From Lacticigenium naphthae DSM 19658 (lineage in GTDB: Bacteria > Bacillota > Bacilli > Lactobacillales > Carnobacteriaceae_A): a stretch of DNA of 64,000 nucleotides. This document shows, piece after piece, positions 1-64,000 of the stretch (position 1 is the stretch's first letter; every line of letters begins with the position of its first letter). Position numbers and translations under genes: made by a program. Location: NCBI RefSeq assembly GCF_000425865.1, contig NZ_AUEG01000004.1, forward strand, positions 1 through 64,000, read 5' to 3'. The notes below the pieces were generated by a model. The model saw nothing but the letters and a program-made list of their open reading frames with translations, was not told the DNA's origin and ran no database searches.

Positions 1-49
1 CGGCATAACTTTTCCCCATAGAAACATCTAAAGCTAGTACATAAGTCAT
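1..49 (-). CDS. IS110-family transposase, N-terminal fragment (cut by window edge)
   Basis: Read on the minus strand, an ATG at 49 follows a GAGGAAT ribosome site and opens 16 codons before the window ends. The residues (MTYVLALDVSMGKSYA) match the usual start of IS110-type DEDD transposases, in which the Asp of ALDVS is the first RuvC-like catalytic acidic residue. These enzymes act with a structured bridge RNA made from the element's non-coding end. Only 16 residues are visible, so the family call rests on one motif plus the long non-coding leader upstream. No intactness call can be made. Confidence 0.6.
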   Translation of the reverse strand, partial: MTYVLALDVSMGKSYA

Positions 50-245
50 ATTATTCCTCGCTTTCTTTTGTATTGAAAGACCATCACTGCTTCATTTCGT
101 GTCTTATTTCCTGTACTCGGACTCATGGTCCCACATACTTAAACCTGATTTAGAAATGACAGTGAGGGAGCTCAGTTTTTGTTTCGGACTCATAGTCCCT
201 GAGGCTTCAGTCGAGCTTCCTTTCACCCTTACTATACCTCTATAA
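1..245 (-). mobile_element. End of an IS110-type insertion sequence with a roughly 195-nt non-coding leader
   Basis: Between the transposase start at 49 and the terminator of the next gene near 254 lie about 200 bases without an ORF. They hold two copies of a small hairpin, GGACTCATGGTCC at 119-131 and GGACTCATAGTCC at 186-198, about 67 bases apart. In the IS110 group the region upstream of the transposase carries the left end and the bridge RNA, typically under 200 nt. The right-hand border near 230-250 is a guess because IS110 elements lack clear terminal inverted repeats. Confidence 0.45.
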
Positions 246-253
246 AAGAAAAA

Positions 254-291
254 TAGTAGGTAAAAACCACCGTCGTGGTCTTTACCTACTA
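254..291 (-). terminator. Intrinsic terminator of the SDR gene
   Basis: A 17-bp stem with one mismatch (254-270 with 275-291) and a CGTC loop is followed on the minus strand by ATTTTTCTTTT. It lies just downstream of the SDR stop. Confidence 0.9.
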
Positions 292-326
292 ATCTTAGTA
301 TGTTTTTCTTATCGGTGGAGAAGTGT

Positions 327-1169
327 TTACAAAGCTTGTAAATTCAATTCCTTCAAGGTCGCATCAATAAATTCACGACGCATCTTAAAATCACTACCAT
401 ATTGTTTGACGGCAGCAATGTCGCCTTCATCCGAATAAAAACCAGCATATTTATCGGGGTCTTTCACTGCTGAAATGACAGACTGGCAACCTTCATCTAT
501 GGTCACAAAAAAGGGATCTAATAACGTAAAGACTATTTTCGCAACTGTTGGACTGACATTGCTTTTCCCAATATTCGTTGAAACCATGCCCGGATGCACC
601 GCAGTAGTCCTAAGTCCTTTGTGAGAGTAGAATTCATGCAGTTCCTGAGCCAAGTAAAGGGTCCCCAATTTAGAACGACCATAACCGGTCACTGCAGAAA
701 AACGTTTCGGTTTGAAAAAGGGCTTTTTCATTGGCGCAAATCTATAAGCATCAGAAGAAACAACGACGATCTGTTTTCTTTCACTGTTCAGAACTAACGG
801 CAACAGTTCATGTGTCAGTAAAAATGGACCCATATAGTTAGTCGCCATCATCAACTCATATCCATCATTACTTTCCTTTTTAGAAGTTGAAACGATCCCG
901 GCATTATTGATTAAACAGTCTATGTGATCGAATCTACTTTTGATTGTCGTTGCAGCATCCCTAACAGAAGAGAGCTCACTTAAATCGCATTCAATTATGT
1001 CTACTTTCAACTGGGAATTCAATTCGAGTAATTCTTCTTTTAAGTAGGCACCTTTTTCCAAGTTGCGGACTAATAATAATACCCTATCAAATTCTGTTGC
1101 CAAAACTTTTACAGTCCCGCGACCGATTCCAGATGTTGGACCGGTGATGGCTAAAATTGATTCAGACAT
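327..1169 (-). CDS. Short-chain dehydrogenase/reductase (SDR family)
   Basis: A classical SDR of about 280 residues: a soluble NAD(P)-dependent oxidoreductase. The cofactor motif TGPTSGIG is at residues 9-16, NNAG at 88-91, a catalytic Ser at 138-139 and the YxxxK motif (Tyr163, Lys167). It resembles the retinol-dehydrogenase/light-dependent-reductase-like branch, but the substrate cannot be told from sequence. The chosen ATG at 1169 has AAAGGAGG 8 bases upstream; a longer reading from 1190 would overlap that site. The gene is monocistronic with its own terminator and a mobile element end just beyond. Confidence 0.9.
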   Translation of the reverse strand: MSESILAITGPTSGIGRGTVKVLATEFDRVLLLVRNLEKGAYLKEELLELNSQLKVDIIECDLSELSSVRDAATTIKSRFDHIDCLINNAGIVSTSKKESNDGYELMMATNYMGPFLLTHELLPLVLNSERKQIVVVSSDAYRFAPMKKPFFKPKRFSAVTGYGRSKLGTLYLAQELHEFYSHKGLRTTAVHPGMVSTNIGKSNVSPTVAKIVFTLLDPFFVTIDEGCQSVISAVKDPDKYAGFYSDEGDIAAVKQYGSDFKMRREFIDATLKELNLQAL

Positions 1170-1199
1170 GTATGCATCCTCCTTTAACATTTATAAGAA

Positions 1200-1352
1200 T
1201 TATACACTATCTTTTTCATTTTTTCTTTTCTCCACTACCCTTCTAGTTAAATAAACGACTGGAATGCTTAAAAATAATAATCCTCCACTGAATCTAATAA
1301 AGGTTGATGTAACTCGGCCGTCTACCAAAAGAATAAACAAAGAGACTGACAC
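1200..1352 (-). CDS. Possible small membrane protein (50 codons), or a gene remnant
   Basis: A 50-codon minus-strand frame starts at GTG 1352, right after an in-frame stop, and ends with TAA at 1200. It reads one hydrophobic segment (GGLLFLSIPVVYL) followed by a basic tail with RR and KRK, a typical positive-inside anchor. No convincing Shine-Dalgarno is present, so it could equally be the tail of a decayed gene. I do not recognise a family. Confidence 0.25.
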   Translation of the reverse strand: MSVSLFILLVDGRVTSTFIRFSGGLLFLSIPVVYLTRRVVEKRKNEKDSV

Positions 1353-1410
1353 ATTTTACACTGCCAGCCTATTTGTTATCCTACTGATTTAGTTTGAGAA
1401 ATGAATCAGA

Positions 1411-1812
1411 TCAATCAAACCATAATGCGATTTCTTTTTCTGCGCTCTCTTGGGAGTCGGATGCATGGACGGTATTCCTGGACTTATCGATTCCATAAAG
1501 GGCACGGATCGTATTATCTGTTGCTTTTTCCGGATTTGTGGCTCCGTTCAATGTACGGACGCGGGTGATGGCGTCTTCTCCTTCAAGGATCAAGGCGACA
1601 AGGGGGCCACTGGTGATATACGCCAGCAGTTCCGAGAAAAATGATTTTTCGATATGTGCCGCGTAGTGTTTTTTTGCGATACTTTCGGTTGCTTCTATCA
1701 TCTTCATTTTTACGATTTTGAGTCCATTGCGCTCATACTCGCTTAAAATGTTACCGATTACATTTCTTTCTACCGCATCGGGCTTAATTAATACAAACGT
1801 TCTTTCTAGCAT
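1411..1812 (-). CDS. ndk: Nucleoside diphosphate kinase
   Basis: Transfers the gamma phosphate of ATP to NDPs and dNDPs through a phospho-histidine. At about 133 residues it has the standard length. The N-terminal IKPDAV motif (residues 9-14) and the active-site NTVHASDS (His116) are present. The ATG at 1812 is preferred over the GTG at 1818 because AGGAGGA lies 8 bases before the ATG but only 2 before the GTG. It stands alone and monocistronic. Together with the RNR operon and thyA-folA it is part of the window's nucleotide supply genes. Confidence 0.97.
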   Translation of the reverse strand: MLERTFVLIKPDAVERNVIGNILSEYERNGLKIVKMKMIEATESIAKKHYAAHIEKSFFSELLAYITSGPLVALILEGEDAITRVRTLNGATNPEKATDNTIRALYGIDKSRNTVHASDSQESAEKEIALWFD

Positions 1813-1991
1813 AGACACATTCCTCCTACTAACTGATTTGTGTTTTTAGCTTATCATATTTTTTAGTAGATAGATATTAGATAAATGCACAAGAACTCTG
1901 ACACGTTTATCAAATAGAGCATAGGAACAAACTCTGGATTATGTTATGATAAAAACATTGCAAAAAAAATGGATACAAAGGAGAAATGAAA

Positions 1992-2780
1992 ATGGATTGG
2001 ATCAACTTATTGATTGATATCGCAAAGCCTATCGTTCTAGCTTTGATTACGTTTGCTGTAGGATCAGCCGCAATCAAAATCATTGTCAGAATTGTGGGGA
2101 ATCAGATTGAAAAATCAAAATTAGATAGTAGTTTAAAACCATTCTTAAAATCTGTCTTAAGTGTAGCCCTAAAAATTGTTTTAATCATCACAGTAGTAGG
2201 TATATTGGGTATTCCCACAGCTTCATTTGTCGCCATGTTGGGTGCTGCCGGACTCGCTATCGGTTTAGCTTTCCAAGGTTCCTTATCAAATTTAGCGGGC
2301 GGAGTGCTGTTACTTTTCATGCGGCCTTTTTCAGTTGGGGATTATATTGAAGCCAGCGGATTTGATGGAACTGTAAAAGCCATTCAGATTTTGTACACTG
2401 AACTGATCACACCTGATAACAAGGTCATTTATATTCCAAATGGCGACTTGGCTAATTCAGGGATTGTGAATTACTCAGTCAATAGTACCCGCCGTGTCGA
2501 TTTCACTTTCGGAGTTGGGTATGAAACAGATAACCAGCATGTTTTAACTACTCTAAAAGGCGTTGTTAACAAGCATACAGCCATTTTACAAGATCCAGAA
2601 CCTTTTGTTCGCTTATCTGCTCATGGAGACAGTGTTGTTGAATATACGGTAAGAGTATGGGTAAATGCTGAAGACTATTGGGATGTCCATTTTGATATCT
2701 TAGAAGAAGTCAAAACGACTTTCGATGCAGAAAACATTTCTATCCCTTATCCGCAGATGGATGTACACGTGAATCAGTAA
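1992..2780 (+). CDS. Small-conductance mechanosensitive channel, MscS family
   Basis: A membrane channel that opens under hypo-osmotic shock. The 262-residue protein has three N-terminal hydrophobic segments, a Gly/Ala-rich pore helix around residues 75-100 (AAGLAIGLAFQGSLSNLAGG), and the MscS beta domain beginning near FSVGDYIE. Length and layout match the short YkuT/YggB-like form. AAAGGAG at 1976-1982 suits the ATG at 1992 better than the one at 1986. It is followed by a terminator at 2978. Confidence 0.93.
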   Translation: MDWINLLIDIAKPIVLALITFAVGSAAIKIIVRIVGNQIEKSKLDSSLKPFLKSVLSVALKIVLIITVVGILGIPTASFVAMLGAAGLAIGLAFQGSLSNLAGGVLLLFMRPFSVGDYIEASGFDGTVKAIQILYTELITPDNKVIYIPNGDLANSGIVNYSVNSTRRVDFTFGVGYETDNQHVLTTLKGVVNKHTAILQDPEPFVRLSAHGDSVVEYTVRVWVNAEDYWDVHFDILEEVKTTFDAENISIPYPQMDVHVNQ

Positions 2781-2977
2781 AAAGATCCTATCCGCATGAA
2801 ACCGTGTGGATGAGTTCTAAAGCACGCGTGAGAACGATTTAGTATAGGAACTGGAGAAGTTTAGCAGAATACGGACAGAACTTCTGAAGATACCGCTCCT
2901 TCCACTACATTTTTAGTTTTGGTCACTGTTCGCTTGAAAATAGGAGAGCAGGTTTGAGGAAGTAACGGTATAGAAAG

Positions 2978-3008
2978 AGTCCAGGACAATACTGTCTTGG
3001 GCTTTTTT
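2978..3008 (+). terminator. Intrinsic terminator, probably of the mscS-type gene
   Basis: The 11-bp stem AGTCCAGGACA / TGTCTTGGGCT (two G-U pairs) has the loop ATAC and is followed by TTTTT. It is 200 bases beyond the channel stop. Confidence 0.75.
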
Positions 3009-3042
3009 CATTTATTCTATTAGGGATAGAATAAATGAAAAA
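3004..3042. repeat. Perfect 17-bp inverted repeat with 5-nt loop
   Basis: TTTTTCATTTATTCTAT at 3004-3020 is the exact complement of 3026-3042, with loop TAGGG. It starts inside the T-run of the preceding terminator and has no T-run of its own. Its role is unknown. Confidence 0.7.
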
Positions 3043-3216
3043 GTAGGATGAAGTGAATCAAACTATGTTTTCTGTAAAAACGAACTTTCCAAAAAAAAAG
3101 AGGATTTGTACGCAAATAAAACTACCCACATTCTTCAGAATAGCTTATGATAGAAAAATAAGTTTTTGTAAGGAGCGCGAGCCTGCGCTTTAAAAGAAGC
3201 CTGAGGATGTGAAAAT

Positions 3217-4581
3217 ATGGAAAAATTTCAAGCTATCAATACATGGGTGAATGGAATCGTTTGGGGATGGCCACTGTTAATTGCTATTTTAGGTACAGGT
3301 ATTTACTTTACAGTCCAGACTCGCTTTATTTCGTTCACAAAGTTTCCTTATATCATGAAACAAACCTTTTTTAAGATGTTTTCCAAAAGCCAAGTCGGTG
3401 AAGGAGAAATCACAGCTTTTCAAGCCGTTGCTACAGCCTTAGCCGCAACAGTCGGGACCGGGAATATTGCGGGTGTCGGGACAGCCATCGCCATTGGAGG
3501 TCCGGGAGCTGTCTTTTGGATGTGGATCGCTGCGCTATTCGGAATGGCCACCAAATTTGCGGAAGTCGTTCTGTCCATTGAGTACAGAGAGAAAACAGCC
3601 AATGGACATTTTGTCGGTGGACCGATGTATTACATCAAAAATGGCACGAATATGAATTGGCTCGCCATCACTTTTGCCGTTTTTGGAGCTGTCGCTACTT
3701 TTGGAATTGGAAACATGGTCCAGTCAAATTCCGTTGCGGACGCCCTCAACACAACATTTGGAATCGATCCATTCATAACAGGACTCGTTTTAGCCACACT
3801 AGCTGCCCTGGTTATTTTTGGAGGAATAAAAGCAATCGGAAAAGTCACAGAAATACTGGTTCCGTTTATGGCCCTTGTTTATATAGTCGGAAGCCTGTTC
3901 GTGATCCTGTTCAATATTCAAGCTTTACCAGCAGCCTTTGTCCTTATTTTCAAAGAAGCCTTTACGGGTTCTGCAGCTGTCGGAGGCTTTGTCGGATCGA
4001 GCTTTTCACTTGCCGTCCGCTATGGGATCGCCCGGGGGGTCTTTACAAATGAGGCTGGCTTAGGAAGTGCACCAATAGCTCATGCGGCCGCTACGACGGA
4101 CCATCCTGTCCGCCAAGGGATGTGGGGCGTGTTTGAAGTATTCGCAGATACACTGATACTGTGTACACTCACCGCTTTGGTGATCGTGATGACAGGAGCT
4201 GTAGAAACTGGATTAGACGGTGTATCCTTAACAGCCGCTGCCTTTGGTATGGGTCTTCCTTTTGGGGAATACATTGTCACATTCGGTATCATCTTTTTTG
4301 CTTTCTCAACTATTCTAGGCTGGTCTTATTACGGTGAACGGTGTGTAGAATTTTTATTTGGACCGAAAGCCACCGTTTTCTACCGTCTGGTTTATTTACC
4401 CTTGATCGTGGTTGGATCCGTAGGGGGGCTGCGGACAGTGTGGGCATTAGCCGATACGTTAAACGGCTTGATGGCTATTCCCAATTTGATCGGAATAGGC
4501 GTGCTCAGTCCGGTTGTGATCAGACTCACAAAAAACTACTTCAAAAAAGGTGGATTATACGAAAAAGATCAAGTTCTCTGA
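3217..4581 (+). CDS. Alanine/glycine:cation symporter (AGCS family)
   Basis: A sodium- or proton-coupled amino-acid carrier of 454 residues with about ten to eleven membrane segments. AGCS signatures are visible: ATVGTGNIAGV near residues 80-90, the GPGAVFWMW segment just after, and FTNEAGLGSAPIAHA near 276-290. It is a homologue of B. subtilis AlsT and the DagA group. The ATG at 3217 follows TGAGGATG. It is monocistronic between two hairpins. Whether alanine, glycine or glutamine is preferred cannot be told. Confidence 0.93.
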   Translation: MEKFQAINTWVNGIVWGWPLLIAILGTGIYFTVQTRFISFTKFPYIMKQTFFKMFSKSQVGEGEITAFQAVATALAATVGTGNIAGVGTAIAIGGPGAVFWMWIAALFGMATKFAEVVLSIEYREKTANGHFVGGPMYYIKNGTNMNWLAITFAVFGAVATFGIGNMVQSNSVADALNTTFGIDPFITGLVLATLAALVIFGGIKAIGKVTEILVPFMALVYIVGSLFVILFNIQALPAAFVLIFKEAFTGSAAVGGFVGSSFSLAVRYGIARGVFTNEAGLGSAPIAHAAATTDHPVRQGMWGVFEVFADTLILCTLTALVIVMTGAVETGLDGVSLTAAAFGMGLPFGEYIVTFGIIFFAFSTILGWSYYGERCVEFLFGPKATVFYRLVYLPLIVVGSVGGLRTVWALADTLNGLMAIPNLIGIGVLSPVVIRLTKNYFKKGGLYEKDQVL

Positions 4582-4599
4582 GATATGAGAGCGCACGAG

Positions 4600-4643
4600 T
4601 GAAGCACTTTGGAGGGGAAAATCTTCTGAGGTGCTTCATTTTT
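4600..4643 (+). terminator. Intrinsic terminator of the AGCS gene
   Basis: An 8-bp stem TGAAGCAC / GTGCTTCA is followed by TTTTTT, starting 19 bases after the stop codon. Confidence 0.8.
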
Positions 4644-4753
4644 TACGACTGTTCAATTGTGAAGAGGAGTCGAATCAGTTGAACAACTTTGTGAATCATT
4701 ATACAATTAAGAGGTGATATTCAAGATCAGTAATAGAAAGGGAGGATTTATTA

Positions 4754-5788
4754 ATGAAAGCAGCTAGATGGCATGGTCAAAGAGATGTACGTGTGGAAGA
4801 TGTGAAAACACCCACAGTGGGAGCACATCAAGTGAAAATTGCGGTTAAATACGCCGGTATTTGCGGAAGTGATTTACATGAATATTTAGGTGGACCCATT
4901 TTCATTCCGGTAGATAAACCTCATCCTTATTCAAATATAAAAGCACCTGTCACAATGGGACACGAATTTGCCGGAGAAATTGTAGAAGTCGGCGCTGATG
5001 TGGAAACTGTATCCGTTGGGGATAGGATCACCGTTGAACCGATTTTGGCTAAAAACGGATTAGTGGGTCAATACAATCTAGATGAGAATCTCGGATTTGT
5101 TGGTTTAGCTTCTAATGGAGGCTTTGCAGAATTTTGTGTGGTGGACGCCGGATTGGTGCACCTATTACCTGAAAAAGTAGACTTTGAACAAGGAGCTTTG
5201 ACTGAACCGGCTGCAGTGGCTCTGTATGCAGTCCGTACAAGTAAACTAAAAGTGGGCGATTCAGCTATCGTTTTTGGAACAGGTCCGATAGGGTTATTGA
5301 TCGTTGAAGCCTTATCTGCAGCGGGTGCCACAGATATCTATGCTGTAGAGCTGTCGCCTGAACGGCAGGAAAAAGCACGGAAACTCGGAGCGATCGTTAT
5401 TGATCCTAAAGAAGTCGATGCCGTACAAGCAGTACGCGAAGCAACAAATGGAGGAGTAGATGTTGCGTTTGAAGTGACTGGTGTTCCGATGGTACTGCAA
5501 CAATCGATCGAATCGGTTAAAAATGATGGAGAGTGTGTAATAGTCAGTATTTGGGAAAAACCCGCTACCATCCATCCAAATGAAATTGTGATCAAGGAAA
5601 AAACTGTCAAAGGCATTATTGCCTATCGTCATATTTTTCCTGAAGTTCTCAAATTAATGGAAAAGGGTTATTTTGCAAAAGAAAACTATGTCACGGGCCA
5701 CATTAAAATTAATGATATTGTTGATAAAGGCTTTGAAGTTCTCGCTAATGAAAAAAGCCAAGTCAAAATCATGGTCTCTCCTGAATAA
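4754..5788 (+). CDS. Medium-chain dehydrogenase, 2,3-butanediol dehydrogenase type
   Basis: A 344-residue MDR close to BdhA/R,R-butanediol dehydrogenases, which interconvert acetoin and 2,3-butanediol with NAD(H). The catalytic zinc ligands Cys37 (GICGSDLHEYL), His70-Glu71 (GHEFAG) and Glu151 are present, and the Rossmann motif GTGPIG is at 175-180. The four-cysteine structural-zinc lobe found in many relatives is missing: residues 96-116 carry no Cys. GGGAGG lies upstream of the ATG. It is monocistronic with its own terminator. A polyol or threonine-type substrate remains possible. Confidence 0.85.
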   Translation: MKAARWHGQRDVRVEDVKTPTVGAHQVKIAVKYAGICGSDLHEYLGGPIFIPVDKPHPYSNIKAPVTMGHEFAGEIVEVGADVETVSVGDRITVEPILAKNGLVGQYNLDENLGFVGLASNGGFAEFCVVDAGLVHLLPEKVDFEQGALTEPAAVALYAVRTSKLKVGDSAIVFGTGPIGLLIVEALSAAGATDIYAVELSPERQEKARKLGAIVIDPKEVDAVQAVREATNGGVDVAFEVTGVPMVLQQSIESVKNDGECVIVSIWEKPATIHPNEIVIKEKTVKGIIAYRHIFPEVLKLMEKGYFAKENYVTGHIKINDIVDKGFEVLANEKSQVKIMVSPE

Positions 5789-5811
5789 TAAAACTATAGT
5801 ATAAATATGGT

Positions 5812-5844
5812 AAGAAGCCTTGGATTTTCAAGGCTTCTTTTTAG
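5812..5844 (+). terminator. Intrinsic terminator of the MDR gene
   Basis: A 10-bp stem AAGAAGCCTT / AAGGCTTCTT is followed by TTTTT. Confidence 0.9.
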
Positions 5845-5951
5845 ATTCTCTGCAATTTTCAAAAGATAGACAAAAGAGTGTGTTTCACCGTAAGGGGAGT
5901 AAAAATTTGTGGTAAACTTTCTTTAAATATAAACATAAAGGAGGTAAAGTA

Positions 5952-6806
5952 ATGAAGAAAATAACTAAAAAGAAGGGATCATTCTTTATTATTGGGATTG
6001 CTTTGTTATTTTACTTCTTTTATTTTCAGAATAATGCCCTTGTGGTAAGTGAATATACCCTCGCTTCAGAAAAAATTCCACAACAGTTTGATGGATACAA
6101 AATTGTTCAACTATCCGATCTGCATAATAAGTCTTTTGGGGATGATCAAAGTGATTTAGTTGAAAAAGTGGAAGATTTAGAGCCCGATTCGATTGTATTC
6201 ACAGGTGATCTAGTAGATTCAAGGCGGTATGATGAAAAACCCAGTCTAGTGTTGATGGAAAGACTGGTTCAAATTGCACCAGTCTATTATGTGACAGGAA
6301 ATAATGAATGGTGGTCTGGAAAATTCCAGACACTCGAGATGCAATTAAAAAGCCTAGGTGTACTGGTGATGAGAAATACTACTGAAGACATTACAATTGG
6401 AACTGAAAAAATCGCAATGATCGGAATTGATGATCCAATCATTGAAGAACTCTATTTGGAAAGAGCAAATACGAAGGAGAATATCGTGAATGCACTTGAT
6501 GAAATAGAAGAAGAGACTGATTTTCAAATTCTCTTAGCACACAGACCCGAAATGTTTCCTTTGTATAGTGAATATGGATTTGATGTTGTTTTTTCAGGAC
6601 ACGCTCACGGTGGACAATTTAGAATTCCTTTCGTGGGAGGTTTGGTTGCTCCTGGTCAAGGTTTGTTTCCAAAGTATACATCTGGAACGCACGAAATGAA
6701 TAACACGACAATGATCGTAAACAGAGGGCTAGGGAACAGTATCATTCCGATAAGGATCTTTAATCGCCCGGAAATTGTCACAGTGACATTGAATTCTGCT
6801 AACTAA
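5952..6806 (+). CDS. Membrane-anchored metallophosphoesterase (YkuE-like)
   Basis: A calcineurin-like phosphoesterase of 284 residues with a single N-terminal membrane segment (residues about 10-27) after lysines, so the catalytic domain faces outside. Metal-site motifs appear in order: LSDLHN, FTGDLVD, GNNEW, LLAHRPE and SGHAHGGQ. The family includes YkuE and YaeI, some linked to cell-envelope lipid phosphates, but the substrate is unknown. The ATG at 5952 follows AAAGGAGG. It is monocistronic. Confidence 0.88.
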   Translation: MKKITKKKGSFFIIGIALLFYFFYFQNNALVVSEYTLASEKIPQQFDGYKIVQLSDLHNKSFGDDQSDLVEKVEDLEPDSIVFTGDLVDSRRYDEKPSLVLMERLVQIAPVYYVTGNNEWWSGKFQTLEMQLKSLGVLVMRNTTEDITIGTEKIAMIGIDDPIIEELYLERANTKENIVNALDEIEEETDFQILLAHRPEMFPLYSEYGFDVVFSGHAHGGQFRIPFVGGLVAPGQGLFPKYTSGTHEMNNTTMIVNRGLGNSIIPIRIFNRPEIVTVTLNSAN

Positions 6807-6959
6807 ATCAGCACCAAGAGAAAAGATAGAAAATAGTGAAGTAAAAAATATTTTATTTGGCTATTTACCATTAATAATAAAGACTTTTCAATCGATATGA
6901 TGAAAATCAAAGAGCAGCTCAAATTGATTATCAAAAATCTATCTGCTATACTTTTGAGT

Positions 6960-7100
6960 ATCGATAAGCAGTACTGAATAAAAAATTGAAGACATACTTA
7001 AAATGGAATCCGGTTAGAATCCGGGACGGTCCCGCCACTGTGATAGCATCTTGCTTAAGTCAGGTCTTTTTTACTGTGGTTCTATTCCGTTTTATACTTC
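6960..7100 (+). promoter_or_regulatory. Cobalamin (B12) riboswitch upstream of the nrd operon
   Basis: The conserved core is plain: GGAATCCGG, GAATCCGGGACGGTCCCGCC and CACTGTGA at 7005-7042, then the B12-box-like AGTCAGGTC at 7058-7066. AAAATGGAAT (7000-7009) pairs with ATTCCGTTTT (7085-7094) to close the domain. The 5' boundary is approximate, and the peripheral stems look shorter than in the largest class. By family knowledge adenosylcobalamin binding would favour the downstream terminator and switch off the genes. Confidence 0.9.
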
Positions 7101-7156
7101 GAGGCAAAGTATGAACAGCACCCTAGGAGTAGTATGCCTCTAGGGTGCTTTTTTTA
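7101..7156 (+). terminator. Riboswitch-controlled terminator with a candidate antiterminator
   Basis: AGCACCCTAG (7117-7126) pairs perfectly with CTAGGGTGCT (7140-7149) and is followed by TTTTTT. GAGGCA at 7101-7106 can instead pair with TGCCTC at 7135-7140, inside and overlapping the terminator, giving an alternative fold. This points to transcription attenuation before nrdH. Confidence 0.88.
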
Positions 7157-7220
7157 TATTTTAAAGTGGGCAGAACGGAACGAAGTGCAGAAATTAAACT
7201 AAAAAAAAGGAGAATGAAAT

Positions 7221-7454
7221 ATGACAAAGAAAATAATACTGTATACAAAAATAGGATGTGGTCAATGTCTGTTTACGAAAAAACAATTAGAAAAAATGCA
7301 CTTAGCTTTTGAAGAAAAAAATATCTCTCAGAATCCAGAATGGATAGATGAGGTTAAAGCATTGGGATTTCAAAGTCTCCCCGTTATTTCTATTGAAGGG
7401 GAAGAGCCTTTTAGTGGATACCAACCGGATAAGTTAGAAAAGTTGGTTATGTAG
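7221..7454 (+). CDS. nrdH: Glutaredoxin-like NrdH-redoxin
   Basis: A small redoxin of 77 residues that reduces the class Ib ribonucleotide reductase. The redox motif is CGQC (residues 13-16), and the family's SGYQPDKL stretch is near the C-terminus. AAAGGAG sits 8 bases before the ATG. It is the first gene after the B12 riboswitch and is separated from nrdI by one base, so it is translated as part of the nrdHIEF block. Confidence 0.95.
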   Translation: MTKKIILYTKIGCGQCLFTKKQLEKMHLAFEEKNISQNPEWIDEVKALGFQSLPVISIEGEEPFSGYQPDKLEKLVM

Positions 7455-7455
7455 T

Positions 7456-7848
7456 ATGCCAGCTATTGTTTACTTTTCTATCACAGGGCAAACGAAAAGA
7501 TTCGTAACGAAAATACCGAATGCAGAAGTAATCGAAATTGAACCACAAGATCCTTTTATAGAAATGGACAGAACGTACATACTCGTTGTGCCCACTTATG
7601 TCGAAGAAATGATCGAACCTGTTTTAGATTTCCTTGAAACAGGAAAAAATAGTGAATATTGTCTAGGAACATTTGGAAGTGGAAATCGAAATTTCGCACA
7701 GTTATTTTGTTTCACTGTTGACGAAATAGACAAGAAATACGGGATACCCGTTCTGCACAAATTCGAATTTCAAGGAACCCCAGCAGATATCAAAAAAATA
7801 GGAGAGGTGTTAGGGAATGAAAATAGAAAAGATCGATCAACAGTCTAA
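7456..7848 (+). CDS. nrdI: NrdI flavodoxin-like protein
   Basis: A 130-residue flavodoxin-type protein that generates the oxidant used to assemble the dimanganese-tyrosyl cofactor of NrdF. The FMN-binding loop near the N-terminus reads YFSITGQTKRF, and GTFGSGNRNF matches the second flavin loop. It overlaps nrdE by 32 bases, so the two are probably translationally coupled. Its presence supports a manganese-type class Ib enzyme. Confidence 0.95.
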   Translation: MPAIVYFSITGQTKRFVTKIPNAEVIEIEPQDPFIEMDRTYILVVPTYVEEMIEPVLDFLETGKNSEYCLGTFGSGNRNFAQLFCFTVDEIDKKYGIPVLHKFEFQGTPADIKKIGEVLGNENRKDRSTV

Positions 7849-10015
7849 AGTGACATATTATCAATTGAATAACCAGTTGAATATACCTGTGAATGGTCAG
7901 ATTCCATTAGTTAAAGATAAAGAGGCTGTAAAGCAGTATTTTTTGGAAGAAATAAATCAACATACGGTTTTCTTTCATAGCTTGGAAGAAAAAATTCACT
8001 ATCTTCTGAAATACGATTATATCGATGAAATGATTCTATTAAACTATTCTGAGAAAAATGAAGCACCCTATGATTGGGTATTCATTAAAAAGTTATTTAA
8101 ACAGATTTATGATCACAAATTTCGGTTTAAGAGCTTTATGGGAGCTTTCAAATTCTATGAACAATATGCTTTAAAAACCAATGACGGCAAAAAGTATCTA
8201 GAAAGATTCGAAGACCGTATTGCATTTACTGCTCTATTTTTAGCAGACGGAGATAAAAAACTGGCTTTGGATCTAGCTGAAGAGATGATTACTCAGAGAT
8301 TTCAGCCGGCCACACCTACTTTTCTAAATGCAGGTAAGAAAAGACGGGGAGAGTTGGTATCTTGTTACTTGATCGACCTTGATGACTCCATGCTTTCCAT
8401 AGCTAGAGGGATCAACTCTAGCTTACAATTGTCCAGAAAAGGCGGTGGAGTAGGTGTCAATCTATCCAATTTGCGAGCTGCAGGTGATCCGATAAAACAT
8501 ATCGAAAATGCCTCCTCTGGTGTGGTGCCGGTTATGAAGTTACTTGAAGATAGTTTTAGCTATAGTAACCAACTCGGTCAACGCAATGGTGCCGGAGCAG
8601 TTTATTTAAGTGTTTTCCATCCGGATATCTATGCTTTTTTATCGACAAAAAAAGAAAATGCCGATGAAAAAATCCGCGTTAAAACTCTTTCTTTAGGATT
8701 GACCGTTCCAGATAAATATTATGAATTGATAAAAACCAATCAGCCCATGTACTTATTTAGTCCCTATGATGTAGAACGAATATACGGAATACCCTTTTCT
8801 TATGTGGATCTTACAAAAGAATACGATAAGATGGTCAAGGATCCGGAAATCCAAAAGACAAAAATCAATGCAAGGGAACTGGAACAGGAAATATCTCGAC
8901 TGCAGCAAGAATCGGGTTACCCTTATATCATCAATATCGATACCGTAAACCGCCAAAATCCAGTAGATGGAAAAATTATCATGAGTAATTTATGTAGCGA
9001 AATATTTCAACCCCAGGAACCCTCTGTTTTAAATCCTGATTTATCTTATGAATCTACCGGAACAGATATCAGCTGTAACTTAGGGTCGACAAATATTGTC
9101 AATATGATAGAATCGCCAGACTTCAAAAAATCGATTGAGATTGCGACACGCGCGTTGACTACTGTTACAAAAAATAGTGCGATCGAAGAAGTCCCTACAA
9201 TCAAACGGGGCAACGACTTGTATCACACAATTGGTTTGGGTGCGATGGGGCTGCATACAACTTTTGCGTTAAATCAAATCGAATATGGATCTCCGGAATC
9301 ACTTGAATTCACCGATGTTTATTTTAGAACACTCAACTATTATTCCTTGGTAGCAAGTAATAAAATTGCTCAGGAAAAAGGAGAGACTTTTAAAGATTTT
9401 GATAAATCAACCTATGCAGAAGGTTCCTATTTTGATAGCTATATACAAGAATCGCTCCACTATCGGTTTGAAAAAACGAAAGACATCTTCAAAGGCATCA
9501 CAGTTCCAACAATAGAAAACTGGAAAGAGTTAAAAGGGAACGTTAAGAAATACGGGCTGTATCATCGAAATAGATTGGCGATCGCACCAACAGGTTCTAT
9601 TTCCTATATCAATGAAACGAGTGCTTCTCTGCACCCGATCACACAAAGAATTGAACATCGTCAAGAAAAAACAATCGGAGCTATTTACTATCCTGCTCCC
9701 TATCTATCGGATGAAACGATTGACTATTACACATCCGCCTATGATATGGATCAAAGAAAAATCATTGATTTGTATGCCGCCGCGCAAAAACACATAGATC
9801 AAGGGATGAGTTTAACGCTATTTATTCGTTCTGAATTGCCAAAAGGATTGTATGAATGGAAAAAGAACAATGCGCAGAAATTGACTACAAGAGATTTGAA
9901 TAGACTACGCAACTATGCTTATTCCAAAAAAATCAAATCTCTTTATTATGTGAGAACGTATACTGACGATGGATCCATTATTGGGGCAAATAGTTGTGAA
10001 AGCTGCATGGTTTGA
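7817..10015 (+). CDS. nrdE: Class Ib ribonucleotide reductase, large subunit
   Basis: The 732-residue catalytic subunit reduces NDPs to dNDPs. It starts inside nrdI with GGAGAGG 9 bases upstream. Signatures include SCYLIDLDDSM (first active-site Cys), the glycine loop RKGGGVGVNLSNLRAAG, the NLCSEIFQP segment with the thiyl-radical Cys, CNLGSTN, and the mobile C-terminal redox tail CESCMV. There is no N-terminal ATP-cone, as expected for NrdE, so activity-site control by dATP is probably absent. Confidence 0.97.
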   Translation: MKIEKIDQQSKVTYYQLNNQLNIPVNGQIPLVKDKEAVKQYFLEEINQHTVFFHSLEEKIHYLLKYDYIDEMILLNYSEKNEAPYDWVFIKKLFKQIYDHKFRFKSFMGAFKFYEQYALKTNDGKKYLERFEDRIAFTALFLADGDKKLALDLAEEMITQRFQPATPTFLNAGKKRRGELVSCYLIDLDDSMLSIARGINSSLQLSRKGGGVGVNLSNLRAAGDPIKHIENASSGVVPVMKLLEDSFSYSNQLGQRNGAGAVYLSVFHPDIYAFLSTKKENADEKIRVKTLSLGLTVPDKYYELIKTNQPMYLFSPYDVERIYGIPFSYVDLTKEYDKMVKDPEIQKTKINARELEQEISRLQQESGYPYIINIDTVNRQNPVDGKIIMSNLCSEIFQPQEPSVLNPDLSYESTGTDISCNLGSTNIVNMIESPDFKKSIEIATRALTTVTKNSAIEEVPTIKRGNDLYHTIGLGAMGLHTTFALNQIEYGSPESLEFTDVYFRTLNYYSLVASNKIAQEKGETFKDFDKSTYAEGSYFDSYIQESLHYRFEKTKDIFKGITVPTIENWKELKGNVKKYGLYHRNRLAIAPTGSISYINETSASLHPITQRIEHRQEKTIGAIYYPAPYLSDETIDYYTSAYDMDQRKIIDLYAAAQKHIDQGMSLTLFIRSELPKGLYEWKKNNAQKLTTRDLNRLRNYAYSKKIKSLYYVRTYTDDGSIIGANSCESCMV

Positions 10016-10028
10016 GGAGGAGAAAGCA

Positions 10029-10991
10029 ATGAAAAAATATTTGCATTATCAAGCGATCGATTGGAATAAACTAGAAGAGACCATCGACAAACATACTTGG
10101 GAAAAACTTACTTCGCAATTTTGGTTGGATACCCGTATACCTGTCTCCAACGACTTGGATGATTGGAGACAATTGTCTTTAGAAGAAAGGGATGTAGTCA
10201 ACAAAGCTTTTGGAGGATTGACTTTACTGGATACACTCCAATCAGAAGTGGGAGCGAGTGTCATGAAACAAGATGTTCGTACCCAGCATGAAGAAGCAGT
10301 ATTAAATAATATACTCTTTATGGAATCTGTTCATGCAAAAAGTTACAGCACGATTTTTATTTCATTAAATGAAAATCGAAAAATCGAAGAAATATTTGAC
10401 TGGACGAATCAGAATGAACGTTTACAGTATAAAGCCAAAAGAATCAAAACGATTTATGATACAGGGACTCCTTTACAGAAAAAGATTGCCAGTGTGTTTT
10501 TGGAGTCTTTCTTATTCTATAGTGGGTTCTATACCCCGCTGTGGTATTTAGGAAATAATCAGTTGCCGAATGTGGCTGAAATCATCAAACTGATTATTCG
10601 GGATGAATCAGTCCATGGAACTTATCTGGGATATAAATTTCAGCTAGGGTATAAAGAGTTAACTGAAGAAGAACAAGCTGATCTGCGTGACTGGATGTAT
10701 TCTTTGCTTTTTGATTTATTAGAAAATGAATTCGTCTATACGGAAGAACTGTATGATACCGTTGGCTGGACTCAAGAAGTGAAAGTGTTTGTACAATACA
10801 ATGCAAATAAAGCTTTGCAGAATTTAGGGTTTGAATCGCTATTTCAAGAGGCAACAGAAAAAGAGATCAATCCAATCGTAATGAATGGTCTTTCAACAGA
10901 TACGAATAATCATGACTTTTTCTCGCAGGTCGGTTCTGGATATTTAATGGGGGAAGTTGAGGCTATGGAAGAGGATGACTATGATTTTTAG
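10029..10991 (+). CDS. nrdF: Class Ib ribonucleotide reductase, small (radical) subunit
   Basis: This 320-residue ferritin-like subunit carries the tyrosyl radical. Metal ligands are visible in LLDTLQSE (Asp), NNILFMESVHAKSYS (Glu, His and the radical-site Tyr), ASVFLESFLFYSG (Glu) and IIRDESVHGTY (Glu, His). The radical Tyr is kept, so this is not the metal-free variant. The ATG at 10029 follows GAGGAGGAG just after the nrdE stop; an upstream in-frame ATG at 9969 lies inside nrdE and has no such site. It is followed without a terminator by nrdD. Confidence 0.97.
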   Translation: MKKYLHYQAIDWNKLEETIDKHTWEKLTSQFWLDTRIPVSNDLDDWRQLSLEERDVVNKAFGGLTLLDTLQSEVGASVMKQDVRTQHEEAVLNNILFMESVHAKSYSTIFISLNENRKIEEIFDWTNQNERLQYKAKRIKTIYDTGTPLQKKIASVFLESFLFYSGFYTPLWYLGNNQLPNVAEIIKLIIRDESVHGTYLGYKFQLGYKELTEEEQADLRDWMYSLLFDLLENEFVYTEELYDTVGWTQEVKVFVQYNANKALQNLGFESLFQEATEKEINPIVMNGLSTDTNNHDFFSQVGSGYLMGEVEAMEEDDYDF

Positions 10992-11046
10992 CTGACAAAA
11001 ACAGATTCTAGAAAAACTATTACTGTCAGAACAAAGGGGGATCAGA

Positions 11047-13224
11047 ATGGAAGAACTGGGATCGAGACATAGAAACGATGTGCAGTATTATGTTATTAAA
11101 AGGGATGGAAAAAAACAGTTGTATTCAACAAATAAGTTAATACTTTCCCTATCTAAACTTTTGAAAGAAGATAAAAAAGCTATTGAAAAGATTAAAATGA
11201 TCATTGAAAAAGAGGTAGAGTTTTTAGTAAAGGAACAAGGAAAAATTTCCGCTGTTCAGCTTTCCACTATCATTTGTACTTCTTTAGAAAACGGAGGTTT
11301 CAAGGATGCTAGGGGTTCATATGAAAAGTTTCAGCGAGATAAACAGCAGAATTTTGATAATAACAGGAATGTACAATATAAAATTGCCGAACTGGAAGCG
11401 AAAGAGGCCACTGTTGTCAACGAGAATGCAAATAAAGACAGTAGAATATTCAATACTCAACGCGATTTAACAGCTGGAGTCGTTTCCAAGACAATGGGAC
11501 TGAAACGACTACCCGATCATGTAGCGAAAGCCCATGAAAAAGGGGATATACATTATCATGATTTGGATTATACGCCCTATTTACCGATGACTAATTGTTG
11601 TTTGATCGATTTTCAGACAATGTTTGAAAAAGGGTTTTACATCGGGAATGCAGAAGTTGAATCACCAAAATCTATTCAAACTGCGACAGCTCAGACAGCA
11701 CAAATTATAGCCAATGTGGCTTCAAGTCAGTATGGCGGATGTACATTTGATAGAATTGATGAAGTGCTGGCTCCTTTTGCACGACTGAACTATGAAAAAC
11801 ACTTGAATACAGCAACCAAATGGATAGATGACCCTGAACAAAGAGAATTATTTTCTAGAGAGAGAACCAAAAAGGATATATACGATGCGATGCAAAGTTT
11901 AGAATATGAGATCAATACATTATATACTTCTCAAGGTCAAACCCCCTTCACAAGTATCGGGTTCGGTTTGGGAACGAATTGGATTGAAAAAGAAATCCAA
12001 AAAGCCATCTTGAATGTGCGAATAAAAGGATTGGGCAAAGAAAAAAGAACGGCTATTTTCCCCAAATTAATTTTCAGCTTAAAAACTGAGTTGAATCTTA
12101 AACCAGAGGATCCTAATTATGACATCAAAGTGCTAGCTTTAGAGTGTTCTACTAAACGTATGTATCCCGATGTATTGAACTACGATAAATTAGTTGAACT
12201 AACCGGTAGCTTTAAAGCACCAATGGGTTGTCGTTCTTTTCTGCAAGCTTGGCAGGATACTAAAGGTAATGAAATCAGCGCGGGTAGAATGAATTTGGGT
12301 GTGGTAAGTTTAAATATTCCCCGTATTAGTCTGGAAGCAGAAGGGAATAGGGAAGAGTTCTGGACATTATTTGATGAAAAGATGAAAATCATGCATGATG
12401 CATTAGTCTTTAAAGCAGAACGCGTCATGGAGGCCCAACCAGAAAATGCACCTATTTTATATAAATATGGTGCATTTAAAGACCGATTGGATGCTGATGA
12501 TAAAGTAAAAAGTTTATTTATCAATCGTCGAGCAACCGTATCAATCGGATATATTGGACTATATGAAACAGCCACTGCTTTCTTTGGGCCAGATTGGGAA
12601 AATAATAACAGAGCAAAAACTTTTACCTTTGACATAGTCAAACGCTTAAAAACCTATGCAGAACGTTGGTCAATAGAAACAGATTTACATTTCAGTGTTT
12701 ATTCTACACCAAGTGAAAGTCTGACTGATCGTTTTTGTCGCTTGGACAAAAAGAAGTTTGGAAGGATAAAGGATGTAACAGATAAAGACTATTACACAAA
12801 CAGTTTCCACTATGATGTCAGGAAAAATCCAACTCCTTTTGAAAAAATAGATTTTGAAAAGGATTATCCTAGATATTCTAGTGGAGGATTTATTCATTAC
12901 TGCGAATATCCGAAACTACAAAGCAATCCGAAAGCTTTAGAAGCAGTATGGGACTATGCCTATCCCCGCATTGCTTATCTAGGAACCAATACTCCTATTG
13001 ATCATTGTTACCAGTGTGGATTTGAAGGAGATTTTCATCCGACAGCTCATGGATTTAAATGTCCACAATGTAAAAATACTGATCCGGAAACATGCGATGT
13101 AGTCAAAAGAACATGTGGTTATTTAGGTAATCCTCAAAAACGGCCGATGATAGCCGGGCGGCACAAAGAAATTGCTTCTCGTGTGAAGCATATGAAAAGA
13201 AGTGAGTATAATGAATCCAATTGA
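11047..13224 (+). CDS. nrdD: Anaerobic (class III) ribonucleoside-triphosphate reductase
   Basis: A 725-residue glycyl radical enzyme that reduces NTPs without oxygen. It has an N-terminal ATP-cone (residues about 15-105), which implies dATP feedback. The C-terminal zinc site is formed by CYQCG and CPQC pairs. The glycyl radical motif RTCGYLG places the radical at Gly691. AAAGGGGG precedes the start. The 55 bases after nrdF show no T-tailed hairpin, so it is likely co-transcribed with nrdHIEF. nrdG overlaps its end. Confidence 0.96.
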   Translation: MEELGSRHRNDVQYYVIKRDGKKQLYSTNKLILSLSKLLKEDKKAIEKIKMIIEKEVEFLVKEQGKISAVQLSTIICTSLENGGFKDARGSYEKFQRDKQQNFDNNRNVQYKIAELEAKEATVVNENANKDSRIFNTQRDLTAGVVSKTMGLKRLPDHVAKAHEKGDIHYHDLDYTPYLPMTNCCLIDFQTMFEKGFYIGNAEVESPKSIQTATAQTAQIIANVASSQYGGCTFDRIDEVLAPFARLNYEKHLNTATKWIDDPEQRELFSRERTKKDIYDAMQSLEYEINTLYTSQGQTPFTSIGFGLGTNWIEKEIQKAILNVRIKGLGKEKRTAIFPKLIFSLKTELNLKPEDPNYDIKVLALECSTKRMYPDVLNYDKLVELTGSFKAPMGCRSFLQAWQDTKGNEISAGRMNLGVVSLNIPRISLEAEGNREEFWTLFDEKMKIMHDALVFKAERVMEAQPENAPILYKYGAFKDRLDADDKVKSLFINRRATVSIGYIGLYETATAFFGPDWENNNRAKTFTFDIVKRLKTYAERWSIETDLHFSVYSTPSESLTDRFCRLDKKKFGRIKDVTDKDYYTNSFHYDVRKNPTPFEKIDFEKDYPRYSSGGFIHYCEYPKLQSNPKALEAVWDYAYPRIAYLGTNTPIDHCYQCGFEGDFHPTAHGFKCPQCKNTDPETCDVVKRTCGYLGNPQKRPMIAGRHKEIASRVKHMKRSEYNESN

Positions 13225-13765
13225 ATGGACAACAAAACAATGGAGTCAGAATTTTATTGCTGACTATAAGCCGTATAACTTTGTGGATGGAGAAGGAGTT
13301 AGATGTAGCCTGTATGTCAGCGGGTGTCCATTTGCGTGTAAAGGCTGCTACAATAAAGCGGCACAAAGCTTTTCTTACGGAACGCTTTATACAAAAGAAG
13401 TAGAAGAACAAATCATAGAAGATCTGAGTGCTGATTATTGTCAAGGACTGACTTTACTAGGAGGAGAACCCTTTTTAAATACAGATGTGACAATTCCTCT
13501 TTCTAAAAGAGTGAAGAACACTTTTGGTGATACAAAAGATATTTGGTCCTGGTCGGGTTATACGTATGAGGAAATTTTAGCTTCCTCACAAGATAAACGG
13601 GAACTCTTAGATACTATTGATGTTCTTGTTGATGGTCGATTTGTACTTGATCAATTTGATTTGGGTCTCGATTTTAGAGGAAGTAAAAACCAACGTATTA
13701 TTGATGTGCAATCTTCTTTAAAGAAAAAGAAAGTTGTCCTATGGAAACAAGGCGGATACAAATGA
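13211..13765 (+). CDS. nrdG: Anaerobic RNR activating protein (radical SAM)
   Basis: This radical-SAM activase installs the glycyl radical on NrdD. The CPFACKGC motif gives the CxxxCxxC cluster site, with LLGGEP downstream for SAM binding. An ATG at 13211 gives 184 residues; a GTG at 13202 three codons earlier is also possible. Either start overlaps the nrdD end, so translation is probably coupled. The gene closes the nrd operon before a hairpin terminator at 13949. Confidence 0.95.
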   Translation: MNPIEWTTKQWSQNFIADYKPYNFVDGEGVRCSLYVSGCPFACKGCYNKAAQSFSYGTLYTKEVEEQIIEDLSADYCQGLTLLGGEPFLNTDVTIPLSKRVKNTFGDTKDIWSWSGYTYEEILASSQDKRELLDTIDVLVDGRFVLDQFDLGLDFRGSKNQRIIDVQSSLKKKKVVLWKQGGYK

Positions 13766-13948
13766 AGATAGAGAAGATTGTGTGGGTTGAATAGCTAGGG
13801 CAAGTATAGAAAAGAGTATCACAAAAGAACGAAGAACTCGTCGAATGATGAAAAGCCCTAATATCAAAACTGCTTGACGTGGACGTAGAGTCATAAAAAA
13901 ACAAAAAAGTTAAACTAGGTATAAGTTGAACCTCACCTTTTTTATGCC

Positions 13949-13992
13949 AGCCTTCTAGCGACTACTGTTTGGTCATGGAAGGCTAGTTTTTT
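13949..13992 (+). terminator. Intrinsic terminator of the nrd operon
   Basis: AGCCTTC at 13949-13955 pairs with GAAGGCT at 13978-13984 and is followed by AGTTTTTT. The loop is long (22 nt). The T-run overlaps the stop of the convergent alkD-like gene. Confidence 0.7.
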
Positions 13993-14653
13993 ACTTGTCT
14001 AAATATTTACTGGCTTCTTGAATACTTAATGGATGAAGTTTTTTTTGATATTTGGATAAAAAAGATCGGACCCAGGCTGGATTTGTCTTGCTGTAGTCAC
14101 GCAGACTCCATCCAATGGCTTTATTGATGAAGAATTCAGTGTCTCCTAAATTTGCTACAATGATTTTTTCAAGCAACGCGACATCTGTTTGTTCTTTTCG
14201 GTGCCGCTGATGGTTGATTGCGATACGTCTCAGCCAAATGCTATCGGCAGTACTCCATTCGATCAAAGTGGCATTTACTTCGGGTTCCTCCAGTGCGATT
14301 TTTCCAATGACTTTATCCAAGCTATCGATGGTATCCCACCATGGTTTGGTCAAAGCTAATGCTTTGATTTTGGGAATATCATTGGCGGCTAATGCCTTCT
14401 GTTTTAGATTAAGGTAATCAGCTCCTACATACTGATATTCTCGGTAAGGGGAGTCCCAACATTCTTTCAGGAATGTCCAATCGACCTCTTTTTCTTTGCG
14501 GGCTTCCTTAAAGAAAGCGCGTGTGATCTCCCGTCGTTTCTCGGCCTGGATACCGAGAAAGTTAAATTGGTCACGCATATAGGCACGCATGTGTACGGCT
14601 TTGGTGGAATCTCTATGTGCTACTAATTCATCAAATAATTGTTGCTTGTTCAA
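13991..14653 (-). CDS. DNA alkylation repair protein, AlkD-like HEAT-repeat glycosylase
   Basis: A 220-residue alpha-helical HEAT-like protein of the AlkC/AlkD family, which excises bulky or cationic alkylated bases without base flipping. The aromatic/acidic cleft residues have plausible equivalents: WWDTID (Trp106, Asp110), WLRR (Arg143) and GWSLRDYSK (Trp182), inferred by alignment from memory. The length fits the family. The start follows AAAGGAG on the minus strand. It lies alone between the nrd operon and the sugar locus. Confidence 0.88.
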   Translation of the reverse strand: MNKQQLFDELVAHRDSTKAVHMRAYMRDQFNFLGIQAEKRREITRAFFKEARKEKEVDWTFLKECWDSPYREYQYVGADYLNLKQKALAANDIPKIKALALTKPWWDTIDSLDKVIGKIALEEPEVNATLIEWSTADSIWLRRIAINHQRHRKEQTDVALLEKIIVANLGDTEFFINKAIGWSLRDYSKTNPAWVRSFLSKYQKKLHPLSIQEASKYLDK

Positions 14654-14789
14654 AAAATCGACTCCTTTCTCTGTATGAAAATTTTGATTGAACGTTTCCT
14701 CTCTTAAAATTTAACATGAAATACAATGGTAAAGGAAGCTTAAAATAGAATTAGACAATAGGATGTCTCATTCAGCAATTTGGTTTTGA

Positions 14790-14848
14790 ACGAAAGATGA
14801 ATTATTCGAAATTGCCTTCGTTTGATCTTAATGATAAAATAACGAAAA
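14790..14848 (+). promoter_or_regulatory. Cluster of ACGAAAG-like boxes before the DeoR gene
   Basis: ACGAAAG at 14790, CGAAA at 14807, the inverted TTCGTTT at 14817 and ACGAAAA at 14842 fall within 60 bases upstream of the regulator start. DeoR-family proteins often bind short direct repeats, so autoregulation is plausible. Matching boxes occur before the other genes of the locus. Confidence 0.45.
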
Positions 14849-14860
14849 GGAGCGATAAAA

Positions 14861-15604
14861 ATGCATAGAGATGAAAAGATAATTTCTATTGTCAGTGAAG
14901 AAAAAAAAATTGAGGTCAATGAACTTGCTACACGATTGGGAGTTTCAAAGGTAACGATGCGTAAAGATTTGGACAAGTTGGAAACAAGAGGGATCATCAA
15001 CCGGCAGCACGGCTATGCATTGATCAATAATGAAGATGATATCAATTATCGCTTAGCAGTGAACTATGAGTTGAAATTAAATATAGCTAAAAAAGCGGCC
15101 GAATCTGTAAAAGACGGTGATACAGTCATGATCGAATCGGGATCATCTTGCACCTTATTAGCTGAAGAACTAGCAAAACAGAAGAAAAACATTACGATAA
15201 TTACGAATTCTACATTTATTGCTTCCTATATCCGCAAATTAGAAAATGTGCATATTATTTTATTGGGAGGAGAATACCAGAAAGATTCCCAAGTTAATGT
15301 GGGTCCTCTTTTAAAAAAAGTAATCGAAAATTTTTATGTGGATAAATTATTTGTGGGAATCGACGGCTTTGATGAGAATAGAGGATTTATGGGAAGTGAT
15401 CTCGCACGCTGCGATGCTGCTCAAATAATGGCAGAATCGGCTAGAAAAACAATAGTACTGACAGATTCTTCTAAATTTCTTAGACGAGGAATGGTAGCAG
15501 AATTCTCTTTTGAAGAAATTTTTCAAGTATATACGGATAAAGAAATTGAAAGTGAAAAGATAATTTTGTTACAACAAAAAGGAATAGAGGTAGTTTTAAC
15601 CTAA
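14861..15604 (+). CDS. DeoR-family transcriptional regulator of the sugar locus
   Basis: A 247-residue repressor-type regulator. The winged helix-turn-helix spans residues about 17-50 (ELATRLGVSKVTMRKDLDKLE), and the C-terminal DeoR sensor domain contains the IESGSSC and DGFD stretches that bind phosphosugars. AAAAGGAG precedes the ATG. It is followed by its own terminator and then the PTS gene on the same strand. By family it would be released by a phosphorylated sugar intermediate. The effector is inferred to be a product of the neighbouring PTS. Confidence 0.93.
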   Translation: MHRDEKIISIVSEEKKIEVNELATRLGVSKVTMRKDLDKLETRGIINRQHGYALINNEDDINYRLAVNYELKLNIAKKAAESVKDGDTVMIESGSSCTLLAEELAKQKKNITIITNSTFIASYIRKLENVHIILLGGEYQKDSQVNVGPLLKKVIENFYVDKLFVGIDGFDENRGFMGSDLARCDAAQIMAESARKTIVLTDSSKFLRRGMVAEFSFEEIFQVYTDKEIESEKIILLQQKGIEVVLT

Positions 15605-15638
15605 TTCAATGTTAGTGTAAAAATCGAATGGGTAAAAT

Positions 15639-15682
15639 ATAGTTTCTATTTTCATTTTTAGAAGAAAATAGAAACTATTTTA
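15639..15682 (+). terminator. Intrinsic terminator of the DeoR gene
   Basis: A 14-bp stem ATAGTTTCTATTTT / AAAATAGAAACTAT is followed by TTTTATTT. Confidence 0.85.
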
Positions 15683-15744
15683 TTTGCAGTAAGACGGCAC
15701 ATTTATTTTGAATGAAATATATAAAGTTTCATATGAACGATAAT

Positions 15745-15797
15745 AATCCACTAAAGAAACAGCACAAATGTGCTGTTTCTTTAGTGGATTTTTTTAA
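15745..15797 (+). terminator. Perfect 21-bp hairpin with T-run upstream of the PTS gene
   Basis: Bases 15745-15765 pair perfectly with 15770-15790, with loop AAAT, followed by TTTTT. The apex holds GCACAAATGTGC, the core of the palindrome seen at 18141 and 21992. It may be a second terminator, a PTS leader attenuator, or a protein site. A weaker hairpin (AAAAAGCT...AGCTTTTT, 15796-15821) follows directly. Confidence 0.8.
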
Positions 15798-15956
15798 AAA
15801 GCTTGGTACAGAGCTTTTTAAGTAATTTTTTAACAAAAACGGATCAAAATAGTAAGGGTTTTCAATTACACTTAACATATACTTAACAACAAAAAAATAG
15901 GAGGGAATAAAGTAACAGACGAAAATTTTTTATAAAATCATGAGGAGGAATTATAA

Positions 15957-18005
15957 ATGAAGAATATGTTTGGGTATTTACAAAAGATTGGAAAATCATT
16001 GATGTTACCCGTTGCTACATTGCCTGCAGCAGGGATTTTAATGGCATTAGGTATTTTATTACAAAATGAAAGCTTGCTCGAAACGATCCCATTTATGAAA
16101 ACGGATGGATTTCAATTGCTTGCAACGGTAATGGCAGATACAGGAAATATAATATTTGGTAACTTGCCTCTTTTATTTGCTATAGCGGTGGTTATTGGCT
16201 TAACAAATAATGATGGAACATCAGCACTTTCTGGTGTCATCAGTTATTTAATGATAAATATGTCAATCAATGCATTTTTGGGAATCACACCTGAAATGGT
16301 TGCTGCTGATGGACAAGCCTATGCAACTATTCTCGGTATCCCAACATTACAAACAGGAGTTTTTGGAGGGATCATCGCCGGACTGATTGGCGCTTGGTGT
16401 TATAATACTTTTTATCAAATTGAACTTCCTGATTATTTAGGGTTCTTTTCTGGAAAGCGTTTTGTACCCATGGTTACCGCAGTCGTTTCTATTGTAGCAG
16501 GATTTGTTCTCACTCTGGTGTGGCCACAATTTCAACAGCTGCTTACTGCGTTTTCACAAACAGTGATCGATACAAATCTAACCTTTGCCGCAGGTATTTT
16601 TGGAATTGTCGAAAGATTGTTGATTCCATTTGGTTTACACCACGTATTCTATGCTCCGTTCTGGTTTCAATTTGGTGAGTACATGAGTGCAGACGGAACG
16701 CTTATTTTCGGAGATCAATCTATTTTCTTTCAACAAATGCGTGAGGGTGCAGATTTCACTGCCGGTGCATTCATGACAGGGAAATTTCCGTTTATGATGT
16801 TTGGATTACCAGCAGGAGCACTTGCGATGTATCATACAGCAGAGGATAAAAAGAAAAAATTAGCTGGGGGGATACTCTTATCTGCAGCGTTAACTTCCTT
16901 TTTAACAGGTATAACAGAACCAATTGAATTTACTTTCTTATTCTTAGCCCCAGGGTTGTTTGTTATCCATAGTCTCTTTGCGGGAATATCGTTTGCTTTG
17001 ATGAATCTTTTAAATGTCAAAATCGGAATGACTTTATCTGGTGGATTGATCGACTATATATTATTTGGGGTCATTCCAAATAATACTTCCTGGTGGTTGG
17101 TCATTCCTGTAGGTCTGATTTTCTCATTCTTATATTACTTCACTTTTAAATGGTACATTCTCCGTTTCAATGTTCCTACCCCAGGAAGAGACAAGACAGA
17201 TAAAGTAGCGAATATCGCAGATAATTTTGACAAGACAACAATTTCTTGGAACGTTTTAGATGCATTAGGAGGTCTGTCAAACATTAAATCTGTTGACGCC
17301 TGTATTACTCGCTTACGGATGGAATTATACGATAACTCAGCGGTAGATAAACCCCGTTTAGCTGAATTAGGAGCAATGGGTGTTGTTGCAGTTGGAAGTG
17401 GACTACAAGTGATCTTCGGAGCGAAAGCTCAAGTTTATTCTAATGAGATAAACTATATTATGAAAGAAAATAGTGCGCGTCCGGATGATTTAGTGAAAAT
17501 TGATGAAATTGAGGGCGATGAAAAGGCCCTTATCTTTGATGCACAAATCTTTTCACCCGTTTCAGGAGATATCATCCCCATTACAGAAGTTAATGACCCG
17601 GTATTTTCGCAAAAGATGATGGGAGAAGGATTTGCTGTACAACCAGAAATGGATGATAATATTGTTCATTCACCAGTAGAAGGTGAAGTAATCAGTCTAT
17701 TTCCAACTAACCATGCAATCGGACTACGTACCTCTTGTGGATTAGAACTGATTGTTCATATTGGTTTAGATACTGTAAAACTAAATGGAAAAGGATTTAA
17801 ACCCCTGATAGCCATTGGTCAAATGGTTAAAGTAGGTGAACCCTTAGTAGAAGTTAACTACCAAATATTAGAAGAGTATAAAAAAGATCCTTTGGTAGTC
17901 GTTGTCTTTACCAATTTAAGTGACGAAAATGTGGAGCTACAATATACCGGGAATCGAAAACATGCCGAAGACATCATCGTAGATTTTAACTTAGCCTATA
18001 GCTGA
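15957..18005 (+). CDS. PTS sugar transporter IICBA, glucose family
   Basis: A single-chain phosphotransferase permease of 682 residues that imports and 6-phosphorylates a sugar. Order: IIC membrane domain (about 1-400), IIB (about 430-500) with phospho-Cys449 in VDACITRLRM, and IIA (about 525-680) with phospho-His601 in IVHIGLDTV. This is the PtsG/NagE layout. Placed next to the glycyl radical enzyme and aldolase, the likely substrate is a glucose-like anhydrohexitol rather than glucose itself, which is inference. GAGGAGG precedes the ATG; it is followed by a terminator at 18041. Confidence 0.93.
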   Translation: MKNMFGYLQKIGKSLMLPVATLPAAGILMALGILLQNESLLETIPFMKTDGFQLLATVMADTGNIIFGNLPLLFAIAVVIGLTNNDGTSALSGVISYLMINMSINAFLGITPEMVAADGQAYATILGIPTLQTGVFGGIIAGLIGAWCYNTFYQIELPDYLGFFSGKRFVPMVTAVVSIVAGFVLTLVWPQFQQLLTAFSQTVIDTNLTFAAGIFGIVERLLIPFGLHHVFYAPFWFQFGEYMSADGTLIFGDQSIFFQQMREGADFTAGAFMTGKFPFMMFGLPAGALAMYHTAEDKKKKLAGGILLSAALTSFLTGITEPIEFTFLFLAPGLFVIHSLFAGISFALMNLLNVKIGMTLSGGLIDYILFGVIPNNTSWWLVIPVGLIFSFLYYFTFKWYILRFNVPTPGRDKTDKVANIADNFDKTTISWNVLDALGGLSNIKSVDACITRLRMELYDNSAVDKPRLAELGAMGVVAVGSGLQVIFGAKAQVYSNEINYIMKENSARPDDLVKIDEIEGDEKALIFDAQIFSPVSGDIIPITEVNDPVFSQKMMGEGFAVQPEMDDNIVHSPVEGEVISLFPTNHAIGLRTSCGLELIVHIGLDTVKLNGKGFKPLIAIGQMVKVGEPLVEVNYQILEEYKKDPLVVVVFTNLSDENVELQYTGNRKHAEDIIVDFNLAYS

Positions 18006-18040
18006 GTGAACAAATCAAAGCTGTATTTACTGTGAGCGGA

Positions 18041-18080
18041 AATGATTGTTAACAGAGATTTTGTTAGCAATCATTTTTTT
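18041..18080 (+). terminator. Intrinsic terminator of the PTS gene
   Basis: AATGATTGTTAACA at 18041-18054 pairs with TGTTAGCAATCATT at 18062-18075, followed by TTTTT. Confidence 0.85.
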
Positions 18081-18088
18081 AAGGGACA

Positions 18089-18126
18089 CTTTTGGATAAC
18101 GAGAACCCTTCTCATTATCCAAAAAG
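18089..18126. repeat. Inverted repeat between the PTS and GRE genes
   Basis: CTTTTGGATAACGAGAA pairs with TTCTCATTATCCAAAAAG with one bulge and one mismatch around a CCC loop. It has no T-run on the plus strand. It lies 15 bases before the TGCACATTTGTGCA palindrome. Confidence 0.6.
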
Positions 18127-18140
18127 TATCCATAGACCAC

Positions 18141-18154
18141 TGCACATTTGTGCA
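18141..18154 (+). promoter_or_regulatory. Palindromic operator candidate upstream of the GRE gene
   Basis: TGCACATTTGTGCA has two perfect 6-bp arms. The same arms recur at 21992-22005 before the SorC-type gene, at almost the same distance (50 versus 49 bases) from an extended -10. The position near -69 fits an activator site. Confidence 0.55.
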
Positions 18155-18201
18155 ATTTAGATCTAACTCTCTATTTATGAATTGAATAAGATTTAGACAC
18201 A

Positions 18202-18221
18202 TGGTAAAATAATTACGAAAG
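18202..18221 (+). promoter_or_regulatory. Extended -10 promoter and ACGAAAG box of the GRE gene
   Basis: TGGTAAAAT (18202-18210) is an extended -10 without a recognisable -35. ACGAAAG at 18215-18221 begins 10 bases after the start of the -10 hexamer, and a second copy is at 18241-18247. The same arrangement occurs before the SorC-type gene, suggesting common control, with a repressor probably at the start site. Confidence 0.55.
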
Positions 18222-18257
18222 AAACAAAAAAATGTTTCAAACGAAAGGGTGGATAGT

Positions 18258-20702
18258 ATGTCAATAGCTACTATAAAAGACAAAAAGTTAGAGAAGAATG
18301 AACCATATTTCGGAAATTTAACTGAGAGAATGTCTGAATATCGCGAAAAAGTCTTGACAAAGAAACCTTATATTTGTGCAGAACGTGCTCTACTTGCCAC
18401 AGAAGCTTATAAGGAACATGATCATAAACCTATCGTTATCAAAAGAGCACACATGTTAAAAAACATAGTAGAAAAAATGTCTATCTATATAGAAGATGAA
18501 ACATTCATTGTTGGAAACCAAGCAGCTTCTAACAGAGATGCACCCGTTTTTCCAGAGTATACAATGGAATTTGTCCTAAATGAATTAGATACTTTTGAAA
18601 AAAGAGATGGCGATGTTTTTTATATTACAGAACAAACTAAGGAAGATCTTCGCTCCATGGCACCTTTTTGGAAAAATAAAACCTTGCGAGATTACTCGGG
18701 TTCGATCCTACCAGAGGAAGTAAAAGTGTTTATGGATACAAACTTTTTTGGTATGGAAGGGAAAATGAATTCGGGAGATGCACACTTAGCTGTCAATTAT
18801 CAAGAAATGCTTAAAGTTGGTCTAAAAGGCTATGAGAAGCGTGTCAAAGAATACAAAGAAGCATTAGATCTAGCAGAATTAGGGAGTCTGGAAAAATATC
18901 ATTTCTATGAATCCGTATTGATCGTGATCGCATCAGTGAAAACTTTTGCAGAGAGATACGCCGCATTAGCTAAGGAAAAAGCAGAAACAGCTTCTCCCGA
19001 AAGAAAAGCAGAGTTAGTAGAGATAAGCAGGATTTGTTCGAAAGTACCTTATGAACCAGCCGACTCACTGCATGAAGCTATACAATCTGTCTGGTTTATT
19101 CAATTGATTCTTCAAATCGAGTCTAATGGCCATTCTCTTTCATATGGACGGTTAGACCAGTTCTTATATCCCTATTTCATGAATGATGTAAATGCAGGAA
19201 AGATAGAAGAAGATCAAGCAGTTGAATTATTGGCGAACCTATGGATAAAAACTTTGACTGTCAACAAAGTTCGTAGTCAAGCACATACTCAAAGTAGTGC
19301 AGGAAGTCCGTTGTACCAAAATGTCACGATTGGCGGACAAACCCGTGATAAAAAAGATGCTGTAAATAAATTGTCGTATTTGGTACTGAAAAGTGTAGCA
19401 CAAACTAAGTTACCTCAGCCGAATTTGACTGTTCGTTATCATGAAGGATTAGATGATCGCTTTATGAATGAATGCGTTGAAGTGATGAAATTAGGTTTTG
19501 GGATGCCTGCTTTTAATAATGACGAAATCATCATTCCATCTTTTACTCGAATTGGCGTGGCAGAGGAAGATGCCTATGATTATAGTGCGATTGGTTGTGT
19601 GGAAACGGCTATTCCTGGTAAATGGGGCTATCGTTGTACAGGAATGAGTTATATGAATTTCCCGAAAATTTTGATGATCGCGATGAATGACGGGATCGAT
19701 CCGGTTTCTGGCCATCGTTTCACAAAAGGATATGGTCATTTCAACGAAATGCAGTCATTTGAAGAGCTTCAAGAAACGTGGGATAAAGTAGTCCGCGAAC
19801 TGGCTCAGAAGAGTGTGATCGTTGAAAATTCTTGTGATATTGGATTGGAAAAGAAAGTGCCCGATATTTTGTGTTCTGCTCTGACAGATGATTGTATTAA
19901 ACGAGGCAAGACCATTAAAGAAGGTGGAGCTGTATACGACTTTATTTCAGGCTTGCAAGTTGGGATCGCAAACTTAGCCGATTCATTGGCAGCTATTAAA
20001 AAATTAGTTTTTGAAGAAAAGAAATTTTCACAAGAAGAATTATGGGAAGCTCTCACGACTGATTTTGAAAGCGAAAGAAGTAAAGACATTCAACAGATGT
20101 TGATCCATGATGCTCCCAAATATGGGAATGATGATGATTATGTTGATTTACTAGTGACACATGCTTATGACAGTTACATCGATGAGATCAAGAAGTATCC
20201 GAACACTCGCTATGGTAGAGGACCAATCGGTGGAATTCGTTATGCGGGGACTTCTTCTATCTCGGCAAACGTTGGACAAGGTATGGGAACAATGGCTTCA
20301 CCAGATGGGCGTAAAGCCTGGACACCATTGGCTGAAGGGTGCTCACCTTCCCATAACATGGATCAAAATGGTCCGACTTCTGTAATGAAATCTGTTTCTA
20401 AATTACCTACGGAAGAAATTGTCGGGGGAGTATTACTCAACCAGAAAATCAATCCACAAACACTTGCTAAGGAAGAAGACAAACAAAAATTAATACTGAT
20501 GCTACGTGCCTTTTTCAATAAATTGCATGGGTATCATATTCAATACAATGTAGTTTCTCGAGATACATTGATCGATGCACAAAATAATCCGGAAAAACAT
20601 AGAGACTTGATTGTCCGTGTTGCTGGGTACTCAGCGTTCTTTAATGTACTATCAAAAGCTACACAAGATGATATCATTGAAAGAACAGTACACGTTATTT
20701 AA
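18258..20702 (+). CDS. Glycyl radical enzyme, YbiW-type (anhydrohexitol-6-phosphate lyase candidate)
   Basis: An 814-residue glycyl radical enzyme closely resembling E. coli YbiW by remembered motifs: SGDAHLAVN, LILQIESNGHS, AGSPLYQNVTIGGQ, FGMPAFNNDEI and GKWGYRCTGMS. The thiyl-radical Cys447 and base Glu449 lie in GCVETA; the radical Gly790 is in RVAGYSAFF. YbiW has been reported to open the ring of 1,5-anhydroglucitol-6-phosphate to 1-deoxyfructose-6-phosphate. The PTS, activase and FSA-type aldolase alongside support that role. ATG 18258 follows AAAGGGTGG; a GTG at 18249 is less likely. It is not a formate-lyase: the Cys-Cys pair of PFL is absent. Confidence 0.9.
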   Translation: MSIATIKDKKLEKNEPYFGNLTERMSEYREKVLTKKPYICAERALLATEAYKEHDHKPIVIKRAHMLKNIVEKMSIYIEDETFIVGNQAASNRDAPVFPEYTMEFVLNELDTFEKRDGDVFYITEQTKEDLRSMAPFWKNKTLRDYSGSILPEEVKVFMDTNFFGMEGKMNSGDAHLAVNYQEMLKVGLKGYEKRVKEYKEALDLAELGSLEKYHFYESVLIVIASVKTFAERYAALAKEKAETASPERKAELVEISRICSKVPYEPADSLHEAIQSVWFIQLILQIESNGHSLSYGRLDQFLYPYFMNDVNAGKIEEDQAVELLANLWIKTLTVNKVRSQAHTQSSAGSPLYQNVTIGGQTRDKKDAVNKLSYLVLKSVAQTKLPQPNLTVRYHEGLDDRFMNECVEVMKLGFGMPAFNNDEIIIPSFTRIGVAEEDAYDYSAIGCVETAIPGKWGYRCTGMSYMNFPKILMIAMNDGIDPVSGHRFTKGYGHFNEMQSFEELQETWDKVVRELAQKSVIVENSCDIGLEKKVPDILCSALTDDCIKRGKTIKEGGAVYDFISGLQVGIANLADSLAAIKKLVFEEKKFSQEELWEALTTDFESERSKDIQQMLIHDAPKYGNDDDYVDLLVTHAYDSYIDEIKKYPNTRYGRGPIGGIRYAGTSSISANVGQGMGTMASPDGRKAWTPLAEGCSPSHNMDQNGPTSVMKSVSKLPTEEIVGGVLLNQKINPQTLAKEEDKQKLILMLRAFFNKLHGYHIQYNVVSRDTLIDAQNNPEKHRDLIVRVAGYSAFFNVLSKATQDDIIERTVHVI

Positions 20703-20721
20703 TAACCAAATGGTAAGCAGA

Positions 20722-20887
20722 AGAGAGTGGGACAAAAAACGTTCAGACCCGAATCGCTGGAGCGGATACTCGAAAGATAGTCGTAGACTATCGAAGAGTA
20801 TTCGTGAAGTGGATGTCGGGTCTGTTTTTTGGAGCACGTTTTAGAAAGTAAAGTTTAGGAAATGATTAGAGGCTGGGTCTTTTGTTC
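20722..20887 (+). repeat. Dispersed intergenic element, copy 1
   Basis: This non-coding element begins AGAGTGGGACAAAAAACG, has a variable middle with its own hairpin, and ends with a conserved segment running from TTTTAGAAAGTAAAGTTT through ATGATTAGAGGCTGGG. The same edges occur in reverse orientation at 63382-63520 after parC. It sits just downstream of the GRE stop. Confidence 0.85.
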
Positions 20888-20963
20888 GATCCTTTTTCTG
20901 TTCGTTTTTTGGAGGATCATCGTGGGTACAAATATAGTTAGGGGGACTGTTTTTAATAAATAA

Positions 20964-21007
20964 AAAACAGACAATTTTCAGCTATTATACTGAAAATTGT
21001 CTGTTTT
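20964..21007 (-). terminator. Intrinsic terminator of the activase gene
   Basis: A perfect 18-bp stem (20964-20981 with 20990-21007) has an 8-nt loop and is followed on the minus strand by TTTATTTATT after TTTT. Confidence 0.9.
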
Positions 21008-21014
21008 GGGTTGA

Positions 21015-21791
21015 TTAGTGTACTAAACACTGAATACCATTTTTTTCCATGACAGTTTGGTAATCAAGTAAATCTTCGGAATGGAGTTGTGGAATATCTT
21101 CCATTTCATAATCACGGTCTAAGTACGTATATTTTTTTTCGCCGAATTGATGAAAAGGTAATAATTCGATTTTTTCGACTCCATATTCATTGAATAGATC
21201 TGCAAATTTCACTGCATCTTCTAGGGTATCATTAAAGTTAGGAATGATAGGGATACGCACTATCAAATGGGGATGCTTAGCTAGAGCTAATGCTAAATTT
21301 TTTAAGATCAACTCATTTCTGACCCCGGTTCCGTCAAAATGTTTGATGGAATCATAATGTTTAATATCCATGTACACTAGGTCTACATTTTCTAAAAACT
21401 CTTCAAATTTCGAGCTTTTCACGTAACCAGTTGTTTCACAAGCCGTGTGAATATTTTTTTCCCGAAGTCTTTTTAATAAATCAATGGCAAAATCTGCTTG
21501 ATAGAGAACTTCTCCTCCGGATAGGGTGACTCCACCGTTTGATTCTTGATAAAAAACTTCATCTTTTAAAATATCTTCCATAATTTCATCTGCGGTTCGA
21601 TAATTCCCCACAGTAGTATGGGTTTTTTTCTGATTGTCCCACATCTTTTCAGGTTTGCTATCCTGGGATTCAGGATTTGCACACCAGTAGCACTTCAATG
21701 GACAGCCCTTAAAAAAGACAACCGTTCGGATGCCTGGTCCATCATGGATACTATATTTTTGAATATTGAATATGCTTGCAGTATTCGTCAT
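21015..21791 (-). CDS. Glycyl radical enzyme activase (radical SAM, YbiY-like, no ferredoxin insert)
   Basis: This 258-residue radical-SAM protein would install the glycyl radical on the neighbouring GRE. The cluster Cys are 30, 34 and 37 (CPLKCYWC); GGVTLSGGEVL and LLPFHQFGEKKY match YbiY-type activases. Unlike YbiY and most activases outside the PflA group, it lacks the Cys-rich two-cluster ferredoxin insert after the first motif: only about 30 Cys-free residues separate NPES from TADEI. AGGAGG precedes the ATG. It faces the GRE gene and has its own promoter beside the SorC-type gene. Confidence 0.93.
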   Translation of the reverse strand: MTNTASIFNIQKYSIHDGPGIRTVVFFKGCPLKCYWCANPESQDSKPEKMWDNQKKTHTTVGNYRTADEIMEDILKDEVFYQESNGGVTLSGGEVLYQADFAIDLLKRLREKNIHTACETTGYVKSSKFEEFLENVDLVYMDIKHYDSIKHFDGTGVRNELILKNLALALAKHPHLIVRIPIIPNFNDTLEDAVKFADLFNEYGVEKIELLPFHQFGEKKYTYLDRDYEMEDIPQLHSEDLLDYQTVMEKNGIQCLVH

Positions 21792-21817
21792 TTCTTCCGC
21801 CTCCTCTACTTGTCTTT

Positions 21818-21866
21818 ATATTACCACGTATACTATCTTTCGTAAATGAAATAATTACGTTCGTAA
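21818..21866 (-). promoter_or_regulatory. Promoter of the activase with ACGAAAG and palindromic boxes
   Basis: On the minus strand an extended -10 TGGTAATAT occupies 21818-21826. ACGAAAG at 21837-21843 lies in the spacer upstream of it. TTACGAACGTAA, a near-perfect palindrome at 21855-21866, precedes that. The ACGAAAG box is shared with the GRE, SorC-type and DeoR leaders. Confidence 0.5.
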
Positions 21867-21991
21867 ATATTCTAACTAGAACTTTTTTCAAACCAATCAA
21901 TTTTCACCTGATAGTGGGGGTGTTCAGCGAGGGGAAGCTGAGATTGGAAAGGTTGGTTTAAAGATGAAAAGGGAGAATTTTTTATCTTTTT

Positions 21992-22005
21992 TGCACAAAT
22001 GTGCA
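21992..22005 (+). promoter_or_regulatory. Palindromic operator candidate upstream of the SorC-type gene
   Basis: TGCACAAATGTGCA is the same 6-bp arms as the site at 18141. It lies 49 bases upstream of the -10 hexamer of the SorC-type gene and inside the divergent region shared with the activase. Confidence 0.55.
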
Positions 22006-22051
22006 GATGTGTTTTTGTTAATGAACATTTGTTGTTGTGTGCGACCGTTCA

Positions 22052-22071
22052 TGGTATTATTCTTACGAAAG
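22052..22071 (+). promoter_or_regulatory. Extended -10 promoter and ACGAAAG box of the SorC-type gene
   Basis: TGGTATTAT (22052-22060) plus ACGAAAG (22065-22071) reproduces the GRE promoter arrangement base for base in spacing. Over 25 aligned bases, 21 are identical between the two promoters. No good -35 is seen. Confidence 0.55.
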
Positions 22072-22097
22072 AAAGAAAAGATTAAGGAGTGGTAGAC

Positions 22098-23075
22098 ATG
22101 ACTGAAGAAAAAAGGAGAATGCTAGCCAAAATTGCCTATCTTTACTATATAGAAAACAAAAGTCAAAATGAGATTTCTAAAGAACTCAATATTTATCGGA
22201 CAACAATCAGTCGCATGCTCAAACTTGCGAAGAAAAAAGGGATTATCGAAATCCAGATCAAGGACTATACAGCCGAACTTTTTTCTTTAGAAGAATATTT
22301 CAAAGAAAAATATCAGTTGAAAGATGTCTTGATCGTATCTGCTTCTAGGAACAATGCAGATATTTTTTACAAAGAAGCGGCATTTTATCTTAAGCGAGTG
22401 ATTGGTCAGAAGGATAACGTAGGCGTATCTTGGGGAGCTACTTTAGGAGAAGTGTTTGGTTATATCCAAGACAAAAGAGAGACACAAGCGACTTTCGTAC
22501 CGTTAGCTGGGGCGCCGAGTCATAGCAAATCGAATTTTCATGTAAATACGTTGGTATATGAATTAGCAAGAAAATTTAAAGGAGAAAGTATTTTTATTAA
22601 TGCCAGTGTGATCCAAGAGAGAAAAGAGCTGACACAAGCTATTATGAATGCAAAGTATTTTCGAGAGCTAAAAGAATACTGGAGCAAACTGGACATAGCA
22701 ATCATGGGCATTGGTGGGAAATTGACTGGGACAGAAAGTCAATGGCGAGATTTACTGACCACACAAGATTTGAAAGAATTGAAATTAAGAGAAGCCGCTG
22801 GAGATATTTGTTGCCGCTTTTATGATGCATACGGAAAAATTCTCAAGAGCGACTTGGACTCACGTACTATCAGTATCTCTCTAGAACATTTGCAGCGTAT
22901 ACCCACGCGGATCGGAATCGCTAAATCAACTGCTAAAACAAGAGCTATCTTGCCTACTTTACAAAAAGGATTTGTTAATGTTTTAATAACGGATGTTGAG
23001 ACCGCTTTAGATATTCTAAGAGTAGATCAAGACCCGTTTTACGAAAAAATAAAAGAAAAAATGGAGGAAATATAA
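22098..23075 (+). CDS. SorC/DeoR-type sugar-binding transcriptional regulator
   Basis: A 325-residue regulator with an N-terminal helix-turn-helix (about residues 8-45, including SQNEISKELNIYRTTISRML) and a C-terminal SorC-type phosphosugar-binding domain (GVSWGATLGEV, AIMGIGG). Members can act as activators or repressors gated by sugar phosphates. The ATG at 22098 follows AAGGAG with 8 bases; an upstream GTG overlaps that site. It overlaps the aldolase gene by one base, forming a two-gene operon. It is the second regulator of the locus besides DeoR. Confidence 0.93.
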   Translation: MTEEKRRMLAKIAYLYYIENKSQNEISKELNIYRTTISRMLKLAKKKGIIEIQIKDYTAELFSLEEYFKEKYQLKDVLIVSASRNNADIFYKEAAFYLKRVIGQKDNVGVSWGATLGEVFGYIQDKRETQATFVPLAGAPSHSKSNFHVNTLVYELARKFKGESIFINASVIQERKELTQAIMNAKYFRELKEYWSKLDIAIMGIGGKLTGTESQWRDLLTTQDLKELKLREAAGDICCRFYDAYGKILKSDLDSRTISISLEHLQRIPTRIGIAKSTAKTRAILPTLQKGFVNVLITDVETALDILRVDQDPFYEKIKEKMEEI

Positions 23076-23770
23076 TGGAATTTTTACTTGATACAGCTAA
23101 TTTGGAAGAAATCAACTATTTTAAAGAGGTTTTACCGTTGTCCGGAATCACCTCGAATCCTTCTATAATAAAAAAAGAAGGGAAAGTAGACTTTTTTGTT
23201 CATATGAACAAAATACGTGAACTAATTGGGATCGACCGCTCTCTACATATTCAAGTCGTCTCTCAGAATTACGAAGGCATGATGAAGGATGCAGAAACAA
23301 TTTTAAAGCAAGTGGATGAACAGGTATTTATTAAAGTGCCCGTCACAGAAGAAGGATTAAAAGCCATTCAAGCCTTAAAAAGACAAGGGAAAAATGTCAC
23401 TGCAACAGCTATTTATACAAAAATACAAGCATACTATGCTATCGCAGCTAAAGTCGACTATCTTGCTCCTTACTATAATCGTATGGAAAATCTGAATATC
23501 GATCCAAATGAGGCAATACAAGAAATGAGAAATGAGATCCAGCGTACAGGGAGCACCTCAAAAATCCTTGCTGCAAGTTTCAAAAATGTTGGCCAAGTCA
23601 CGAAAGCACTAGAAGCTGGAGCACATGCCGCTACTTTTAGTGCAGAGGTTGCGAAACAATCATTAGATATGCCATCTATTTCATTAGCAGTCGCTAATTT
23701 TACTGCGGATTGGGAAGCTGTTTATGGAGAAGACATGACGATCACAGATCTTTTTAAATCAGTAAATTAA
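23075..23770 (+). CDS. Transaldolase-like aldolase, fructose-6-phosphate aldolase (FSA) type
   Basis: A 231-residue class I aldolase of the FsaA/FsaB/MipB group. The Schiff-base Lys87 is in IKVPVT; Asp6 (LDTAN), Gln60 (HIQVVS), Thr111 and Tyr133 (LAPYYNR) match the FSA active site rather than transaldolase B. FSA enzymes use hydroxyacetone or dihydroxyacetone as donor, and FsaA/FsaB are reported to cleave 1-deoxyfructose-6-phosphate to hydroxyacetone and glyceraldehyde-3-phosphate. It is coupled to the SorC-type gene and is the natural next step after the GRE. It ends before a strong terminator. Confidence 0.92.
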   Translation: MEFLLDTANLEEINYFKEVLPLSGITSNPSIIKKEGKVDFFVHMNKIRELIGIDRSLHIQVVSQNYEGMMKDAETILKQVDEQVFIKVPVTEEGLKAIQALKRQGKNVTATAIYTKIQAYYAIAAKVDYLAPYYNRMENLNIDPNEAIQEMRNEIQRTGSTSKILAASFKNVGQVTKALEAGAHAATFSAEVAKQSLDMPSISLAVANFTADWEAVYGEDMTITDLFKSVN

Positions 23771-23777
23771 TCAACTG

Positions 23778-23824
23778 AAAAAACACCGGTAAGCAAAATT
23801 TGTTTTTGCTTACCGGTGTTTTTT
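23778..23824. terminator. Bidirectional intrinsic terminator
   Basis: A stem of about 21 bp centred on ACACCGGTAAGCAAAA / TTTTGCTTACCGGTGT is flanked by A- and T-runs. It ends both the aldolase operon and the convergent gene. Confidence 0.92.
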
Positions 23825-23835
23825 GCATGAATACT

Positions 23836-25056
23836 TTACAAAGCTGGGTCATGTCTAGATTCTTGGTGAACAGGGTCTTCTGTCATAGTTGGTGGGCGAC
23901 GTGAGAGTATCAACGCACCCAATCCGGTTAGGATTACGATCAGTCCAATGATCCAGTCTAGGATATTGATGAGTGAAAGCAATTCTAAAATGATCAGACC
24001 GACCAGTACAAGGAATACTTCTTTGTCAAAATTCTCTTTGCCGAATAGTCGAAAAATGGAAGCCCCGATATACAGAGCCACAATGATCTTCGAAATATAG
24101 AGAGCGATCCCATAGAGCATCATTAATAGTATACTCATGGGTACCCCGATCAGAGTAATCAACAAGAGCACGATAATAAAGGGGGTGGCAAGAAGTGCTA
24201 CTGCCCCTATCCCTATGGTTTTGAGTGGTTGAGTGCCGATCGGTCTGACTGTGTCTTTCCAAAAATGAGGACTGAACAACTTGATCAAGAACCAGACCAA
24301 GAGAGCGCTGAGAACGCTCCACACAGCAGCCAGCAAAATGAATTCCCATCTTTCTGCTCGATTATAAGTCCATTCCCTGTCCCAGGAATCTCTCTGGGAA
24401 AAAATGGTCTCTCCAGCCACTGTTGCGCTGGGAGATAGTGAAGCTTCGTTGGGACTTTCATATCGGAGATCCCCTTCAATGGAAGCGGAATCTTCTAAAG
24501 TCAACTCTTCACTATTCAGATTTGCGTTTCCACCGATTTCACCATTCAAAGTGAGCGATTGCCCGGCTGCAAACAGATGGCGCGGAACGGATCCTTCAAA
24601 CAGTGCATTCATTCCAGCCACAAACAAATCTCTTCCGACTTGAGCATCTTGTTCGATGGTGACAGTTTCTCCAGCAAAGAAAGCATCGCCATCATTTTGT
24701 CCGCTCAGTTGAATCAGCTGACCAGCTCCATAGATATTGCCGTTGATATCACCTGTGATTTGAACCGTGCTCCCCAAGACGAACAAGGAGCCGTTAATAT
24801 CTCCATTCACCCGTATGAGGTCTCCGGAAACAAAGGTCGTTCCGTCGACCGTTCCATTGATTTCAACCAGGTCACCCGCAAAAAATCCAGGTCCGTCTAC
24901 TGTTGAACCCCGATCTAATGTCTGCATCGTTTGACGGTCAAAGTTAAACCGGTTAGAATATGCCGAAACACTTCCGGCTATGGAGAACAGTCCAATAAGA
25001 AATACGATCAGGACAGAAAGACGCAATCGTTTAGAGCCTTTCTTTTTTCCTTTCAT
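23836..25056 (-). CDS. Bactofilin-like polymer-forming domain protein with C-terminal membrane region
   Basis: A 406-residue protein with a basic N-terminus and signal-type segment (residues about 12-33, ending SVSA). A beta-helical domain rich in repeated short units follows (DGTTFVSGDLIRVNGDINGS and similar, about 50-215). Four hydrophobic segments at about 235-390 come last. The repeat pattern is the bactofilin/polymer-forming type, here predicted outside the membrane. It may organise envelope structures; the role is unproven. GAGGAGG precedes the ATG. It is monocistronic. Confidence 0.85.
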   Translation of the reverse strand: MKGKKKGSKRLRLSVLIVFLIGLFSIAGSVSAYSNRFNFDRQTMQTLDRGSTVDGPGFFAGDLVEINGTVDGTTFVSGDLIRVNGDINGSLFVLGSTVQITGDINGNIYGAGQLIQLSGQNDGDAFFAGETVTIEQDAQVGRDLFVAGMNALFEGSVPRHLFAAGQSLTLNGEIGGNANLNSEELTLEDSASIEGDLRYESPNEASLSPSATVAGETIFSQRDSWDREWTYNRAERWEFILLAAVWSVLSALLVWFLIKLFSPHFWKDTVRPIGTQPLKTIGIGAVALLATPFIIVLLLITLIGVPMSILLMMLYGIALYISKIIVALYIGASIFRLFGKENFDKEVFLVLVGLIILELLSLINILDWIIGLIVILTGLGALILSRRPPTMTEDPVHQESRHDPAL

Positions 25057-25538
25057 CTTTGTTAGCCTCCTCGGTAACTAGTCCATAAGCATCAACAATT
25101 CGGATTTGTATAGAAAGCCACCTCCCAACTGTAATGAACGTGAGCAAATAAGCCGGTTTCAATTGAATTTAGTAAATAGGAAAGGATCATTCGTCTGTAA
25201 AAGGGGGAAAGGGAATGTTTTTAAAAAAAGAGGGGGGTGTGGGGTGATTTTTCATCTTCATTTTATCATGAAAGAATGAAAGAGCGTAATCAAAACAACT
25301 GATCACAAAGAGAAATAGAAACCTAACTATCTTATTAAACCAGTTGGAAAAGGGGAAGAAGGCAGTCGCTCGTTCGTCAACTACTTTCATGCTTACTGGT
25401 CAATACTGAAAGGACGAGCATAAAAAAGACACTGGATCACATTCCCGTCAGAGCGACGCGCGTGATTCAGTGCATGTGTTTTAACGGTAGGTCCCAATTC
25501 GGCTCTTCAATCAACAGTATAGCTGAGTCACATGAATC
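25057..25538. other. Intergenic region with one hairpin
   Basis: These 482 bases show no supported gene. CACTGGATCAC (25430-25440 region) pairs with GTGATTCAGTG near 25466-25476, a terminator-like hairpin for the convergent or minus-strand side, with only a modest T-run. The rest is AT-rich with nothing recognisable. Confidence 0.5.
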
Positions 25539-25979
25539 TTAAAAGACCAACATGTCGTTCTCATCATAATTAAATTCGGGGCCCCAGGCCACTTCAAAAA
25601 CATAGCCATCGGGGTCACTGAAATAGGCGTGATATCCACCCCAGAAAACATCCACCGGTGCCTTTAGAAGAGTTGCGCCCGACTGGATCGCTAAATCAAC
25701 GAGTTCCTTTACGTGCTCTTTTTTTCGTACATTGATTGCAAGCGTCATTCCGCTAAAGCCTTGAGTAACTGCTGGTGGGGCAGTCGCATCGATATCTTTT
25801 CTGAGCTGATCCAGTGGAAACAATTCAAACTTCGTTCCCGTCGTGTTAAAGAAGATCACTGCTGGGGAATCACTCGTTTCTTCCGTTTGAAAACCTAAGC
25901 TATCACGGTAAAAGCGAATGGATGTTGCCATATCTCTAACACCTAAACAAATGAGGTTGATCCGGTTGACAGATTCCAT
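25539..25979 (-). CDS. VOC-family (glyoxalase/bleomycin-resistance fold) protein
   Basis: A 146-residue vicinal-oxygen-chelate protein with two beta-alpha-beta-beta-beta modules. It starts at INLICLGVRDMATSIRFYRDSLGF and ends with the hallmark YFSDPDGYVFEVAW. Members include glyoxalases, antibiotic-binding proteins and dioxygenases; the substrate is not deducible. The ATG at 25979 follows AAGGAG with 10 bases, while a GTG at 25988 would be too close. It is monocistronic. Confidence 0.88.
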   Translation of the reverse strand: MESVNRINLICLGVRDMATSIRFYRDSLGFQTEETSDSPAVIFFNTTGTKFELFPLDQLRKDIDATAPPAVTQGFSGMTLAINVRKKEHVKELVDLAIQSGATLLKAPVDVFWGGYHAYFSDPDGYVFEVAWGPEFNYDENDMLVF

Positions 25980-26230
25980 ATTGTTCACGCTCCTTATAAT
26001 TGATCACTACACAAAGCTATTGTCGTTTACATCCGCATTACGGGTTCTTTTTCAGCGACTTTAGTTTACCAAATCAGGCTATGCAAGTGAAATTTTTGCT
26101 CCTATTGAATAGCAGTATTTCAGAAGGGCATCCTCGCCACTAGTATAGAAAGGCAAATTCGATTCTGCCTTTGTGCTTGTTCTCACAGTGTAGTAGAATA
26201 GAATAAACTATACATTAAAGGAGATCACCG

Positions 26231-26731
26231 ATGGACTATCCCTTATTAAAAAATCAATTACCAGAATCGATCAAGTCAGTTTGGAAAAAAACCAGTTTGA
26301 TTACTTTTATTATTTTTATGTTGGCTGGAATAGGTGTGATTGGTGGACTTACATATTTTGACGTGGTAAATGACATGTGGAAGCTGATAGGCGGTGGGTA
26401 CTTCGCTTTGATAGTTCTTTTCTATCTATTGAATTTCTTCTTGATCCGTTACCGCTACGAGTATTTTCGTTACGAAATAACTTCTACAGAAGTTGTTTTT
26501 CAACAAGGGTTTATTTTCCGCTCGATAACGTACGTCCCTTTTTCCCGCATTCAACATATCGAAACGGAACAAGGTCCGTTTCTAAGACGAGAGAAATTGA
26601 TGGAGTTAGTGATCCACACGGCCGCTACCAATCATCATATTGCCGGACTGGCCATGGATGAAGCACAACTATTGCGCCAGAATTTATTGGTGAAAGTAGA
26701 GGAGACTGGTGCCAATGAATACGGAGCGTAA
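26231..26731 (+). CDS. PH-domain membrane protein, YdbS-like
   Basis: A 166-residue protein with two hydrophobic segments (about 22-45 and 52-73) followed by a bacterial PH domain (bPH2; FRSITYVPFSRIQHIETEQG). It is the smaller partner of the YdbS/YdbT pair known in bacilli. The partner gene overlaps its end. These pairs have been linked to resistance against membrane-active or LCI-type peptides in B. subtilis relatives, but no role is shown here. The ATG follows AAAGGAG. Confidence 0.88.
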   Translation: MDYPLLKNQLPESIKSVWKKTSLITFIIFMLAGIGVIGGLTYFDVVNDMWKLIGGGYFALIVLFYLLNFFLIRYRYEYFRYEITSTEVVFQQGFIFRSITYVPFSRIQHIETEQGPFLRREKLMELVIHTAATNHHIAGLAMDEAQLLRQNLLVKVEETGANEYGA

Positions 26732-28151
26732 AAAATTCCATCCAGCTGTCATTTTCGTCCATTTCATTCGAGAAATACGGAGTTGGCTGTTTCTGATTTT
26801 TATTTTATTTATTGATACTGACGGGAGCGGATTGTTTGCTAGTCTAGGGTTAGTCGCGCTTTTTCTGTTTGTTTTCGCCAAAAGTTTGATCAAGTATTTC
26901 TCGCAAACTTATCAGGTGACGGCCGATAAGATCGTTGTCTATCGCGGGATTTTCAATAAAAGAGAAACCGATATCGTCTACGATCGCATCCAAACCATCA
27001 AACAACGGCAATGGTTTTTCTTTAAACCATTTAACATCATCGAAATCTTGATCGAAACCGCCAGTAGTTCACCTGGAGAAGCTGAAGCTTCATTGACGGC
27101 AGTCGATCAATCATTAATCGAAACGATTGAACAATTCAGAAATCAGACGACTACCAGCTATGAAAATGCGGACCGGCCTTCTGATCATAGCCAGACCAGG
27201 TTTCATTTGACCAACAGAGAAATCGGCTTGTATGCTTTGACGGATGTGACGGCTATTTTTGTACTGGTCACGCTGTTTACTTTTGCGTTGGAATGGTTGC
27301 CAGATAGCATTTTTGCTCAAATCGACTCGGTCCTAGCGTATTTTCAAGGGATGATGCTCCTGATCTTGCTGGCTGTCGGGGTCGCTGCTATCGGGGCTTT
27401 GTCGGTGCTGAAAAACTTTGTGTTGTTTTACAATTTCCAAGCGTCACAAGAAGAGGAAACAATCACTCTAGAATACGGATTGTTTGAACGAAAAACTCAA
27501 AAGATCCCATTGAATAAAATCCAGGGGATCCGCATTCGCAAACAAGTCATCCGAAATATATTCCACCGATCATCTGTGGAACTGTTGATCATGGGCGGGC
27601 AGGAAAAAGAAGACGGAGGAATGAACATCCGGAAAGTATTTTTATTCCCGCTGATTCACAATGACAGTGTATATACTCAATTGAACAACTTTCTGCCGAC
27701 AATCCCCATCCAAGAACCACGCATCCAAGCGGTGTCAAAAGGCAACAGCTGGTATTTCTGGCGTTGGACACTGCTCAGCGGCATCCCGTTGGTCGTTGGG
27801 TCCTTTTTCTGGGAGAAATGGGTAGCGGCCGGGCTCGTCTTTGTGCTTTTCATCGCTATTGGAGTCGGATGGAAGATGAGTCGCGCGCAAGGGTTCAGCA
27901 TAAATGAGAATATTCTCTGTCTGCAACAATTCCAGGGACTTTCAACCGTTCAATTGTTTATCGCCCAGAAGAATATTCAATCGTTTACGCAGTCGACTAC
28001 GTTCTGGCTCGTGAAAAAAGGTCTCGGACATATGACCATTTCATTTAAAGAAGGCGAGCTGCCCGCGGAATTCAAACTCCGCTTTATTTCACAAAACGAT
28101 TCTGCACACATCTATGAAAAATTCTGGAAACAGACACGGTCAACAGACTAG
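26715..28151 (+). CDS. PH-domain membrane protein, YdbT-like
   Basis: A protein of about 478 residues with several membrane segments and three bPH2-type domains (for example IVVYRGIFNKRETDIVYDRI and GLFERKTQKIPLNKIQGIRI). The start is ATG 26715 with GAGGAG 10 bases upstream; a GTG at 26709 is also possible. It overlaps the YdbS-like gene, so the two are translated together. The function is unknown beyond the family pairing. Confidence 0.88.
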   Translation: MNTERKKFHPAVIFVHFIREIRSWLFLIFILFIDTDGSGLFASLGLVALFLFVFAKSLIKYFSQTYQVTADKIVVYRGIFNKRETDIVYDRIQTIKQRQWFFFKPFNIIEILIETASSSPGEAEASLTAVDQSLIETIEQFRNQTTTSYENADRPSDHSQTRFHLTNREIGLYALTDVTAIFVLVTLFTFALEWLPDSIFAQIDSVLAYFQGMMLLILLAVGVAAIGALSVLKNFVLFYNFQASQEEETITLEYGLFERKTQKIPLNKIQGIRIRKQVIRNIFHRSSVELLIMGGQEKEDGGMNIRKVFLFPLIHNDSVYTQLNNFLPTIPIQEPRIQAVSKGNSWYFWRWTLLSGIPLVVGSFFWEKWVAAGLVFVLFIAIGVGWKMSRAQGFSINENILCLQQFQGLSTVQLFIAQKNIQSFTQSTTFWLVKKGLGHMTISFKEGELPAEFKLRFISQNDSAHIYEKFWKQTRSTD

Positions 28152-28482
28152 ATACAAGACAAGGTGTTTTCACTCTCCTGGACGACAACGAGAGTGAAGA
28201 GGCTGTTCAATACATCCGGAATGGGTACACTGATAGTTACTTACAACAGTAAGATTTACTTTGAGTTGTACCATTTTTTATAGGTAAGAATAAAGGCTCC
28301 TTTGCGGTTAAAAGATCCTACCGACTGATTTCAGCGTGCAGATACTTAAAGGGAGCGAATGTTTTCAAATTGGGTTGGCTACTTTCTTTCTGCCGGATCC
28401 AAAAACAGAAGAGCGCAGCTTGGTAGAGTTTTAAAAAAACAAGCGTATATCCGCACACAAAATTCGCTAGGAGGAATGAGAA
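28152..28482. other. Intergenic region, little to see
   Basis: These 331 bases hold no supported gene. One hairpin is present, TTCACTCTC...GAGAGTGAA near 28168-28200, without a T-run. The ribosome site AGGAGG for the next gene is at the end. Confidence 0.5.
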
Positions 28483-29229
28483 ATGAAATTATTAATTCGT
28501 GCAGACGATTTGGGGTATTCTGAAGGGATCAATTATGGCATCGAAAAAGCAGTGAAGGAAGGCATCGTTGCTAACGTGGGCATTATGGTCAATATGCCTG
28601 CAGTGGCGCATGGGATAAAGTTATTGAAAAATGAACCCATCTGTTTTGGGTGTCATGTGACGATCTGTGCCGGGAAACCAGTGACGGATCCCACTAAGAT
28701 ACCAAGCTTGACAACGGATAAAGGAGAATTTAAAGCATCCAAGGTGTACCGGGGATCTGCTGATGATTTCGTCGTTTTTGAAGAAGCATTAATAGAAGTG
28801 GAAGCTCAATTTGACCGCTTTGTAGAATTAATGGGGAGAAAACCTGATTATATGGATGTTCATGCACTAGGCAATCCGACTCTCTTAAAAGCAATCAAAC
28901 AGATAGCTGATAAATATGGAGTGACGTATTCCGGATTTCCTATCGGTCACTATCCTTTAAAAGTGAACGGAACAAATGTCTACATGTCTATGGATAGCAG
29001 TAAACCAGATTATGATCCCTATAGAAGCTTAAAGGAAATAGTGGAACAGCCTCATGAAGACGGAGTAGATATGCTGATCCTTCACCCAGGGTATTTGGAT
29101 GCACCTATTTTGAAAGGATCCAGCCTCACCACTTCACGTCCACAAGAAGTCGAGCTGGCCATCGATCCGGTAGTGAAAGAGTGGTTTAGAGAGTACGATG
29201 TGGAATTGATCGACTATCGGGATCTTTAA
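28483..29229 (+). CDS. YdjC/ChbG-family carbohydrate deacetylase
   Basis: A 248-residue protein of the YdjC/ChbG family, which removes N-acetyl groups from chito-oligosaccharides and related sugars. The metal motif starts at RADDLG (Asp8-Asp9); other signatures are CFGCHVT, MDVHALGNP and ILHPGYLD. AGGAGG precedes the ATG. The locus has no chitin or cellobiose PTS nearby, so the substrate is open. A small membrane protein gene follows. Confidence 0.88.
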   Translation: MKLLIRADDLGYSEGINYGIEKAVKEGIVANVGIMVNMPAVAHGIKLLKNEPICFGCHVTICAGKPVTDPTKIPSLTTDKGEFKASKVYRGSADDFVVFEEALIEVEAQFDRFVELMGRKPDYMDVHALGNPTLLKAIKQIADKYGVTYSGFPIGHYPLKVNGTNVYMSMDSSKPDYDPYRSLKEIVEQPHEDGVDMLILHPGYLDAPILKGSSLTTSRPQEVELAIDPVVKEWFREYDVELIDYRDL

Positions 29230-29287
29230 CTGAACGCAAAAAAGAGTGCATGGGCAGAGTTCATTTTGAGGAAAGGGGAATGTGACC

Positions 29288-29503
29288 ATGGAATTATTGC
29301 AAATAGAAAATTTTTTAAATCTGAGAGGGTTAGTGTTAGTCCTATTGGCAATAATTTTTTTACTTTCAGTGCTCCTAATGATCAGCGGAGTGAAAATAAA
29401 AAATGAAAGAGTAAAAGGAGTCAGTATTTTTTTCGGAGGGGTTCTGGGTCTCACAGCGATCCTATTGTTTATTTTCACTTTCATATTTGGCTTCAACTCA
29501 TGA
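29288..29503 (+). CDS. Small two-segment membrane protein
   Basis: A 71-residue protein with two hydrophobic helices (about 14-36 and 44-69) separated by a short Lys-rich loop. The ATG at 29288 has GGAAAGGGG upstream; a GTG two codons earlier is less likely. It follows the deacetylase by 58 bases and ends before a hairpin. I do not recognise a family. Confidence 0.6.
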   Translation: MELLQIENFLNLRGLVLVLLAIIFLLSVLLMISGVKIKNERVKGVSIFFGGVLGLTAILLFIFTFIFGFNS

Positions 29504-29586
29504 CGACTGGTTTCTTAAACTGAGCAGGTCTGAAAAGGATCAGTACATATTCTATTGAACTTGAGAAGTTTAGACCGTTTAATTGA

Positions 29587-29623
29587 AAACTCCTGCAGTT
29601 CCGGTGGGAATCTGCAGGAGTTT
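29587..29623. terminator. Bidirectional terminator-like hairpin
   Basis: A 12-bp perfect stem AAACTCCTGCAG / CTGCAGGAGTTT lies between the small membrane protein and the convergent NERD gene. T-runs are short. Confidence 0.7.
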
Positions 29624-29786
29624 ATTCAAAACAGAAACGGACTTCTATAGATAACTAGTAAGCGTAAAAAGTATTCAGGGGGATCACGAAAACTTCTTAT
29701 GCTATGGGCACATGTGCAATCTTTTTTGAAGATGAAATTTTTCGTAGGCGAAAAATGACCGCTTGATTAGAGAAAGAATGGGGAAT

Positions 29787-30692
29787 TCAACTATAATAGG
29801 AACCACGACCAATGATATGCATGTGATAGTTGTTTTTCAACACATCTCTTATTCTCGATTTAGAATAACTCCCCCCACACCACTCATAGATAAACTGTTT
29901 CGTAAGGATAAGCTCTGGAAACAAGAGACGAAATTCTTTTATACTTCGATGAATGGCCTCAGCAGTTTTTTCTTGGTGCCCACATTCAGAGCATAGACAA
30001 AATTGTCGTGAACCACTGTGTTGAAATGAGAAGCATTTAGGACACAAGATCCCTTTCTGCAGCTGATCGAAGGTATACTCCGGTAGATTAGGCGGACGAA
30101 AATTGTGGTCATGTAGTCTGAGCAGTTTATCAGCTATCTTTTTGATTTGGTCAGTAACTGATGGTGTTTTTTTTACCAAATCATGAAAATGATTTGGTAG
30201 TTGTCCGAGAAAGAGAACCGACTGATTTAATGGCAACGAGTAAATATAAAAATCAGTGTTGATATAAACCACATAGGAAGTAATTTCGGTCTGGTGACCG
30301 AAATTCAACAGCAGGTTATATAAATAAGCTCTTTTCCGGTTGGCTTGAGCTAATGGATCCTGCAATGCGTGACCCGATTCTGAAAACAGTGAACCGTTTC
30401 TATGATGATACGTACCGGTATAGTTCTTCACTTCATATAGATAAATATGGTCAGCTGTAATAAGCAGGGAATCTATTTGATACTGTGTATCTCGGGTACT
30501 GATCAGCAGGTCATTTATAATTAGACCAGGTAGTTGAGCCTCTTTCATATAGTCGTCGAATACTTGCTCACCAGCAAAACCCTTGACCTGATTCTTATAC
30601 TGATTTTTTTCATTAAATGAAAGGTTCATACGGTAATTCAACGATTCCAGCAACAGGTAACTTATCGATTTCGTTCGTTCTTTTAGTATCAT
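29787..30692 (-). CDS. NERD-domain protein (nuclease-related)
   Basis: A 301-residue protein with an N-terminal NERD domain (about residues 38-150): GEQVFDDYM, the IDSLLIT segment and YEVKNYTGTY carry the Asp...Glu-x-Lys pattern of a restriction-endonuclease-like fold. Downstream a zinc-ribbon-like CPKC...CSEC pair sits at about 218-237, and then a variable C-terminus. NERD proteins are often linked to DNA processing or defence, but the role is unknown. Its promoter side abuts the tandem hairpin array at 30744. Confidence 0.82.
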   Translation of the reverse strand: MILKERTKSISYLLLESLNYRMNLSFNEKNQYKNQVKGFAGEQVFDDYMKEAQLPGLIINDLLISTRDTQYQIDSLLITADHIYLYEVKNYTGTYHHRNGSLFSESGHALQDPLAQANRKRAYLYNLLLNFGHQTEITSYVVYINTDFYIYSLPLNQSVLFLGQLPNHFHDLVKKTPSVTDQIKKIADKLLRLHDHNFRPPNLPEYTFDQLQKGILCPKCFSFQHSGSRQFCLCSECGHQEKTAEAIHRSIKEFRLLFPELILTKQFIYEWCGGSYSKSRIRDVLKNNYHMHIIGRGSYYS

Positions 30693-31516
30693 TCAGATAT
30701 ATACTCCTTCTTTGTTGTTTCTACATACTTTATATACGAAAAACGAGAGAAGTTTTACTGAATTTGAGGAAAACTTCTTTCGATTCCGGAGAAACGAAAG
30801 AAGTTTGCAGGAAAAATCAAGAAACTTCTTTAGATACCTGTGTGATCGAAAGAAGTTTCAGCGCTTATAAGCAAAACTTCTTTCGTTAAACCAACTGGAC
30901 TCATAAAAATCAGTTTATTTTGTCAGAACACTGACAAAATTTCCGACTTTATCTACAAAAATACTACAATCTGCTTTGTTAAACGAAAAACGAGAGAAGT
31001 TTTGGTGAATTTGAGGAAAACTTCTTTCGATTCCGGAGAAACGAAAGAAGTTTGCAGGAAAAATCAAGAAACTTCTTTAGATACCTGTGTGATCGAAAGA
31101 AGTTTCAGCGCTTATAAGCAAAACTTCTTTCGTTAAACCAACTGGACTCATAAAAATCAGTTTATTTTGTCAGAACACTGACAAAATTTCCGACTTTATC
31201 TACAAAAATACTACAATCTGCTTTGTTAAACGAAAAACGAGAGAAGTTTTGGTGAATTTGAGGAAAACTTCTTTCGATTCCGGAGAAACGAAAGAAGTTC
31301 GCAGGAAAAATCAAGAAACTTCTTTAGATACCTGTGTGATCGAAAGAAGTTTCAGCACTTATAAGCAAAACTTCTTTCGTTAAACCAACTGGGCTGATAA
31401 AAATCGGTTTATTTTGTCAGAACACTGACAAAATTTCCGACTTTGATTCTCATTGCTGCGATTTTTCATTATACTGGATAGAGAAAACTTTTTTAGACAG
31501 GGGAGGGAACGGACTA
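30693..31516. other. Intergenic region occupied by a tandem hairpin array
   Basis: Between the divergent NERD and amidase genes, 824 bases contain no credible gene. Most of it is the three-copy array at 30744-31444. The ends carry the NERD leader (30693-30743) and the amidase promoter area (31445-31516). Confidence 0.8.
30744..31444. repeat. Three tandem near-identical copies, 247-bp period, four hairpins each
   Basis: Copies begin at 30744, 30991 and 31238 (CGAGAGAAGTTTT...). A roughly 207-bp core is present three times, joined by a 40-bp linker that is absent after copy 3. Each core has three hairpins built from AGAAGTTT/AAACTTCT arms, the third with the perfect 12-bp arms CGAAAGAAGTTT/AAACTTCTTTCG and an inner GCTTATAAGC. 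A fourth hairpin, ATTTTGTCAG/CTGACAAAAT, closes the core. Copies differ at only a few bases. Confidence 0.95.
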
Positions 31517-32980
31517 ATGGGTTCTGCTGATGAAGATTACATACAGGGACAAATTGCTAAACAGTACAGAAATCCGAAAGCATCTTCCGTCAAAGTTTCG
31601 TTGGAGTATGAACCGTTTGCTGTAGAGGAAGATTTAATGAGTGAAGTGGTATCCAGCGATATTGAAAAGCTACAAAAAATGGTGCGAGACGGCCAAGTGT
31701 CTTATGCTGATATCGTCATGTGTTTCTGGAACCAGATTTTAAAAGACAAGGGATACAATGCCGTAATTTCTTTAGATGAAACAGTGATCGAAGAGGCTGA
31801 ATCATTGGCCTATGCTGATACACATGATTTACTGTACGGGATGCCAGTCTTAGTCAAAGATAATATTGCAACAAAAAACTTGCCGACGACGGCAGGTGCT
31901 GCTGTATTAAAAGATTTTCAACCGAAGCAAGATGCAGAAATCATTAAACGATTGAAAGAAAAAGGGGCATTGATCTTAGGGAAAACCAATTTATCTGAGT
32001 GGGCGAACTTTATGTCGACAGACAGTTCGAACGGGTATTCTGCTATTGGAAGCCAGACAAAAAATGCACACGGTGAATTTGATGTCGGTGGGTCGAGTGC
32101 AGGCAGTTCGGTCGCTGCAGCGTTCGGTTTTGCACCAGTGACGATCGGATCGGAAACATCCGGCTCCATTATTTATCCTGCCAGTCAAAACGGTGTCGTG
32201 GGGCTAAAACCAACGCTGGGGATAGTGTCGCAGGACGGCATCATTCCCATCTCGAAAACACACGATACGGCTGGACCGATTGCGCGAACGGTCAAAGATA
32301 CGTATGTGCTCTTTAAAGCGATGGCAGATGTGAAAGAGTCAGCCAAATGGGACAAAACAAGTTTGTCCGGGATCAAAGTGGGAATACTGACCAATCAGGC
32401 AGTCCAAGACGTGTACCGCGCTGAAGACGGGGAGATAGTGTCGCGTGCAGAAGAAGAATTGAGAAATGCGGGAGCCATATGTACGCACATTTCAGTGGAT
32501 GCTGCAGCCTTTACTGTGGATTACCTCAGTATCTTGAAGCATGAGTTTCATTCGGGTATCCAGTCTTATTTCCGATCATACGGAAAAAACGGGTTGACGC
32601 TGGACAACATTTTTGCATTCAATGAACAAAAGAAGGCCGACTTTGCCCCTTACAATCAGGAATTGATTCGTCAGTCGCTAGAAGAACAGTATCCAAAAAA
32701 AGCCATAATAGAAGCCAGTAAATGGAATCAGGCGACAGCACGCAAAGCGCTAGATCAGGCATTTGAAACGGTAGATGTACTGGTCACTCTCAGTAACTAT
32801 GCAACGGTCCTTTACGCGGCCGCCGGTTATCCGGCAGTGACCATTCCCGGTCAGAAAAGAGCTTCAGGAGAGCCGGTAGGCGTTACCTTTATCGGAAAAA
32901 ATATGCAGGACGTCCAGCTGTTTGAGTGGGCCTATGCTTATGAGAATCAGGTAAAAGAGCAGTCAAAACACAAAGGGTAG
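31517..32980 (+). CDS. Amidase-signature family protein (GatA-like)
   Basis: A 487-residue amidase-signature hydrolase. The Ser-cisSer-Lys triad motifs are present: Lys in VLVKDNIATKN (about 113-123), the serine-rich GGSSAGSS (about 193-200), and the nucleophile region ETSGSIIYPAS (about 214-224). It is probably a stand-alone amidase, because no gatB or gatC is nearby. The GGGGAGGG site precedes the ATG. The substrate is unknown. The gene is on the right edge of the hairpin array. Confidence 0.88.
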   Translation: MGSADEDYIQGQIAKQYRNPKASSVKVSLEYEPFAVEEDLMSEVVSSDIEKLQKMVRDGQVSYADIVMCFWNQILKDKGYNAVISLDETVIEEAESLAYADTHDLLYGMPVLVKDNIATKNLPTTAGAAVLKDFQPKQDAEIIKRLKEKGALILGKTNLSEWANFMSTDSSNGYSAIGSQTKNAHGEFDVGGSSAGSSVAAAFGFAPVTIGSETSGSIIYPASQNGVVGLKPTLGIVSQDGIIPISKTHDTAGPIARTVKDTYVLFKAMADVKESAKWDKTSLSGIKVGILTNQAVQDVYRAEDGEIVSRAEEELRNAGAICTHISVDAAAFTVDYLSILKHEFHSGIQSYFRSYGKNGLTLDNIFAFNEQKKADFAPYNQELIRQSLEEQYPKKAIIEASKWNQATARKALDQAFETVDVLVTLSNYATVLYAAAGYPAVTIPGQKRASGEPVGVTFIGKNMQDVQLFEWAYAYENQVKEQSKHKG

Positions 32981-33224
32981 AATATTGTGTACAGTATAAA
33001 AATAGGAAGACTCTTTAAAACCGGCAGTCCGTGCAAATGTAACAATAGGTGAGTGATTCATTTTATTTCTACCTTCTCCAAATGAATAGTGCCTAGGCGA
33101 TGCTGATTTTTGCTGAATGTGCATTGATCAACTGCTATTGCAACTGCAGGTTGACGAAAAGCAAACGTGAGTGGGTAGTGTTTCAACTGGGCGTACCCTA
33201 TCATTTTAAGTGAGGTGAGGAAAA

Positions 33225-33623
33225 ATGGAGTTTTCTGAAAAATTGAGATCGTTGCGCAAAGAAAAAGGCTTATCCCAGGAGAAACTGGCAGAACGGTTGA
33301 CTGTAACGCGGCAATCCGTTTCGAAATGGGAATCGGGCCAGGCATTCCCTGAAATTGAAAAGCTGATCAAAATAAGTGACCTGTTTGGAGTTTCTCTGGA
33401 TGAGTTGATAAAGGATAGAAAGACACGTGCTGATCCAATCGAGATAGAAGAAATAGAGGAAGATGACGAAGAGATGGATGAGTATCTCATTGTTGGAGGC
33501 TTCATTATCGGGATAGGCATCGGACTGCTGACAGGTAACTTCCTGTTAGGTTCAGTCGGTGGGTTTATAGGGTTGGGATTGCCTTACGTCATAAAAGGTG
33601 TAAAGGGCAGAAGCAAAACTTAA
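33225..33623 (+). CDS. XRE-family HTH regulator with C-terminal membrane segment
   Basis: A 132-residue protein. The N-terminal XRE helix-turn-helix spans about 5-60 (LSQEKLAERLTVTRQSVSKW). An acidic linker (about 72-88) and a Gly-rich hydrophobic stretch (about 90-125) follow, the latter likely two helices with glycine-zipper spacing. A membrane-tethered regulator is implied. GAGGTGAGG precedes the ATG. It heads a small cluster of unknown genes. Confidence 0.85.
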   Translation: MEFSEKLRSLRKEKGLSQEKLAERLTVTRQSVSKWESGQAFPEIEKLIKISDLFGVSLDELIKDRKTRADPIEIEEIEEDDEEMDEYLIVGGFIIGIGIGLLTGNFLLGSVGGFIGLGLPYVIKGVKGRSKT

Positions 33624-33648
33624 AAATTACCAGGAAGAGGCTGAGAAA

Positions 33649-33891
33649 ATGGGGATCATCTATAAAAAATGTCTCAAATGCGGTTCTTTAGATACGATCG
33701 ATATTTTATATGGGCATCCTACTGCGAATGCAATGAAAAAGGCTGAAGAGGGGAAAATAAAACTCGGCGGAGGTCTAAAAACAGATGGAGACCCGCAATA
33801 CTTATGTAACGAGTGTGGTCATGAATGGGATCGCCAAACAGCTGTTGATCAAGCTTACGCTGATATAAAGGGAATGAAAGCAGAAATCTGA
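33649..33891 (+). CDS. Small zinc-ribbon protein
   Basis: An 80-residue protein with two Cys pairs, CLKCG (residues 8-12) and CNECGHEW (about 53-60), enough to bind one zinc. The middle is Gly/Lys rich. It lies 25 bases after the XRE gene and is probably co-transcribed. The partner or target is unknown. Confidence 0.7.
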   Translation: MGIIYKKCLKCGSLDTIDILYGHPTANAMKKAEEGKIKLGGGLKTDGDPQYLCNECGHEWDRQTAVDQAYADIKGMKAEI

Positions 33892-33894
33892 GGG

Positions 33895-34217
33895 TTTCAC
33901 AGTGGCTTTATTGTTGTAGAACTAGATTTTTACAGTCGGGAAATGAAGTGGTCACATAGCCTAGCTGTTGAACAGCCGGGCAAAAAATCCTACCTTCTTC
34001 TGAAATAGAAGCGTTTAGACAAAAGCTAAAAGAGATGAATTTACTGAACTGGAAAGCAGAGTATAGTGATCCATATATCTTAGACGGTACACAGTGGAGC
34101 ATAGATATCCTAAGAAAAACGACCACTCTCCACAAATATGGGAGCAACAGATTTCCGGTTGAATGGGATGCATTCGGCCAGGCTATTCAAGCTATCAGTG
34201 GACAGGATTTTGACTAA
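33895..34217 (+). pseudogene. Frameshifted remnant of a conserved hypothetical gene
   Basis: One frame reads FIVVELDFYSREMKWSHS and runs into a stop after GKKSYLLLK. A shift at the A6 run near 33981-33986 restores a second frame, GKKILPSSEIEAFRQKL, continuing to DGTQWSIDI and YGSNRFPVEW and a stop at 34217. The restored end resembles the C-terminus of a common hypothetical family that ends in a DGTQWSL...YGSNAYP pattern. No start or ribosome site fits the first part, so the N-terminus is also lost. Confidence 0.6.
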
Positions 34218-34238
34218 GAAAAAAAGGGAGTTTTCAAA

Positions 34239-34460
34239 GTGTCACAAAAAAATGATGACCAGTCTTCTAAAAATCATTATTTAAGTTATGGAATAAGTTT
34301 TGGAATGCTTGCTGGAAGTATGATAGGAATGCTTATAGGTAGTTTGTTTAACAGTGGTGGCATCGGATTGGCTTTTGGAATCAGTATGGGATCAGGATTT
34401 GGGATGCTGATAGGAATTGTAATCGGTTCTTTGATGGATCTACCTAAAGAAGATGAATAG
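34239..34460 (+). CDS. Small glycine-zipper membrane protein
   Basis: A 73-residue protein starting at GTG 34239 with AAGGGAG 8 bases upstream. Residues about 18-65 form two hydrophobic helices with many GxxxG repeats (MLAGSMIGMLIG, GSGFGMLIGIVIG), and both termini are charged. The composition resembles the tail of the XRE protein two genes upstream. Function unknown. Confidence 0.65.
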   Translation: MSQKNDDQSSKNHYLSYGISFGMLAGSMIGMLIGSLFNSGGIGLAFGISMGSGFGMLIGIVIGSLMDLPKEDE

Positions 34461-34501
34461 GTCCGAATGCTGAGAAATTCAGGAAAACACATGAGAATAT
34501 T

Positions 34502-34546
34502 AAAAAGAACAAACAACTTCTTTAGGGAAGGTCGTTTGTTCTTTTT
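34502..34546. terminator. Bidirectional intrinsic terminator
   Basis: A perfect 13-bp stem AAAAAGAACAAAC / GTTTGTTCTTTTT has T-runs on both strands and overlaps the end of the RNase HI-like gene. Confidence 0.85.
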
Positions 34547-34965
34547 TTCTCTTCAGTTAACTGTTCTAGAGCTTTCCTTAATCCCTGACGAGCTAAGTTA
34601 TCGGCCCCCTGGTTTTCTTTTTCTGGAATCCATTCTGTTACCACAACGGGAAAGTGTTCCATTAAAGTGGTGATTTTCTCGAGGGAATTTGAAAAGGTGC
34701 TCCTTTTTGCATAGCGTTTGTTGATGGAATCTGCGGCGATTTTACTGTCTGTGTACAAAAACAGCAGCTGATCCGTGTAGTGCTTTTCAACCAGCAAGGT
34801 CAGCGCTTCGATTATGGCTAAAAATTCAGCCTCGTGATTGGTGGCGGCTATGGGGAGTGTGCGTGCGTGCTGCTCATGAAACTCACCCTCGCCGGATAGC
34901 ACGATCCCGATCCCAACAACAGGTAAATCTTGTTTGACGGCCGCATCTGTATATACTTTTAACAA
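34522..34965 (-). CDS. RNase HI-like protein
   Basis: A 147-residue RNase H-fold protein. Acidic residues are visible at VYTDAAV (Asp near 6), NHEAEF (Glu near 48) and LYTDSKIA (Asp near 72); ENQGADNLAR supplies the C-terminal Asp. Such YpeP/rnhA-like proteins cleave RNA in RNA:DNA hybrids or act on related structures. The chosen start is TTG 34965, because AGGAGG sits 7 bases upstream; the longer frame has no such signal. It is distinct from the rnhB gene at 49967. Confidence 0.82.
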   Translation of the reverse strand: MLKVYTDAAVKQDLPVVGIGIVLSGEGEFHEQHARTLPIAATNHEAEFLAIIEALTLLVEKHYTDQLLFLYTDSKIAADSINKRYAKRSTFSNSLEKITTLMEHFPVVVTEWIPEKENQGADNLARQGLRKALEQLTEEKKRTNDLP

Positions 34966-35116
34966 ACAACTACCTCCTATTTTTTTTAGCCGGTTTGACG
35001 AGGAAATGGTTTGAACCATAAGCACGTGTCCTTTCGTATAAAATAGCAGGAAAAAGCAACAGCTGAGCAGCATTTTAATAAACAGCGGATTTTCTAACTG
35101 ATTTTCGATCAGCTAA

Positions 35117-35161
35117 AAAAAAGGAGAAGTTCGAAACGACCGTTTCAAAGAACTCCTTTTT
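35117..35161 (-). terminator. Intrinsic terminator of the cold shock gene
   Basis: Two nested stems, AAAGGAG...CTCCTTT with GAAACG...CGTTTC inside, are followed on the minus strand by TTTTTTTT. Confidence 0.85.
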
Positions 35162-35167
35162 GAATCT

Positions 35168-35374
35168 TTAATTTTCTACAACGGTCACATTTGTTGCTTG
35201 GGGTCCTCGGTTACCTTCTACGATTTCAAATTGAACGGATTGTCCTTCATTTAACGTTTTAAATCCTTCCATATCGATTCCAGTAAAATGTACAAATACA
35301 TCTTCATCTTGGCCGTATTGAATAAAACCATAGCCTTTATCGTTACTAAACCACTTCACAGTTCCATTTGTCAT
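35168..35374 (-). CDS. Cold shock protein (CspA family)
   Basis: A 68-residue single-domain RNA/ssDNA-binding protein. RNP1 (KGYGFIQY, residues about 13-20) and RNP2 (VFVHFT, about 26-31) are present. The start at ATG 35374 gives the canonical MTNGTVKWF opening; a TTG 15 bases earlier would run through the GGGGGGA ribosome site. It has its own terminator. Which Csp paralogue it is cannot be told. Confidence 0.95.
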
Positions 35375-35513
35375 TGTGAATCCCCCCAAATCCTATTGCA
35401 ATCTCTTGCTAAACTGAACAAGAATTGCTAGTCTCATTATATTGAAGATAGATGAAACAGTCAATGGAAATTAAACCGTTTTCATGAAACTAAACCAAAG
35501 AGGGTGAGCAGCA

Positions 35514-36173
35514 ATGCAATCGATCATTACAGAAGAGATGAAAATCCGAGCGCTAGCGCTCGTTCAAGACTATGCTGTTGAAGGCTTTATGAAGGGCCAA
35601 GGTTCTCTCCGACCAAAATGTGTATTTGTGGGCGAAGCTCCGGGAGAGACAGAAGTCGTTTCCGGTAAGCCATTTTCAGGGCGTGCAGGGAAAAAATTCG
35701 ATGCCAATCTAGAACGGATCGGCTTGACGCGTGAAAATATTTTTGTAACCAGTGTGTTTCGTAGCCGTCCGTTTAAAGTAGTCAATAAAATGGACAGAAA
35801 AACGAATGAAATAGTGGAGAAAAGACCCAATCGCAAGCCTGTACAAAAAGAAATCGATGCGCATGCCTGGTTATTAGACGAGGAATTGAAACGATTGGAT
35901 CCTTCTTTAGTGATCGTAATGGGGAACGTGGCATTGAAAAGAGTATTGGGGGATGGCTACTCACTAAAGGAAGCGCGCGGGAAAATTTTCAAAGAAAAGA
36001 TTTTGATTTGGAATAATGGAAACTTACCGAAGTATATCCGGAGTGAGAAAGAATATTCTCTTTTGGTGACCTATCATCCGGCAGCTGTTTTGTATAATCC
36101 GTCACTAAATGAAGAAATTAAAGGGGATTTCCAACGAATCAGCGAATATTTGACCAAAAATATGGTAAACTAG
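35514..36173 (+). CDS. Uracil-DNA glycosylase superfamily protein, family-4-like without cluster cysteines
   Basis: A 219-residue protein with the family-4 style motif VGEAPGETE (about 39-47), GKPFSGRAGKKFDANL (about 51-66) and the second catalytic region YHPAAVLYNP (about 182-191). Family-4 enzymes bind a 4Fe-4S cluster through N-terminal CxxC; none is present here. A charged insertion (NKMDRKTNEIVEKRPNRKP) sits in the middle. Removal of uracil from DNA is likely but not certain. It is monocistronic or leads into the ABC-F gene 37 bases on. Confidence 0.8.
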   Translation: MQSIITEEMKIRALALVQDYAVEGFMKGQGSLRPKCVFVGEAPGETEVVSGKPFSGRAGKKFDANLERIGLTRENIFVTSVFRSRPFKVVNKMDRKTNEIVEKRPNRKPVQKEIDAHAWLLDEELKRLDPSLVIVMGNVALKRVLGDGYSLKEARGKIFKEKILIWNNGNLPKYIRSEKEYSLLVTYHPAAVLYNPSLNEEIKGDFQRISEYLTKNMVN

Positions 36174-36210
36174 GAACAATTGAATTTATGAAAAGGACTG
36201 ATTGGAACAG

Positions 36211-38109
36211 ATGATAGAATTAAAAGTAACGGACTTGACCCTCTCTTATGGAGACAAAGAATTATTTCAATCGATATCGTTTTCTATTAAAGAAAAAGAA
36301 CGGATCGGTTTGATCGGTGTCAACGGAACAGGGAAAACAAGTTTATTGAATGTGCTGACAGACAACTTAGCGAAAGATTCTGGGACAATTACAAAGCCAA
36401 ACAATTACCGTATGGGTTATTTAAAACAACATCCAGATTTTGATTTGGATCAGACAGTTCTGGATGCAGTCTTTTCAGGGGACAATCCATTAATGAATAC
36501 GGTGAAAGAATACGAAGTTGCTTTAGAAAATTTAATGCTGCAGGCAGAAGATACGAAAGCACAAGATCGTTTTTCAAAAGCTGAACAGCAAATGAATGCT
36601 CAGGATGCCTGGCTTGCCAGTACGACAGCCACAACGATTTTAACAAAATTGGGTATCACAGATATGAATCAACGCGCCAACCAATTATCTGGGGGTCAAC
36701 TGAAGCGGGTTTCTTTAGCACGCGTGCTGATATCCTCACCAGATTTATTGATCTTAGATGAACCGACCAACCACCTTGACTTTGACATGATCAATTGGCT
36801 AGAAGACTATTTAGCCAACTATAGAGGGTCTTTATTGCTTGTGACACATGATCGGTATTTCTTGGATCACGTAGTCAATCAAATCATGGAATTATCGAAT
36901 GGTTCGCTGTACCAATATCCAGGTAACTATCATGAGTTCATTCGTTTGAAAGCTGAAAGAGAAGAAACAGAGGCGTTGATGCAACACAAAAAAACGCAAC
37001 TTTTTAAAAAGGAACTGGCTTGGATGCGTACGGGTGCCAAAGCCCGGACAACAAAACAACAAGCGCGAATCAATCGCTTTGGAGACTTGAAAGAAGAAGT
37101 TTCCCAAGACTCCGGTCAAGGCGATATGGATCTTTCAATCAAAGGCTCCCGTTTGGGAACGAAAGTATTGGAATTGGAAAATGCTTCGTATCGGATAGAA
37201 GACAATCAAATACTAGATGAGTTTAATTTATTGATACAAAATAACGATCGAATCGGTATCACGGGAGAAAATGGTTCAGGGAAAACAACTTTCTTGAATA
37301 TATTAGCTGGGCGAGTACCGCTTGATTCGGGCATATTGATCGTTGGCGAAACGGTTAAAATTGCTTATTATACCCAACAGAATGAGGAACTAGACCCAAA
37401 TAAACGGGTCATTAACTACCTACAAGAAGTGGCAGAAGAAGTAGTCAATGCCGAAGGTGAAAAAATTAGTGTGACACAGTTGTTAGAACAATTCCTATTT
37501 AATCGTTCTTCCCATGGAACAATGATCGGCAAATTGTCTGGTGGAGAAAAACGCCGGTTGTATTTGTTGAAACTGCTCATGCAACAACCCAACGTATTGC
37601 TGCTGGATGAACCAACCAACGATTTAGATGTTCAAACATTAACCGTTCTGGAAGATTACATCGAACAATTTACAGGAGCTGTTCTAGCTGTTTCCCATGA
37701 TCGGTATTTCTTAGATAAAACCGCCGATAAATTATTGGTTTTTAAAGGCAACGGGAAAATTGATACGTATTATGGAAAATTGACACGTTTCTTGGAAGAA
37801 GAAAAAGAGAAACAAGCTGAAAAAAAATCACCTGCAAAAAAAAGCACGCAATCTAAAGCTATCGAGCCGGCTCCCCCACAACAGGATGAGAAAAAGAAAT
37901 TATCCTATATGGAGAAAAAAGAGTGGGAAACCATTGAAATGAATATAGCTGAATTGGAGAAGAGTTTAGAAAAAAACAAGGAAGAAATGGCTTTAGCTGG
38001 AAGTAATTATGAAAAAATTGCCGATTTAGAAAGTGAAGGAAAAAACATCGAAGAAAAACTAGAGGAAAAAATGGAAAGATGGGAATATTTAAGTCAATTT
38101 GCGGAATAA
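36211..38109 (+). CDS. ABC-F family ATPase (Uup/YfmR-like)
   Basis: A ribosome-associated, soluble ABC-F protein of about 632 residues with two ATPase domains. The Walker A motifs are at about 36-43 (GVNGTGKT) and 351-358 (GENGSGKT), with signatures LSGGQ at 159-163 and LSGGE at 442-446. A Lys/Glu-rich linker near 535-560 leads to the C-terminal coiled coil that marks the Uup/YfmR subgroup. These factors help stalled ribosomes. ATG 36211 is annotated; a TTG at 36202 closer to AAAGGAC is possible. Confidence 0.9.
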   Translation: MIELKVTDLTLSYGDKELFQSISFSIKEKERIGLIGVNGTGKTSLLNVLTDNLAKDSGTITKPNNYRMGYLKQHPDFDLDQTVLDAVFSGDNPLMNTVKEYEVALENLMLQAEDTKAQDRFSKAEQQMNAQDAWLASTTATTILTKLGITDMNQRANQLSGGQLKRVSLARVLISSPDLLILDEPTNHLDFDMINWLEDYLANYRGSLLLVTHDRYFLDHVVNQIMELSNGSLYQYPGNYHEFIRLKAEREETEALMQHKKTQLFKKELAWMRTGAKARTTKQQARINRFGDLKEEVSQDSGQGDMDLSIKGSRLGTKVLELENASYRIEDNQILDEFNLLIQNNDRIGITGENGSGKTTFLNILAGRVPLDSGILIVGETVKIAYYTQQNEELDPNKRVINYLQEVAEEVVNAEGEKISVTQLLEQFLFNRSSHGTMIGKLSGGEKRRLYLLKLLMQQPNVLLLDEPTNDLDVQTLTVLEDYIEQFTGAVLAVSHDRYFLDKTADKLLVFKGNGKIDTYYGKLTRFLEEEKEKQAEKKSPAKKSTQSKAIEPAPPQQDEKKKLSYMEKKEWETIEMNIAELEKSLEKNKEEMALAGSNYEKIADLESEGKNIEEKLEEKMERWEYLSQFAE

Positions 38110-38124
38110 AAAGGAGCGAGGGGA

Positions 38125-39072
38125 ATGGAAGAACACTATTTAAACTTAGCACGACACATTCTAGAAAACGGAACATACAAAGAGGATCGGACGAATACCG
38201 GGACGAAAAGTGTGTTTGGATACCAAATGCGGTTTGATTTACAAAAGGGATTTCCATTACTCACGACCAAACAAGTAGCTTTTCGCTTGATCAAAAGCGA
38301 ATTGCTTTGGTTTTTGCATGGCGATACGAATATTCGCTATTTATTACAAAATAAAAATCATATTTGGGATGAATGGGCTTTTGAACGGTATGTCAAAAGC
38401 GATGCATACAAAGGCCCCGATATGACTGATTTTGGTAATCGAGCTCAACAAGATGCTGATTTCAACAAAGTATATAAAGAAGAAAAGAAAAAATTCACTA
38501 CACAGATAGTAGAAGATGAAGCATTTGCAGAAGCGTTTGGGACTTTAGGAAATGTGTATGGTGCTCAATGGCGCGCCTGGAAAACGTCTCAAGGTGAAAC
38601 CATTGATCAACTAAAAAATGTCATCGAAAACATAAAAAAGAATCCTCATTCTCGTCGGCATATTGTCACTGCATGGAATCCAGAAGATATTCCACACATG
38701 GCCTTGCCTCCTTGTCACATGATGTTTCAGTTTTATGTTGCGGATGGGAAACTGAGCTGTCAATTGTATCAGCGGAGTGCCGATGTCTTTTTAGGTGTTC
38801 CTTTCAACATTGCCAGCTATGCGTTATTAACACATTTGATTGCACATGAAGTAGGGTTGGAAGTCGGTGAATTTGTGCATACTCTAGGAGATGCCCATAT
38901 TTATTCGAATCATTTCGAGGCAATCCAAACACAATTAGAGAGAGAACCTAAACCGCTACCTAATTTGAAACTGAATACAGAGAAGAAAAGCATTTTTGAT
39001 TTTGAAATGGAAGATATTGAAGTTGTAGATTACAATCACCACCCAAGAATCAAAGCACCGATAGCTGTGTGA
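38125..39072 (+). CDS. thyA: Thymidylate synthase
   Basis: Makes dTMP from dUMP with methylenetetrahydrofolate. At 315 residues it is the long form found in lactobacilli and relatives, with an insertion of about 50 residues after IWDEWAF. The catalytic Cys197 is in [19 protein letters not shown] and [13 protein letters not shown] are classic motifs. AAAGGAG lies upstream of the ATG. folA follows 37 bases later, which recycles the dihydrofolate this enzyme makes. Confidence 0.98.
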
Positions 39073-39109
39073 TGGTTTCGCTATACAACCAATTGAAAGG
39101 AACGTTGCT

Positions 39110-39604
39110 ATGATAACATTTGTATATGCGGAAGATGAAAATGGAGTGATCGGTCAAGATGGAAGTATTCCTTGGCATTTGCCTTCTGATATGAAGTTTT
39201 TTAAAAAAGTCACCTTAACAGGGAATGTAGTTATGGGGAGAAAGACATATGAAAGTATTCCAAATCCTCCTCTTGCCAAAAGAGAAAATATTATCCTAAC
39301 ACGTAATCTGTCTGCTGATTATCCTGGAGCTGAAGTCATGCATTCAAGAGAAGAAGTGATCGCTTACGCAAATAAAAATGAAAAAGAGACCCATGTGATC
39401 GGCGGAGCTGACATCTTCAGGTTATTCCGGGATGATGTCGACAAATTGTACCGCACAGTTATTCACCATTCATTTGCTGGAGACACGTATATGCCTAAGA
39501 TCAATTATGATGAGTGGGATCTGGTGAAAAAAAGTGAGGGCGTAGTTGATGAAAAGAATCGCTATCCCCATACTTTTTATATTTACGAAAGAAAACAAAA
39601 ATAA
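39110..39604 (+). CDS. folA: Dihydrofolate reductase
   Basis: A 164-residue NADPH-dependent enzyme that regenerates tetrahydrofolate after thymidylate synthesis. It opens FVYAEDENGVIGQDGSIPWH with the acidic substrate residue in the LPSDM segment. VMGRKTYESI and VIGGADIF are the usual NADPH-binding stretches. GAAAGGAACG precedes the ATG. It forms a two-gene operon with thyA, closed by a terminator at 39629. Confidence 0.97.
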   Translation: MITFVYAEDENGVIGQDGSIPWHLPSDMKFFKKVTLTGNVVMGRKTYESIPNPPLAKRENIILTRNLSADYPGAEVMHSREEVIAYANKNEKETHVIGGADIFRLFRDDVDKLYRTVIHHSFAGDTYMPKINYDEWDLVKKSEGVVDEKNRYPHTFYIYERKQK

Positions 39605-39628
39605 ATGTATTTTTGTTTAAAATACAAT

Positions 39629-39668
39629 AAAAAAGGACATGGTTGCACTTGACAACTATGTCTTTTTT
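39629..39668. terminator. Bidirectional terminator between folA and the ArsR gene
   Basis: A stem AAAAAGGACATGGTTG / CAACTATGTCTTTTT with one or two G-U pairs is flanked by A- and T-runs. Confidence 0.85.
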
Positions 39669-39672
39669 GTTG

Positions 39673-39990
39673 CTATTTTTTACTGGTTTCCTGCGTATGG
39701 TTGATCACCTGCTCTAAAATACTGAATACATGCTCGTCATCTAAACTATAAAAAATCGACTTTCCATTTCTTCTTGATTTTACTAGTTTATATTTTTTTA
39801 ATGTGTTGAGTTGATGAGAGATTGCTGATTGTTCCATATTTAAAGAAGTAGCAATTTCACCAACATTGTGTTCTTTTTTCTTTAATAAAAAGAGAATAGA
39901 AATTCTGGTTGGATCACTGATCACTTTGAAAAATTTACTGACACATTGGATGGTTTCGTTATCTGCAGTCACAATTTCTGTATCATTCAT
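39673..39990 (-). CDS. ArsR/SmtB-family metal sensor, CzrA-type
   Basis: A 105-residue winged-helix repressor. The recognition region EIATSLNMEQSAISHQL spans about 45-61. The helix-5 metal site of CzrA (Asp-x-His ... His-x-x-His) is kept as Asp85, His87, His98 and Glu101, so the last ligand is Glu rather than His. No alpha-3N cysteine pair is seen; zinc or cobalt sensing is expected. ATG 39990 follows AAGGAAGG. It is divergent from the P-type ATPase gene. Confidence 0.9.
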   Translation of the reverse strand: MNDTEIVTADNETIQCVSKFFKVISDPTRISILFLLKKKEHNVGEIATSLNMEQSAISHQLNTLKKYKLVKSRRNGKSIFYSLDDEHVFSILEQVINHTQETSKK

Positions 39991-40091
39991 TTGGTGTCCT
40001 TCCTTTCTGATAAATGAACAACTAATCATATATAACAATAACATTTTTCGTTGAAATTACAATAAATGTTAGACAATTTTAGTGTAACATC

Positions 40092-40120
40092 TTGACAAAA
40101 CAGGAGTGAACGATTAAAGT
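40092..40120 (+). promoter_or_regulatory. Promoter of the metal ATPase gene
   Basis: TTGACA at 40092-40097 and TAAAGT at 40115-40120 are 17 bases apart. The palindrome at 40131-40156 follows directly. Confidence 0.7.
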
Positions 40121-40130
40121 TGAGTTGTCA

Positions 40131-40156
40131 TACATATGAATGAAACAACATATGTA
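40131..40156 (+). promoter_or_regulatory. ArsR-type operator candidate
   Basis: TACATATG and CATATGTA form perfect arms with 10 bases between. The site sits just after the promoter, near the start of transcription, as expected for repression by the divergent ArsR protein. Immediately downstream, 40154-40178 forms another hairpin (GTAAAACGGA / TCCGTTTTAC) that overlaps the right arm. Confidence 0.6.
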
Positions 40157-40203
40157 AAACGGAATCAATCCGTTTTACCTTTAACTAAGGAAGGTGTTCG
40201 TTT

Positions 40204-42147
40204 ATGGAGAATAGTCACGAAGGAAGAAAACAGAGTCAGGAAAAAAATCATGAGGAGAGTCACGAACATGACCATAATCATGGGAAAGGACCGATCGTTT
40301 TTTATTTAATAGGTTTATCACTCTATATTGGTGCATTGTTTTTAAGTAATGAAAATGTGTTTTTGACAAACCTATTATTTTTGACTGCATTAATTTTAGC
40401 TGGATATCACGTCATTCTTAATGAAGGTATTGCAGAGACGATCGAAAATACTAAAAGAGCAAAGAAGTTCATTCCCAATTCACATATATTAATGGGACTG
40501 GCTGCGATAGGGGCCTCATTATTAGGCGAGTTTAATGAAGGAGCACTATTGATCCTCATTTTTTCGGGTGCTCATTTTCTTGAAGATTATGCTGAAGGAA
40601 GGAGTAAAAGCGAGATATCTAGCCTATTAAAAATGAATCCGACAACAGCTCGACGCTTAACTTCTGATGGAAACACAGAGGTGGTCGATGTAAAGGAACT
40701 TGAAATCGGTGATCATCTCAAAGTCTTAAATGGAGATCAAGTTCCAATCGATGGCATCATTCTATCTGGAAGCACTTCAATAGATGAATCGTCTATTAGC
40801 GGAGAAAGTATACCGAAAGAGAAAACAAAGGATGATGAAGTCTTTGCCAGCACGATCAATGGTGCGGGTACTTTTACAATGGAAGTCACAAAGACGACTA
40901 AAAATACGGTGTTTTCTAAAATACTCGAATTAGTAAATCAAAATCAGAATAATCGAACAAAAGCTGCCAGTATTATACAAACATTCGAACCAAAATATGT
41001 GAATGTAGTTCTGCTATTGGTTTTACTTGTCATATTATTAGGGCCTATCTTGTTGGATTGGACATGGGGTCAAAGTATTTATAGAGGCCTCGTACTTTTA
41101 GTCGCGGCTTCTCCATGTGCTCTAGCTGCGGCTACTGTTTCAGTCACTTTATCAACAACGTCTAACCTAGCTAAAAAAGGGGTGCTTTCAAAAGGAAGTT
41201 CTTATTTATCAAATTTAGCTAAGATCAAGGCAATTGCTTTTGATAAAACAGGTACGCTCACCCATGGGAAACCAGAAGTAACGAATCATTATTTTTCTGA
41301 CTCTGTGAATGAAGATGATCTGATCGATATAATCGTGTCTCTTGAAAAGAAAGCAAATCATCCGTTAGCAGATGCTATTTTAAGAAAATTCGAAGCTAAA
41401 CAATTGCTTGAAATCGAAGTGACAAACCAGATCGGAAAAGGTCTTACTGGTATGTATGAAGGGAAAAATTATCGTATAGGAAAACCGACTTCTTTTGAGA
41501 CGGTTTCGGCTGAATACAGTAAATTGAATACCGACTGGGCTACCCAAGGAAAGACTGTAGTCTATGTAGCTGAAGAAGAAAAAGTGATCGGTATTTTAGC
41601 TCTGATGGATACTCCGAGTGAACATGCGAAAACAACTATCGATTACTTTAAAAAACAAGGAGTCCATACCACTTTGATTACGGGTGATTCTAAAATGACA
41701 GGAGAGGCAGTGGCTAGAGAATTAGGAATAGACGAAGTCATCGCCAATGTCTTACCGGAAGATAAATCGGTAATCATAAATAAACAAAAAGAAAAATATG
41801 GCATGATCGCAATGGTTGGAGATGGAGTGAATGATGCACCGGCACTCGTTAGTGCAGATGTTGGAATTGCTATGGGAGATGGTACCGATGTAGCTGTGGA
41901 AGTATCCGATTTGGTTATCATGCAGAATAATTTGTCCAAATTGGTCCAAGCCCACATTATTTCAACTCAAATGAATCGTGTTACTTGGCAAAATATCCTA
42001 TTTTCGATGGCAGTTGTTGTCTTTCTAGTGACGATCAGCCTATTAGGATTAACTGATATTTCATTGAGTGTGATCCTTCACGAGGGAAGTACCCTAGTAG
42101 TTATTTTAAACGGTCTGCGCTTGTTGAAGTATGGGAAATCAGCCTAA
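40204..42147 (+). CDS. Heavy-metal P-type ATPase, PIB-4 type (Zn/Co/Fe export candidate)
   Basis: A 647-residue metal-pumping ATPase with a short His-rich N-terminus (HEESHEHDHNHGKG, about residues 17-30) and no CxxC metal domain. The membrane motif SPC is at about 303-305, the phosphorylation site Asp347 in DKTGT, and HEGST in TM8 (from about 626). SPC plus HEG-T marks the PIB-4 group (CoaT, CzcP, ZosA/PfeT). The divergent CzrA-type sensor points to zinc or cobalt control. GGAAGGTG precedes the ATG. Iron as substrate is not excluded. Confidence 0.9.
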   Translation: MENSHEGRKQSQEKNHEESHEHDHNHGKGPIVFYLIGLSLYIGALFLSNENVFLTNLLFLTALILAGYHVILNEGIAETIENTKRAKKFIPNSHILMGLAAIGASLLGEFNEGALLILIFSGAHFLEDYAEGRSKSEISSLLKMNPTTARRLTSDGNTEVVDVKELEIGDHLKVLNGDQVPIDGIILSGSTSIDESSISGESIPKEKTKDDEVFASTINGAGTFTMEVTKTTKNTVFSKILELVNQNQNNRTKAASIIQTFEPKYVNVVLLLVLLVILLGPILLDWTWGQSIYRGLVLLVAASPCALAAATVSVTLSTTSNLAKKGVLSKGSSYLSNLAKIKAIAFDKTGTLTHGKPEVTNHYFSDSVNEDDLIDIIVSLEKKANHPLADAILRKFEAKQLLEIEVTNQIGKGLTGMYEGKNYRIGKPTSFETVSAEYSKLNTDWATQGKTVVYVAEEEKVIGILALMDTPSEHAKTTIDYFKKQGVHTTLITGDSKMTGEAVARELGIDEVIANVLPEDKSVIINKQKEKYGMIAMVGDGVNDAPALVSADVGIAMGDGTDVAVEVSDLVIMQNNLSKLVQAHIISTQMNRVTWQNILFSMAVVVFLVTISLLGLTDISLSVILHEGSTLVVILNGLRLLKYGKSA

Positions 42148-42221
42148 GATATACATTTGGATGGCTGGAGCAATTTTTTAGGAACGATTGGATACGATTT
42201 TGTTTAGAAACTGCGTGGGTT

Positions 42222-42310
42222 GAACAGTATACGGACAAAATTTCTGAAGATAAGTATTGTATCTTCAGAAGTCAGCGCACAAATCCACTAAACTTCTGAA
42301 GAAAACTAGC
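42222..42310. repeat. Dispersed TTCTGAAGA motif region with hairpin
   Basis: ATACGGACAAAATTTCTGAAG at 42229 onward repeats the sequence at 2870-2893 with two changes. Within it, CTGAAGATA and TATCTTCAG form a hairpin, and a third ACTTCTGAAGA lies at about 42293-42303. No ORF is present. Confidence 0.55.
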
Positions 42311-42368
42311 TTCTCTTTCCTTAAAAAGGTAGAAACGATTCAACACGAGTGGACAAAGAATCCAATAG

Positions 42369-42407
42369 AAAAGCGGCGCTGATAAGAACTCATCAGGGCC
42401 GCTTTTT
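42369..42407. terminator. Bidirectional intrinsic terminator
   Basis: AAAAGCGGC-GCTGAT pairs with ATCAG-GGCCGCTTTT, followed by T-runs on either strand. It ends the ATPase gene and the convergent hemolysin-III gene. Confidence 0.85.
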
Positions 42408-42430
42408 TATTGATTTATCTAGTTATGTGA

Positions 42431-43078
42431 TCAGGTATATAAATAGATTGAAAAGAACATGCAGATGGTTCCCAGCAATACGAATAGATGCCAAACGACA
42501 TGCATGTAATGAACATGCTTCATTTTATAAAAAATTGCCCCGACACTAAAAGAAAGTCCGCCGAAGATCAACCAGAGAAATCCTTGAAGACCGAGTCCTC
42601 TGTACAATGAATTCAAAAAGAATACGGCTACCCAACCCATACCGATATAGATCCAGAGAGACAAACCTTTGAACTTATCAAACCAAATCGATTTGTACAA
42701 GACACCAAAAATAGCAATCATCCAAATAAAAATAGTCAACAACCAGCCTAATGTTCCCTGGATGACCAATAAAGTATAAGGAGTGTAGGTGCCAGCAATT
42801 AAAAGGAAAATACTACTGTGGTCTATCCGTTGGAAAACTTTTTTTGCTTTAGTAAATGTGAAACTATGATAGAGTGTGGAAGCTGTATAAAGCAATATCA
42901 GTGAGCCACCATAAATACTGTAAGAAACGATTTGAAGAGTTTGTCCCGTTTCTAAACTTTTCATCAGTAACAAGACTAAAGCGGTAATACTCATGATTGC
43001 TCCAATACCATGCGTGACTGCGTTTAAGATTTCGTTACGGATCAGATATTTTCTGTCAAGTTGATTTGTTGATTCCAA
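42431..43078 (-). CDS. Hemolysin III family membrane protein (PAQR/TrhA type)
   Basis: A 215-residue protein with seven hydrophobic segments. Motifs of the family are NAVTHGIGA (about 19-27), ASTLYHSF (about 65-72) and MHVVWHLFVLLG (near the C-terminus), which supply the conserved His residues of the PAQR metal site. Despite the name, members are linked to membrane-energetics and lipid homeostasis rather than proven lysis. It is monocistronic. Confidence 0.9.
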   Translation of the reverse strand: MESTNQLDRKYLIRNEILNAVTHGIGAIMSITALVLLLMKSLETGQTLQIVSYSIYGGSLILLYTASTLYHSFTFTKAKKVFQRIDHSSIFLLIAGTYTPYTLLVIQGTLGWLLTIFIWMIAIFGVLYKSIWFDKFKGLSLWIYIGMGWVAVFFLNSLYRGLGLQGFLWLIFGGLSFSVGAIFYKMKHVHYMHVVWHLFVLLGTICMFFSIYLYT

Positions 43079-43313
43079 CTAACTCACTCCTTTAATGTAT
43101 TAAATTTATTTCTGCCTAATTATGTACGAAGAGGGTATCTTTTTGATATAATAGCACAAGGTCAAAAGACAGTAAATTTATTTCTCTTATTTGTAGAGAA
43201 TTTTTATATAAACGAACAAGGTTTAGTTTAAAAGGACAGTTTCTATTGATTACTGCACAAGCCTACTTATAGTGTAACACATTTTTGAAGAAATTGGGAA
43301 AGGAGAGAGAGCA

Positions 43314-44159
43314 ATGCGTTCAATAAAGTCGGCGTTTATAGCTTCTTTGGTAGTGACTTTCTCTGCGGTATTTATTTTTTTCTTATTGAGCCTGCTCCCT
43401 CTAAGTAATAATAGTAATGAGGCAAAAGAAAAGACACAGGATAGTCAAATGTATCGTCGTATGAATCTGAACTTCGTAGCAATTGGTGATTCTTTGACGC
43501 AAGGTACAGGAGACGGCACATATCGTGGTGGGTATATCCCGATAGTGGCCAGTCGTTTAGAAGAATCTGGAAATATTGAAAAAGTCTACACAAGTAATTT
43601 CGGTAAAAAGGGCGATGAATTACAGGATCTGCTCGAAAAGAAACAGACTCAAGAAGAAATGCAGACAAAAATCACACAAGCAGATATTGTTTCTGTTACA
43701 ATCGGTGGAAATGATTTAGTAGCTGCTTTTCGAAAGAGCAATTTAAAGGGGACTGAAGCAGAATATGCGGAAGTCATCAAGAAATTTTCAAGAAATTTAG
43801 AACAGTTGATCGTCGAATTAAAGGTAATGAATGAGGATGCACAATTGTATGTTTATGGACTATACAATCCGTATTATTTTTATTTTTCAGATATTCAACC
43901 GATGCAGAATATCGTGAACTCCTGGAATGAGGAAACAGCTAGAGTGATCGAGGAACATGAACAAGTGACATTTGTCCCCATTGATAATTTGATCAATGGC
44001 GTGGAATTGCCTACAGACTCCACAGAAGAGGAATTCGTCCATCCCTACTTGTATACGGAAGACTTGTTTCATCCAAATGAGCATGGGTATCAATTAATGG
44101 CGGATGCTTTATATGAAGCCATTATTGCAAATAACCCAGAGTTCATTGAAACAGAATAA
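43314..44159 (+). CDS. ypmR: SGNH/GDSL hydrolase, YpmR-like, membrane-anchored
   Basis: A 281-residue lipase/esterase-like protein anchored by one N-terminal helix (about 8-29). SGNH blocks appear in order: AIGDSLTQG (catalytic Ser), GKKGD, IGGNDL and DLFHPNEHGY (Asp/His). The active domain is expected outside the membrane. AGGAGAGAG precedes the ATG. The next gene, YpmS-like, starts 16 bases after its stop, matching the ypmR-ypmS pair of other firmicutes. Confidence 0.9.
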   Translation: MRSIKSAFIASLVVTFSAVFIFFLLSLLPLSNNSNEAKEKTQDSQMYRRMNLNFVAIGDSLTQGTGDGTYRGGYIPIVASRLEESGNIEKVYTSNFGKKGDELQDLLEKKQTQEEMQTKITQADIVSVTIGGNDLVAAFRKSNLKGTEAEYAEVIKKFSRNLEQLIVELKVMNEDAQLYVYGLYNPYYFYFSDIQPMQNIVNSWNEETARVIEEHEQVTFVPIDNLINGVELPTDSTEEEFVHPYLYTEDLFHPNEHGYQLMADALYEAIIANNPEFIETE

Positions 44160-44175
44160 AAGAGGAAGTGTCAAC

Positions 44176-44784
44176 GTGGAAAGAAGTAAACAGAAAAAAA
44201 CAGTGTGGAAATGGGCGTTTCTTATCCTTTTAGGATTGAATATAGGTGCAGTCGTTTGGTTTGTCCTACAACTTTCACCGACTGAAACAACCCCTGTGGC
44301 TACTGATCCTGTTACCAGTGCAGAAGGAGAAATAATTCGTCTTCAAGTTGCGACTGGAAAGGGTGAAGTTGAAGATATTGTGAACCAGTATATTCAAAAT
44401 AATCAGGAGAATGCGGATGTCGCTTATGAATTTTCTTTGGAAGAAGCCGCAAAACTCAATGGAGAGGTTGAAATTTTAGGATTTACAGTTCCCTTTTCTC
44501 TGGAAATGGATCCTTATGTTTTAGAAAATGGGAATCTACAGCTTCGAACAACAGATTTAAGTGTGGGTCGTTTGAATGTACCTATTTCGTTTGCGATGAC
44601 CCAAATCGGAAAACATTTGCCCCTGCCTGATTGGGTGGAAATGAACAGTGAATTGAAGATCATCGTGGTCCATTTGGATCAAGTGTCATTCTCTGATGGC
44701 ATCCAATTATCTATTGAACGCATTGATTTGGAACGGGATACTATTGAAGTGAATGTCTTCATGCCAAAAGAAGTCATTCAATAA
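44176..44784 (+). CDS. ypmS: YpmS-like membrane-anchored protein (DUF2140)
   Basis: A 202-residue protein with a basic N-terminus and one membrane helix (about 13-33), then an extracytoplasmic beta-rich domain (LQVATGKGEVEDIVNQYI onward). GTG 44176 is chosen because AGAGGAAG is 7 bases upstream; upstream in-frame codons fall inside ypmR. It is coupled to ypmR and followed by msrA at 15 bases. Function is unknown beyond the pairing. Confidence 0.85.
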   Translation: MERSKQKKTVWKWAFLILLGLNIGAVVWFVLQLSPTETTPVATDPVTSAEGEIIRLQVATGKGEVEDIVNQYIQNNQENADVAYEFSLEEAAKLNGEVEILGFTVPFSLEMDPYVLENGNLQLRTTDLSVGRLNVPISFAMTQIGKHLPLPDWVEMNSELKIIVVHLDQVSFSDGIQLSIERIDLERDTIEVNVFMPKEVIQ

Positions 44785-44799
44785 AGGAGAGGTATAATA

Positions 44800-45318
44800 A
44801 TGGAAACAGCTATTTTTGCCGGTGGATGTTTTTGGTGCATGGTGGCGCCTTTTGATGAATTGCCTGGAATCAGCACGGTTCGTTCAGGCTATACAGGCGG
44901 ACACATTGAAAATCCGACTTATGAACAAGTGAAAAGTCAAGAGTCTGGGCATACGGAAGCAATAAAAATTACTTTTGATCCAGCAATCATTTCTTATGCA
45001 GAGCTAGTCCAAATCTATTGGCAGCAAACGGATCCAACTGATGCGATGGGACAATTTCAGGATCGGGGAGATAGTTATCGTCCGATCATCTTTGTCAAAG
45101 ATACCGAACAACGAATAATCGCTGAGGCCTCGAAAAAAACCTTGCAATCATCTGGATTGTATAAGAAACCGATCGTGACTCAAATTGAACACGTTGTTCC
45201 TTTTTATGATGCAGAAGAAGAACACCAAGATTTTCACAAGAAAGATAGGCTACGCTACAAACAAGAAAAAAAAGAACGGGATCGATGGGTCTTAGAAAAA
45301 GGAGAAAAGACCACATGA
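44800..45318 (+). CDS. msrA: Peptide-methionine (S)-S-oxide reductase
   Basis: Repairs oxidised methionine. The 172-residue protein carries the GGCFWCM active site (catalytic Cys about residue 10) and the GYTGG, SGHTEAI and [18 protein letters not shown] motifs. The start follows AAAGGAGAGG. It overlaps the next gene by four bases (ATGA), so the operon ypmR-ypmS-msrA-yozE is likely. No msrB is fused or adjacent. Confidence 0.96.
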
Positions 45319-45533
45319 CACAATCGTTTTATCACTATTTAATGACAGAAAGAGACCCACATAAAAGGGATGAAGTGACTCAATTTGCCAATGCTGCTTT
45401 TGATGATGGCTCCTTTCCAAAACAATCGATGGATCACGAGGAAATTAGTCGCTATTTAGAATTAAACGGTCATTACTTACAGAGTATGCGAACTTTTGAC
45501 AAAGCCTGGGAAATCTACTTGGAAAAGTGTTAA
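45315..45533 (+). CDS. yozE: YozE/UPF0346 family protein
   Basis: A 72-residue protein with the family's start [12 protein letters not shown] and the FANAAFDD and FPKQS stretches. ATG 45315 overlaps the msrA stop, with AAAGGAG inside the end of msrA. The family is a small helical bundle of unknown role and is often placed behind msrA in this order. Confidence 0.88.
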
Positions 45534-45572
45534 ACTATAATAGATAAAATATTTTAAGGAGGAATTTATTAG

Positions 45573-46283
45573 ATGAGTACACATATTAATGCGAAAAAAG
45601 GGGAAATTGCAGAAACAATTTTACTTCCTGGAGATCCTTTGCGTGCTAAATACATTGCAGAAACTTTTTTGGAAGATGTATCACAATACAATACAGTGAG
45701 AAATATGTTTGGGTACACAGGAACCTATAAAGGAGAACGTATTTCTGTCCAAGGAACAGGTATGGGAATTCCATCGTTAATGATTTATGTGGAGGAACTG
45801 ATCCAAGAGTATGGCGTGGAAAATTTCATGCGCGTAGGTTCAGCTGGCGGAATGAAAGAAGACATTAAAATCAGAGACGTTGTCTTAGCACAAGGTGCAA
45901 CAACAGATTCAAGTATTCACCGTCATATCTTTAATAACCAAGTTGACTTCGCGCCTTTAGCTGATTTTGATATGTTGCGTCATGCTTATGAAATCGGAGT
46001 CAGTAAAAACATGAACATCCGTGTAGGAAACGTATTGAGTGCGGATCGCTTTTATAATGCAGAGTTAGATAAAAGTAAATTAGCCGAATACGGTATCTTG
46101 GCTGTTGAAATGGAAGCTGCCGGTTTATACTCTCTTGCAGCGAAATACAACAAAAAAGCCTTAGCACTGTTAACGATCAGTGATCACTTGGTTACAGGGG
46201 AAGAAACAACAGCTGAAGAGAGACAGACATCCTTTAACGATATGATGGTAATCGCTCTAGAAACAGCTCTTAAAATGAAATAA
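45573..46283 (+). CDS. deoD: Purine nucleoside phosphorylase, DeoD type
   Basis: A 236-residue hexameric-type phosphorylase that splits purine (deoxy)nucleosides to base and (deoxy)ribose-1-phosphate. Motifs: [16 protein letters not shown] near the N-terminus, GTGMGIPS for phosphate binding, VGSAGGM, and VEMEAAGLY near the substrate Asp/Glu region. AAGGAGG precedes the ATG. It is placed between yozE and the ctpA-like protease. Confidence 0.96.
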
Positions 46284-46307
46284 GCGAATAGAAAAGAGGG
46301 AGAAAAG

Positions 46308-47774
46308 ATGAATCGATCACCGAATGAACAATCGAAAGGGATTCGCACAAGCGTGTATATTGTCTCCCTCATAATTGTAGCGGTTTTATCTGTTGTGTTG
46401 ACTATTTGGTTCACAACTGGACGAAATACTTCTCCTGCTGGCCCTACAAGTCAAGAAACCGGAACAGAAGAAAGTCGTTCGTTGGATTTTGCTTCCATTG
46501 ATGAAGCATACGGCATTTTGAAAGAAAACTATTTTCAGGAAATCGATGATGCCGTGCTGATTGAAGGAGCCATTACGGGGATGGCCGAATCTTTGGAGGA
46601 TCCCTATACGGAATACATCGACACTGACGAAGAAGCAATGCTTGATGAAAGCATCTCTGGCTCATTCGAAGGAATAGGCGCCGAAGTGATGAAAGAAGGC
46701 GAATTTGTAAAAATCGTCTCGCCGATTCCGGATTCTCCGGCTGAAGCAGCAGGTCTGTTGCCAAATGATTTAATTTTAGAAGTAGATGGTGAATCTGTTT
46801 CCGGATTGAGTTTAAACGAAGCTGTTGCATTAATACGCGGGGAAAAAGGGTCTGAAGTTTCCCTACTTATCCAGCGAGGCGAAAATGAGTTTGAAGTAAC
46901 TGTTGTCAGAGACTCCATCCCTGTTGAGACTATACTCTATTCAATGGATGAGGAAAATGATGAAATCGGCTATATCCAAATCACAAATTTTTCGATGCCG
47001 ACATATGATGAATTAGTCCAGGCAGTTGAAAGTCTGAGAGCTGACGGAGCAAAAGAATTTATTTTTGATGTCCGTGGCAATCCAGGTGGCTTACTCTCTA
47101 CAGCATTGGAATTATCCAATATATTCGTTGAAGAAGGAGATATTCTTGTTCAGGAACAGATTGGGACTAAAGAACCATTTGAATATACAGCCACAGAAGA
47201 AGTATATGGTGATTTTAAAGTAACCGAACCGGCTGTCCTTTTAATAGATGGAGGGAGCGCGAGTGCTTCTGAAATCTTAGCTGGAGCTATGAATGAGTCT
47301 GCGGATATTCCGTTGATCGGTACGACTACTTTTGGAAAAGGAACTATTCAAAATATTAAGGAATTGTCCAGTACTGGAGAAATCAAAATGACTATTGGTA
47401 AGTGGTTGACCCCGTCGGGTACGTGGGTTCACGAAAAAGGAATCAAACCGACAATTGAAGTGGAAAAACCGGAATACGTGAACTTTCTTCTAATTGACAG
47501 CACGCAAACTTATCAATTGAATGACATGTCTGATGAAATTAAAAATCTTGAAGGGATACTAGCTGCATTGGATTATGATCCGGGCACAGTTGATGGGTAT
47601 TTTGATGAAACGACCAAAGAGGCCATTCAAGCATTCCAAAGTGAGAATGAAATCGAAGCAACGGGTATCGTCACCGGTAATACCGCAACAACGCTAGTGG
47701 ATGCATTGAGATCTTTAATCGAAGAAAATGATGTCCAGTACGACGAAGCGAAAAAACAACTGGAATCCAACTGA
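46308..47774 (+). CDS. C-terminal processing protease (S41 family, CtpA-like)
   Basis: A 488-residue membrane-anchored serine protease facing outside. Order: one N-terminal helix (about 13-36), a PDZ domain (about 110-195), the S41 catalytic core with Ser in GGSASASE (about 315-322) and Lys344 in TFGKGT, and a C-terminal peptidoglycan-binding-1 domain (about 415-475, LAALDYDPGTVDGYF). The general base Lys and the nucleophile Ser are both kept. Members trim or degrade envelope proteins. AGAGGGAG precedes the start. Confidence 0.92.
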   Translation: MNRSPNEQSKGIRTSVYIVSLIIVAVLSVVLTIWFTTGRNTSPAGPTSQETGTEESRSLDFASIDEAYGILKENYFQEIDDAVLIEGAITGMAESLEDPYTEYIDTDEEAMLDESISGSFEGIGAEVMKEGEFVKIVSPIPDSPAEAAGLLPNDLILEVDGESVSGLSLNEAVALIRGEKGSEVSLLIQRGENEFEVTVVRDSIPVETILYSMDEENDEIGYIQITNFSMPTYDELVQAVESLRADGAKEFIFDVRGNPGGLLSTALELSNIFVEEGDILVQEQIGTKEPFEYTATEEVYGDFKVTEPAVLLIDGGSASASEILAGAMNESADIPLIGTTTFGKGTIQNIKELSSTGEIKMTIGKWLTPSGTWVHEKGIKPTIEVEKPEYVNFLLIDSTQTYQLNDMSDEIKNLEGILAALDYDPGTVDGYFDETTKEAIQAFQSENEIEATGIVTGNTATTLVDALRSLIEENDVQYDEAKKQLESN

Positions 47775-47813
47775 CACATTTAGGCCATTTCAATGGTCCA
47801 ATGTAAAAGAAAC

Positions 47814-47851
47814 AGACTTTGTCGCTTGAAACGGAGTGGCAAAGTCTTTTA
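47814..47851 (+). terminator. Intrinsic terminator of the ctpA-like gene
   Basis: AGACTTTG at 47814-47821 pairs with CAAAGTCT at 47840-47847, followed by TTT. Confidence 0.7.
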
Positions 47852-47899
47852 TAATGTATGTAGCACATACTTTTCATGAAAGAAGTCGATGAGATAAAT

Positions 47900-48439
47900 A
47901 TGAAGCAGTGGAAACGTAAACGAGAGTGGGCAAGAGCCTATTTTGTTCTGTTTTTGGCTAGTTTTATCTTTTTACGTTTGTTTATTTTTGTCCCCATCAC
48001 TATCCAGGGGGATTCGATGCTTCCTACTTTACAGTCAGGAGATGTGACACTCGTTAATCGGTTAGCAAAAATACAGCGATTTGATACGATCGTCTTTAAT
48101 GATGGTGATTCTCAACCTGTAGTCAAACGAGTGATCGGATTACCGGGGGATCGATTGCATTATCAAAATGATCAACTTTTTATTAACGAGCGAAAAATAA
48201 ATGAATTTTATTTTAATACATTTACACAAGAAGAAGCCAGTGGATTACGAACCTCAGATTTCTCGCTTCAGGAAATATTGCCTGAAGGAGAAGTACCGAG
48301 CAATGAATATTTTGTTTTAGGTGATAATCGCAGATTCAGCTATGATAGCCGCTTTTATGGAACAATTTCAAGTGAAGCCATTATTGGAGAAGTTCAAGTG
48401 ATTTTTTATCCCTTTGATCGCTTTACAAGTGATTTTTAA
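47900..48439 (+). CDS. lepB: Signal peptidase I (first of two)
   Basis: A 179-residue membrane protease that removes signal peptides. It has one N-terminal helix (about 13-33), catalytic Ser in GDSMLPTL (about 40-47), Lys in VVKRVIGLPGD (about 75-85) and GDNR near 143. Start uncertain: ATG 47900 fits the usual length, but ATG 47876 is also in frame and neither has a strong ribosome site. A second lepB follows 20 bases later. Confidence 0.9.
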   Translation: MKQWKRKREWARAYFVLFLASFIFLRLFIFVPITIQGDSMLPTLQSGDVTLVNRLAKIQRFDTIVFNDGDSQPVVKRVIGLPGDRLHYQNDQLFINERKINEFYFNTFTQEEASGLRTSDFSLQEILPEGEVPSNEYFVLGDNRRFSYDSRFYGTISSEAIIGEVQVIFYPFDRFTSDF

Positions 48440-48459
48440 AGAAGAAAGTAGTGAGAACT

Positions 48460-49035
48460 ATGTCAAAAAAAACAGAAACTCAAAATAGAACATTTTTACA
48501 AGAATTACTCAATACCGTTCTCTATATCCTCTTTTTGTTTCTTCTGTTTTTTGGAATTCGGTATTTCTTGTTTGCTCCGGTCAGTGTAGATGGTGCTTCT
48601 ATGGAACCTACGCTCCATCACGAGGATCGTTTGATTTTGAACAAAGTGAGTTCTATTGAACGATTTGATATTGTAGTGTTCCCCGCTCCGGATGATTTGG
48701 AACATCAATACATCAAACGGGTGATCGGTGTTCCAGGAGACGAAATCGTCTTTGATAGCAATACACTACTCGTCAATGGAGAAGAGATCCCTGAAACATA
48801 CCTTCAGAATGATGAAAAGATATACGAGGACTGGAATGATTCGCTGTATTTTGATTTAGAAATGCTGACAGGTGCTACAACTGTTCCCGATGAAAGTTAC
48901 TTTGTTATGGGGGATAATCGGAATAATTCGAAAGATAGCCGTTCATTCGGATTCGTTTCCCAAGATGCGATCATTGGGGAAACCCAATGGCGCTTCTGGC
49001 CGTTGGATAAATTTGGAAATGTTTTAAATAATTAA
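48460..49035 (+). CDS. lepB: Signal peptidase I (second of two)
   Basis: A 191-residue paralogue of the preceding gene with the same layout: N-terminal helix (about 20-40), Ser in DGASMEPTL, Lys in YIKRVIGVPGD and GDNRNNSKDSRSFG. It differs clearly in sequence, so the pair is not a recent copy. ATG 48460 is chosen; an upstream GTG at 48451 is possible. The tandem arrangement suggests different substrate ranges, which cannot be told from sequence. Confidence 0.9.
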   Translation: MSKKTETQNRTFLQELLNTVLYILFLFLLFFGIRYFLFAPVSVDGASMEPTLHHEDRLILNKVSSIERFDIVVFPAPDDLEHQYIKRVIGVPGDEIVFDSNTLLVNGEEIPETYLQNDEKIYEDWNDSLYFDLEMLTGATTVPDESYFVMGDNRNNSKDSRSFGFVSQDAIIGETQWRFWPLDKFGNVLNN

Positions 49036-49044
49036 GCGAGTAAG

Positions 49045-49083
49045 AAAAGAGCGAACAACTGAAAGAGCGGTTGGCTCTTTTCT
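49045..49083 (+). terminator. Intrinsic terminator after the second lepB
   Basis: AAAAGAGCGAAC pairs with GTTGGCTCTTTT with one mismatch, followed by TTCTTCTTT. Confidence 0.75.
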
Positions 49084-49113
49084 TCTTTACAGAGAGAAAG
49101 TAGGGCAAGAAAC

Positions 49114-49974
49114 ATGTCAATACAATGGTATCCAGGGCATATGGCCAAAGCGCGAAGAGAATTTCAAGAAAAATTAAAATTAGTGGATATCGTGTTCGAG
49201 TTACTCGATGCACGGATCCCTTATTCAAGTAGGAACCCGGATTTAGATAAACTGATCAATCAAAAACCACGTGTGGTCATTTTAACCAAAAGAGATTTGG
49301 CAGATCCTAAAGTTACAGCGCAATGGATTCGTCATTACGAAAAACAAGGAGTCGCAGCTATTGCAATCGATGCTCAAGAGGGCAAAGGAATTAAAGATGT
49401 CATCATTCTTGCTAAAAAAGTTTTAGAGCCGAAAATGGCTAAAATAAGAGCAAAAGGGATGAAACCACGTGCGATCCGTGCAGTGGCTGTAGGGATTCCA
49501 AACGTTGGGAAATCGACTTTATTGAATCGCTTTGCACACAAGAATATTGCTCGGACAGGAAATAAACCTGGGGTAACTAAAGCACAACAATGGATCAAAT
49601 ACGGCAAAGAATTAGAATTACTGGATACACCAGGTATTTTATGGCCTAAATTTGAAGATGAAGTGGTCGGAAAGAACTTGGCTTTGACCGGTGCGATCAA
49701 AGATACCTTGCTCCGGCTAGATGATATTGCATTATATGGAATGGAAATGCTGGTTCAGCATTACCCTGGAGCAATCAGTCGCCGCTATGATTTTGATCAA
49801 GCTGAGGAAACAGAACTTTCACTACCCGATTTATTGATCAAAATTTCTGATAAAAGAGGTTTTCTTGGAAACCATGAAAGAGCTGCGGAAATGTTTTTAT
49901 TTGAATTGCGACGAGGTACACTCGGGCGGTTTAGTTTTGATTTTGTAGATGATGAGTTGGATGCGGATGACTAG
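49114..49974 (+). CDS. rbgA: Ribosome biogenesis GTPase RbgA (YlqF)
   Basis: A 286-residue GTPase with circularly permuted motifs: G4-like TKRD (about 52-55) comes before G1 (GIPNVGKST, about 127-135) and G3 (DTPG). It acts in late assembly of the 50S subunit. Order and length match YlqF. AGAAAGTAGGGC lies upstream of the ATG. It overlaps rnhB by eight bases. Confidence 0.96.
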   Translation: MSIQWYPGHMAKARREFQEKLKLVDIVFELLDARIPYSSRNPDLDKLINQKPRVVILTKRDLADPKVTAQWIRHYEKQGVAAIAIDAQEGKGIKDVIILAKKVLEPKMAKIRAKGMKPRAIRAVAVGIPNVGKSTLLNRFAHKNIARTGNKPGVTKAQQWIKYGKELELLDTPGILWPKFEDEVVGKNLALTGAIKDTLLRLDDIALYGMEMLVQHYPGAISRRYDFDQAEETELSLPDLLIKISDKRGFLGNHERAAEMFLFELRRGTLGRFSFDFVDDELDADD

Positions 49975-50737
49975 TTACAAAATAAAAGAGATCCCTTCTT
50001 TGTTAGCTTCTGTTTCAAGTAAAGAAGATCCTTTATATAAAGAACTACTTGAGGATCCGCGCAAAGGGGTCCAAAAGGCGTTGATCAGTTGGGAGAAAAA
50101 ACAACTGAAAGAAGCTCAACTAAAGCAGCTTTGGATCACTATGAACAAATACGAGGAGTATTATCGCAAACAAGGCGTAACCTATATTGCGGGCATAGAC
50201 GAAGTGGGACGGGGACCGTTAGCTGGTCCGGTAGTCGCAGCAGCAGTGATTTTACCTGCAGATTTCACATTGCCCGGCTTAAATGATTCAAAGAAGTTAT
50301 CAAAAGAAAAACGAGAAAATTTTTATAAAGAAATTTATGCTAAAGCTCTAGCAGTAGGTGTGGGCGAAATCACACCCGAACGAATCGATCAGATAAATAT
50401 CTATGAAGCATCCAAACAAGCCATGCTTCAAGCTGTAAATCAACTGGCGGTTCAGCCTGAGCATTTATTGATCGATGCCATGCAATTGGCAGTGCCAATA
50501 CCTCAAACAAAAATCATTAAAGGGGATGCCAAGAGCGTATCGATTGCGGCTGCAAGCGTCATTGCAAAAGTTACACGTGACCGGATGATGGAAATATATG
50601 ATCTGGAATATCCAGGATATGGGTTTGCTACAAATGCCGGGTATGGTACCAAAGAACATTTGAACCAACTTCAAACGGCCGGTGTGACCCCTATTCATCG
50701 AAAAAGTTTTCAACCAGTTAAAGATTTGATCTACTAA
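49967..50737 (+). CDS. rnhB: Ribonuclease HII
   Basis: A 256-residue enzyme that cuts RNA in RNA:DNA hybrids and single ribonucleotides in DNA. The active site is announced by IAGIDEVGRGPLAGPVVAAAV (Asp, Glu about 74-75), with Asp in LIDAM and DAKSVS further on. ATG 49967 overlaps the rbgA stop and is preferred to an ORF start 18 bases earlier. The long N-terminal extension of about 70 residues is usual in this order. It ends before a hairpin that also covers the dprA start. Confidence 0.95.
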   Translation: MTSYKIKEIPSLLASVSSKEDPLYKELLEDPRKGVQKALISWEKKQLKEAQLKQLWITMNKYEEYYRKQGVTYIAGIDEVGRGPLAGPVVAAAVILPADFTLPGLNDSKKLSKEKRENFYKEIYAKALAVGVGEITPERIDQINIYEASKQAMLQAVNQLAVQPEHLLIDAMQLAVPIPQTKIIKGDAKSVSIAAASVIAKVTRDRMMEIYDLEYPGYGFATNAGYGTKEHLNQLQTAGVTPIHRKSFQPVKDLIY

Positions 50738-50742
50738 ACAAT

Positions 50743-50785
50743 AACACTCTCTTTTTGCGTACTTAATGTGCAAAGGAGAGTGTTT
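50743..50785 (+). terminator. Hairpin ending rnhB and covering the dprA ribosome site
   Basis: AACACTCTC pairs with GAGAGTGTT, extended by TTTT/AAAG pairs. The 3' arm contains the dprA Shine-Dalgarno AAAGGAG (50772-50778), and the following T-run (TATGTTTTTTT) is the first codons of dprA. Confidence 0.65.
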
Positions 50786-51652
50786 ATGTTTTTTTCTACC
50801 GTAGATTCCCTGTGTTTTTTCCTGTCTCATCAAGAGGGTATAAGCAATCAACTCAAATTGACACTGCTGGATGTCTATTTAGAGTATCAGCCAACGACTG
50901 TTTCTGCATTTATCCGTCAAGCACACCTGCCCTGCGCAATGAAGCAGAAACTGGTGCGAGCCATTGAACAATTTGATGGTGCGGACGAGGAGTTCAAATT
51001 GCTTCAAAAAGGTGTCCGATGGATATCTCTTTTTCATCCGCTGTATCCAACAGCATTGCGTAATAGTTACGATCCACCGGTGGGTTTGTTTTTCAAAGGA
51101 AAGGAAGCCTACTTGCTGGGAAAGAAATTGACCATTGTTGGAACCCGTCACCCTTCCTCATACGGAATAAAAGTAGTGGAACAGTGCATACCTGCTATTG
51201 TCTGCCGTGATTGGGTGTCTGTGAGTGGATTAGCTACTGGGATCGAACTCACAGTTCAAACAGAAGTTATACGTCAGAATGGCAAAGCAATCGCTGTTTT
51301 AGGATGCGGTCTGGATGTGTGCTATCCTAAGGAACATCTTTCGGTGCAACGGAATATGTTGGAAGAACAATTGGTCCTTTCGGAATATCCCTTGGGTTCT
51401 CCACCGCGAAAAGAACATTTTCCGATGCGGAACCGGATACTGGCGAGTCTCTCCTTCGGGACCATGGTGGTCGAAGCAAAAGAACGATCCAGCTGTCTGC
51501 ATATAGCCGCTTTCGCTTTAGAAGAAGGCAGAGAAATATTTGCTGTCCCCGGAAGTGTTTTTTCACGCACATCGGTAGGTACAAATCAATTAATTAAGCA
51601 GGGAGCAAAATTGATTCAAACAACCGAAGATGTCTTTGCTGAGTTGACTTAG
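50786..51652 (+). CDS. dprA: DNA-processing protein DprA (Smf), divergent
   Basis: A 288-residue Rossmann-fold protein that loads RecA on incoming ssDNA in transformation. VGTRHPSSYG (about 115-124), FPMRNRILASLS and VVEAKERSSCLHIA are the expected motifs. The central SGLARGID-type motif is altered to SGLATGIELTVQT, losing the usual Arg and Asp. AAAGGAG is 7 bases before ATG 50786 and lies in a hairpin. Reduced function is possible. Confidence 0.88.
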   Translation: MFFSTVDSLCFFLSHQEGISNQLKLTLLDVYLEYQPTTVSAFIRQAHLPCAMKQKLVRAIEQFDGADEEFKLLQKGVRWISLFHPLYPTALRNSYDPPVGLFFKGKEAYLLGKKLTIVGTRHPSSYGIKVVEQCIPAIVCRDWVSVSGLATGIELTVQTEVIRQNGKAIAVLGCGLDVCYPKEHLSVQRNMLEEQLVLSEYPLGSPPRKEHFPMRNRILASLSFGTMVVEAKERSSCLHIAAFALEEGREIFAVPGSVFSRTSVGTNQLIKQGAKLIQTTEDVFAELT

Positions 51653-51718
51653 AATGAAAAAACAATGAAAAATCAGGCTCTTTTTTGGAGCTTGACCGAA
51701 TTAAATAACATTCATTAG

Positions 51719-51748
51719 TTGACAAAGCGCCTATTTGTGACATAAGAT
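51719..51748 (+). promoter_or_regulatory. Promoter candidate of topA
   Basis: TTGACA at 51719-51724 is followed 18 bases later by TAAGAT at 51743-51748, about 65 bases before the topA start. Confidence 0.45.
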
Positions 51749-51814
51749 GAAAAGCGATTATTGAATACGACAAGACAATCAGGTTTAAAACCCTACGGAC
51801 GAAGGGAGAATTCC

Positions 51815-53893
51815 ATGGCATATAAATATTTGGTGATAGTTGAATCACCTGCAAAAGCAAAAACGATTGAAAAATATCTTGGAAGAAATTATAAAGTGGT
51901 GGCCAGTTTGGGTCATATTCGTGATTTACCAAAAAGTCGGATGGGGATTCATTTCGATGAAAACTATGCACCCGATTATATCACCATTCGTGGGAAAGGT
52001 CCTTTGATCAAGGATTTAAAGAAGCATGCTAAAAAAGCGGAAAAAGTTTTCCTCGCAGCTGACCCGGATAGAGAAGGGGAAGCTATTGCATGGCATTTGA
52101 GCCATCTATTAAAATTAGATGGAGAAGAAAAGAATCGTGTCGTCTTTAATGAAATTACAAAAGAGGCTGTAAAGAATGCCTTTAAAGAACCGAGAGATTT
52201 AAATAAAGATCTAATTGATTCTCAACAAGCCCGACGTATTTTAGATCGCATAGTGGGGTACAGTATCAGCCCGATTTTGTGGAAAAAAGTAAAAAAAGGG
52301 TTGAGTGCCGGACGTGTACAATCGGTTGCGTTGAAATTAGTTGTCGATCGGGAAAATGAAATCAAAGCATTCGTTCCAAAAGAGTACTGGTCCATCGAAG
52401 GAAAGTTCAAAAAAGAGAAAAAGACATTTGATGCCTCTTTTTATGGAATCGACAAGAAGAAAAAAGCATTGAAAACGAATGAAGAAGTCCAAGAAATCTT
52501 AAGCACATTGGATTCTGACAACTGGACCGTTGAGTCTGTCATAAAAAAAGAACGGAAGCGAAATGCTTCCTTACCGTTTACAACAAGTAGTATGCAACAG
52601 GAAGCAGCACGGAAATTGAATTTCAGAACCCGGAAGACCATGCAAGTTGCTCAACAACTGTATGAAGGGATCACCTTGGGCAAAAGTGGAACAAACGGAT
52701 TGATCACGTATATGCGTACGGATTCCACTCGTATTTCTGATACAGCTAAGTTTGAAGCTGCCGAATTGATCACGAATGATTATGGCAAGGAGTATTCAGC
52801 TGTGAAACCGCGTCAAGGAAAGAATAGTGAAACAGCACAAGATGCCCATGAAGCTATTCGTCCAACAAGTGCGCTAAGAAAACCAAGCGAAATCAAAAGT
52901 TACCTCTCAAAAGATCAGTACAAACTGTACAATTTGATCTGGTCACGTTTTATCGCTAGTCAAATGACTCCAGCTGTTTATGATACGGTACGCGTAGATA
53001 TTATTCAAAATGGCGTGAAATTTAGAGCGAATGGTTCGACCATCAAGTTTGCCGGGTATCAAAAAGTGTATGTTGAAGGCAGCGATGATGACAAGAAGGA
53101 GAAAGACAATCTGTTACCAGAGATGTCTGAAGGCGACACAGTCACCTCAGTTGACTTGAAACCAAACCAGCATTTCACACAACCGCCTGCTCGTTTCAGT
53201 GAAGCTACCTTGATCAAAACACTGGAAGAAAAAGGTGTTGGCAGACCGTCTACGTACGCGCCGACTCTTGAAACGATCCAAAGGCGTTATTATGTATCCT
53301 TAAAAAACAAACGGTTTGAGCCGACTGAACTGGGTACGATCGTCAATGGTATCATCGTTGAATTCTTCCCGAATATTGTGGATGTAAACTTTACCGCTGA
53401 GATGGAAAAAGATTTAGATGCGGTCGAGGAAGGGAAGAAAGAATGGGTCGAAGTCATCGATCAGTTCTACAAACCTTTTGAAAAAGAAGTAGAGAACGCA
53501 GAAAAAAATATTGAAAAAATTGAGATCAAAGATGAACCTGCTGGCTTTGATTGTGATAAATGCGGTAGCCCGATGGTCATTAAAATTGGACGTTACGGTA
53601 AATTTTATGCCTGCAGCAATTTCCCTGAGTGTCGAAATACCCAAGCGATCGTCAAAGAAATTGGCGTGAAGTGTCCGACATGTGGTGAGGGAGAAGTTGT
53701 TGAGAGAAAATCGAAGAAAAATCGGTTGTTCTATGGCTGTAGTCGTTACCCCGATTGTGATTTCATCTCTTGGAACAAACCAGTAGGGAGAAACTGTCCC
53801 AAGTGCGATCATTACTTGGTTGAAAAGAAATCAAAAAAATCCAGTCAAGTGGTCTGTGAAAATTGTGACTACGAAGAAGAAATTCAAAAATAA
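51815..53893 (+). CDS. topA: DNA topoisomerase I (type IA)
   Basis: A 692-residue enzyme that relaxes negative supercoils. The Toprim domain begins at [18 protein letters not shown], with DPDREGEA in the metal site. The catalytic Tyr299 is in ITYMRTDST. Two full C-terminal zinc fingers (CDKC...CSNFPEC and CPTC...CSRYPDC) and a third short one (CPKC...CENC) follow. ATG 51815 has GGGAGAA upstream; the longer frame starts inside the leader. In many relatives trmFO follows; here xerC does. Confidence 0.97.
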
Positions 53894-53971
53894 AACATAA
53901 AATCTTCATAAATTGTTTTCCCTCTTATGATATGCTAAAGTTAATTTGGTATAGTTATAGGAGGGATTTTT

Positions 53972-54871
53972 TTGGATGCTACGCAGGTGTATTCCTTGTT
54001 CTTGAATTATCTGGCCCACGAGCGACAGTATTCCCAGCTGACGATTCGAGCGTATAAAGAAGACATTGATAATTTTGCGACTTTTTTACAAGAAACCGGA
54101 GAAGATAATTTTTTCGAAGTAAATGTTCAAGATGCCCGGATTTATTTGGGCTACTTAACTGATCGAAAATATAGCCGGAATTCTATTTCAAGAAAAATAT
54201 CAAGTTTGCGCGCTTTTTATCAATTCTTATTGAAAAATGAAATCGTTTTTGAGAATCCCTTTTCTTACTTGAATATGAAAAAGCGTGGTTTGCGCTTGCC
54301 TAATTTCTTTTATTCTGAAGAAATGGAAAAATTATTTGAGTCTGTGAAAGGTGTGGAACCCTTAGATTATCGGAATGAAGCGCTACTGGAAGTTTTGTAC
54401 GGAACGGGTATTCGGGTAAGCGAGTGCAAGAATATTCAGTTAGAAGATATCGATTTTGAATTGAGTGTCCTGCTAGTACACGGTAAGGGCAATAAAGAAC
54501 GCTATGTTCCTTTTGGACATTATGCGGCATTAGCACTGGCGGATTATATGGAAAAAAGCCGCGATGTGCTGATGCGAAAATATAAAAAAGAGCATACGTA
54601 TTTATTTGTTAACCATCATGGAGATCCCATCACAGTGGCGGGCATTCAATACGCTTTAACTCAAGTGATCAAGAAGAGTAGTCTGACGGCATCCATTCAT
54701 CCCCACATGCTCAGACATACTTTTGCAACACATTTGTTGAATAATGGGGCGGACATGCGGACGGTGCAAGAATTGCTGGGACATGCAAGCTTGTCTTCCA
54801 CGCAAATTTATGCACATGTGACCAAAGAGCATTTACAAAAAGATTATAAAAAGTATCATCCAAGAAGTTAA
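53972..54871 (+). CDS. xerC: Tyrosine recombinase XerC
   Basis: A 299-residue recombinase that resolves chromosome dimers at dif with its partner. The N-terminal SAM-like domain spans about 3-88. Catalytic residues lie in GTGIRVSE (Arg about 149), [12 protein letters not shown] (His/Arg) and the Tyr of [11 protein letters not shown] 53972 is the start, with AGGAGGG 6 bases upstream and no better ATG. It sits 14 bases before hslV in the usual xerC-hslV-hslU operon. Confidence 0.95.
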
Positions 54872-54885
54872 CTGGAGGAATTACA

Positions 54886-55425
54886 ATGACAGAATTTCAT
54901 TCAACAACGATTCTCGGAATCAAACACAATGGCAAAACAGCTATGGCTGGTGACGGGCAAGTAACGATGGGCGAACAGGTCATCATGAAAGGCACGGCAA
55001 AAAAGGTTAGACGGATTTACAATAATGAAGTTTTGGTCGGTTTTGCAGGAAGTGTAGCGGATGCCTTTACACTGGAAGAAAAATTTGAAGGCTATTTGAA
55101 TCAATACAAGGGCAATTTGATGCGTGCAGCTGTGGAGTTGGCACAAGAATGGCGTTCAGATAAAATGATGCAGAAACTTGAAGCATTGTTGATCGTGATG
55201 AATCAAGACGATATGTTGCTCGTTTCGGGGAATGGGGAAGTCATCCAGCCAGATGATGGCATTTTAGCTATCGGTTCGGGTGGAAACTTTGCTTTATCAG
55301 CCGCGCGTGCATTAAAGAAACACGGTAAGGATCTATCAGCAGCACAAATTGCACAAGATAGTTTGACCATTGCAGCGGATATCTGCGTTTATACTAATCA
55401 CAATATAATTGTGGAAGAACTTTAA
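54886..55425 (+). CDS. hslV: ATP-dependent protease subunit HslV (ClpQ)
   Basis: A 179-residue proteasome-like peptidase. After Met removal the chain begins Thr-Glu-Phe-His-Ser-Thr-Thr-Ile, the firmicute long form that places the nucleophile five residues before the E. coli site; B. subtilis ClpQ uses Ser there, this protein has Thr. [10 protein letters not shown] and [14 protein letters not shown] are typical. TGGAGG precedes the ATG. hslU follows after 12 bases. Confidence 0.96.
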
Positions 55426-55437
55426 GAGGTGGAAAAT

Positions 55438-56859
55438 ATGTATACAAATGATGATTTAACTCCAAAAGAAATCGTAGAACGATTAGATAAGTTTATTGTC
55501 GGACAAAATGGCGCTAAAAGATCGGTTGCAATTGCTTTACGGAATCGTTACCGTCGTTTGAAATTATCTGAAGAGATGCAAAAAGAAATCACGCCTAAAA
55601 ATATTTTAATGATCGGGGCAACAGGTGTTGGGAAAACAGAAATTGCTCGTCGGTTAGCAGAAATCGTTCAAGCTCCTTTTGCAAAAGTGGAGGCCACAAA
55701 ATTTACAGAAGTTGGGTACATTGGCCGTGACGTAGAATCAATGGTGCGTGATTTGACAGAAACGGGGATCCGCATTGTTAGAGAACAGCAACATGCGTCT
55801 GTCCGTCCCAGAGCAGAAAGAATAGCAATCGAGCGGGTAGCGAAAGCTCTTGCTCCCGGTTTGAAAAAAGAAAAGAAAGCCAACACGAATAATCCTTTCG
55901 AGTCCATGTTCCAAAATATGGGAGTGAACCCGAATCAATTTGGTGGACAACAAGAAGAAGAGGAAGAAGAAGTTACTTCAGAAATTTCTACCAAACGGGA
56001 AGAATTAGAAGACCAAATCCGAAAAGGCAGACTGGATGCACGCGAGGTGACTATCAAAATAGAGGAGACAAAACGGTCAGCTCCCAATCCGATGAATGCG
56101 GGCATGGAACAAATGGGGATCGACTTAAGCGAGACCCTGGGTGCATTGACACCCAAGAAAAAAGTGAAACGGACAGTTTCCGTAAAAGAAGCCGTCGAAA
56201 TCTTCACAGAAGAAGAAGCTGAGAAATTAGTTAATACGGAAGATGTGAATGCGGACGCTATCAACTTAGTTCAAAATAGTGGGATCATTTTCATTGACGA
56301 AATCGATAAAATCTCATCCAAAGGCAACCAGTCTGGAGAAGTTTCCAGAGAAGGAGTCCAGCGCGATATTTTACCCATCGTAGAAGGAAGTGCCGTCAAT
56401 ACGAAATATGGTGTAGTGAATACGGATCATATTCTTTTCATCGGTTCAGGTGCATTCCACATGTCTAAACCGAGTGATTTGATTCCCGAATTGCAGGGAC
56501 GTTTCCCCATTCGTGTTGAATTAGATGATTTGACAAAAGAAGATTTCGTGAAAATTTTAACAGAACCCAAAAATGCTTTAGTTAAACAATACAAAGAAAT
56601 GATCGGCACTGAAAATGTGGATGTGATTTTCACAATGGATGCCGTTGAACGTATTGCAGAGATCGCCTATGAAGTAAACGAAGAAACGGATAATATAGGT
56701 GCCAGAAGACTGCACACTATTTTAGAACGTTTACTGGAAGACCTCTTGTTTGAAGCGCCTGACATGCAGATGGGCGAAGTCCGCATCACGCAAAAATATG
56801 TGGATGATAAAATTGGCCATATCGTTGCAGATAAAGATTTGAGCCGCTATATCTTATAA
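55438..56859 (+). CDS. hslU: ATP-dependent protease ATPase subunit HslU (ClpY)
   Basis: A 473-residue AAA+ unfoldase feeding HslV. Walker A is GATGVGKTE (about 61-69), the pore motif GYIG near 96, and Walker B FIDEIDKI (about 285-292), with a long acidic/charged intermediate domain between. The C-terminal end LSRYIL docks into HslV. ATG 55438 follows AGAGGTGG. codY, often next in this operon, is not present. Confidence 0.97.
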   Translation: MYTNDDLTPKEIVERLDKFIVGQNGAKRSVAIALRNRYRRLKLSEEMQKEITPKNILMIGATGVGKTEIARRLAEIVQAPFAKVEATKFTEVGYIGRDVESMVRDLTETGIRIVREQQHASVRPRAERIAIERVAKALAPGLKKEKKANTNNPFESMFQNMGVNPNQFGGQQEEEEEEVTSEISTKREELEDQIRKGRLDAREVTIKIEETKRSAPNPMNAGMEQMGIDLSETLGALTPKKKVKRTVSVKEAVEIFTEEEAEKLVNTEDVNADAINLVQNSGIIFIDEIDKISSKGNQSGEVSREGVQRDILPIVEGSAVNTKYGVVNTDHILFIGSGAFHMSKPSDLIPELQGRFPIRVELDDLTKEDFVKILTEPKNALVKQYKEMIGTENVDVIFTMDAVERIAEIAYEVNEETDNIGARRLHTILERLLEDLLFEAPDMQMGEVRITQKYVDDKIGHIVADKDLSRYIL

Positions 56860-56881
56860 ACAAAACCAAGGAGGCGAACAA

Positions 56882-57760
56882 ATGTTCTGTACCCTGAAAA
56901 ATGGCACTTTAGAGATTAAAATCAATTCAAAAGGTGCCGAACTGAAAAGTTTAGTCAAAGATGGGATCGAATACCTCTGGCAGGGGGATCCTGTTTTTTG
57001 GAAACGTTCTGCTCCCGTATTGTTTCCTATCGTAGGGAAGCTGACAGATGATGTGTATCGACATGAAGGAGAGACCTATTCGCTTACACAACATGGGTTC
57101 GCACGCGATAACGACTTTGCATTGATACAGGAGTCGGCTGACCGGCTCGTATTTGAGTTAAAAGAATCCACAGAGACGTTGAAACACTTTCCATTTAACT
57201 TTGTACTGCGTATCACGTATACGCTGACCCAAGCCTCGATCGACGTGAAATATGAAGTAGTCAATACAGATAAAAAAACACTGTACTTTTCTATCGGTGC
57301 GCATCCAGCTTTCAATATCCCTTTGGATAGAGAATTGACTTTTGAAGATTACGCCGTTGAAATCGACCCGAAACTGAAGCGTACAGTCCTGCCTCTGAAA
57401 GGACCACATGTAGACCCGAAAGCGAGCCACCAAGTCGACTGGTCAACGAGGCCCTTGCCTCTTAAGCGTTCCTTGTTTGATCAAGATGCGCTGATTGTTG
57501 AAAATGACCTGGAGACGATGCAGACGTATCGGTTGGTTTCTACTAAAGATACAAAAGCAGTTGCGGTTTCTTTTAAGGGATTACCGTATACCGGCATCTG
57601 GTCTCTACCTGGAAAAGAAGCGCCTTTTGTCTGTATCGAACCATGGGCAGGGATTGCGGATACGGTAGCGTTTGACGGAACGCTAAAAGAGAAAAAAGGG
57701 ATCCAGTCCCTATTTCCTCAAGACACATATAATATGCAGTACACGATCACGTTGACTTGA
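56882..57760 (+). CDS. Aldose 1-epimerase family protein (LacX-like)
   Basis: A 292-residue galactose-mutarotase-fold protein. SRGAEL-like SKGAELKSLV, the FPIVGKL turn and the GAHPAFNIP His region match the LacX/YeaD branch rather than GalM proper. The usual catalytic His/Glu positions appear kept (GAHP, CIEPWAG). AAGGAGG precedes the ATG. It is 22 bases from hslU and may be co-transcribed; the substrate is unknown. Confidence 0.88.
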   Translation: MFCTLKNGTLEIKINSKGAELKSLVKDGIEYLWQGDPVFWKRSAPVLFPIVGKLTDDVYRHEGETYSLTQHGFARDNDFALIQESADRLVFELKESTETLKHFPFNFVLRITYTLTQASIDVKYEVVNTDKKTLYFSIGAHPAFNIPLDRELTFEDYAVEIDPKLKRTVLPLKGPHVDPKASHQVDWSTRPLPLKRSLFDQDALIVENDLETMQTYRLVSTKDTKAVAVSFKGLPYTGIWSLPGKEAPFVCIEPWAGIADTVAFDGTLKEKKGIQSLFPQDTYNMQYTITLT

Positions 57761-57818
57761 TCACTTTTAAGTGTGAAGAAGAAAAAGTGACCAGTCGGCA
57801 TGTCAACTGTTCTATATA

Positions 57819-57873
57819 AAAAGAGTAGTGCATTCATCGGATTTCACAGATGAAAGCGCTACTCTTTTATTTT
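57819..57873 (+). terminator. Intrinsic terminator of the epimerase operon
   Basis: AAAAGAGTAG-T-GC pairs with GC-G-CTACTCTTTT, with an inner TTCATC/GATGAA stem, then ATTTTCT. Confidence 0.85.
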
Positions 57874-57887
57874 CTAAGGAGATGTAA

Positions 57888-57944
57888 ATGCTCGCTATGC
57901 CAACTTTCGGGTCACAAGGTTTTGCAGTATTGAAATATGGATGA
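57888..57944 (+). CDS. Possible 18-residue peptide ORF
   Basis: ATG 57888 has an excellent ribosome site (TAAGGAGATG) and reads MLAMPTFGSQGFAVLKYG before TGA. It may be a leader-type peptide, or the 5' stub of a lost gene. No repeat or terminator follows that would support attenuation. Confidence 0.25.
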   Translation: MLAMPTFGSQGFAVLKYG

Positions 57945-58021
57945 AGCTTTTTCCCCCATATGGTTGCAGAGCGAGATCCCACGTTGTATCGAGTGTTTTT
58001 CGTTTGAGTCCTTAGCTACAG

Positions 58022-58633
58022 TTACTCTTTTTTCTTGGGTGCACCGAGTCCGAGGCCAAAAGATATCCGACTTTCTTCTCCATTGAAAATGCGTTTGATG
58101 TTTTCCGTATGCCTGATGAGGACAATAAACATCAATAGGAAGACGACGAAGCTGAACAACCAATCTTGGTATAGCAACGATGCAAAAGCAGCGAGGATCA
58201 AGGATAACACACTAGCCAGACTGACCATGCTACTGAGGTATAAGATAATAAAGAAGACGACAAGCATGATCAGGACAAAACTTGGCTGATAGGCAATAGC
58301 AACTCCTGCACTAGTTGCAACAGCTTTTCCTCCTTTAAAACCGGCAAATAAGGGGAATACATGGCCGATGATGGCTGCCAGACCTATGAGCATCGGATTG
58401 ATAGAACTCCCTACCATTAGTGGCAACAAGGCAGCCAGAGTACCTTTTAGAAAGTCTGCAAAGAAAACGATGAATCCCGCTTTTTTACCTAAGACTCTAA
58501 ATGTGTTGGTGGTGCCTGAATTTCCACTTCCGAATTTGCGAATATCTTTTTTATAAAATGCTTTTCCGATCCACACCCCTGAAGGGATGGAACCGAGTAA
58601 ATAGGCGATAATGACCAGGATGACTGTTTCCAC
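58022..58633 (-). CDS. plsY: Glycerol-3-phosphate acyltransferase PlsY
   Basis: A 203-residue membrane enzyme that acylates glycerol-3-phosphate from acyl-phosphate, the first step in phospholipid synthesis. Five hydrophobic segments are seen, with the family motifs LGSIPSGVWIGK, RKFGSGNSGTTN and GFKGGKAVATSAGV. It is divergent from parE, as in many firmicutes. AAGAGGGGT lies before the start on the minus strand. Confidence 0.96.
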   Translation of the reverse strand: METVILVIIAYLLGSIPSGVWIGKAFYKKDIRKFGSGNSGTTNTFRVLGKKAGFIVFFADFLKGTLAALLPLMVGSSINPMLIGLAAIIGHVFPLFAGFKGGKAVATSAGVAIAYQPSFVLIMLVVFFIILYLSSMVSLASVLSLILAAFASLLYQDWLFSFVVFLLMFIVLIRHTENIKRIFNGEESRISFGLGLGAPKKKE

Positions 58634-58903
58634 GAAATAGACCCCTCTTTCTCTTATTCTAGTTTTAGCTGTATTAGTTTACCATGGATTTGGGGAAAGA
58701 ATCAATTCCACTTTAAAATCGAACATACTTTCGCTTTTTTGGAAAAATAAAATTTAACTTATTGAAATTTCATGCTATGATAAGTAGGAAATGATTTTTT
58801 AAGTAGTGTTGAGGACTTGGTAAAAAGAGTTCTGAACATTTTCTTTCTGTTCTCTTTTAAATTCGGGTAGAGAACACTATTCAGTGTAAGGAGTATGATA
58901 ATA

Positions 58904-60910
58904 ATGAAAGAACAAACAGGCTATAACGATTCGTCTATTCAGGTTCTAGAAGGGCTAGAAGCTGTCAGGAAAAGGCCAGGAATGTACATTGGATCAACTG
59001 ATTCAAGAGGATTGCATCATTTGGTATATGAAATTGTGGACAATGCCGTGGACGAAGCTTTGTCTGGATTTGGAGATGAAATCCAGGTGAAGATCCATGC
59101 TGATAATAGCATCAGTGTAAAAGATAATGGACGGGGGATGCCTGTTGGAATGCATAGCTCAGGTATTCCAACGGTTCAAGTTATTTTCACTGTATTACAT
59201 GCAGGGGGAAAATTTGGACAACAAGGCGGTTATAAGACCTCTGGTGGCTTGCATGGCGTTGGAGCAAGTGTGGTCAATGCATTGTCTGAATGGTTGATTG
59301 TTACGATCGTCAGAGATGGATTCAAATATGTGCAAAAGTTCGCAAAAGGTGGAAAGCCTAAAGGCGGAATAAAAAAAGAGAAAACGACTGAAAAGAAAAA
59401 TGGAACGATTGTACACTTTAAACCGGATACAGATGTATTCTCCACGATCGATTTTTCATATGAAATTTTATCAGAGCGTTTACGTGAATCGGCTTTCTTA
59501 CTGAAAGGTGTAAAAATCACACTTACAGATGAGCGTTCTGGCGAAGGTGAAGAATTCCACTATGAAGAAGGAATTAAAGAGTTTGTTCATTATTTAAATG
59601 AAGGTAAAGATACCTTGACCCCCATAACGTATTTTGAAGGAAGCATCAATGAGATCGAAGTGGAATGTTCTTTCCAATACAATGATGGTTATTCTGAAAA
59701 TATTTTGTCGTTTGTCAATAACGTTCGAACACGAGATGGTGGAACACACGAAGCGGGAATGAAATCGGCCATTACGAAAACCTTTAACGAGTATGCACGT
59801 GGGGTAAACTTATTAAAAGACAAAGATAAAAACTTGGAAGGTACCGATGTACGCGAAGGGATCGCCCTTGTTTTATCTATTCGGATACCAGAACAATTGT
59901 TGCAGTTTGAAGGCCAGACAAAGAGCAAATTGGGCACACCAGAAGCTCGGCAAGCAGTCGAGGCGGTCATCAGCGAACAATTGAGCTTTTATTTGGCAGA
60001 AAGTGGAGAATTGAGTCAACAAATTGTGCGAAAAGCTGTTAAAGCAAGAGAAGCAAGAGAAGCAGCTCGAAAAGCAAAAGAAGAAAGTCGGAATGGGAAA
60101 AAGCGCAAGAAAAACGATGCGCTGCTTTCCGGAAAGCTCACACCGGCTCAAGGGAAAAATCCTAAACGAAATGAACTGTATCTAGTGGAGGGAGATTCTG
60201 CTGGGGGTTCGGCCAAGCAAGGACGGGACCGTAAGTTCCAAGCGATTTTACCTTTACGCGGGAAAGTGATCAACACAGAAAAAGCGAATTTACAAGATAT
60301 TTTAAAAAACGAAGAGATCAACACAATGATCCATACAATTGGCGCAGGTGTTGGACCAGAATTTAATATAAAAGACTGTAACTACGAAAAAGTTGTCATC
60401 ATGACAGATGCGGATACGGATGGTGCCCACATTCAGGTGTTGTTGCTCACCTTCTTTTACCGTTACATGAAACCATTGATTGAAGCAGGTAAAATTTATT
60501 TGGCACTTCCACCTTTGTACAAGTTATCTAAAGGCAAAGGCAAAAAAGAGAAAATCGAATATGCCTGGACAGATGAAGAGTTAGAAAAAATCCAAAAAGA
60601 TTTTGGAAGCAATTATATTTTACAGCGCTATAAAGGGTTAGGTGAAATGAACGCGGATCAGTTATGGGACACAACCATGAATCCCGAAAGTCGGACGCTT
60701 ATTCGTGTAACGATCGATGATGTTGCTCAAGCCGAAAGGCGCGTTTCTGTCTTGATGGGAAGTAAAGTAGAACCCCGCAGAAAATGGATCGAAAGTCATG
60801 TGGAGTTCACTTTAGCCGAGGGTGGCAGCATTTTGGAAAATAAACGTGTCTTAGAAGATTCGTATCATGATGAAACTGAACAAGAGGAAGTGATGATGGA
60901 TGGAGAATAG
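58904..60910 (+). CDS. parE: DNA topoisomerase IV subunit B
   Basis: A 668-residue ATPase subunit that decatenates chromosomes with ParC. It opens SIQVLEGLEAVRKRPGMYIG and has the GHKL site NAVDEA and the Toprim EGDSAGGSAK. The pairing with parC and the ParE-style C-terminus argue against gyrB. ATG 58904 is chosen over 58895, which touches the AAGGAGT site. It overlaps parC by 11 bases. Confidence 0.95.
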   Translation: MKEQTGYNDSSIQVLEGLEAVRKRPGMYIGSTDSRGLHHLVYEIVDNAVDEALSGFGDEIQVKIHADNSISVKDNGRGMPVGMHSSGIPTVQVIFTVLHAGGKFGQQGGYKTSGGLHGVGASVVNALSEWLIVTIVRDGFKYVQKFAKGGKPKGGIKKEKTTEKKNGTIVHFKPDTDVFSTIDFSYEILSERLRESAFLLKGVKITLTDERSGEGEEFHYEEGIKEFVHYLNEGKDTLTPITYFEGSINEIEVECSFQYNDGYSENILSFVNNVRTRDGGTHEAGMKSAITKTFNEYARGVNLLKDKDKNLEGTDVREGIALVLSIRIPEQLLQFEGQTKSKLGTPEARQAVEAVISEQLSFYLAESGELSQQIVRKAVKAREAREAARKAKEESRNGKKRKKNDALLSGKLTPAQGKNPKRNELYLVEGDSAGGSAKQGRDRKFQAILPLRGKVINTEKANLQDILKNEEINTMIHTIGAGVGPEFNIKDCNYEKVVIMTDADTDGAHIQVLLLTFFYRYMKPLIEAGKIYLALPPLYKLSKGKGKKEKIEYAWTDEELEKIQKDFGSNYILQRYKGLGEMNADQLWDTTMNPESRTLIRVTIDDVAQAERRVSVLMGSKVEPRRKWIESHVEFTLAEGGSILENKRVLEDSYHDETEQEEVMMDGE

Positions 60911-63368
60911 AGCAGAAATTCAGGAATTAACGCTTGAGGAAGTAATGGGGGACCGTTTCGGACGGTATTCAAAATACATTATCCAAGAAAGAGCTTTGCC
61001 GGATATTCGCGATGGCTTAAAACCAGTTCAACGACGTATTCTGTATGCAATGAACGTCGAAGGCAATACTAGTGAGAAAGGCTTTAGAAAATCGGCCAAA
61101 ACAGTTGGGAATGTAATCGGGAACTATCATCCTCATGGAGACAGTAGTGTCTACGAAGCGATGGTTCGTATGAGTCAAGATTGGAAGATGAAGCAACCCT
61201 TAGTCGAAATGCACGGAAATAATGGGAGTATGGATGGCGATTCTCCGGCAGCTATGCGTTATACAGAAGCACGTTTAGCTAAAATTTCGAGTGAATTAGT
61301 CAAAGACATCGACAAAGAAACGGTCGATTTCGTTTTAAACTTTGATGACACGACCCATGAACCCGTTGTCTTGCCTGCAAATTATCCTAACCTATTGATC
61401 AATGGAGCTACAGGGATCTCTGCTGGTTATGCAACGGATATTCCGCCACATAACTTAGCGGAGGTCATCGATGCTACCGTTCACTTAATTGATCATCCTA
61501 AAGCCACTACAGAAGATCTGATGAATTATGTAAAAGGACCTGACTTTCCTACCGGTGGTATTATCCAAGGCTTAAAAGGTCTTCAAAATGCATACGAAAC
61601 AGGTAAAGGGAAAATAGTTGTGCGTTGTCAATCAACGATTGAAACGCTTCGAGGAGGCAAACAACAGATCGTTGTTACCGAAGTACCCTATGAATTAAAC
61701 AAGGCATCTTTAGTCAGAAAGTTAGACGAGGTCCGGGTGAATAAAAAAATCGATGGGATAGCGGAAGTACGAGATGAATCAGACCGTTCTGGACTGCGTG
61801 TAGTGATCGAATTGAAAAAAGAGTCAAATGCTGAGGGAATTTTAACTTACTTGTTAAAAAATACTGACTTACAAGTATCGTATAACTTCAACATGGTCGC
61901 TATTTCTGACAAAAGACCGGAACAAGTGGGCTTAAGAAAAATTTTAGAAGCCTATATTAAATTCAAAAAAGAAGTCGTGACAAAACGCACACAATTTGAA
62001 TTGATGAAAGCTCGTCGTAGACAGCATATTGTTGAAGGGTTGATCAAAGCAATTTCCATACTGGACGAAGTCATTGCTACGATCCGTCAAAGTAAAAATA
62101 AGCAGGATGCAAAAGAAAACATCATCCGCTCGTATGATTTCACAGAAGTTCAAGCCGAAGCAATCGTTTCTTTGCAATTGTATCGGTTGACAAATACCGA
62201 CATCACTCAATTGCAACAAGAGTCAAACGAACTCAGCAAGAAAGTCGAAGAAATGTTAGCTATCTTGAATGATGTAAAAATACTAAATAAGTTAATGAAA
62301 AAAGAATTGAATAACGTGAAGAAAAATTATGCAGTAGAACGAATGACAGAAATCGAAAAAGAAATCGAAGAATTGAATGTAGACACAGAAGTCTTGATCA
62401 CTCAAGAAGATACAATCGTTTCTGTCACGAAAGAAGGCTATATCAAGCGCACGAGCTTACGTTCTTATGGAGCTTCTTCACCTGAAGAAATCGGTGTCAA
62501 AGAGAGCGATCACCCACTCTTTGTGAAACAACTAACGACACTTGATCAAATGATCATTTTTACAAATAAAGGAAATGTGATCAATCGCCCCGTCCACGAA
62601 ATCCCAGATGTTCGTTGGAAAGATATGGGACACCACTTATCGCAATCCATTCGGTTAGCTCCCGATGAAAAAGTAATTGCTGCTTATGGGCTTACAGAAT
62701 TTTTAGATAAAAATCGGTTTGTATTTGTGACTAAGAATGGGTATATCAAGCAGACCGTCGCAGCAGAATTCGAACCAAAAAGAAGTTACAAGAAAAAATC
62801 GTTTACGGCTATGAAATTGAAAAATAAAGCAGACGAAGTCGTTCGTGTGATTTATCTGGAAGATAAACAGGAACCAGATATTTTCCTTATCAGTAACCGT
62901 GGTTTTGGATTGAGATACACCATGAGCGAGGTCCCTATAGTAGGAGCCAAAGCTGCTGGTGTAAAATCGATGAACCTTAAACCAGGCGACTTTGTGGTCA
63001 ATGGTGTGACCATTTATCCAGAAGATTCACGAACGGATATTTTGATCGTGACGCATAGAGGCGCCGTGAAGAAAATGAATATTCAAGATTTTAGTCCATT
63101 ATCTAGAGCGCAGAGAGGGTTACTCGTGCTCAGACAATTGAAGACAAAATCGCACCAAGTAACTTTAATGAAAAAAGTTGCAGCCGATGAAACATATACG
63201 ATCGTGACCGATAAAGATAAAAAGTTTGAAATAGATGTAAACAATTATAGTTCCGTAGACCGGTATAACAATGGATCCTTCGTGTTAGACGAAAAAGAAG
63301 ATGGACAGCCAATTGAATTGATTCCGCTTCGAGTAGTCTTTGATCCAATAGATGAAAAAAAAGAATAA
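60900..63368 (+). CDS. parC: DNA topoisomerase IV subunit A
   Basis: The 822-residue breakage subunit. The active Tyr121 lies in AMRYTEARL. The quinolone-determining region HPHGDSSVYEAMVRMSQD shows the wild-type Ser and Glu, so no resistance change is visible there. A C-terminal beta-pinwheel of about 320 residues is recognisable from repeated GYIKR-type blades. It is translationally coupled to parE and is followed by a dispersed element with a terminator-like hairpin. Confidence 0.96.
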   Translation: MENRAEIQELTLEEVMGDRFGRYSKYIIQERALPDIRDGLKPVQRRILYAMNVEGNTSEKGFRKSAKTVGNVIGNYHPHGDSSVYEAMVRMSQDWKMKQPLVEMHGNNGSMDGDSPAAMRYTEARLAKISSELVKDIDKETVDFVLNFDDTTHEPVVLPANYPNLLINGATGISAGYATDIPPHNLAEVIDATVHLIDHPKATTEDLMNYVKGPDFPTGGIIQGLKGLQNAYETGKGKIVVRCQSTIETLRGGKQQIVVTEVPYELNKASLVRKLDEVRVNKKIDGIAEVRDESDRSGLRVVIELKKESNAEGILTYLLKNTDLQVSYNFNMVAISDKRPEQVGLRKILEAYIKFKKEVVTKRTQFELMKARRRQHIVEGLIKAISILDEVIATIRQSKNKQDAKENIIRSYDFTEVQAEAIVSLQLYRLTNTDITQLQQESNELSKKVEEMLAILNDVKILNKLMKKELNNVKKNYAVERMTEIEKEIEELNVDTEVLITQEDTIVSVTKEGYIKRTSLRSYGASSPEEIGVKESDHPLFVKQLTTLDQMIIFTNKGNVINRPVHEIPDVRWKDMGHHLSQSIRLAPDEKVIAAYGLTEFLDKNRFVFVTKNGYIKQTVAAEFEPKRSYKKKSFTAMKLKNKADEVVRVIYLEDKQEPDIFLISNRGFGLRYTMSEVPIVGAKAAGVKSMNLKPGDFVVNGVTIYPEDSRTDILIVTHRGAVKKMNIQDFSPLSRAQRGLLVLRQLKTKSHQVTLMKKVAADETYTIVTDKDKKFEIDVNNYSSVDRYNNGSFVLDEKEDGQPIELIPLRVVFDPIDEKKE

Positions 63369-63381
63369 GTGAACGAAAAAG

Positions 63382-63520
63382 AAGAGGTTGGGACAAAAGT
63401 CCCAGCCTCTAATCATTTCTCAAACTTTACTTTCTAAAACGTTCAGACCCGAATAGAGCTCCGCATACTGTATCCGTGAGGTGGAGGTCGGGTTTGAACG
63501 TTTTTTGTCGCACTCTCTTC
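63382..63520 (-). repeat. Dispersed intergenic element, copy 2 (with terminator hairpin)
   Basis: The reverse complement of 63382-63520 starts AGAGAGTGCGACAAAAAACG and ends at ATTAGAGGCTGGGACTTTTG, the same edges as the element at 20722-20887. The hairpin AGAGGTTGGGAC / GTCCCAGCCTCT (63383-63410, loop AAAA) may end parC. The middle differs from copy 1. Confidence 0.85.
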
Positions 63521-63713
63521 TTCTCTGTACTAACATATGAATCTATCTGTACTATAATACAAGAGGTCGTATGGTAACTTATATGGCTGTAAAGTGAAAT
63601 GTTAACAAAAAATTCACAAATTACAAATGCACTATTTCACAACATGAAAGCTTTGTTTAACAACGTTTTATAGGCTTGTTTACAATTTGGAATAACTTTG
63701 TTATGAAATGAAC

Positions 63714-63742
63714 TTGTGCAAACAAGGCTCATGTGTTATATT
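63714..63742 (+). promoter_or_regulatory. Promoter candidate of the pfl gene
   Basis: TTGTGC at 63714-63719 is 17 bases from TATATT at 63737-63742, with TG-T just before the hexamer (extended -10). It lies 51 bases before the start codon. Confidence 0.6.
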
Positions 63743-63793
63743 GAACTTGTAAAAACTGTTATAGTCAATAACATTTAGGAGGGCTTATCAATT

Positions 63794-64000
63794 ATGGAAC
63801 AAGTTAAAGGTATAGAACAATTAGAAGCTTATTGGGAAGGGTTCAAAGGTACTGTTTGGAAAAGCGAGATCGACGTACGCGACTTTATCCAAAAAAACTT
63901 TACTCAATATGAAGGTAAAGAAGAATTTTTAGCAGATGCGACAGAAGCTACTAAAGAATTATGGAGTCAAGTGATGGACTTAAATGTAAAGGAAACAGAA
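63794..64000 (+). CDS. pflB: Pyruvate formate-lyase, N-terminal part (runs off window)
   Basis: The first 69 codons are present. GLY-radical formate acetyltransferases begin much like this: YWEGFKGTVWKSEIDVRDFIQ then ATEATKELW. The enzyme turns pyruvate and CoA into acetyl-CoA and formate without oxygen. AGGAGGG precedes the ATG. The active Cys pair and Gly are beyond the window, so intactness is unknown. Confidence 0.93.
   Translation, partial: MEQVKGIEQLEAYWEGFKGTVWKSEIDVRDFIQKNFTQYEGKEEFLADATEATKELWSQVMDLNVKETE

Follow-up and report, generated by a model that had tools for sequence, protein, structure and literature searches.

A single predicted adenosylcobalamin riboswitch ahead of both class Ib and class III ribonucleotide reductase genes in Lacticigenium naphthae

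In the 64,000-bp stretch of the Lacticigenium naphthae DSM 19658 genome analysed here (the window), one adenosylcobalamin (AdoCbl) riboswitch with a terminator was found ahead of nrdHIEF, and nrdDG follows without an intervening terminator. This arrangement, and its extent (positions 6960–13765), had been proposed in a first-pass annotation and were confirmed by the Rfam match, the stability of the leader hairpin and reading of the nrdF-nrdD gap. Because the genome also encodes NrdJ, a class II ribonucleotide reductase (RNR) that could replace both enzymes of the operon, the cell probably swaps RNR enzymes according to vitamin supply. A B12-dependent isozyme switch, in which AdoCbl would stop the whole of nrdHIEFDG and NrdJ would take over, is in our judgement a highly probable reading.

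The principle that B12 shuts down B12-independent RNRs in genomes with NrdJ is already known. In Streptomyces coelicolor, an AdoCbl riboswitch turns down the B12-independent nrdABS operon in a genome with NrdJ (Borovok 2006, as described in PMC4991794 and cited in PMC4342826); there the switch governs class Ia only and is not followed by a class III gene, whereas the window operon combines classes Ib and III. In Propionibacterium acnes, cobalamin riboswitches were reported on both nrdAB and nrdDG, with nrdJ present, and replacement was proposed by the authors (PMC3848588), but these are two operons with two riboswitches and a class I enzyme of the nrdAB type, compared to one switch and class Ib in the window. 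The B12 element ahead of nrdDG in Desulfovibrio vulgaris and Desulfuromonas, which carry nrdJ in the genome (PMC545781), concerns class III only, and the AdoCbl riboswitch ahead of the B12-independent nrdAB of Bacillus methanolicus (PMC4342826) concerns class I only, both unlike the window operon. Thus, B12 switches on single RNR operons are indeed known from other groups (Streptomyces, Desulfovibrio, B. methanolicus), as the first-pass annotation had stated. Its further statement that joint control of aerobic and anaerobic enzymes is unusual holds only in part: joint control by two switches has precedents in P. acnes and in nrdJ-bearing relatives, whereas a single switch over both classes is unusual and was not found in the searchable literature, yet recurs in three other genomes of the order (G147, G248, and G340). 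The novelty would therefore lie in one switch ahead of two RNR classes in what appears from sequence to be one transcription unit, recurring in three genera. The choice between RNRs is usually framed by oxygen; here a vitamin would decide for both oxygen regimes via one RNA element. If so, the cell would rely on NrdJ alone at any oxygen level when B12 is present, and B12 supplied by neighbours is predicted to alter which RNR inhibitors or metal shortages the cell tolerates.

The aptamer (6977–7121, forward strand, as are all features below in the window) matched the AdoCbl riboswitch model RF01482 at full length (model positions 1–149; cmscan 89.2 bits compared to a gathering score of 50 bits, E 2.6e-15), and this was the only Rfam hit within the 64-kb window. 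About 25 bp upstream, a candidate promoter with an extended −10 element (TTGATT-17-TATACT, 6924–6952; TGcTATACT) was found to match the consensus at 9 of 12 positions, with TG ahead of the −10 box; its position is the main argument for it, since sites in the promoter scan were no commoner than in shuffled sequences. Directly 3′ of the aptamer and 5′ of the first gene, nrdH, lies the intrinsic terminator of the expression platform (7117–7155; hairpin 7117–7149, U-tract to 7155), with a folding energy of −20.1 kcal/mol and a z-score of −4.38; none of 200 shuffles was equally stable. The L13 loop of the aptamer (GAGGCA, 7101–7106) is the complement of TGCCTC at 7135–7140, which spans the loop and the 3′ arm of the terminator. 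Of the 16 distinct leaders with a terminator among the loci compared, 14 had such a complement to L13 (TGYCT ahead of the U-tract), whereas 500 shuffles gave 1.3 on average and never more than 6.

All six genes of the operon scored above curated family cut-offs. The class Ib part consists of nrdH (7221–7454; glutaredoxin-like redoxin, TIGR02194, 86 bits with a cut-off of 85.75), nrdI (7456–7848; flavoprotein for class Ib assembly, TIGR00333, 86 bits), nrdE (7817–10015; alpha subunit, TIGR04170, 1083.8 bits), the start of which overlaps the end of nrdI, and, after 13 bp, nrdF (10029–10991; beta subunit, TIGR04171, 472.9 bits). These are followed by nrdD (11047–13224; NF006732, 1103 bits), encoding an anaerobic RNR with an ATP cone and a glycyl-radical domain (PF13597, PF01228 at 94 bits, and PF03477), and by nrdG (about 13211–13765; radical-SAM activase, TIGR02491, 177 bits), which overlaps the end of nrdD. 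Both the glycyl-radical domain and the NrdG activase place the enzyme in class III. In a genome scan, relatives of this NrdD at 60–66% identity were found in Enterococcus and Lactobacillaceae.

The gap between the nrdF stop and the nrdD start measures 55 bp (10992–11046) and contained no terminator, no TTGTGAA motif and no NrdR-like box; by reading, it showed a weak fold and lacked a U-tract. The mechanical scan listed no forward-strand terminators in 6600–14100, a scan whose 8-nt loop limit misses the leader terminator too. An imperfect inverted repeat (CTGACA…TGTCAG, 10994–11034) with a weak fold was also observed in the gap. This junction suggests that nrdF and nrdD may be co-transcribed and that nrdHIEFDG would form a single transcription unit.

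Searches of the remaining genome (a 2.13-Mb assembly in 32 contigs with 99.96% completeness) identified the nrdJ gene that the first-pass annotation had expected elsewhere (G000:C13:23817–26411; NF005991, 1567 bits with a cut-off of 854). Class II of the RTPR type (TIGR02505) was rejected, as it gave only weak partial matches to the same NrdJ. NrdR-like boxes were found upstream of nrdJ (L007, 9180 with three mismatches and 9255 with two), and none was found in the window operon at up to four mismatches. Near nrdJ, a THF riboswitch (RF01831, 73.9 bits; L007, 4878–4978) lies 5′ of a gene for an ECF S-component that is likely specific for folate. The genome yielded a single class I alpha subunit gene (nrdE) and a single nrdD, both in the nrdHIEFDG operon; thus, every B12-independent RNR found sits behind the one switch. 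The suggested search for B12 uptake or synthesis genes yielded a salvage set: a second AdoCbl riboswitch (C1:572978–573122, 105 bits) heads genes for a DUF4430 protein and an ECF-type S-component, for which cobalamin is the presumed substrate, and a PduO-type cobalamin adenosyltransferase (PduO_Nterm, 198 bits) is encoded just 5′ of this locus. Since CobQ, one marker of de novo B12 synthesis, gave no match above cut-off in the genome, salvage is likelier than synthesis, and the organism probably salvages B12.

According to the proposed mechanism, cobalamin would enter through the ECF system, the PduO-type enzyme would convert it to AdoCbl, and AdoCbl would bind the leader RNA. In cobalamin riboswitches, a kissing contact between L13 and L5 reports the ligand-bound state (PMC9600662). 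With ligand bound, L5 would hold L13 and the terminator at 7117–7155 would form, stopping the entire nrdHIEFDG transcript; the oxygen-indifferent NrdJ would then make deoxynucleotides with or without air. With the cofactor absent, L13 (GAGGCA) is predicted to pair with UGCCUC of the terminator, so that the polymerase would read through and both B12-independent enzymes would be produced, with class Ib serving growth in air and class III growth without it. Antitermination by L13-terminator pairing is the simplest model suggested by the complementarity. Minimum-energy folding of the unliganded full-length leader still favoured the terminator, which means that any antitermination would need to be under kinetic control. 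When leaders of nascent length were folded freely, no clean antiterminator emerged for the ligand-free state.

Among 27 genomes of the family, RF01482 was found in six (G000, the window genome, and G015, G016, G018, G019, and G021), all with nrdJ, and no B12 riboswitch was found in any of the 20 genomes that lack nrdJ. The seventh genome with nrdJ (G017, 71% complete) carries it as a contig-edge fragment. RF01482 alone missed the switches on nrdHIEF (G015, G016, and G019) and on nrdGD (G021), for which RF00174 was required; with both models, the B12-independent RNR genes found in the six genomes were all located behind B12 switches. G015 carries a switch on nrdHIEF and lacks nrdD, G016 and G019 carry separate switches on nrdHIEF and on nrdDG, the incomplete genome G018 carries one on nrdDG, and in G021 one switch precedes a glutaredoxin-NrdB/NrdA pair and a second precedes nrdGD. 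Thus, nrdJ-bearing relatives as a rule place nrdDG under B12 control, since standalone nrdDG has its own B12 riboswitch in G016, G018, G019, and G021. In G021, the switched NrdB (L042, 2194–5665) has an N-terminal glutaredoxin domain and is followed by a short NrdA; the L13 of this leader is TTCGAGTAAAG, without the usual GGC, and its terminator retains TGCCTC. The G015 nrdJ (L065, 2976–6807) contains an interruption of approximately 1.2 kb, within which an ORF of 302 aa shows LAGLIDADG-like motifs. The insert is probably an intron carrying a homing endonuclease, and no Rfam intron match was reported for it. In G019, nrdJ itself lies 3′ of a B12 switch, but control by this switch was discounted, as the ECF gene and nrdJ are separated by a hairpin followed by a T-run, by a promoter-like stretch and by NrdR-like sites.

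In 18 relatives without nrdJ and without a switch, nrdHIEF also adjoins nrdDG. NrdR-like boxes, called with an NrdR consensus, were found 5′ of nrdH in 17 of these clusters, and the nrdF-nrdD gap measured about 100–260 bp to the likely start codon, with TTGTGAA (a possible Rex-type half-site) in 16 of 18 (L046–L063) and a conserved hairpin seen by eye; the 55-bp gap of the window lacks both the hairpin and the motif. Compared to these clusters, the window operon reads as one in which a single riboswitch took the place of NrdR and of a distinct nrdD promoter. Since close relatives show no-switch, two-switch and one-switch wiring, the evolution of isozyme control is testable in this group.

The separate upstream region of nrdD in relatives, usually with TTGTGAA, indicates that nrdD was probably once independent, and it favours a reading in which the riboswitch governs nrdHIEF alone in practice and nrdDG is expressed mainly from an internal promoter, escaping B12. 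A promoter-like match (TTGAGG-17-TATGAT, 10957–10985) is present inside the end of nrdF, where it encodes the NrdF C-terminus, but such matches were no commoner than in shuffled sequences. In the window, this upstream region of nrdD is missing and the terminator-free gap spans 55 bp, and the junction is even tighter in G147, G248, and G340; where nrdDG stands alone in nrdJ-bearing relatives, it carries a B12 switch of its own. We therefore regard expression of nrdDG outside B12 control as unlikely. Still less credible, and in our view very improbable, is that the switch is an evolutionary leftover with a defunct aptamer or terminator and constitutive expression of the operon. The RNR switch does score lower than the transporter switch of the same genome (89 vs 105 bits), but all conserved core elements of the aptamer align at full length, the terminator greatly exceeds shuffled sequences in stability, L13 and the terminator have kept their complementarity, and nrdJ is retained.

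Across 395 genomes of the order, RF01482 matches were found in 91 and nrdJ in 71, and the genes downstream were read for most switches. As in the window, one B12 riboswitch is followed by nrdHIEF and then nrdDG in G147, G248, and G340, each with nrdJ elsewhere; these belong to two genera of another family (G147/G248 and G340), giving three genera in all. They differ from the window, with its RF01482 aptamer, in that the G340 aptamer is of the RF00174 type and that of G147 scores best as AdoCbl-II, and their NrdD proteins are of other lineages than the window NrdD. Other switched RNR operons were nrdHIEF in G304 and nrdIEF-nrdH in G196 and G328, and these three also carry nrdJ. Overall, nrdJ was present in 12 of 12 genomes of the order found with a B12 riboswitch heading RNR genes.

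In the NrdE and NrdF trees, the proteins of switched operons, drawn from two families, were set apart by a branch with 100/100 support. The NrdD sequences of switched operons were not grouped (five label changes, bootstrap 4–5), and the window NrdD grouped with its own family (86/99). Given this contrast between NrdE and NrdF on the one hand and their linked NrdD on the other, nrdDG probably became joined to switched nrdHIEF on more than one occasion; this is a lean rather than proof, as the NrdD tree includes two long branches (G021 and G340). We give about even chances to the wider proposal that, in the window lineage, cofactor supply took over from NrdR and a separate nrdD promoter, with one RNA gating both enzymes, and that this wiring arose more than once. 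In G340 (L193, 4590–6443), the start of NrdD nearly coincides with the stop codon of nrdF, its alignment covers only approximately 610 of 725 residues, and the N-terminal ATP cone is apparently absent. Besides, a selenocysteine tRNA gene was observed directly 5′ of the switched nrdHIEF-nrdDG operon in G147 (L167, 217–309) and G248 (L169, 182–274).
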